Positions 1-24,933 of a stretch of DNA of 24,933 bases are shown here, piece after piece. Under the pieces are notes generated by a model. That model was not told where the DNA came from, searched no databases, and saw nothing but the letters and a program-made list of their open reading frames with translations. This stretch comes from a virus. Every line of letters starts with the position of its first letter. Positions within the stretch are counted from its first letter, which is position 1. A program made the translations under genes and the position numbers. Location: positions 1-24,933 of IMG/VR virus record IMGVR_UViG_3300009160_000163; one strand, 5' to 3'.

Positions 1-999
1 CGAGTTATTGGAACTTCAATTGCAAGAGATCCTTCGCTTGCTCACATTAAAAGTGACTTTGAAAAAGTCAGCCGTAATGTTTACAACTCCCTTCGTGAAG
101 ACGTAAAAGATTTTATAACTGCTGCCGAAGGGCCTGCTGTTGCATCTGAGTGGTCTATTGCAAATAGACAGATTTACGGAATGATCAAGGAAACGGAGTC
201 TGCCGCACTTCGTTCTGTTTTGCGTAAAGGAAGCGCAAATCCGGAGCAAGTTGGTCAAATGCTTAGCTCCGCAAAACCAAGTGACGTCAAGATATTGATG
301 AATAACTTGGATCAAGCTGGAAAAGATAATGCCAAATCTGCTTTGGTATCAATGGTAGCAAAAGATGCTATGACAAGCAGTGGCGAAATTTCCATTCCAA
401 AGTTTTTAACCAGTGTACAAAAACGAGGAAAAGCACTTGGAATAGTTCTTGATTCTGCTGATTTAGATTACCTTAATGGTCAGGTTAATTACCTAAAGCT
501 AACAAAGCGGGCTGGCGCTTTTAATGACAGTCCAAATACTGGAGGAAAATTGGCAATGCCACTGATTTTCCAAATGGTTTTTGGTGGCTTAGGAGGACTA
601 AAAGCCGCTGCTGGCCTTGCTTTAACTGGAACTGCTGCCCGCGCCTACGAGTCTGCTACATCTCGCAACCTTCTAATGAAGTTGCCCAGCTTCAAGCCCA
701 ACAGTCCTGAGCAAATGGCCGCAGTTAAGCGCATCACAGAGTCACTGCATTCTGATTACGTCAACCAGGTTGCTGACCAGACGCGTAACCAGCAGATGAC
801 CTTCTTGCCTGAAACAACACAGCAAGAACAACTTGGCCAAGGCATGTTAGCCACAGACACCACTACCGGCTATCGAATGCTAAGCAAAGACGGCAAGAAG
901 TTTGGCTTGTATGGGCCTGACAATCAACGGATTGGAATCTTTAGCTCACAAGAAGACGCTCGTAAGCGGGCAGAAAAAGAACTTAGAAAACGTAAATAA
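1..999 (+). CDS. C-terminal part of an unidentified large phage protein, probably virion-associated (5' end outside window)
   Basis: The frame is open from the first base of the window, so the gene starts upstream; 332 residues are visible, and the first internal ATG is at 181. The visible part is polar and mostly helical in appearance. It has one Gly/Ala-rich hydrophobic stretch (MPLIFQMVFGGLGGLKAAAG, about residues 185-204 of the visible part) and a strongly basic end (RKRAEKELRKRK). I do not recognise a family. A long helical protein with a membrane-like patch, placed at the boundary between virion genes and the early module, would fit an internal or ejection protein, but this is inference from position and composition only. 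It is followed after 4 bases by a small basic gene on the same strand. Confidence 0.6.
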   Translation, partial: RVIGTSIARDPSLAHIKSDFEKVSRNVYNSLREDVKDFITAAEGPAVASEWSIANRQIYGMIKETESAALRSVLRKGSANPEQVGQMLSSAKPSDVKILMNNLDQAGKDNAKSALVSMVAKDAMTSSGEISIPKFLTSVQKRGKALGIVLDSADLDYLNGQVNYLKLTKRAGAFNDSPNTGGKLAMPLIFQMVFGGLGGLKAAAGLALTGTAARAYESATSRNLLMKLPSFKPNSPEQMAAVKRITESLHSDYVNQVADQTRNQQMTFLPETTQQEQLGQGMLATDTTTGYRMLSKDGKKFGLYGPDNQRIGIFSSQEDARKRAEKELRKRK

Positions 1000-1003
1000 C
1001 CCC

Positions 1004-1156
1004 ATGCCACTCAAACACTCCGCCTCCGAAAAAGCGTTCGTCGAAAACATCAAGACCGAGATCAAGTCTGGCAAGCCGGCCAAGCAGGCTACCGCAATTG
1101 CCTACTCCGTGCAGAAAGAAGCCGCAAAAAAGCAGGCTGCTGCAAAAAAACGCTAA
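1004..1156 (+). CDS. Small basic phage protein, 50 aa
   Basis: The reading frame is also open upstream, to an ATG at 902 that would overlap the previous gene. The ATG at 1004, 4 bases after that gene's stop, is the better start because the protein then begins MPLKHSASEKAFVENIKTEI. Short proteins of this shape (MPL.KS.S.KAF..NI.TE...GKP.KQA.AIA.S...) recur in many tailed phages as conserved proteins of unknown function; I recognise the pattern from memory only. The C-terminus is Lys/Ala rich (QKEAAKKQAAAKKR), so nucleic-acid binding is possible. No good SD sequence is visible before the start. Confidence 0.65.
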   Translation: MPLKHSASEKAFVENIKTEIKSGKPAKQATAIAYSVQKEAAKKQAAAKKR

Positions 1157-1157
1157 A

Positions 1158-1236
1158 GACTGCTTGCAGTCCTTCCGAATCCGTAGTTGTCTGCAAACCG
1201 GCAGCGGTTGATGCGGGAACAGTCGTTCCTGCCCGC
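1158..1236 (+). repeat. Two inverted repeats in the leader of the SSB gene
   Basis: GACTGC-TT-GCAGTC (1158-1171) is a perfect 6-bp inverted repeat just after the stop of the small basic gene. GCGGGAAC (1213-1220), loop AGTC, then GTTCC, a TGC bulge and CCGC (to 1236) form a second hairpin. Neither is followed by a T run, so they are not typical intrinsic terminators. They lie in the 104-base gap before the first replication gene and may mark a transcript boundary or regulatory leader. Confidence 0.3.
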
Positions 1237-1260
1237 TGTTGAAGACACCAAAACGAAAAC

Positions 1261-1938
1261 ATGAAAGTTGCAAAAATCTCAGACCTAGCAAACTTGGCTG
1301 ATGGCTCCGTCATTGGCGAAATGACCCTTCAAATCAAGGCGGCATTTCCGCCAAAAACAGGCGAGGGCAAGTACGGCACCTGGCGCGTAGTGTCTGCTAT
1401 TGTCAAGGACTCCACCGGCGAAGTCCGGGCATCGTTCTGGACTACTGACGAGATCAAGGATCTCATTGGCCAGACGGTCACCATCAAGTCTCAGCCCACA
1501 AATAAGGGGCTTGCAGGCCTGTCGGTGAAGTACTCCAGTCACAGCTCTTCAAATGAACTGAACATCTCTGAGAAAGCTGCCATCATTGACAGCACCCGGA
1601 ATGCTGACAAGCAGTACAGCCAAGCCGTTAAGGTGAATACTTCTTTGGCAGCGAATCAAGGAGGTGGCACTCCTGCTGACGCCAAGCGCCTTGTGTTCCA
1701 GCGTGCGCAGTTGTATGTCCAGTGCGCCGCTGCTGCTAAGTGGGCGGCAGAGCAGGCCGGCATTACTGGCACTGACGAGATCCAGGCCATCCGCGCTTCT
1801 ATCTTCATTAGCGCAGACAAGGCGAACCTGTTTAACTGTTTTCCGGCGACTACAGCAAAGCCGGCGCCGGAGCCAGACGAGATCCCCATGGATGGCGCTA
1901 AAATCGTGGACGAACTTGAAGCTGAGGCCGGCTGGTAA
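1261..1938 (+). CDS. OB-fold single-stranded DNA-binding protein (SSB-like)
   Basis: A 225-residue protein. Residues about 15-80 read as an OB fold: GSVIGEMTLQIKAAF, then strands ending in TWRVVSAIVKD, STGEVRASFWT and IGQTVTIKS. This resembles RPA/tRNA-anti type nucleic-acid-binding domains. The C-terminus is acidic with a terminal aromatic residue (DGAKIVDELEAEAGW), as in SSB proteins that recruit partners through an acidic tip. It is the first gene of the replication block, and its TAA overlaps the ATG of the next gene, a nuclease (TAATG). Likely role: coating single strands during phage replication and recombination. The middle region (about 120-165) is unassigned. The OB fold is fairly sure; the SSB role is inferred from tail and context. 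Confidence 0.65.
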   Translation: MKVAKISDLANLADGSVIGEMTLQIKAAFPPKTGEGKYGTWRVVSAIVKDSTGEVRASFWTTDEIKDLIGQTVTIKSQPTNKGLAGLSVKYSSHSSSNELNISEKAAIIDSTRNADKQYSQAVKVNTSLAANQGGGTPADAKRLVFQRAQLYVQCAAAAKWAAEQAGITGTDEIQAIRASIFISADKANLFNCFPATTAKPAPEPDEIPMDGAKIVDELEAEAGW

Positions 1939-2279
1939 TGAACCAGCGCCAAAAAGGTGCTCGAGGAGAGCGCATGTGGCGCGATAAGCTGCGCGAAGCT
2001 GGCTTCACCGCAAGGCGGGGCCAGCAGTTCTCTGGAGGCGCTGATAGCCCTGATGTTATCTGTGCGGAGCTTGCTGCTCTGCACTTTGAAGTAAAGTGCG
2101 TTCAAGCTCTTAACCTTGAAGGCGCAATTGCCCAAGCTGCTAGAGATGCTGGAGACGCTAAAGATTGGGTGGTTGCTCACAAGAAAGACCACAAGCCTTG
2201 GAGGGTAACAATCAGTAGTGAATTGTTTTTTGCTCTTCTTAAAGACGGAATGGACGGCCTAAAGAAGCCTTCAAAATAA
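1938..2279 (+). CDS. Hjc-like PD-(D/E)XK nuclease (Holliday-junction resolvase type)
   Basis: A 113-residue protein with the compact layout of archaeal Hjc/VRR-type resolvases: an N-terminal KGARGERMWRDKLREAGF helix with the conserved Glu, then GGADSPDVI (catalytic Asp at about residue 38), then LHFEVKCV (the E-x-K pair at about residues 51-53), and a C-terminal helix. All core catalytic positions of a PD-(D/E)XK enzyme are present, and the length is normal for the family. It overlaps the SSB-like gene by one base, so the two are translationally coupled. Likely role: resolving branched recombination or replication intermediates before packaging. Another structure-specific nuclease activity cannot be excluded. 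Confidence 0.7.
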   Translation: MNQRQKGARGERMWRDKLREAGFTARRGQQFSGGADSPDVICAELAALHFEVKCVQALNLEGAIAQAARDAGDAKDWVVAHKKDHKPWRVTISSELFFALLKDGMDGLKKPSK

Positions 2280-2280
2280 A

Positions 2281-2311
2281 CTTGGTCCAAGTGTGCGAGT
2301 GTTGTCGCACA
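2281..2311 (+). repeat. Tandem palindrome and hairpin between nuclease and replication gene
   Basis: CTTGG-T-CCAAG (2281-2291) starts 2 bases after the nuclease stop. It is followed at once by a 7-bp stem, TGTGCGA (2292-2298) with loop GTGTTG and TCGCACA (2305-2311). No T run follows. The 87-base gap (2280-2366) is one of the few real gaps in this early block, so an attenuator, a processing site or a replication-related element are all possible. Confidence 0.35.
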
Positions 2312-2366
2312 TGAAACATAACAACAACAGGGGCTGCGCATCTGATCATCACGCAGACCATCAATT

Positions 2367-2990
2367 ATGAACATTACCATAAAAATAACTCATGCCAACG
2401 GGACCTGTGTGGACGTCAGCATCCCTATGGGAGAACAGCCTGCCGCTGTTGCTCCAGAAGTACCTGCGCCAGAAGCACCAAAAGACCCGAAAGAAGTTAT
2501 CTCAACTGATTGCTTTGGGGAGCCTGTCACCAGGGAAGACCTTAAACCAACTGGGGAACGGTTTGCTTCAGCGCAGAATATGATTGATGGCAAACCAATT
2601 GAGAAAGACCTTGTTGGGGAAGAAGGTTTGGCTTTTTTGAAAGAGACAATCTTTGGAGAGCCGGCAGCACCTGCTGCGCCGGAGCCAGAACCTGAAGCAC
2701 CAGCAGTGGATGTGGGTGAGCAGTTCCGTTGTGTAGACGGCTTGTACACAATCACGCCCAGTCTGTACTCAGATTTCTGCGCTGCATTTGGCGCACCAAT
2801 GGTTGATCGAGAACTGGTCCTTGCTCGTCTCTGGCTGGAAACAAATCCAGCAAAACGGAAGACAAAGCGCGGCATCAGCCGATACCTTAATGCCTGGCTG
2901 TGCCGAGCGCAGGGAGAGAAGCGGCAGCCAATTAAGGGCCGGTCAGGCTCGCTGTTAGGCGCCGATAACACTTCCCAGGAGGGCTGGTGA
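2367..2990 (+). CDS. Putative phage replication protein (helicase-loader/initiator-like C-terminus)
   Basis: A 207-residue protein. The N-terminal half is low-complexity, rich in Pro, Ala and Glu (repeated APEAP-type stretches near residues 24-40 and 98-113), and probably disordered. The C-terminal part is compact: ITPSLYSDFCAAFG, RELVLARLWLETNPAKRKTK and GISRYLNAWLCRA. This reads like the C-terminal region often seen in phage replication initiators or helicase loaders (a short helical domain with W..NP.KRKT..G..R....WL). Its TGA overlaps the GTG of the DnaB-like gene (GTGA at 2987-2990), which supports a loader/partner role. No Walker A is present, so it is not a DnaC-type ATPase. The family call is from pattern memory. 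Confidence 0.5.
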   Translation: MNITIKITHANGTCVDVSIPMGEQPAAVAPEVPAPEAPKDPKEVISTDCFGEPVTREDLKPTGERFASAQNMIDGKPIEKDLVGEEGLAFLKETIFGEPAAPAAPEPEPEAPAVDVGEQFRCVDGLYTITPSLYSDFCAAFGAPMVDRELVLARLWLETNPAKRKTKRGISRYLNAWLCRAQGEKRQPIKGRSGSLLGADNTSQEGW

Positions 2991-3649
2991 AACTACCAAC
3001 TCCTACAGAAGCCGAGCGTGGAATAGCGTCCATTACGCTAAACCATCCCGAGCTGGTGCTTAACAGCATCAGCGATGCCGGATTCAACCCAACGTTTATT
3101 CACGACCGGCTGAGCCGGGATGTTGTGGAGGTAGTGCTAGACCAAGTGTCCAGAAGAGCTGTCTGCGATGTGCGAATCATCTTTGAGCGCGTGTGTGAAC
3201 GGTGTGAAGGCGTGCAGTTCCATCAGGTCAGTGATCTGTACACGCTGATGCCGGTTGCAGGTGCACTTAAGGAGCTAATGGGCATCGTTAAGTCGGCAAG
3301 TAAACGCAGGGCAATTGTGGCAGTGCTCGCGGAAGGAATGCACATGGCCGACTCTATTGACGTGACGACGACTGAGCTTGTCAATGGCTTAGCAGTTGGA
3401 ATTGAGCGCATTAGAGGAGAGATGACTCCTCCGGCTATTTTAGATACTAGGGCACTGATTATGGATGCCATTAACCGCTATCAAGAAGGTGACGATCAAA
3501 CACAGCGTATTCGCACTGGCTATGATAAGCTGGACAACTTAACTCCGATCCGATATGGCGACTTTCTCGTCATTGGTGGTCCAGAAAAAAGCGGTAAAAC
3601 CATGCTAGCCTTGAACATCTTAGCAAACATTCTCAATGAAATTAATTAA
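2987..3649 (+). CDS. DnaB-type replicative helicase, N-terminal fragment ending just after Walker A
   Basis: A 220-residue protein starting at GTG, with a strong AGGAGG 4-5 bases upstream. Residues 1 to about 110 match a DnaB N-terminal helical domain (EAERGIASITLNHPELVLN...), then a linker, then the start of the RecA-like domain (RTGYDKLDNL...GDFLVIGG) with Walker A GGPEKSGKT at 197-205. The frame stops 15 residues later (ILANILNEIN, TAA at 3647). A normal DnaB continues here with a strand carrying the catalytic Glu, Walker B and the arginine finger. Exactly that remainder is encoded at 6250-6831. No N-intein (Cys-initiated) sequence follows Walker A. The two halves sum to 413 residues, slightly shorter than a typical DnaB. 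On its own this half cannot hydrolyse ATP in the usual way. Confidence 0.85.
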   Translation: MKLPTPTEAERGIASITLNHPELVLNSISDAGFNPTFIHDRLSRDVVEVVLDQVSRRAVCDVRIIFERVCERCEGVQFHQVSDLYTLMPVAGALKELMGIVKSASKRRAIVAVLAEGMHMADSIDVTTTELVNGLAVGIERIRGEMTPPAILDTRALIMDAINRYQEGDDQTQRIRTGYDKLDNLTPIRYGDFLVIGGPEKSGKTMLALNILANILNEIN

Positions 3650-3947
3650 TCTGACTCCTCACATTATCAACATCTCAGGCCATGAATCCGTGGCGCCATC
3701 TGGATACATTGCCCGCGTCAATACGCAGCTATGCCAGATTGGTGACGCCAACGGAATACCGCTAATGTCCAGTAAAGTTCTTGGAGTTAGCAACATACCG
3801 GATGAAATTGCAGACACTCTGTTCATTGTTGCCGGCATGGTGCGAATGCATCTGCCGTTCAGAAAGGATTTGGCATCACCGTCAAAACTTATTCGCAACG
3901 AACATGGAGCTGTTGTGGCCTGTGGAGCACTGGAGGTGAACCCATGA
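3636..3947 (+). CDS. Conserved phage protein of unknown function (LTPH-type), 103 aa
   Basis: It starts inside the last codons of the helicase N-fragment (14-base overlap) and ends in an ATGA overlap with the dNMP kinase gene. The sequence begins MKLINLTPHIINI and continues with PSGYIARV, GIPLMSSKVLG, ADTLFIVAGMV, LPFRKDLASPSKLIRNEHG and VVACGALEVNP. I recognise this as a recurrent small phage family (INLTPH..., ...R.DL..P..L.RD..G.V.GC.G), often annotated hypothetical. No catalytic motif is obvious and no membrane segment is seen. It sits exactly at the helicase break, so it marks the left edge of whatever separates the helicase halves. Confidence 0.7.
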   Translation: MKLINLTPHIINISGHESVAPSGYIARVNTQLCQIGDANGIPLMSSKVLGVSNIPDEIADTLFIVAGMVRMHLPFRKDLASPSKLIRNEHGAVVACGALEVNP

Positions 3948-4405
3948 ATGACAACATTGGACTCATAGGGCTGGCCGGTTCTGGGAAAGATACAGCGGCC
4001 AAAGCCTTGATGAAGGCTGGCTACCATCGAGTGGCGTTTGCGGATGAACTCAAATCGTTGGCGCATTATTTCGGCTGGAACGGAGAAAAGGACGACGACG
4101 GCAGGTTGCTGTTGCAAGAGCTGGGCATGGCTTGCAGGCGCTATGATCAAAATTTCTGGATCAGACACGTCAGTAAGTACATAGACAAAACGACTGTCAA
4201 AATTGTCTTCACGGACGTGCGGTTTCAGAACGAAGCTGACTACGTTCGCAAGCGCGGCGGAATCATCGTCCGAATCGTGCGCCCAGGAATTATTTCAGGA
4301 AATCACGAATCAGAGCTAAACCAAAGCGAGATCGCTGCCGATATAGAGATAGTCAACGATGGTAGCATTCAAGACCTATATAACAAAATAACAGCAATAC
4401 TATGA
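3944..4405 (+). CDS. Deoxynucleoside monophosphate kinase
   Basis: A 153-residue P-loop kinase. The Walker A motif GLAGSGKDT is at residues 9-17, followed by the helix AAKALMKAGYHRVAFADELK typical of phage T4 gp1-like dNMP kinases (the FAD.LK segment). A later RHVSKYI...VKIVFTDVRFQNEAD stretch holds the acidic strand and the DVR/NEAD region of the family, and GGIIVRIVRPG precedes the end. The length is short but normal for minimal members. Expected reaction: ATP-dependent phosphorylation of dNMPs to dNDPs, raising precursor supply for replication. It is coupled to both neighbours by ATGA overlaps. It lies between the helicase halves. Confidence 0.8.
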   Translation: MNDNIGLIGLAGSGKDTAAKALMKAGYHRVAFADELKSLAHYFGWNGEKDDDGRLLLQELGMACRRYDQNFWIRHVSKYIDKTTVKIVFTDVRFQNEADYVRKRGGIIVRIVRPGIISGNHESELNQSEIAADIEIVNDGSIQDLYNKITAIL

Positions 4406-5166
4406 TCCACAACAACATACCAATGGCTGAGTACCGGCAAATGCCCGGGCTTAGCAAACATGAGTTGGACAACTTCGCGGTTGCTCCAGCCTACTATCAG
4501 CACCGCAAGAAGCAGGAGTGGAAGCCATCCCGCAGCATGGAGATGGGCACGCTCATCCACAGCCTTGTGCTGGAGGGCCGGTGCGACTACGCAGTTGGGC
4601 CTGATGTAGACAAGCGCACCAAGGCCGGAAAGGAAGATTGGGCGCTCTTTTGCGAAAACAACCTTGGAAAGATTGTCGTAAGCAAAGAGGAGGAAGCAAT
4701 CATTCGAGGCTGCCAAAGTGCGTGTGCGCCACTTATGGAGCACTGCGCCTTTACGGACGATGACATTGAAACCAGCATATTTTGGCAGCGTGACGGCATT
4801 CCCTGCAAGGGCCGGCCAGACATGATTGCACAGGTGCATGGGGAGCTAGCGTTGGTGGACCTTAAGACAACGACTGACATCAGAACTTTCGATAGCGCCT
4901 TCAATAGGTTCCGCTATGACGTGCAAGCGGCTTGGTATCAGTACGGCCTGAAGGAGGCAATGAAGCTAGATAAGCTGCCAGGCTTCTGGTTCCTTGTTGT
5001 GGATACAGAGGCGCCCCATCTTGCGCAGTTCATGCGGGCGTCTAGCGAGATCCTTGAGATTGCCAACGCGAAGATCGACGAGGAGCTGGCGTATTTTAAC
5101 CGCTGCCAGACCGCTCAGGAGTGGCCTGGGCTTCCGATGTTTAAACTCATTTTACCAAAATACTAA
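4402..5166 (+). CDS. PD-(D/E)XK exonuclease, RecE C-terminal/DUF3799-like
   Basis: A 254-residue protein. It opens with YRQMPGLSKHELDNFAVAPA, then MEMGTLIHSLVLEG (conserved His at residue 53), CKGRPDMI (catalytic Asp140), ALVDLKTT (Asp153-x-Lys155) and a YDVQAAWYQYGL helix with the Q..xYQ motif. This order defines the RecE/YqaJ-like exonuclease group used in phage recombination, which resects double-strand ends 5' to 3'. A single-strand annealing partner is not obvious in the window; the OB-fold protein at 1261 may act with it. Start ATG 4402 overlaps the kinase stop (ATGA); a second ATG at 4423 is possible. Confidence 0.8.
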   Translation: MIHNNIPMAEYRQMPGLSKHELDNFAVAPAYYQHRKKQEWKPSRSMEMGTLIHSLVLEGRCDYAVGPDVDKRTKAGKEDWALFCENNLGKIVVSKEEEAIIRGCQSACAPLMEHCAFTDDDIETSIFWQRDGIPCKGRPDMIAQVHGELALVDLKTTTDIRTFDSAFNRFRYDVQAAWYQYGLKEAMKLDKLPGFWFLVVDTEAPHLAQFMRASSEILEIANAKIDEELAYFNRCQTAQEWPGLPMFKLILPKY

Positions 5167-5167
5167 C

Positions 5168-5329
5168 ATGCTTAGCACCGGACGACCTGACGACGAGGAC
5201 CAAAACTTGGACGAAGGTCCAATATGCCCAACGTGTCTACACGAAATGGACTTAGACGGCGTAGATTTAGACGGCGCGGAATGGTATTGCGCTGAATGTG
5301 AGCCAAAAAAAGAGGAGGAGGGAAAATGA
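5168..5329 (+). CDS. Small acidic zinc-ribbon protein, 53 aa
   Basis: It starts one base after the exonuclease stop. The sequence contains two Cys-x2-Cys knuckles, CPTC and CAEC, separated by an acidic linker (HEMDLDGVDLDGAEWY), which is a minimal zinc ribbon; the protein is otherwise rich in Asp and Glu. It ends in ATGA shared with the next gene, and the GAGGAGGG before that shared ATG is a strong ribosome-binding site for the neighbour. Zinc binding is a fair prediction. The partner and function are unknown; small phage zinc ribbons often act as adaptors for host proteins. Confidence 0.65.
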   Translation: MLSTGRPDDEDQNLDEGPICPTCLHEMDLDGVDLDGAEWYCAECEPKKEEEGK

Positions 5330-5745
5330 ATACACAGGAAATAATCAAAAGACTTCACATCATTGTGGGAAATCGCACCATAGCTGGCATCCCAACTGAC
5401 GAGTTAACGGCGGCCACTGACAGGCTATACGAGTTGCAGTTTCTTGTAGAGCGCAAGGAGATGCACTCTAAAGAATGGGAGGATCAGGCTAGAGAAGCCA
5501 GAAAAGAACGCGACGAAGCCCGTACGTTAAACCAGGAGTTAATAACAAAATTAAATCACGCCCTTGCCGAACTGCATCATGCGCGTGCAAATACCCGCCC
5601 AGAACCTTCACGGCTGAAGATTGCGGCGCGGTTGATGGCGGCAAATCTGAGTAGGGAGACAGAGCAATGGGAAACTGTAGAAGAGGCAGTCTGGGCAGTT
5701 GAACAAGCAGACGCACTCATCGCAGCAGCAAAGGAGGCAAAATGA
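5326..5745 (+). CDS. Coiled-coil phage protein of unknown function, 139 aa
   Basis: It starts in the ATGA overlap with the zinc-ribbon gene, behind a strong GAGGAGGG SD. Residues about 35-90 form a long charged coiled coil (FLVERKEMHSKEWEDQAREA...ELITKLNHALAELHHA). The C-terminal 45 residues are helical (LKIAARLMAANLSRETEQW...VWAVEQADALIAAAKEAK). Similar short 'ATLMAALLS...A..AV..AD.LI' endings are common in small phage early proteins. No enzymatic motif is seen. It ends in an ATGA overlap with the next gene. Confidence 0.6.
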   Translation: MNTQEIIKRLHIIVGNRTIAGIPTDELTAATDRLYELQFLVERKEMHSKEWEDQAREARKERDEARTLNQELITKLNHALAELHHARANTRPEPSRLKIAARLMAANLSRETEQWETVEEAVWAVEQADALIAAAKEAK

Positions 5746-5993
5746 CCGACGCACAGATTAACGCGGCGATTGCCAAAGCTCTTAATGCTGATGAGCATTG
5801 GATGATCCAGAAAAACTACTGCAACGACCTGAACGCGATGGCACAGGCGGAGAAAATGCTGAACCCTGCACAGATTGAGGATTATGTAATCGAAGTGATG
5901 GGTTTTTCGCACGAGCCAATATTTGCTACAGCCCGCCAACGCGCAGAGGCGTTTTTGAGGACGCTGGGCAAGTGGGAGGAGGTGCAGGAGTGA
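5742..5993 (+). CDS. Phage ABA-sandwich-domain-like protein, 83 aa
   Basis: It starts behind AAAGGAGG with an ATGA overlap. The pattern INAAIAKAL...YCNDLNAMAQAEKML...ATARQRAEAFLRTLGKWEE matches, from memory, the small early-gene family with the 'Phage ABA sandwich' fold: a YCNDLNAM core, then a QRAEAFLRTLG.W end. Such proteins are frequent among small early genes of tailed phages, and their role is not known. It overlaps the next gene by GTGA. Confidence 0.65.
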   Translation: MTDAQINAAIAKALNADEHWMIQKNYCNDLNAMAQAEKMLNPAQIEDYVIEVMGFSHEPIFATARQRAEAFLRTLGKWEEVQE

Positions 5994-6253
5994 GTAAGCA
6001 ATACGTTGCATTGAGACGCACCAAGTTGCGTGACGGAGTTAAGCATCTCCCGCGTCCAAAGCTGACCCAGGAGGTAATCCTAATTGGAGACAAGGCTACT
6101 TGTCAGGAGGTCATTGAACAGGCAGCAGTGTTGCTACACAACCAGTCTACAGATGAGGTCGAGGTAGATTTGCTCGTAGTTGTTTACGACGGTCACAGGA
6201 CGCACAACTCAAAGGAGATTCGCAAAGACAACGGAAAGAGGTTCAAGAAATGA
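5990..6253 (+). CDS. Unknown small protein, 87 aa
   Basis: The frame runs further upstream to 5972, but the GTG at 5990, in a GTGA overlap and 7 bases after GGAGGAGG, is the best start. The protein begins MSKQYVALRRTKLRDGVK. It contains an alternating hydrophobic segment (EVEVDLLVVVYDGH) that looks like a beta strand and ends strongly basic (RKDNGKRFKK). No family is recognised. Its TGA overlaps the ATG of the helicase C-terminal fragment (ATGA 6250-6253), and the AAAGAGG in its last codons is the SD for that gene, so translation of the second helicase half is coupled to this gene. Confidence 0.55.
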   Translation: MSKQYVALRRTKLRDGVKHLPRPKLTQEVILIGDKATCQEVIEQAAVLLHNQSTDEVEVDLLVVVYDGHRTHNSKEIRKDNGKRFKK

Positions 6254-6831
6254 AAAAGGGAGTGCTTATCATCTCGCTAGAAATGCCGGCGAGCCAGATT
6301 ATTGACCGGCTGGTGGCGCGCTTAGGAAACGTGTCGTTGCGTGCCCTAGCTGAAGGGGTAAAGACGGAAAGCGACCTACAAGGGATGCAGCGCGCACTTA
6401 ACGTCTTACACACCTCTGAGCTAATTATCAGAGACGACCTGTACGACATTGGCAGCATCTGTTCTGTTGCCAGGGCAGTTGCCAAGTCAACAATGGGCCT
6501 GCGGGTGTTGTTTGTAGACTACATCCAATTAGTGCGTTGCGAGCTAGGCAAGGAAGCCACACGCGAGCGCGAGGTTGCAGAGGTGTCTAGGTCGCTGCGC
6601 TTGTTGAGCTTGGAGTTAGGATGTCTAGTCATTGGCATCACGCAGTTAAACGAACAGGGTAAGGCAAGGGAGTCTAGGGCCATCCAGCAGGACGCTACTT
6701 GTATCATGGCGATAGAAATAGATGGCGAAGAGAACCGAAAAGTGAGTATACCTTTTCAGCGCAATGGACCGTGCGGTGTCAGTACACACCTGCGGTTCAA
6801 CGGCAGAACAGCATCATTCCTAAACAACTAA
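6250..6831 (+). CDS. DnaB-type replicative helicase, C-terminal fragment (Walker B to arginine finger)
   Basis: A 193-residue protein that begins where the fragment at 2987-3649 stops. MKKGVLIISLEMP (catalytic Glu11 of the SLEM motif) follows naturally after the Walker A helix. Then come VLFVDYIQL (Walker B, Asp90), VIGITQLN (Gln132 sensor), ESRAIQQDATCIMAIE and FQRNGPCG (arginine finger Arg171 region), ending RFNGRTASFLNN. All ring-helicase motifs after Walker A are present and intact. No C-intein precedes the first residue. Start ATG is in an ATGA overlap, with AAAGAGG at about 6236-6242. The chain probably assembles non-covalently with the N-terminal fragment, which is inference. Decay into a pseudogene is unlikely because both pieces keep their motifs and clean starts and stops. 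Confidence 0.85.
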   Translation: MKKGVLIISLEMPASQIIDRLVARLGNVSLRALAEGVKTESDLQGMQRALNVLHTSELIIRDDLYDIGSICSVARAVAKSTMGLRVLFVDYIQLVRCELGKEATREREVAEVSRSLRLLSLELGCLVIGITQLNEQGKARESRAIQQDATCIMAIEIDGEENRKVSIPFQRNGPCGVSTHLRFNGRTASFLNN

Positions 6832-6835
6832 ATAC

Positions 6836-7345
6836 ATGAGATTTGCAGCACAGAAAACAATTGGGATGCAGGACATGCTTCCGGCGGATGGCAGCATTTA
6901 TCAAACGGACATGGTGGATAAAGGCAGTTCCATGATGCGCGCACTTCGCGCATGGGAAAAGAAGCGCGGGCTAAACCTTTCATTCAAGGGAAAACTTATG
7001 TGCAAAAAAGCAGTGGTTGAGCCAGTGGCGCCTGAGCCGGCACCAGTTGAACGCAAAAAGCCTGGGCCAAAGCCCACATTAACTGAAGAACAGAAACGTC
7101 AAATCAAAAAAGAATACAATGCAAAGAAACGAGCAGCAGAACCGGGCAGAAACGCAGCACAGAGCCGGGCTTACAGAGCCGCACTTACACCCGAAAAGAA
7201 AGAGATGTTTGCCCAAAAAAACAGGGCCTACAAAGCTGCCAAACGAGCTGAAAAACTGCGGGCTGGTAACGTGGCAGGAAGCGGCAGAAATACTGGGTTG
7301 CCACTGGCAGACGCTGCTGTATCGCGAGAAGAAGGGACAGCTTAA
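6836..7345 (+). CDS. Basic, repeat-containing early protein, 169 aa (3' end frame uncertain)
   Basis: It begins 4 bases after the helicase C-fragment. Residues 1 to about 55 (MRFAAQKTIG...SSMMRALRAWEKKRGLNL) look like a compact domain. Then comes a Pro-rich linker with KKPGPKP (AT-hook-like), then a very basic stretch with an internal repeat (AQSRAYRAALTPEKK / AQKNRAYKAAKRAEK). The last 25 residues (GNVAGSGRNTGLPLAD...) look like out-of-frame sequence, because the +1 frame over the same bases encodes a clear helix-turn-helix domain. The true product may therefore switch frame near the A-rich stretches at 7215-7221 or 7251-7255, or the two may be separate overlapping genes. DNA binding is likely from charge. 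Confidence 0.5.
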   Translation: MRFAAQKTIGMQDMLPADGSIYQTDMVDKGSSMMRALRAWEKKRGLNLSFKGKLMCKKAVVEPVAPEPAPVERKKPGPKPTLTEEQKRQIKKEYNAKKRAAEPGRNAAQSRAYRAALTPEKKEMFAQKNRAYKAAKRAEKLRAGNVAGSGRNTGLPLADAAVSREEGTA

Positions 7346-7493
7346 CTCAATCAAACTCAAGGGCCGTAAATACTACCTTTTGGCCGAGGTTGAGAATCTA
7401 AAGCGCACAAAACCAGTAAACAATAAACCCCACCATTCAAAGTCTTTATGGAACCGAATCAAGTCCCTGTTAACTGCGTTTGTTGCGAAGTGA
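7119..7493 (+). CDS. Helix-turn-helix (excisionase/MerR-like, HTH_17 type) DNA-binding protein, overlapping frame
   Basis: Residues about 46-94 read VTWQEAAEILGCHWQTLLYR...IKLKGRKYYLLAEVENLKR. This is the classic small winged HTH of excisionase-type regulators: T..EAA..LG, a recognition helix, then a G(R)K wing and a strand. The ATG at 7119 lies inside the 6836 gene and gives about 43 odd N-terminal residues that look like out-of-frame sequence, and no strong SD precedes it. The HTH itself starts at about 7250, where no ATG, GTG or TTG is available in frame. So it is either fused to the upstream gene by a +1 shift or starts at 7119. Likely role: early or late regulator, or a recombination accessory factor. 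Confidence 0.5.
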   Translation: MQRNEQQNRAETQHRAGLTEPHLHPKRKRCLPKKTGPTKLPNELKNCGLVTWQEAAEILGCHWQTLLYREKKGQLNSIKLKGRKYYLLAEVENLKRTKPVNNKPHHSKSLWNRIKSLLTAFVAK

Positions 7494-7606
7494 TCCTGCC
7501 TGAATACGAGGATACTATTGTGCGTCAAACTAAACGAATCAAAGAACTTACAGAAATAATTGAAAGGCTAAAGAATGAAAGAGAAGAAGCCGAAGAAAAA
7601 GTATAA
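7448..7606 (+). CDS. Small coiled-coil protein with Cys cluster, 52 aa, overlapping both neighbours
   Basis: An ATG at 7448 opens a frame to TAA at 7604-7606. It starts MEPNQVPVNCVCCEVILPEY, with a C-x-C-C cluster, and continues as an amphipathic charged helix (KRIKELTEIIERLKNEREEA). It overlaps the end of the HTH frame by 46 bases and the start of the next gene by 32 bases, and it fills what would otherwise be an 81-base gap. The heptad-like helix and clean fit argue for a real gene. The function is unknown; the Cys cluster could bind metal. Confidence 0.5.
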   Translation: MEPNQVPVNCVCCEVILPEYEDTIVRQTKRIKELTEIIERLKNEREEAEEKV

Positions 7607-8108
7607 ATCACCGGAGTCCAGAGCTAGGCAGTTAGCAGGCTTGGCTGGAGTCCGAATCGAGGATTACGTTATGGGCACGAACGTCCAAAAGGTAAACGGC
7701 ATGGGGATGCTTGCCAGTGTGTCAGAAGACATGCGCAAGCAAGTCATCGAGCTGTACTGCCAGGGATTCAGCGTGAGGGCCATTGAAGAGAAGACAGGTG
7801 TCAGCAAGACCGTAGCCCAGGCAATTAAAACGCACGGCCTGGATCACGACTCACAGTTTAGAGAGAAGATGTATGCGGCCAGCCTCAAAGACAAGCTGCA
7901 ACAGGTAGCTGATGGAGCAGCTGACCGTGTCATCGAACTCATGCCCGAAATGAGTGCCAAGGACTCTGTGCTGGCGCTGGGCATAGCCACAGACAAGTTA
8001 GCTGCGATGGACCGAAACAAGAGTGTAGACAGTCTGCATCAGCACGTCCATGTCCACACGACGGCAGAAGTTGGAAATGCCTTCATGGCAGCAATGACTC
8101 CAAAATGA
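7575..8108 (+). CDS. Helix-turn-helix protein; candidate small terminase subunit
   Basis: A 177-residue protein. The N-terminus is very basic (MKEKKPKKKYKS). A helix-turn-helix lies at about residues 50-85 (MRKQVIELYCQGFSVRAIEEKTGVSKTVAQAIKTH). A helical segment follows (LKDKLQQVADGAADRVIELM...SVLALGIATDKLAAMDRNKS), suited to oligomerisation, with a His-rich end (LHQHVHVHTT). A DNA-binding HTH followed by helical oligomerisation and 'GIATDKLAA' fits many phage small terminases and phage HTH regulators. It would be the only TerS candidate in the window, but it lies 6 kb before the large subunit, separated by antisense cassettes, so the assignment is tentative. It ends in ATGA with the next gene. 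Confidence 0.5.
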   Translation: MKEKKPKKKYKSPESRARQLAGLAGVRIEDYVMGTNVQKVNGMGMLASVSEDMRKQVIELYCQGFSVRAIEEKTGVSKTVAQAIKTHGLDHDSQFREKMYAASLKDKLQQVADGAADRVIELMPEMSAKDSVLALGIATDKLAAMDRNKSVDSLHQHVHVHTTAEVGNAFMAAMTPK

Positions 8109-8353
8109 AAAAGCTACCACCTCAACCCGTCAACTGGGCTAATCCACAGTGGAGACACACTGCGTCTGGAATCCAGTGCCGCGCAGACTGGCGGAATGCC
8201 TGGGTGTACGACACAGATGCAGGCCTCATAATTGCGTACAGCCAGAAGCACGCAAACGACAAGGCAAAGTCTGTGCTCGAGGATGATGCGTTAGAACAGG
8301 CAATCAATGATGAGTACAGTTTGAAGCTGGATTTAGAAGACTGTACTCACTAG
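8105..8353 (+). CDS. Unknown phage protein, 82 aa, convergent with tfuA-like gene
   Basis: It starts in an ATGA overlap with the HTH gene. The sequence has a Trp-rich N-terminal part (PVNWANPQWRHTASG...WRNAWVYDTDAGLIIAYS) that looks like a small beta sheet, and an acidic helical tail (VLEDDALEQAINDEYSLKLDLED). No family is recognised. Its 3' 50 bases overlap the 3' end of the TfuA-like gene on the opposite strand, so the two transcription units converge with overlapping coding ends and no terminator hairpin between them. Confidence 0.55.
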   Translation: MKKLPPQPVNWANPQWRHTASGIQCRADWRNAWVYDTDAGLIIAYSQKHANDKAKSVLEDDALEQAINDEYSLKLDLEDCTH

Positions 8354-9302
8354 CCAAAGAAACTGCACTAATTGCGCCACCAGTGACTGCGAACCAGCTT
8401 CGTGCGCACTCCCTGGTGGCCAGTTTAACTGCAAACATGTTCCATTGCTGGTCTGTAAAATTGTTGGCAGTAAGCCAAGCTCGAGCAGCGGCCGGATCAG
8501 TAATGCCAAGGTTCTTCCACATCGAAGCAGATTGCCGCTGAATTTCCGCCGGCGTAGGCGTAATGCCAATGACTGACGCCAATTCAAAAAACAAGTGCAA
8601 GTCCACTGCTTCCGTTTGGTTGCTGGCAGTCTGCCACTTCCTAAGATCGCCAACAGGCAGATCGTTGTTTAGCAATATCTGCATATTGCTATTCATCGCG
8701 TTCTTGGCGGTACTTGCTGGCCGGCGATAGGTGGCAGCCAGATTGATGGCTTCTTGAGCGTCCAGTTGTTTTTGGTTGACGTAGCAGTCTTGTAGCTTTT
8801 TGCCAATCTTGGGCAGCAGACGCTTAATGGCAGGCCAGCTGCGTTCCATGTAGTAAATGGAGCGGCATTTCTCGATGACATCAGCGTCCAAATTATGAGA
8901 AAGCACGGTAGCACGAATGTTGACTAACGGCACAGTCAGCGGCTTGGAACCGTCAGCGTAATGACCGTGAGCCAAGGCAACCTCAGAATCATCTGTGCAG
9001 GTGCCATCAGCGTACCAGCCAGCAATGACGCCCACAGGCTCAGCTCCGTAAATAGCGCACTCCACAGCTCTAAGCGCACCAAGCGACCCAGCGCCTATGA
9101 CACGACAGCCATTACGAATAGCAAACAGGATCTCCTTGTGCCAGGGAGAGAGCGTGTGCGTGAAGTATCCGTCAATCAGGATAATGGTGGTAGCACCATC
9201 AAGGACGGCTTTGGCAATGTCTCCCTGTTGTGCAGGAGGACGAACATCTAAGCCAGTCAGATTCAAACCAACGCCGGTTGGGCCAATAAAGATGACAATC
9301 AT
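8304..9302 (-). CDS. TfuA-like protein (YcaO partner in thioamide formation)
   Basis: A 332-residue protein. The N-terminal TfuA core is clear: IDGYF (43-47), WHKEIL (54-59), VIGAGSLGALRAVE (68-81), YGAEPVG (85-91) and DDSEVALAHG (104-113). The last 200 residues are helical and less conserved (YRRPASTAKNAM, then LHLFFELASVIG), as in long TfuA proteins. In characterised systems TfuA works with YcaO to replace a backbone amide oxygen by sulfur (methanogen McrA glycine, thioviridamide-type peptides); TfuA is thought to handle the sulfur donor or help YcaO activate the amide. Its ATG overlaps the YcaO stop (ATGA 9299-9302), so the two are co-translated. This is one of the two antisense blocks in an otherwise plus-strand phage. 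Confidence 0.85.
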   Translation of the reverse strand: MIVIFIGPTGVGLNLTGLDVRPPAQQGDIAKAVLDGATTIILIDGYFTHTLSPWHKEILFAIRNGCRVIGAGSLGALRAVECAIYGAEPVGVIAGWYADGTCTDDSEVALAHGHYADGSKPLTVPLVNIRATVLSHNLDADVIEKCRSIYYMERSWPAIKRLLPKIGKKLQDCYVNQKQLDAQEAINLAATYRRPASTAKNAMNSNMQILLNNDLPVGDLRKWQTASNQTEAVDLHLFFELASVIGITPTPAEIQRQSASMWKNLGITDPAAARAWLTANNFTDQQWNMFAVKLATRECARSWFAVTGGAISAVSLASEYSLLNPASNCTHH

Positions 9303-10444
9303 AAACGGCGGCCTGCGGAACCGCTGGTGTGGTAGTAGCCAGCTAATGTGGGAATAGCCACTTTAACAACTGAACAGGGATATGGATGTTTAAACACTTT
9401 GATAAGCGGTTCTGGTATATTTGCGTTATTTAGCTTTATTAATATTGCTTTGATGTCAGTAAAAAAAGAATCAGTGCTTAAATCATCGTAATGCTTGCTT
9501 GATATAGTTTTGTTAAGTGACATTAGCTTATCCAATATATGTTTGTTGTCATTTGATTTGTTTTCTGAAAACTGTTTATGAAATATATCATCACGACTGC
9601 CGCTCATAAACACAGTGCGCGCTTGCACAGCTTCGCAAAGTGCCCGGCATTGAGCAACTTCTGGGTTTAAGTGCGAAGCATAACCTTTGTACATGCCGCT
9701 GTTTTGCTCTTTGTCGTAAAGATAACAAACATAAGTAGGTACACCAATATCAAGCGTGCAATCAATTATGATTGGAATGATGTCATTAGTCTTTAAGCGG
9801 TCAACTAAAGCACCGAGCGTATGGTCTTGAATTGTATTTAAATCAACAACAATTTCATCAGTATTGCTTAAGAACGCATTTGATATTTGATCTCGCTCAA
9901 TGACTTCATATAAACCACCGGCAACAGCTTCTTCTAAAGTATTTCCAGCAGACAAACCATTTGTGCTGGAAGAGAAAGCAAATTTGAAGAATGGAAATCC
10001 AAATTGGTTGAGCAATGTTTTAACGCACGCTTCCGGGACCCAGCGCGCTTGGTTGCTGACAATGCCATACATGGCGGTCCAGTCAATTGGGTTGTTGGGA
10101 TTGTAGTGGGCGCCGCGAATAAGCTGAAAACGAGTCTCAGCGTCTGGCACATCAATGCCTCGAGCAGTTACGACGTCCAACACAGCAGTCTCTCCAACGT
10201 GACGCTCAAAGCCTTCCATCATCGCGCTGCACATAGCAGCTTCAGCAGTGGCTCCCTTGCCAGAGTCTACACAAAGCGAAATAGCATCAGGACGAACACA
10301 CTGAGCAACAGGGATGCCAGAGCGGTCCAGACCGGTAATCTCAGAGACGCGGGTGATGCCAGCCTGTGGCCACCAAGGCTTCATCCGGGCAATAGTGTCA
10401 GCAGGCGTGCAAGCTCGCTGAGCACCTTCTAATTTCAATTTCAT
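9299..10444 (-). CDS. YcaO-domain ATP-dependent cyclodehydratase/thioamidation enzyme
   Basis: A 381-residue protein with full YcaO hallmarks. GITRVSEITGLDRSGIPVA (29-47) is followed by the ATP/Mg-binding segment SLCVDSGKG (56-64) with downstream CSAMMEGFERHVGE (Glu77, Glu80, Arg81). TNGLSAGNTLEEA (161-173) is followed by GLYEVIERD (177-185), and a C-terminal VVKVAIPTLAGYY. YcaO enzymes phosphorylate an amide backbone and let a Cys/Ser side chain or sulfide attack it; with TfuA the usual outcome is a thioamide. All nucleotide-binding residues are kept, so it should be active. The C-terminal half is markedly A+T rich compared with the N-terminal half. The start codon is 1 base from the ATG of the divergent gene at 10446. 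No strong SD is visible. Confidence 0.88.
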   Translation of the reverse strand: MKLKLEGAQRACTPADTIARMKPWWPQAGITRVSEITGLDRSGIPVAQCVRPDAISLCVDSGKGATAEAAMCSAMMEGFERHVGETAVLDVVTARGIDVPDAETRFQLIRGAHYNPNNPIDWTAMYGIVSNQARWVPEACVKTLLNQFGFPFFKFAFSSSTNGLSAGNTLEEAVAGGLYEVIERDQISNAFLSNTDEIVVDLNTIQDHTLGALVDRLKTNDIIPIIIDCTLDIGVPTYVCYLYDKEQNSGMYKGYASHLNPEVAQCRALCEAVQARTVFMSGSRDDIFHKQFSENKSNDNKHILDKLMSLNKTISSKHYDDLSTDSFFTDIKAILIKLNNANIPEPLIKVFKHPYPCSVVKVAIPTLAGYYHTSGSAGRRL

Positions 10445-10445
10445 T

Positions 10446-10682
10446 ATGTTAAAAACAATATACCAAGACAGTACTTACACGGCACAAGTATCACCTGATA
10501 CCTCCTGCGTTGTCCACCGAGTTGCTGAGTTGCCAAATGGTCAGCGGCTTACCACTCATGTGGGAGAGAAGCTGCCAAGTCAAGATTGGCGCGAGGTCAA
10601 GTTGATGGGCTGTCCAGACGAGATCCGTGTGGAGATAGTGAAAGCCTGGAATCAAAATCAAATTTGCCAAATCAAATTATGA
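10446..10682 (+). CDS. Unknown 78-aa protein divergent from the YcaO gene; candidate partner or substrate
   Basis: It starts one base from the YcaO start on the opposite strand (CATTATG, 10442-10448). The protein has a beta-rich look (YTAQVSPDTSCVVHRVAEL, RLTTHVGEKLPSQDW) and a helical end (PDEIRVEIVKAWNQNQ), with three Cys residues. The family is not recognised. The start has no SD; the preceding sequence is A/T rich. It ends in an ATGA overlap with an 18-codon ORF. Its close pairing with YcaO-TfuA makes it a possible regulator, leader-binding partner or modification substrate, which is inference from position only. Confidence 0.5.
   Translation: MLKTIYQDSTYTAQVSPDTSCVVHRVAELPNGQRLTTHVGEKLPSQDWREVKLMGCPDEIRVEIVKAWNQNQICQIKL
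10488..10501. promoter_or_regulatory. 14-bp palindrome GTATCACCTGATAC, possible operator of the YcaO-TfuA cassette
   Basis: Perfect 6-bp arms (GTATCA / TGATAC) surround a CC spacer, 44-57 bases upstream of the YcaO start on the minus strand and within the 78-codon plus-strand gene. On the minus strand it is followed by TTGTGC and, 19 bases later, TATATT, a weak -35/-10 pair that would start transcription just before the YcaO ATG. The half site resembles phage repressor operators (TATCACC-type). That it lies within a coding frame weakens the claim. Confidence 0.35.
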
Positions 10683-10702
10683 AAATCAAAATCAAATTTG
10701 CC
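10650..10702 (+). repeat. 19-bp perfect direct repeat spanning the 78-aa gene stop
   Basis: AATCAAAATCAAATTTGCC occurs at 10650-10668 and again at 10684-10702, 34 bases apart. The first copy codes for the tail of the 78-residue protein (out of frame with the second). The second copy codes for the N-terminal KIKIKFA of the 18-residue peptide ORF. The pair looks like a recent local duplication that created or moved the small ORF start. Confidence 0.75.
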
Positions 10703-10735
10703 CTATTAGATTGGAATTGCGGTTCCTGTCCTTGA
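10679..10735 (+). CDS. 18-aa peptide ORF, MKIKIKFALLDWNCGSCP
   Basis: An ATG in an ATGA overlap with the 78-codon gene opens a frame of 18 codons to TGA at 10733-10735. The peptide has a basic/hydrophobic N-terminus and an Asp-Trp-Asn-Cys-Gly-Ser-Cys-Pro end. A Cys/Gly/Ser-rich C-terminus beside a YcaO-TfuA pair is what a ribosomally made, modified peptide precursor could look like. It is shorter than most precursors and has no leader of normal length, and no SD is seen. The frame may be accidental; the coupling overlap and position are the reasons to list it. Confidence 0.3.
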   Translation: MKIKIKFALLDWNCGSCP

Positions 10736-10847
10736 GCCTGGCCGCTGGTCTTCGGCGCGCGCGCTGGCGTTGACGTTGGCGCTGGTAGTCGGCTGCGCTG
10801 GCTTAGTGCGCTAGCTCGGCTGCGGAAAAACGAGAAATGAGGGCACG

Positions 10848-10881
10848 AAAAAAGGGCCCTCCTTGTGAGAGAGCCCTTTTT
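10848..10881. terminator. Bidirectional rho-independent terminator
   Basis: AAAAAGGGC (10849-10857) pairs with GCCCTTTTT (10873-10881), and an inner CTC/GAG pair (10859-10861 with 10869-10871) extends the stem across a single C-A mismatch. A T run follows on the plus strand, and the A run (10848-10853) gives a T run on the minus strand, so it can stop transcription from both sides. It separates the rightward 10446 unit from the leftward 12656-10902 operon. Confidence 0.85.
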
Positions 10882-10901
10882 GTTTGCTGGCTTGCTGCGC
10901 C

Positions 10902-10973
10902 TTAATCTTTGCCGAATACCATTGAGAGTATCAAATAAAGAAGCATCGCTTCCATGAGAGTATGCGTGCTCAT
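10902..10973 (-). CDS. Tiny hydrophobic membrane peptide, 23 aa
   Basis: The ATG at 10973-10971 overlaps the stop of the two-helix membrane gene (ATGA), and the frame ends at TAA 10904-10902. The peptide MSTHTLMEAMLLYLILSMVF (then GKD) is one transmembrane-length hydrophobic helix. It is the last frame of the antisense operon, 21 bases before the terminator. Single-helix peptides of this size occur in phages as lysis or inhibition factors and as type I toxin-like peptides. Function is not assigned. The exact coupling overlap and the terminator just behind it support reality. Confidence 0.45.
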   Translation of the reverse strand: MSTHTLMEAMLLYLILSMVFGKD

Positions 10974-11152
10974 ACCTTAAATTTGCTCCTCACTGGCGAG
11001 CAAAAAAGCGCTGTCGCGCTCGCGGCGCAGGCAAGCGCAATAAGCGTGTTGCCTGGGCCGGCCCGCAACGAGCTCGGCATTAGGAGCCCATCAACAAAGA
11101 TGAGTCCCAAACACGCCAGGCGAATGAGAAGGGTGTGTTTGCGGGTGTTCAT
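10970..11152 (-). CDS. Small two-helix membrane protein, 60 aa (holin-like)
   Basis: Two hydrophobic stretches, about residues 8-25 (LLIRLACLGLIFVDGLLM) and 35-52 (NTLIALACAASATALFC), are joined by a short loop (PSSLRAGPG) and followed by a basic tail (RSKFKV). This is the shape of small class II holins and other phage inner-membrane proteins. It is coupled by ATGA at both ends. No endolysin lies next to it in the window, so a lysis role is only possible. An unrelated membrane role, such as superinfection exclusion, fits as well. Confidence 0.55.
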   Translation of the reverse strand: MNTRKHTLLIRLACLGLIFVDGLLMPSSLRAGPGNTLIALACAASATALFCSPVRSKFKV

Positions 11153-11370
11153 AATTTGCCGTTAACAATTTGATTGTAGAGTTCAATATTTTGCAAGTGA
11201 AGTTCCCGGCAGGCTTTTTCAAACTCGGCTCGCCACTCGTCCGACTGGCGTTCAAAGAAACCTTTTCTAAACCTGCTTTTTGCGTAGGCGAGAACATCCG
11301 CTTGAGAGTCTGTGCATCTGCAGCGCAAAACGATGGAGTAAAGGGAGGATTTGAAGTCTAATTTGGTCAT
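11149..11370 (-). CDS. Unknown protein of 73 aa in the antisense operon
   Basis: The frame is open further upstream to an ATG at 11439, but that would overlap the GP88-like gene by 60 bases. The ATG at 11370, 8 bases after the GP88-like stop, gives MTKLDFKSSLYSIVLRC. The rest is charged and probably helical (KGFFERQSDEWRAEFEKACRELHLQNIELYNQIV). No family is recognised. No clear SD precedes the start. The stop overlaps the next start (ATGA). Confidence 0.5.
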   Translation of the reverse strand: MTKLDFKSSLYSIVLRCRCTDSQADVLAYAKSRFRKGFFERQSDEWRAEFEKACRELHLQNIELYNQIVNGKL

Positions 11371-11378
11371 AGCAATAT

Positions 11379-12017
11379 TTAGTGTAGAAGATAAGCAACG
11401 TTGCTTTCGCTTTTCCAACAAGCGCGACAGTCGCGACATTGATTACCCTGGGTCGGAGCTGGGCATGTTGCTTGCGCCTTGTCGCTTGTCACGGTAGACG
11501 TTGTTACTCCTAAGCGCGAAGCAAGCGCAAGAGGAGCGGGCCCGTTCACTAGGTAGGCTGAGAGGCGCACGGTAAGGTTACCAGGGAAGGCGCCTACCGT
11601 GTCTGTGTAGCGTTGAATAAGAGCGTATTCCTTAGTCGGAAGCCAGAAGCGGATCTCAGGAAGCGCGATCGCGATTTGCACTATCTTTAACAGCCCTTTC
11701 CAGCTGGGGACGTCCCCAGAGTCAAACCAACGGAAAAAGCCGGACTTCTCTTCCTTCCTAATTTTGGAGATCATTTCAGGGACGAAGGAAGCCGAATTGA
11801 AAGCAGACAACCTAGCTTCTAAGGCTCGCTGTACGTTGTTGAATCGGTAGTTTCCTCCGTCCGCGTAGCACTCTGCGCAGATTGTGCCTGGCCGTTTGGC
11901 AAGCTTGCTGCCGACGGTACAGACAGACAGAGGAAGGGAGAAGGACCGGCAGGGCATTTTGCTAGGTGCCGAAAGGGTGAAAGGGACAGAGGGTAGAATT
12001 TCAGTAGGGAAGCGCAT
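11379..12017 (-). CDS. GP88-family phage protein with Cys clusters
   Basis: A 212-residue protein with the pattern I associate with phage 'gene product 88' (GP88) proteins: KMPCRSFSLPLSVC, TICAECYADGGNYRF (Cys47, Cys50), FRWFDSGDVPSWKGLLKI and RFWLPTKEYAL. It also has a C-terminal Cys cluster (C185, then C194-x2-C197-x2-C200), suggesting metal or Fe-S binding. The biochemical function is not established to my knowledge. The CxxCYA and W.DSGD features resemble those of DUF5131/Gp37-Gp68 phage proteins with radical-SAM-like folds; that link is tentative. The start is supported by AAGGA about 8 bases upstream on the minus strand. It is the largest gene of the antisense operon. Confidence 0.7.
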   Translation of the reverse strand: MRFPTEILPSVPFTLSAPSKMPCRSFSLPLSVCTVGSKLAKRPGTICAECYADGGNYRFNNVQRALEARLSAFNSASFVPEMISKIRKEEKSGFFRWFDSGDVPSWKGLLKIVQIAIALPEIRFWLPTKEYALIQRYTDTVGAFPGNLTVRLSAYLVNGPAPLALASRLGVTTSTVTSDKAQATCPAPTQGNQCRDCRACWKSESNVAYLLH

Positions 12018-12028
12018 ATGGGTGTTCC

Positions 12029-12253
12029 TTAGAAGTTGCGGATGATGATCCCTTCTGAAAACGTGATCACGTCGGTACGATCACAAAGCCAATCTAACGC
12101 GCTTGCTTCTTTGGTGTCCTCGTCCTCGTCCTCGTCCGGCTTAAAGCCCTGTTCCTTTGCTGCCTCTAGGGCGGTGTCGTGCTCGCTATAATCGCAACTG
12201 ATAGCAGCCTTTAGTAGTTCAACGGCAGCAGATGCTGCTAGTGTGAATTTCAT
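12029..12253 (-). CDS. Acidic protein of unknown function, 74 aa
   Basis: It begins MKFTLAASAAVELLKAAISC, continues with an acidic run (KPDEDEDEDTKE), then a compact end with alternating hydrophobic residues (SALDWLCDRTDVITFSEGIIIRNF). The Asp/Glu codon repeat (GAGGAC-type) gives a local low-complexity stretch. No family is recognised, though a negatively charged mini-protein could mimic DNA. The gene ends 11 bases before the GP88-like start, and the gap holds that gene's SD. Its own start lacks an SD but follows CACCTAAAAACAC, similar to the leader of the gene at 12656. Confidence 0.5.
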   Translation of the reverse strand: MKFTLAASAAVELLKAAISCDYSEHDTALEAAKEQGFKPDEDEDEDTKEASALDWLCDRTDVITFSEGIIIRNF

Positions 12254-12280
12254 GTGTTTTTAGGTGTTTAGATGTTAGGC

Positions 12281-12297
12281 GGTGCCGTATCGGCACC
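12281..12297. repeat. Perfect 7-bp hairpin GGTGCCG-TAT-CGGCACC
   Basis: It is in the gap between the 12339-12656 gene and the 12029-12253 gene. No T run follows on the minus strand, and a C7 tract (G7 on the minus strand) lies nearby at 12304-12310. It may be an RNA processing or attenuation hairpin within the antisense operon. Confidence 0.4.
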
Positions 12298-12338
12298 CTA
12301 CCACCCCCCCTGTGTAGGAGAGGCGGAATGGGTGACGA

Positions 12339-12656
12339 TTAGGCCTGGTGCCATTCGGAAGCGTCAAAAGGACGTTCTGCAAACTGTGCGCAAACTGTGC
12401 GCGCATTAAGAGGGCCCACGAGCGTTTTGCTGTAGTAGCGTTGGCCGTCGTGCTCACAAAATATTTCTGGACCGTCTAGCTCACAGAATCCAACAGAGCA
12501 CCAGAGCACACCGGCAGCGGCACACTCAGCGGGTGACAGCTTGTAGCGGATGTCTTCTATCTGGCCATTGTACAGGTTCACAGAATGCCACGAGCCATGA
12601 ACTAAAGCTAGTGGACCTGTGGGAGTTAGGCGGGTTGTTGCGTGTGTAGTAGTCAT
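12339..12656 (-). CDS. Unknown protein of 105 aa, first gene of the antisense operon
   Basis: The frame is open to an ATG at 12761, but the N-terminal 35 residues that would add look non-coding. The ATG at 12656 gives MTTTHATTRLTPTGPLALVH. The protein has a Cys/Trp-containing middle (CAAAGVLWCSVGFCELDGPEIFC) and a basic/aromatic region (HDGQRYYSKTLVGPL). No family is recognised. The leader CAGCCTAAAAAAATG has no SD and resembles the leader of the 12253 gene (shared CCTAAAAA). Confidence 0.45.
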   Translation of the reverse strand: MTTTHATTRLTPTGPLALVHGSWHSVNLYNGQIEDIRYKLSPAECAAAGVLWCSVGFCELDGPEIFCEHDGQRYYSKTLVGPLNARTVCAQFAERPFDASEWHQA

Positions 12657-13425
12657 TTTTTTAGGCTGTTTGTTTGTTTGAAATAACCGACCGAGCACAC
12701 AGATTGAGGCTGTAGAGCGAGAATTGCAAGGGGAATTGTGAAAAATGTTGCAACGTGTCAAACGAGTGTGCGCGCAGCCGGCTGGCGTGCCCGGTAGCGA
12801 GTGCAGCCGGCTGGCGTGCTGGCGTAAGTATGGGTGTGGGTGTGGACATGCGATGTCATAGGGTAGGCTGCTAATGCGTTGAGCCGGCTGCGCGCTCTAG
12901 ACAACGTGCGTAACGCTGGCGAGCTCCCTAATTCGCTGACTGTTTGCCTGGTTGCAGTCGCAATCCGGAAGGCTTCACAGAGCATTCAATAACCTAATAC
13001 AATACCAGACATACAGAATGGACCGAGTTTGCCGGCATGGAAACGCAGCTCGGAGCAACCCGGAGGCGAATCCAAAGGGGGGGAGGGGGATCGGCTCCTC
13101 CTTAGATTTATAGTTGTATTGCATCCCCCCACCTGAAAATTTTATCCGCCAATGGCCCGCTCCGCCTCTGTACGCAGTCGTTCTCCGCCTTCGCCTGGCG
13201 TTGCTACTACTTGACGCTGCCGGTCCGTCGCGCTACACATACAGCCGGATGGAAACCGAAAGGGGACGCGGGCATATTGCCCCCATGAACGAAAGCTGCT
13301 CTTATTCTTTGGCGAGAGGCTGAGCGGCTAAGTGAGTGGCTAGCTTGCTGTGCAGGCTGGGCGTCCTTCCTCTGTGTAAAGAAATTGAACACTTTAAACC
13401 AAACCGTCGTAGTACTAATAATCGT
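12657..13425. other. Long stretch without a convincing gene; GC-rich, repetitive, homopolymer tracts
   Basis: Several frames are open but none looks like protein: one gives HTHTHTY from a GTGTGG repeat, another begins at TTG and is Leu/Arg rich. The stretch holds the 17-bp direct repeats at 12774 and 12803, a third AGCCGGCT at 12882-12889, a TGGGTGTGGGTGTGG run, an inverted repeat CCGAG/CTCGG (13023-13027, 13049-13053), and G7-A-G5 (13077-13089) that can pair with CTCC/CCTCC and C6 (13125-13130). It must contain the start of the leftward operon and perhaps a rightward promoter, but I see no clear -35/-10 pair. Confidence 0.5.
12774..12819 (+). repeat. 17-bp direct repeat GCAGCCGGCTGGCGTGC, two copies
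   Basis: Copies lie at 12774-12790 and 12803-12819, each containing the palindrome AGCCGGCT; a third AGCCGGCT is at 12882-12889. Similar GCTGGC-rich text occurs at 10736-10830. The repeats are in non-coding DNA upstream of the leftward operon. Confidence 0.75.
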
Positions 13426-13890
13426 ATGAAATTTAAGATCAGTGAGAAGTTGGTTAAAGAACGCGATGGCTTGAGTTATAATTTAGCTAACTACGCACTT
13501 GGCATTGATTATATCGCAAAAAGAGCGTTTAAAGGCGTTCGGATCATCTTTAGACAGAATATACTCGATTTAAACGCGGAGATAATTGAGTTAAGCGTTA
13601 TTGATCCCAGTCTTGTTGAACATAAACAGGACAAAGTGCCGATAGCTGTCGTTAAAGATGACGATAACGCAGTTATGATTCGGCCAACACTGCTTGACGG
13701 CTCCGTTAGAGCGGCCAGGGTGATTAAGAAATACGCCAACCAGCGGTTCGTGGAGACGGATCTACTGGGTAGAGTGTTTGTTGGCGAGAAAGGTCAGCAG
13801 ATAAAGCTGCACCAGATTATTAACGTGAAAGACGGCGTCCTCTATCTCAGTAAAGTCCTCTTTACTCCATCTACTCTTTCTTTAATTTAG
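13426..13890 (+). CDS. Unknown protein, 154 aa
   Basis: The frame extends upstream to a GTG at 13336, but the sequence from the ATG at 13426 (MKFKISEKLVKERDGLSY) looks like true coding and the preceding part does not. The protein is mixed alpha/beta, basic and aliphatic (IDYIAKRAFKGVRIIFRQ, IIELSVIDPSLVEHKQ, RFVETDLLGRVFVGEKGQQI). No motif or membrane segment is seen. No SD is visible. It stands alone between the repetitive stretch and the hairpin-rich leader of the terminase gene, and is richer in A+T than its surroundings. The function is unknown. Confidence 0.6.
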   Translation: MKFKISEKLVKERDGLSYNLANYALGIDYIAKRAFKGVRIIFRQNILDLNAEIIELSVIDPSLVEHKQDKVPIAVVKDDDNAVMIRPTLLDGSVRAARVIKKYANQRFVETDLLGRVFVGEKGQQIKLHQIINVKDGVLYLSKVLFTPSTLSLI

Positions 13891-14220
13891 AGCGGCTATT
13901 GTAACCAGTCTGGTAGCCAGACTCGTTACCTACCTGCTCGAGCTGCTTCGCCGCTCTCGCTGCCGTATTCTTAAGCTACTTCCGGTAATAGGAGCCTTGA
14001 GCTGAGCATAGTACCCCCAAGACTGAGTGTTAGCCACCTAGAATTGGGGGTAGTGCTCATTGAAGCGATTTACTTCCGTATAAAAGTCACCAATATCGCG
14101 TCGCATATCATAGTCTTTGCCCATGGCTACCCGTTCAGCCAAGCATTACCTTTATCGCAGGTGACTATGCAGCACTCACTGACTCTAAACATCAGTGATC
14201 TTTAATCTAGGCCAAGAGGT
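13891..14220. other. 330-base leader before the terminase gene, with two strong inverted repeats
   Basis: No convincing ORF. AGTCTGG-TAG-CCAGACT (13907-13923) is a perfect 7-bp stem 16 bases after the previous stop. GAGCA...TACCCCCAA (14004-14020) pairs with TTGGGGGTA.TGCTC (14044-14058) to form a long stem with a 23-base loop. No T run follows either. The position ahead of the packaging genes suggests a late-transcript leader or a packaging/recognition region; neither can be shown from sequence. Confidence 0.5.
14004..14058. repeat. Long interrupted inverted repeat upstream of terminase
   Basis: The arms GAGCA-(TAG)-TACCCCCAA at 14004-14020 and TTGGGGGTA-(G)-TGCTC at 14044-14058 give 14 paired bases, including nine uninterrupted with five consecutive G:C pairs. 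The loop is 14021-14043. This is the strongest inverted repeat I see in the non-coding DNA of the window. Confidence 0.75.
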
Positions 14221-16050
14221 ATGCCTAGAACCATGTCTTCATCCCGTGGGTCCGTGTTTCAGGTTGACCAGAGGCTACGCGGCCTTCTTATGTTAGAGGC
14301 GCGAGAACTCTCCCAAAAACAAACTACCATGTCAACCTCAGACGATCAAAAAAGTAAACTTTTCCACAAAATTCTCAACTACCCGTTGCTCGAGCATCCT
14401 TTGATGCCGGCGCCGTCTCAAGAGCAACGGCAGCAGATGATCGACAACGTTGGGCCAGAAGAGACGATGCGCTTGTTTCTCATGCGGGAGCAGCGTGTTC
14501 GAGCAGAGCAGTCTGATCCCCACCGGTACGGTACGGAACTGGAATCCTGGCGTGACGCTGACGGTTTGCTTAACAGCCACTCGGAGCTGCTCATTCTTGG
14601 AGGCAACCGTGCGGGGAAGACGGAGTACGCTGCCAAGCGAATTGCCCAGGCTTTTGTGGGAGCGGATTTGAATGGCTTTGCTCCTGACTGGATTAAAGAG
14701 AAGTTCAAGAAACGCGGTTTGAACATCTGGTGTCTGCACACGACCAACATGACTAGCGTGTCTATGCAGCAGAACGTGTTTCACAAGTACCTGCCAACGG
14801 AGTTAAAGGAAGCCAAGCGCAGCAAACACACTCAGGTAAGCTGGACGCAAAAGAACGGTTTTTCGGACAATACCGCCGTCTACAATGGCAACCAGATCTG
14901 GTTTCTTAACTACAGCCAAGACATTAAAGTCGTGGAAGGTGGCGAAGTAGACTTTGTCTGGTGCGATGAGCTTGTGCCAGCCGACTGGCTAGAAACGCTT
15001 AAGTACCGCTTGATTACCCGCAACGGAAAGCTGCTAGTGACGTTTACTCCGATCCTTGGCTACACGCAGACTGTGAAGGAGTTTATCTCTACTAGCCGGA
15101 TTAAAACCTGGAAAGAGAGCGAGCTTCTTCCTCACAACAACGTGATCGGTGTACCCAGAGGACACATGCCTTACACGGCTGAAGGTGTGTTTGGAAAACA
15201 CGCTTGCATCTGGTTTCACTCAAAGCTGAACCCGTACAACAACTGGGAGCGGATGACGCAGACATTAAAAGGACGCAGCACGCATGACGTTAAAATTCGC
15301 GCTTATGGCTGGGCAGAACAAACTGCTGGCAGTCAATTTCCCATGTTTGGTGAAAGGAACGTGTTCACAGATAGTGTTACGGAACGCTGCCCTGAAGGGA
15401 CAAACTACATGGTGGCTGATCCTGCCGGCGCCCGAAACTGGTTTATGCTTTGGGCCAGGGTCGATAAACATGGTACGGTTTGGGTCTACAGGGAATGGCC
15501 AGATCAAAGCTATGGCGAATGGTGTCTTCCAAGCGATAAGGCTGACGGCAGGCCCGGGCCTGCACAGAGAAGTGGAGCAGGCAAAGGCATTAACGAGTAC
15601 ACGGAGCTAGTTTGGTCGCTAGAAACGCATCAAGACAAGCGTGAAGAGATCGCAGAACGCTACATTGATCCGCGTAGTGCTGGCACTGAAACCACAAGCA
15701 AAGAAGGCGGATTGACACTTTTAGATCTTCTTTTAAGTGCAACCGAGCCTCTTTATTTTCTACCAGCAGTTAGTGTGTCTGTAGATGAGCGCGTTTTAAT
15801 CATCAACGATTTGCTGTGCTATAATAAAGAAGCAGACGTTGATATTGAAAAAAACCATCCACGGCTTATGGTTCATCACAGCTGTCAGAACCTTATTTAC
15901 TCTTTAAGGGAATGGACTGGACACGACGGTCAGAAAGGCGCGGCTAAAGATCCGATTGACGCACTGGGCTATCTTGTGGTAATGCAACCTAGTCACACGC
16001 CGTTATCCAACAACCAGTGGCAAAAGTTTAATAAGTGCGGGAGTTATTAA
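14221..16050 (+). CDS. Large terminase subunit (TerL)
   Basis: A 609-residue protein with both terminase domains. The packaging ATPase has Walker A LGGNRAGKT (126-134) and Walker B VDFVWCDE (243-250), then LVTFTPILGY (the coupling-motif region, about 272-281). The C-terminal RNase-H-like nuclease begins with NYMVADPAG (Asp400), followed by VWVYREW, and later an acidic KDPIDALGYL (Asp residues near 585-588). It drives DNA into the procapsid through the portal and cuts the concatemer. The portal gene follows directly. The start could instead be the ATG at 14329 (MSTSDDQKSKLFHK), since the first 36 residues are unlike typical N-termini and neither start has a well-spaced SD. Confidence 0.92.
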   Translation: MPRTMSSSRGSVFQVDQRLRGLLMLEARELSQKQTTMSTSDDQKSKLFHKILNYPLLEHPLMPAPSQEQRQQMIDNVGPEETMRLFLMREQRVRAEQSDPHRYGTELESWRDADGLLNSHSELLILGGNRAGKTEYAAKRIAQAFVGADLNGFAPDWIKEKFKKRGLNIWCLHTTNMTSVSMQQNVFHKYLPTELKEAKRSKHTQVSWTQKNGFSDNTAVYNGNQIWFLNYSQDIKVVEGGEVDFVWCDELVPADWLETLKYRLITRNGKLLVTFTPILGYTQTVKEFISTSRIKTWKESELLPHNNVIGVPRGHMPYTAEGVFGKHACIWFHSKLNPYNNWERMTQTLKGRSTHDVKIRAYGWAEQTAGSQFPMFGERNVFTDSVTERCPEGTNYMVADPAGARNWFMLWARVDKHGTVWVYREWPDQSYGEWCLPSDKADGRPGPAQRSGAGKGINEYTELVWSLETHQDKREEIAERYIDPRSAGTETTSKEGGLTLLDLLLSATEPLYFLPAVSVSVDERVLIINDLLCYNKEADVDIEKNHPRLMVHHSCQNLIYSLREWTGHDGQKGAAKDPIDALGYLVVMQPSHTPLSNNQWQKFNKCGSY

Positions 16051-16055
16051 AGGAT

Positions 16056-18173
16056 ATGTACAATAGCAACACTGATGTTCTGGCGATTGCCTCAAAAAAT
16101 CCACACGTTGGAGAGCTTTTGAGCGAATACAATCGTGCAATGATCAACTCCAGCCAGGGTAATCTGGTTACCAAGTTTGATAATATCCGCTTCTGCCGGT
16201 GGGCTGGACAGACGGATGACGGCAAAAAACACTCTGAAAACCGTTCTGAAGGCGATCCTGCTTGGCCATTTGAAGGAGCTTCTGACGTTCGCACCCGGTT
16301 GATTGACTCAACCTGTAACGAGTTAACTGCTTTGCTTGTAGGAGCTTTTCAGAAAGCTGAGATTAAAGCTATTGGCAACGAGCTTAGTGACGCTCCAATT
16401 AGCTCTGTTGGCACAACACTGCTGCGTTGGATTCGTGACTGTAAGCTGCCTCAACAGCTTTACAAAGAGGCAACTTTGGGCGCTCAATACGCGCTTCAGT
16501 ACGGATGGAGTGCTTTCTTTGTAGGCTGGCAGCAGAACATTAGCGTTCGCACCCAGGACATTTCGCTGGATCAAATCATGCAGTTGGCCCAGCAATCTGG
16601 AAGCCAAATAATGCTGGAGCTGCCGCAGTTAATTGCAACTGCTCCTGAGCAAGCTGCTGAAATTCTTCAGGCTGCTATTCCGTCAATTAAGGCATCAGAT
16701 GCCAAACGCATGGTTCGTGAACTTGCCAAAACCGGCAACACGACAATGGATGAGGAGTACGTTAGCCGTAATCTTCCTGAGATTGTTGCGCTAAAACCTT
16801 GGGATGAGATTATCTTTCCGCCTGAAACAGCAGATCTTCAACGGTCCCGCGTGATTTTTCGCAGGACTTGGATGTCTGAAGTGGAGTTGCGTGAAAAGAT
16901 TACCACTGAAGGCTGGAATCCTGATTGGGTAGAGCGTTCTTTGCAGCAGCTTGGCAAATCAAGCAGCTACTACAACATCAACCTGCTGCCGACAACTACC
17001 ATGATGGTTTACAACGGTGTAAACTACATGAACATGGTGGAGATTGTTTACTGCTACACCAAAAGCCTAGATGGAGACGCTCCAGCAATCTTTTACACTG
17101 TCATTTGCCCACAGGCAGCCTCAAATAGAACGTCAGATTCTTCATCTTGGGCAATCCACGAGCGGCTTGATTATGCTCATGGCGAGTATCCGTTTGTTGA
17201 GTTTAGACGGGAACAGATTCGACGCGCGATCACTGACACTCGCGGGATACCGGAGTTGGCAACTACGGATCAGGACGAAATCAAAGCCCAGCATGACTCT
17301 ATTCGAGATCACACGGCATTTTCGACGCTGCCCCCGATCAAAGTTGTTAAACGAGTCGGAGCCATCAATAAGATCGGTCCAGGCGTGTCGCTTCCGGTAA
17401 CCAATCAGAACGATTACACGTTCATGGAACCGCCGGCGCGGGAACCTACCGTAGCGTTTAACTTAATCCAGCGCGTTGAACAACAGCACGCAGCATACTT
17501 TGGCACTACCAACGGCAACGTGCCTCCAATGGTCACGCAGATGCTTCAGCAGGCACTAGTAAACTCATGGTTGCTGTCTTGGCGCTCTGTGTTTCGGCAG
17601 ATGTTCTCTTTGTGCTGCCAATACATGGACCCACAGGAAATTCAACGAATTACCGGAGGGCAACTACCTACTAATCTGTCTGAAATCCACAACGAATTTG
17701 ACATCAATGTCCGATTTGACGTGATGAACATGGACAAGGAATACATCGCGCAAAAGGTGGATTTTTTGACCAAGATTAAGCAGATGGACACTGGTGGTGT
17801 GCTTAACGCAAACCGGATTACGGAGATGCTTATTCAAGCAATTGCTCCTGAGATGGCTAGCGAACTTATTCTTGATCAAGCTCAAGCATCGCAAAAGATG
17901 TTTAAGGACGTGCAGACTGACATTGGCATGATGCTGCTTGGCAACGAAGCGTTGTATCAGGAGAAAGATCCGGCCGCACAGACAAAGCTACAGTTTGCTC
18001 AGCAGGTTATTCAGAGTAATCAGAAAGCGCAGCAGGCGCTTCAGGGAGATCAGAACTTTCAGGCTCTGTTCCAGAACTATGTAAAGAACTTGCAGATGAG
18101 CATTACGCAGCAGCAGAACGCTCAAATTGGCAGACTTGGAGTAACTCCAATGCAGCAACAACCTGGACAATGA
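16056..18173 (+). CDS. Portal protein (P22-like family)
   Basis: About 705 residues from ATG 16056 (an in-frame GTG at 16035 overlaps the terminase end and would add seven residues). The N-terminal third has the portal signature DPAWPFEGASDVRTRLID (wing region), and then comes a long body. PPETADLQRSRVIFRRTWMS and GIPELATTDQDEIKAQHDSI fit the stem/clip region of podovirus-type portals. The C-terminus is a long Gln-rich helix (AQTKLQFAQQVIQSNQKAQQ), typical of a portal barrel or crown. It forms the dodecameric DNA channel at one capsid vertex. It is followed by an ATGA-coupled small gene. Length and order next to TerL and scaffold support the call. Confidence 0.85.
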   Translation: MYNSNTDVLAIASKNPHVGELLSEYNRAMINSSQGNLVTKFDNIRFCRWAGQTDDGKKHSENRSEGDPAWPFEGASDVRTRLIDSTCNELTALLVGAFQKAEIKAIGNELSDAPISSVGTTLLRWIRDCKLPQQLYKEATLGAQYALQYGWSAFFVGWQQNISVRTQDISLDQIMQLAQQSGSQIMLELPQLIATAPEQAAEILQAAIPSIKASDAKRMVRELAKTGNTTMDEEYVSRNLPEIVALKPWDEIIFPPETADLQRSRVIFRRTWMSEVELREKITTEGWNPDWVERSLQQLGKSSSYYNINLLPTTTMMVYNGVNYMNMVEIVYCYTKSLDGDAPAIFYTVICPQAASNRTSDSSSWAIHERLDYAHGEYPFVEFRREQIRRAITDTRGIPELATTDQDEIKAQHDSIRDHTAFSTLPPIKVVKRVGAINKIGPGVSLPVTNQNDYTFMEPPAREPTVAFNLIQRVEQQHAAYFGTTNGNVPPMVTQMLQQALVNSWLLSWRSVFRQMFSLCCQYMDPQEIQRITGGQLPTNLSEIHNEFDINVRFDVMNMDKEYIAQKVDFLTKIKQMDTGGVLNANRITEMLIQAIAPEMASELILDQAQASQKMFKDVQTDIGMMLLGNEALYQEKDPAAQTKLQFAQQVIQSNQKAQQALQGDQNFQALFQNYVKNLQMSITQQQNAQIGRLGVTPMQQQPGQ

Positions 18174-18421
18174 CACAAAAAGAACGCGCAGCTTACGGCT
18201 TTGCCGGGAAAAACCACATCTGGGATCAAGTAATTGAAACCATTCAACAGATGCAGGAACAGCTTTGGATGTCAGCCGTTGGAAACAACAACAAAGGCGA
18301 AGACCGGATTCACGCTTGCGGTCAAGCTGACGGAGTTAATTTAATATATTCAACACTTTTAACACTAAGACAAGAGGCATTAAGATTAAATTGCTTGACT
18401 GACGAAAAAGATTTGGCATAA
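18170..18421 (+). CDS. Small protein between portal and scaffold, 83 aa
   Basis: It is ATGA-coupled to the portal gene. The protein is helical (HIWDQVIETIQQMQEQLWMS, DGVNLIYSTLLTLRQEALRL). Short helical proteins with an 'H..G...G...I...L..LR.EA' end are common directly downstream of portal genes; none that I recall is characterised. A role in head assembly is inferred from position. The 3' end of the gene overlaps a 7-bp inverted repeat. Confidence 0.65.
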   Translation: MTQKERAAYGFAGKNHIWDQVIETIQQMQEQLWMSAVGNNNKGEDRIHACGQADGVNLIYSTLLTLRQEALRLNCLTDEKDLA

Positions 18422-18447
18422 CGCTAACAACGGGCCTTCCAGCGTTA
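18419..18447 (+). repeat. 7-bp hairpin TAACGCT / AGCGTTA after the portal-linked gene
   Basis: TAACGCT (18419-18425) and AGCGTTA (18441-18447) flank a 15-base loop containing GGGCC. There is no T run, so it is a weak terminator candidate; it may be an RNA stability or processing hairpin ahead of scaffold and capsid. Confidence 0.4.
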
Positions 18448-18485
18448 CTGGATTGTATTAATAAGGAACTTGCAACCTTAACTGC

Positions 18486-19466
18486 ATGAACGAAAACGAA
18501 GTACAGCCTGATTCCGGTAATCAGGAGGCAGAATCAAATACCGTTGCTCAGAAACTCGGTTTAATGGATGAAAGGGATCTTAGTCATCTCTTAAAATCCA
18601 GCTTCCTTGACGAGGAGGAGGTAGCTCCGACCACACAGGAGCAGGTATCGCAAGAAGCGGCGGATTCCTCTGGCGAGGACGATCAACAGGCTGACGACGA
18701 TTCCGAACATCACGAAACTGGCACTTTGACCAGGGGCGTCCAAAAGCGCATCAACAAATTAGTTGCTGCAAAAAAGGCGGCCCAGGCCGAATTGGAAGCG
18801 CATAAAGCGCGTTTGAACGAGCTTCACAATGAACTTCAGGCTGCAAAGTCTTCCGTTCCAGTAAAGCATCAAGACCCAAGTGATTTTGCAGACTCACTTA
18901 ATACCTTTGAACAGGTAAAAAGTGAATACGACAAAGCAATTGAAGTCTTGTTGTGGTGTGAAGACAACCTAGATGGAGGAGTGATTACGTTACCTAATGG
19001 AACGGAACACGAACTCTCAGACAGGGACGTTCGAGCAATGAAGCGCACAGCAATGAAGCGTTCTGCTGTTGAAATTCCTGCGAGGCTTAATTACCTGCAA
19101 CAACAGGCACAAGCAGATTCTCAGGTGGTAGCAGACTTTCCTTGGTGGGGAAAACAGGAGACTGAAGAGTTTCAAGTAGCTCAACAGATCATCCGTGATT
19201 TCCCAGAGCTTAAAAAGCGCAGAGCAGATTGGAAGCATTTAGCTGGCTTGATGGTACTTGGCGCAAAATCTTATGCTGAATCTAAAGCGAAGGGAAGAAC
19301 CCAACAGCAGCCGATTCGCAGAGCGCCGGCACAACCAGGCTCAGGTAAAGCTCCGCTTGCTCGCGCATCCAATGGAGATCAATCAAGTGCTAAACGCCAG
19401 TTTGCAAAAACTGGTGGCAGTCGCGATGGTTTAACTGACCTAGTAAAAGCAATGAACTTTGTTTAG
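18486..19466 (+). CDS. Scaffolding protein
   Basis: A 326-residue, highly charged protein between portal and capsid genes. The acidic N-terminus (FLDEEEVAPTTQEQ...SSGEDDQQADDDSEH) is followed by a long coiled coil (RINKLVAAKKAAQAELEAHK), a more compact middle (DFADSLNTFEQVKSEYDKAI) and a basic C-terminal tail (about residue 265 onward: KAKGRTQQQPIRRAPAQPG, ending KAMNFV). Acidic-coil-basic composition and gene order are those of phage scaffolds, which template procapsid assembly through a basic C-terminus and then leave. No protease motif is seen. The start ATG has no SD. Confidence 0.75.
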   Translation: MNENEVQPDSGNQEAESNTVAQKLGLMDERDLSHLLKSSFLDEEEVAPTTQEQVSQEAADSSGEDDQQADDDSEHHETGTLTRGVQKRINKLVAAKKAAQAELEAHKARLNELHNELQAAKSSVPVKHQDPSDFADSLNTFEQVKSEYDKAIEVLLWCEDNLDGGVITLPNGTEHELSDRDVRAMKRTAMKRSAVEIPARLNYLQQQAQADSQVVADFPWWGKQETEEFQVAQQIIRDFPELKKRRADWKHLAGLMVLGAKSYAESKAKGRTQQQPIRRAPAQPGSGKAPLARASNGDQSSAKRQFAKTGGSRDGLTDLVKAMNFV

Positions 19467-19469
19467 TTC

Positions 19470-19489
19470 ACGCAGTAAAAACGCAGTAA
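19470..19489 (+). repeat. Direct repeat ACGCAGTAA x2 just before the capsid start
   Basis: ACGCAGTAA occurs at 19470-19478 and 19481-19489 with an 11-base period, about one helical turn, and ends 12 bases before the capsid ATG. No SD is present in this leader, so the repeat is the only distinct feature of the translation start of a very highly expressed gene. Confidence 0.5.
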
Positions 19490-19501
19490 CTCTCTTAAAT
19501 T

Positions 19502-20578
19502 ATGGCTTCTCTAACTGAACCAAACCTCTCCGGTCGCGGTAAACGCGAAGACTTGATGGACATGATTGCCTTGGTTGACGCCAAGGACACGCCCTTCACG
19601 TCGATGGCAAAAAAAGGCTCCAAACCTGGCAATATGTACTTCCGTTGGCAGTCCGACAGCTTGCCTGCTCCTCAAGTTGGCGGCGTACCGGACGGTTTGG
19701 ACGTAAACCTTACAACCGGCGTTAGCAACTATGTTGTTGGCTATCGTTCTGAGTTGGCTAACTACGCTCAGATCTATCGTCGCGCAGTCCGTGTTTCCAA
19801 ACTCACCCAGGACATCGCTGATGTTGCTGGCGTGCGTGACGAGCTGGCTGACAACGTCGCCAAAGCAATCACCGGCATCAAGCGCGACATGGAAGTCACC
19901 ATGACTTCTAATCAGGTTTCCCAGCTTGATACTGGCGACCAGACAACGGCTTACCGCACAGCCGGCGCGCAGACTTGGATCAGCAATGCTGGTACTGGCA
20001 CGCCTACTCCCGGGGATATTCCTTCCATCTTCCGTACTCCTACGACTTCTATCGTTGGGACGGGAACTGCGCTTGGAACGTCTTTGACGGACGCTGTTGT
20101 GCAGGGCTTGCTCAAATCCATCTTTGATCAGACTGGTCATTACACCAGTTTTGATTGTATCGTTGGAACTGATCTTAAACGCGCCTTTACTGGCCTGCTT
20201 GGGACAACGAGCCTGACAACGACTTCGACTGTTGGTGTAACTGGCGCTGGCGCAACGAAGGTGCAGACTTTCCAGCGCGATGCTGCTGCTGACACCTACA
20301 TTCAGTCGCTGGATGTGTTCCAAGGTGACTTTGGCACGGTTCGCCTGCATCCTACCACGTTTATCGGGACCGTGTCTGGCACGACCTACACGCCCACGGC
20401 GTTTAAGGGGCTTGTGCTTGACATGAACCTGCTCGAAGTCCGTTATGGCGGAAACGTGGCTCAGGTTACTCCGTTGCAGGACAATGGTGGTGGCCCTGGC
20501 CGTCTTGTTGAAGCAGTTGCTGGTTTGGTTGTCGGGAACCCGCTGGGTCTTGGCAAGTTTGACTACAACGCTGTTTAG
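19502..20578 (+). CDS. Major capsid protein (SU10/DUF5309 family)
   Basis: A 358-residue protein. The N-terminus NLSGRGKREDLMDMIALVDAKDTPFTSM and the body segment ANYAQIYRRAVRVSKLTQDIADVAG are hallmarks of the DUF5309/SU10-type HK97-fold capsid family. The remaining regions include Thr/Gly-rich loops (TTTSTVGVTGAGATKV) and a C-terminal strand segment (LLEVRYGGNVAQVTPLQDNG). It forms the icosahedral shell on the scaffold encoded just upstream. Base use is biased to C- and G-ending codons compared with its neighbours, as expected for a highly expressed gene. There is no SD; the leader is ACTCTCTTAAATT. Confidence 0.9.
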   Translation: MASLTEPNLSGRGKREDLMDMIALVDAKDTPFTSMAKKGSKPGNMYFRWQSDSLPAPQVGGVPDGLDVNLTTGVSNYVVGYRSELANYAQIYRRAVRVSKLTQDIADVAGVRDELADNVAKAITGIKRDMEVTMTSNQVSQLDTGDQTTAYRTAGAQTWISNAGTGTPTPGDIPSIFRTPTTSIVGTGTALGTSLTDAVVQGLLKSIFDQTGHYTSFDCIVGTDLKRAFTGLLGTTSLTTTSTVGVTGAGATKVQTFQRDAAADTYIQSLDVFQGDFGTVRLHPTTFIGTVSGTTYTPTAFKGLVLDMNLLEVRYGGNVAQVTPLQDNGGGPGRLVEAVAGLVVGNPLGLGKFDYNAV

Positions 20579-20594
20579 TCTTGATCAGCGACAC

Positions 20595-20802
20595 CTGCTT
20601 AGTGGTGTGACAGCGTGGAGAGACAGCTTTGTCGGCAACTGACATGTGAGTTGTGGTGAACGCCCATCTTAACGGCGTGACAGCCGGAGAGACGGAACAT
20701 CTTATTGCGTGCACCATCCGAAAGGTGTAAGCGGGTAGACATGGGAAAGCTATTTGAAAGAAAATAGATATGCCGTGGCAATAAGTGACAGTCTGGAAAG
20801 AC
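20595..20802 (+). ncRNA. Structured repeat region between capsid gene and tRNA (four degenerate units)
   Basis: Four units share the motif GTGACAGC-N-GGAGAGAC, at 20607-20624, 20677-20693, 20725-20740 (degenerate, GTGTAAGCGGGTAGAC) and 20785-20802 (GTGACAGT..GGAAAGAC). Each of the first three follows a 5-bp hairpin whose right arm runs into the motif: ACACC/GGTGT, ACGCC/GGCGT and GCACC/GGTGT. The fourth follows TGCC-GT-GGCA. Further hairpins lie between units (CAACT/AGTTG at 20636-20653; CTATTT/AAATAG at 20750-20767). No protein frame fits. It is transcribed with the capsid gene if the transcript continues. The function is unknown. Confidence 0.5.
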
Positions 20803-20812
20803 AGACATCAAT

Positions 20813-20887
20813 CGCGGGGTAGAGCAGTGGCAGCTCGTCTGGCTCATAACCAGAAGGTCGCGTGTTCAATTCACGCCCCCGCTACCA
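20813..20887 (+). tRNA. tRNA-Met(CAT), initiator-like, with encoded CCA
   Basis: A full 75-base cloverleaf. Acceptor: CGCGGGG (20813-20819) with CCCCGCT (20877-20883), six pairs plus an unpaired C1-T72. D stem: GAGC/GCTC. Anticodon stem: TCTGG/CCAGA, loop CTCATAA, anticodon CAT at 20845-20847. T stem: GCGTG/CACGC, loop TTCAATT. Discriminator A, then encoded CCA. The unpaired first position, the CGCGGGG acceptor and the loop CTCATAA match bacterial initiator tRNA rather than elongator Met. The three G:C pairs of a canonical initiator anticodon stem are reduced to two plus T:A. It sits between the capsid gene and the next virion gene, on the same strand. Confidence 0.92.
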
Positions 20888-20935
20888 TTTCATCCAGACA
20901 AAGAACATTGAGTCTTTAACTAACTAGATTCCGAC

Positions 20936-20960
20936 TGACTGCCGTTAGCAGTTACTTTTT
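20936..20960 (+). terminator. Possible rho-independent terminator abutting the next gene
   Basis: TGACTGC (20936-20942) pairs with GCAGTTA (20948-20954; one G-T wobble) around loop CGTTA, then CTTTTT runs to the ATG at 20961. It would end or reduce the capsid-tRNA transcript. The next gene then starts without an SD, immediately after the T run. Confidence 0.45.
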
Positions 20961-21194
20961 ATGACTGTACTTCCAATTCCTGTAATTCCAGAACTGATTC
21001 AACGCTACACTGGCGTTGTAGCGCCGGCTAACTTGATTGTGCTAGCCGCTAGCAAGGTCACCAATGGCCCTGAAGGCACGGATGGATCGGCACTGCCAGA
21101 CGACAAGATCACGCCTTACAGCGGCATTTATGATGCCAATGGCAAGCTTCCCACAGTTCCTGGACCTGGAGCAACTTTCATGGCTCGCGTATGA
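20961..21194 (+). CDS. Small unknown protein, probably virion-related, 77 aa
   Basis: The sequence MTVLPIPVIPELIQRYTGVV then NLIVLAASKVTNGPEGTDGS is rich in Pro, Gly and small residues and ends PGPGATFMARV; it looks like an extended, beta-rich polypeptide. No family is recognised. It lies in the virion gene cluster and overlaps the next gene by ATGA. No SD precedes the ATG. Confidence 0.5.
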   Translation: MTVLPIPVIPELIQRYTGVVAPANLIVLAASKVTNGPEGTDGSALPDDKITPYSGIYDANGKLPTVPGPGATFMARV

Positions 21195-21514
21195 TCAGCA
21201 TTCCCGAAAACCTTGTTGGACAGCTTGAGAAGGAGCTTCGCACCGGATGGGAGCGGAACAAAATTGAGGCTGCTGTAGAACTAAAACAAATTGCGCGTTT
21301 CAATCAAGCGCGGCACAAATCAGTTGAAGGATTAGGGCAGAAAATTGCTACTATTCCAGGAACAGCTTATCATTTTTGGGGACAAAAACTTGGGTATGCA
21401 TGTTGGAATGATAAGGCATTTATGGTTGAGTTTCTTCGTGACAATCCAGAGTGCAAAGTGAATAGTGGCGGCGTTAAGGAAATCAGTGTAGGGTGGACAC
21501 CTCCAAGTAAATGA
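21191..21514 (+). CDS. Conserved phage protein of unknown function, 107 aa
   Basis: It is ATGA-coupled at both ends. Sequence features are a helical N-terminus (VGQLEKELRTGWERNKIEAAVELKQIARFNQ) and a compact end with Tyr/Trp/Cys residues (AYHFWGQKLGYACWNDKAFMVEFLRDNPECKV). The 'HFW..KLG..CW.D..F..EFLRDNPE' pattern recurs next to capsid genes in phages with DUF5309 capsids, as I recall it; the function is not known. No catalytic motif. Confidence 0.6.
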   Translation: MISIPENLVGQLEKELRTGWERNKIEAAVELKQIARFNQARHKSVEGLGQKIATIPGTAYHFWGQKLGYACWNDKAFMVEFLRDNPECKVNSGGVKEISVGWTPPSK

Positions 21515-22695
21515 AGACAGTACCATTTAGCGCAATTCTAGCAGAAGCCTGTCAATTGATTGGCTTGGACCGGAATACGTTAAATGACAAAAGCTTTGCA
21601 GCCGTTCGCGACTTTACTAATCGCCGGCTAAGCATGATTTGGGACAGAGAAGACTGGCCTGATATTCAGCAGGTTACTCAACTGTGGCCTGGAACACGCA
21701 TTACTAATGTTGTTGCGGCTCCTATTCCAATTTTAACAGAGTCTGGAAATGAGCTTTTGCAAGAAGATAGCGACACTCTGTTTACTCAAAACGCTGAGAA
21801 CACAATTCCAGTAGTTATCACGCTTGATGTAAACTATCCGCGAATCTATCTCAGAGACTTTTCTGGGCAAGCTTGGCAAAAAGGGACAATCGGAGAGTCG
21901 AACGTAAACATAATTAACCCGTTTTTCATTTTAAATGAAGACAACGAGTTGGTTTCATCTGCTGCTAATCAGTACACGTTTGACTACACGGTTGCCGATT
22001 CAACCACAGATCCGTACATTACTAGCGTGACCATTCAGCTCCCGTGGAGCACGCCACAATGGACAAGCATTAGCAACTCAACGCTCGAGTTCACAAACAA
22101 CAGGCAGCCAATTGCGGTAGTGTCTGGACAAGCTATCGGTTGCTGGACGGCAGATCCACGCAGGGGAACACGCAACCGCAATGAATCGTTTACGGTTGAA
22201 AACATGCCGGACTTGGATGTGTCTACACAGATACTAAGTCAAGATCTGTTTGTGCTTAGGTTTGCAAACTTTGATCCCAAATTTGTGCTGCTTCGAGCGA
22301 TAGCTCCGTTTTTGTTTGGCACAAGGTACGAAGCTGCGCTTAATTACTCTGTTGGATCACAGGTTTATTACGATCCAAGTCAAGCCAGTTCAGCGTACAG
22401 TCCTCCAAACAAGAACTTGGCCGTAGCTGGTAATTTTTGGAATGCTTTTAATAGCACAACGGCTGGAACTGCTCCTGTTAATCCAAGTTCATACTGGAGA
22501 ATGAGCGAAATACCATTCCGATTTAAGGGCTATTTGGTAAACTCAGTTTCTGCCGATTTTATGCGCTCAGAAGGCCGTGGAGCAGAAGCAGATTCGCTTG
22601 AGGGGATGGCTGAGTTTGCAGTTCAGCAGCAGATTGATGTGCTTATTCGTCAGCAAGGACAGATTCAGCGGATGAACATGGTTTACACCTATTAA
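21511..22695 (+). CDS. Neck/tail structural protein with a carbohydrate-binding-like segment
   Basis: A 394-residue protein. The N-terminal 45 residues (FSAILAEACQLIGLDRNTLNDKSFAAVRDFTNRRLSMIWDR) resemble head-to-tail adaptor proteins. The middle is beta-rich. Residues about 280-345 contain YSVGSQVYYDPSQASSAYSP then GNFWNAFN...PSSYWR. This is a small aromatic module that looks like the carbohydrate-binding modules (CBM5/12-like W.Y..G..V.Y pattern) attached to some phage virion proteins. The C-terminus is a Gln-rich helix. It is ATGA-coupled to the upstream gene. Adaptor function is inferred from order and the N-terminus. Confidence 0.6.
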   Translation: MKTVPFSAILAEACQLIGLDRNTLNDKSFAAVRDFTNRRLSMIWDREDWPDIQQVTQLWPGTRITNVVAAPIPILTESGNELLQEDSDTLFTQNAENTIPVVITLDVNYPRIYLRDFSGQAWQKGTIGESNVNIINPFFILNEDNELVSSAANQYTFDYTVADSTTDPYITSVTIQLPWSTPQWTSISNSTLEFTNNRQPIAVVSGQAIGCWTADPRRGTRNRNESFTVENMPDLDVSTQILSQDLFVLRFANFDPKFVLLRAIAPFLFGTRYEAALNYSVGSQVYYDPSQASSAYSPPNKNLAVAGNFWNAFNSTTAGTAPVNPSSYWRMSEIPFRFKGYLVNSVSADFMRSEGRGAEADSLEGMAEFAVQQQIDVLIRQQGQIQRMNMVYTY

Positions 22696-22696
22696 T

Positions 22697-22903
22697 ATGA
22701 TTTCAAAATTTGCAAGAAGGCGTAATGTTAATACCAGCCTGCCATTTTTTAATAAACTTACCTATATTGACTCCAAGTCTGGATCAAACACTTTTTCATT
22801 TACAAAAGTGGCAGTATCAACCCCTTCTGCAAATGCTTTAATTTTAACTGAAGCTGGATTTACACTTACCAACGAAAGCGGCATCAATTTGATAACAGGT
22901 TAA
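22697..22903 (+). CDS. Small unknown protein before the tail fibre, 68 aa
   Basis: The sequence MISKFARRRNVNTSLPFFNK then SNTFSFTKVAVSTPSANALI and LTEAGFTLTNESGINLITG is polar and beta-prone. No SD is visible; it begins 1 base after the upstream stop. 'LTEAG..L..E.G..L' resembles a phrase common in phage particle proteins. Function not assigned. Confidence 0.5.
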   Translation: MISKFARRRNVNTSLPFFNKLTYIDSKSGSNTFSFTKVAVSTPSANALILTEAGFTLTNESGINLITG

Positions 22904-22904
22904 T

Positions 22905-24933
22905 ATGGGCGACAAAATCTCTGCACTTCCAGCGGCAACCAGTTTAGACGGAACGGAAATCATTCCAATCGTTCAAGCTGGTGCTACCAAAAAGGTCACC
23001 GGCCTTATCCTTCGCAATCCTGCCGGCGTTGCAGGGGGCGACCTTACGGGGACCTATCCTAATCCGACGCTAGCATCTGTGACAACTGCGCAGGTTGCTG
23101 TTGGAACTGGACTGGCTATCCCAGTACTTACGGTTGACGCCAAAGGTAGGGTAACTGCGTTAACCACAACGCAGAATCCTGCACTTACAACCAACCAGAT
23201 TGCCGGCCTTTCTTCTGTCGCACCTTCTGCGCTTGCCGTTACAGCTGCCGTTGGAACGTCTACCTCTGCCGCCAGGGCTGACCATCAGCACGTTTATCCC
23301 ACTGCTGCCCAGGTAGGTGCTCTTGGGGCTACTGCTACGGCTGGCGGAGACTTGACAGGAAGCTATCCAAACCCAAATTTAGCTGCAATTACTACTGCGC
23401 AAACTGGAATCGGCAGCGGATTAGTTATTCCCGTTCTTACGGTTGACGCCAAAGGCCGCGTTACAAACCTAACAACTGCCGCTTGCCCTGCTCTTACGAC
23501 TACGCAGATTGCGGGACTTTCTTCGACGGCGCCGGCAGCTTTGGCTTCTGTTGCGGCAGTTGGAACATCTACGTTTGCGTCTCGTTCAGATCACCAGCAT
23601 GTGTTTCCAACAGCGGCACAAGTTGGCGCATTAGGAGCTACAGCAACTGCCGGAGGAGATCTGACGGGAAGCTATCCAAACCCAACGTTTGCTGCAATTA
23701 CGACAGCACAAAGCAACATTGGAAGTTCAACTCAGATTCCTGTGTTGAGCATTGACGCCAAAGGCAGGGTCACTGGACTTTCTTCTGTTGCTGGAGCTTT
23801 TGCAACATCTTCAATCAGTTCTCTTACCGGAGACGTTATTGCTAGTGGCCCTGGGTCAGCATCTGCTGCGCTGGCAGCAATCACGACAGCGCAAAGCAAT
23901 ATTGGAAGTAGCACTTCTGTGCCTGTGCTGAGCATTGATGAAAAAGGCCGCATTACATCACTTTCTAGCACTCCAATTAGTGGAACTGCTGGTGGAACTG
24001 TAACAAGCGTGACTGCTGGAAGTGGATTGTCTGGCGGCACAATTACAGGCGCCGGCACAATTGCAATTAGCGACGTAACAACCGCTCAAAGCGCGATTGG
24101 AAGCTCGACTCAGATTCCTGTCATTACGGTTAACGCTAAAGGTCAAATCACTGCTCTTACCACAGCAGCTGCTGCCGGTGGAGTTGCGCTTTCCACATCC
24201 GAACCTGCTGCCCTTGCGGCTGTTGCTGCTGTTGGAATTGGCGCAACTGCTGCTAGAGCAGATCACCAACATATTTACCCTACTGCTGCTCAGGTTGGTG
24301 CGCTCGGAGCTACAGCTGCTGCCGGCGGTGATTTGACTGGAAACTATCCAAATCCAACTCTGGCTGCAATTACTACGGCCCAGTCAATTGTTGGATCGAG
24401 TACAGTAATTCCGATTTTAAGCATCGATGCCAAAGGCCGTGTGACTGCGCTGTCGTCAACCACTGCTGCAAGCGGAGTTACGCTTGCAACTACGGCCCCG
24501 CCAAATATTGCGTCCGTATCAATTGTTGGTACAAGCGCATTTGCCGCCAGGGCTGACCACACCCACGGAGTGACAGGGGGTATTGACATTTTGCTTGTTG
24601 CAGGTGGCGGAGCGGGCGGCCCCGGAACAACTAGTGGGACTTATGGTGGAGGGGGCGGAGCGGGAGGGTATATTGCCAGCAATTTTTCTGCTAGCGCAGG
24701 CACTACTTATCCTGTTGTGATCGGCGCAGGTGGAACCAGTGCGGCAGTCGATGCAATTCCCACCGATGGCACAAACTCAACGGGGTTGAGTATTACTGCC
24801 CTTGCTGGAGGTTCTGGGTATCCTGGCGCTGCGGGGCTCTCTGGAGGATCGGGCGCAGGTGGCGCGCGCTCTATTGCTGGAAGCGGAAGTTTTGCGGGAG
24901 GAACTGGAACTGTTGGCCAAGGGAAAAATGGCG
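22905..24933 (+). CDS. Repetitive tail fibre/adhesin, N-terminal 676 aa (runs off the window)
   Basis: The ATG is 1 base after the upstream stop, and the frame is open to the end of the window. The start (MGDKISALPAATSLDGTEIIPIV) is typical of phage tail-fibre N-termini. The shaft consists of repeats with GGDLTGSYPNPTLAAITTAQ at nucleotides about 23040, 23349, 23658 and 24330 (the first three exactly 309 bases, 103 residues, apart), each followed by IPVLTVDAKGRVTAL and a RADHQHVYPTAAQVGALG segment. The last part (from about 24590) is glycine-rich (LLVAGGGAGG...GGGGGAGGY), as in fibre tips of the polyglycine type. Likely host-receptor contact; the C-terminus is outside the window. Confidence 0.85.
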   Translation, partial: MGDKISALPAATSLDGTEIIPIVQAGATKKVTGLILRNPAGVAGGDLTGTYPNPTLASVTTAQVAVGTGLAIPVLTVDAKGRVTALTTTQNPALTTNQIAGLSSVAPSALAVTAAVGTSTSAARADHQHVYPTAAQVGALGATATAGGDLTGSYPNPNLAAITTAQTGIGSGLVIPVLTVDAKGRVTNLTTAACPALTTTQIAGLSSTAPAALASVAAVGTSTFASRSDHQHVFPTAAQVGALGATATAGGDLTGSYPNPTFAAITTAQSNIGSSTQIPVLSIDAKGRVTGLSSVAGAFATSSISSLTGDVIASGPGSASAALAAITTAQSNIGSSTSVPVLSIDEKGRITSLSSTPISGTAGGTVTSVTAGSGLSGGTITGAGTIAISDVTTAQSAIGSSTQIPVITVNAKGQITALTTAAAAGGVALSTSEPAALAAVAAVGIGATAARADHQHIYPTAAQVGALGATAAAGGDLTGNYPNPTLAAITTAQSIVGSSTVIPILSIDAKGRVTALSSTTAASGVTLATTAPPNIASVSIVGTSAFAARADHTHGVTGGIDILLVAGGGAGGPGTTSGTYGGGGGAGGYIASNFSASAGTTYPVVIGAGGTSAAVDAIPTDGTNSTGLSITALAGGSGYPGAAGLSGGSGAGGARSIAGSGSFAGGTGTVGQGKNG

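What the first reader, a model, noticed from the sequence alone, without database searches (positions are those of the whole stretch)
2987..6831. Replicative DnaB helicase broken into two genes with 2.6 kb of other genes between them
The N-piece ends 15 residues after Walker A; the C-piece begins exactly where the next strand (IISLEM) should start. Joined, they give one continuous 413-residue DnaB with every motif. No split-intein halves, no group I intron-like sequence and no homing endonuclease are evident, so this differs from the fractured gp41/NrdJ-type genes joined by split inteins. The seven genes between are intact, coupled by overlaps, and include a dNMP kinase and a RecE-like exonuclease. 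A ring helicase whose ATPase core is formed from two chains, or two RNAs joined in trans, would be unusual.
Basis: partly seen in the sequence, partly recalled or inferred. Interest (0 to 1): 0.9.

Follow-up and report, generated by a model that had tools for sequence, protein, structure and literature searches.

The report
Phage replicative helicase in two pieces
A large family of uncultured phages known from metagenomes makes its replicative DNA helicase (DnaB) from two separate genes that divide the ATP-burning core between Walker A and the next strand; the split is old, fixed and under selection, so the ring motor is probably assembled from two kinds of chain instead of one.

Summary
N-piece 2987-3649 (220 aa) and C-piece 6250-6831 (193 aa) tile one DnaB: TIGR00665 positions 4-221 and 224-432 of 435; DnaB 2r6a residues 11-230 and 233-435. 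The same break occurs in 90 of 90 related contigs that hold both genes: same strand, N before C, with g1 and a RecE-like exonuclease between them in all, g7 in 89. Twenty 37-44 kb relatives each contain exactly the two halves and no intact DnaB; one is terminally redundant, hence apparently complete. All catalytic motifs in both halves are invariant; dN/dS is 0.05 and 0.04. Intact DnaBs appear only at 37% identity or less, and the split proteins form one clade. Intein halves and trans-splicing introns are absent. Best reading: an ancient gene fission whose two products assemble non-covalently into a DnaB ring of about 6+6 chains. This is a new variant of the known 'genes-in-pieces' phenomenon (T4 gp39/60, Aeh1 NrdA), in an enzyme and at a position for which I found no report. 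Two-chain assembly is inferred, not shown.

The parts
2987..3649 (+). DnaB N-piece, 220 aa: N-terminal (primase/loader-binding type) domain, linker helix, first RecA strand, Walker A and following helix
   Evidence: TIGR00665 4-221/435 and TIGR03600; 2r6a residues 11-230; Foldseek hits DnaB chains and the isolated DnaB NTD 2r5u; conserved in all relatives
3578..3601 (+). Walker A, GPEKSGKT (residues 198-205)
   Evidence: GG..KSGKT invariant in 18 representatives
3636..3947 (+). g1, 103 aa, unknown (phrog_21731/30542); directly after the N-piece, overlaps its end by 14 nt
   Evidence: between the halves in 90/90 contigs
3944..4405 (+). deoxynucleoside monophosphate kinase
   Evidence: PF21448, phrog_139; between the halves in only 26/90
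4402..5166 (+). RecE/exonuclease VIII-like PD-(D/E)XK nuclease
   Evidence: PF12684, phrog_412; between the halves in 90/90
5168..5329 (+). g4, 53 aa, CxxC...CxxC, possible zinc ribbon
   Evidence: ORF, weak PF10058
5326..5745 (+). g5, 139 aa, unknown
   Evidence: ORF; no family
5742..5993 (+). g6, 83 aa, unknown, found at varying places in relatives
5990..6253 (+). g7, 87 aa (GTG start), unknown; ends in an ATGA overlap with the C-piece start
   Evidence: between the halves in 89/90
6250..6831 (+). DnaB C-piece, 193 aa: rest of the RecA-type ATPase core
   Evidence: PF03796 45-254/255; TIGR00665 224-432/435; 2r6a residues 233-435; conserved in all relatives
6268..6285 (+). IISLEM, first strand of the C-piece with the catalytic glutamate (E11)
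   Evidence: E11 invariant
6505..6522 (+). Walker B, VLFVDY (D90)
   Evidence: D90 invariant
6643..6645 (+). sensor glutamine Q132 (ITQLN)
   Evidence: invariant
6760..6762 (+). arginine-finger position R171 (QRNGPCG)
   Evidence: invariant; aligned to QRNGPIG of bacterial DnaB

Best explanation
An ancestral phage dnaB gene was cut once, in the loop between the Walker A helix and the next strand, and the two halves now stand as separate genes about 1.3-3.8 kb apart in one same-strand block of replication and recombination genes. Shown: both genes are intact, lie in the same order in every relative, keep every catalytic motif and are under strong purifying selection. Inferred: the two proteins are made separately (own start and stop codons; in the window both also have Shine-Dalgarno-like sites) and find each other by fold complementation, the N-piece giving the first RecA strand, P-loop and helix to the open sheet of the C-piece, so that each ATPase core is built from two chains and the ring is about six N plus six C chains, working as the phage's DnaB helicase, probably with host primase and polymerase.
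For: Tiling of one DnaB model by the two proteins with a 2-position gap. Same break in 90/90 contigs, same strand, N before C, including deep branches with N-pieces only 37-47% identical. All P-loop, catalytic Glu, Walker B, Gln and Arg-finger residues invariant. dN/dS medians 0.054 (N) and 0.040 (C) over 58 distinct members; distances of the two halves correlate, r = 0.88. Both halves and no other DnaB in 20/20 near-complete relatives; one of these has a 123-bp direct terminal repeat and no other helicase was recognised in its gene list. Own starts and stops; lineage-specific non-homologous residues at both broken ends (26-aa tail in L070-L074, 13-19 aa open head in L248-L251), as expected for free termini. 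From general knowledge of the ASCE fold: the P-loop strand lies inside the sheet, so neither half could make a complete ATPase core alone.
Against: No experiment; no complex could be modelled (the tool takes single native chains only). AlphaFold2 of each half is confident for the NTD and for the first half of the C-piece but not for the split core; this fits mutual dependence but also a shallow alignment. Distance correlation is expected for any two genes of one genome. Many relatives lack a recognisable Shine-Dalgarno site before either half.
Confidence: 0.85

Rival explanations
1. The two messages are joined in trans by a split group I or group II intron, giving one normal DnaB chain.
For: The break is clean at protein level; the joined frames read as one DnaB.
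Against: No intron match near the break in the window at E up to 10, none in seven relatives. DNA just downstream of N falls into 19 and just upstream of C into 23 unlike clusters among 86 members. N ends inside or next to the g1 start. Both halves carry own start and stop codons and lineage-specific extra residues that splicing would have to remove.
Confidence: 0.03
2. The halves are joined at protein level by a split intein.
For: Known for phage gp41-type helicases in metagenomes (prior knowledge; papers listed).
Against: Residues beyond the conserved ends number 0-26 at the N-piece and 0-19 at the C-piece, and are not alike between lineages; intein halves need roughly 100 and 35 residues with conserved Cys/Ser and Asn. 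Nothing intein-like in Pfam scans.
Confidence: 0.01
3. The pieces do not form a helicase together; each has a separate job (for example the N-piece captures host primase or poisons host DnaB) and the phage uses the host helicase.
For: Distance between the genes; the N-piece changes faster than the C-piece (mean distance 0.79 against 0.36), as a host-facing domain would.
Against: The N-piece keeps an invariant P-loop that is useless without the C-piece, and the C-piece keeps catalytic Glu, Walker B and Arg finger that are useless without the P-loop. Both are present in 20/20 near-complete genomes.
Confidence: 0.06
4. Decayed pseudogene or assembly error.
For: None beyond the split itself.
Against: Same structure in 90 contigs of many metagenomes, dN/dS 0.04-0.05, no stops.
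Confidence: 0.01

Closest known systems
Genes-in-pieces of T4-type phages: Aeh1 split nrdA, T4 topoisomerase 39/60, gene 43A/43B of Aeromonas phages 25 and 44RR (PMC2988022)
   Same: One enzyme encoded by two separate genes without intein or intron; the pieces are made apart and assemble to a working enzyme (shown for Aeh1 NrdA and phage 25 gp43 according to that review).
   Different: There the separator is a homing endonuclease or an untranslated stretch and single phages or small groups are affected. Here the enzyme is a hexameric helicase, the cut lies inside the ATPase core between Walker A and the catalytic Glu, the constant separators are replication/recombination genes, and a whole diverse clade is fixed for it.
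Fractured gp41 (T4-type helicase) and similar genes joined by split inteins
   Same: Phage replicative helicase of the same superfamily in two distant genes (from prior knowledge).
   Different: No intein halves here, so no ligation; a different break point (from memory for the gp41 site).
Intact phage DnaB such as P1 Ban, Pseudomonas phage HU1, Phage C75C1
   Same: Homologous end to end; C75C1 is also the nearest named phage by terminase (30%) and close by capsid (27%).
   Different: One chain; at most 37% identical; C75C1 has an intact 441-aa DnaB, HU1 465 aa.

Membership tests
DnaB replicative helicase family (TIGR00665/PF03796) | DnaB N-terminal domain plus linker | tested here: met
   TIGR00665/TIGR03600 hits over N-piece 5-217; model matches DnaB NTD structures, TM (target) about 0.8 to 2r5u
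DnaB replicative helicase family (TIGR00665/PF03796) | Walker A, catalytic Glu, Walker B, sensor Gln, Arg finger | tested here: met
   all present and invariant, spread over two proteins
DnaB replicative helicase family (TIGR00665/PF03796) | all of it on one polypeptide | tested here: not met
   two ORFs 2.6 kb apart; same in 90 contigs
DnaB replicative helicase family (TIGR00665/PF03796) | hexameric ring, ssDNA-stimulated ATPase, 5'-3' unwinding | not testable with these tools
   needs protein
Genes-in-pieces (T4-type) | contiguous gene in relatives, two separate intact ORFs here | tested here: met
   intact homologues at 37% identity or less; split proteins on one side of one branch, 100/100
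Genes-in-pieces (T4-type) | homing endonuclease or untranslated spacer at the break | tested here: not met
   HNH endonuclease between the halves in 1 contig only; none in the window
Genes-in-pieces (T4-type) | pieces assemble to an active enzyme | not testable with these tools
   needs protein
Split-intein fractured genes | intein N half after the first extein, intein C half before the second | tested here: not met
   0-26 and 0-19 spare residues, not conserved
Trans-spliced intron | intron RNA parts next to both exons | tested here: not met
   Rfam negative; flanks not conserved

The most novel reading that the evidence does not exclude
The split is not a tolerated relic but a device: because N-piece and C-piece are made separately, the phage controls when and where the ring forms (for instance, C-pieces joining N-pieces already bound to primase or at the origin), giving a replicative helicase that loads on DNA by assembly of its ATPase sites instead of by a ring-opening loader.
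Probability: 0.12. Interest if true: 0.92.

Novelty: new variant of a known kind. Interest (0 to 1): 0.74.

Why it matters
Ring helicases are thought to depend on tight coupling between Walker A and the catalytic strand of one subunit. A whole phage clade that keeps these on two chains gives a natural test of how much chain continuity a DnaB motor needs, a natural split site for controllable helicases, and a case in which ATPase sites could be assembled on demand. It also warns annotation pipelines: each half alone looks like a truncated or unknown gene.

Tried and rejected
Intron (Rfam): rejected. Split intein (terminal extensions): rejected. Second intact DnaB: none found. Fused close relatives: none in five viral scans and one genome scan; patterns inside either half (for example VLFVDYIQ, GDF[LV]V[IV]GG, KSGKTM) would have found fused forms too. 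A split in cultured phages: tblastn of N and C against 50,697 phage records gave only weak matches, and every DnaB record I opened was intact. phrog_23150, a 217-position family of unknown function, ends at the same point and looked like another N-piece family; the records I opened that match it hold intact DnaBs, so its members remain unidentified. Literature: searches for split or interrupted DnaB in phages returned nothing relevant; the library lacks most subscription papers, so absence is weak evidence. Homing endonuclease as the constant separator: only 1 of 90 contigs.

Full report
Observation. ORF 2987-3649 encodes 220 aa ending 15 residues after the Walker A sequence GPEKSGKT; ORF 6250-6831 encodes 193 aa starting MKKGVLIISLEM. 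The window is a 24,933-base virus record. Against the DnaB equivalog TIGR00665 the N-piece covers 4-221 and the C-piece 224-432 of 435 positions; against the solved DnaB 2r6a they cover residues 11-230 and 233-435. The break is thus in the loop between the Walker A helix and the strand that carries the catalytic glutamate, with nothing missing. Alignment with intact DnaBs shows the joint as ...KSGKTMLALNIIANLINE / MNKGILVISLEM... against ...GKTTFAMNLVENAAVRNDKPVLVFSLEM... in P1 Ban.

Surroundings. Seven ORFs fill the 2.6 kb, most overlapping their neighbours by 4-14 nt. g1 overlaps the N end by 14 nt; g7 overlaps the C start (ATGA). A deoxynucleotide kinase and a RecE-like nuclease are confirmed. 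Upstream lie a RusA-like resolvase and a possible OB-fold ssDNA-binding protein (weak). No polymerase, primase or second helicase was recognised among the window proteins scanned or in the terminally redundant 39.4-kb relative G018, so the phage probably uses host primase and polymerase with its own DnaB (inference).

Relatives. Pattern-plus-tblastn scans brought in over 100 contigs and one contig binned with a Pedosphaera (Verrucomicrobiota) genome (a weak host hint). In 90 contigs that hold both genes, both lie on one strand, N before C, with g1 and the exonuclease between them in all, g7 in 89, the kinase in 26. The rest of the interval is variable cargo: cytosine methylase, Mom, ThyX and, in one contig, an HNH endonuclease. 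Interval length is 1.27-3.8 kb. No fused form appears above 37% identity. A maximum-likelihood tree of joined split proteins and intact DnaBs puts all split ones on one side of one branch with 100/100 support; long branches make the place among intact DnaBs uncertain. The simplest history is a single fission before the clade diversified; the direction (fission, not separate ancestral halves) follows from the intact state in bacteria and other phages and is inferred.

Function. Walker A, catalytic Glu, Walker B Asp, sensor Gln and the arginine finger are invariant in 18-19 representatives. Median dN/dS is 0.054 for N and 0.040 for C among 58 distinct members. Twenty relatives of 37-44 kb have the two halves and no other DnaB_C match; G018 has a 123-bp direct terminal repeat, as expected of a complete assembly. 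A P-loop is of no use without the other motifs and the reverse, so conservation of both is best explained by a joint ATPase.

Structure. AlphaFold2 gives the N-piece a confident helical NTD (residues 1-140, pLDDT about 80-92), a linker helix 154-166 and a low-confidence P-loop region; the C-piece is confident for residues 1-90 and moderately so for about 110-130. Foldseek finds DnaB for both. The low confidence of the core fits mutual dependence but may be due to shallow alignments, so it carries little weight. A complex could not be modelled here.

How the pieces meet. Protein ligation by inteins and RNA joining by introns are disfavoured: spare residues at the broken ends are 0-26 and 0-19, unlike between lineages; Rfam finds no intron; flanking DNA falls into 19 and 23 unlike clusters. 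What remains is non-covalent fold complementation, known for other phage enzymes: split NrdA of Aeh1 is fully functional and split gp43 of phage 25 co-purifies with polymerase activity (PMC2988022).

Verdict. The finding is real, conserved and ancient. It is a new variant of the genes-in-pieces phenomenon: new enzyme class, a cut site inside a ring ATPase, no mobile element as constant separator, fixed in a clade. Whether the split has a regulatory use is open.

Limits. All members are metagenomic; hosts are unknown; the paper library is incomplete; the scans used short peptide patterns and may miss distant split or fused forms.

Noticed in passing
window 8304-9302 (-) and 9299-10444 (-): Overlapping TfuA (PF07812, 4e-28) and YcaO (PF02624, 1.5e-56) genes on the minus strand of an otherwise mostly plus-strand phage fragment, with a divergent 78-aa ORF at 10446-10682; a thioamidation-type pair in a phage, substrate unknown. 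No match to the YcaO/TfuA region among the ORFs of the close relative G018.
   Followed up: no
window 11379-12017 (-): GP88-like protein (PF17338, 7e-25); an ORF of similar kind by eye in G018 at 5333-6046.
   Followed up: no
L048:6382-6804, L048:6809-8032, L031:7267-8004, L230:2827-3636: The interval between the two dnaB halves is a cargo site in relatives: HNH_3 endonuclease, cytosine methylase, Mom DNA-modification protein, ThyX.
   Followed up: partly
window 2987-3649 against phrog_23150 (PHROGs): A 217-position phage family of unknown function matches the N-piece and ends at the same point of DnaB; its members could be another split DnaB lineage, but none was identified.
   Followed up: partly
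L070-L074, C-terminus of the N-piece: These relatives carry a 26-residue non-homologous tail (NLSTSPHIVSTSTEKPLSQQ...) after the broken end of the N-piece.
   Followed up: no
L031:14917-14953 (+); L069:3706-3777 (+): abiF RNA match above Rfam's gathering score in one relative and a tRNA gene in another.
   Followed up: no
window 22905-24932 (+): Long ORF, open at the window's end, made of repeated ITTAQ...IPVLTVDAKGRVT units, tail-fibre-like.
   Followed up: no
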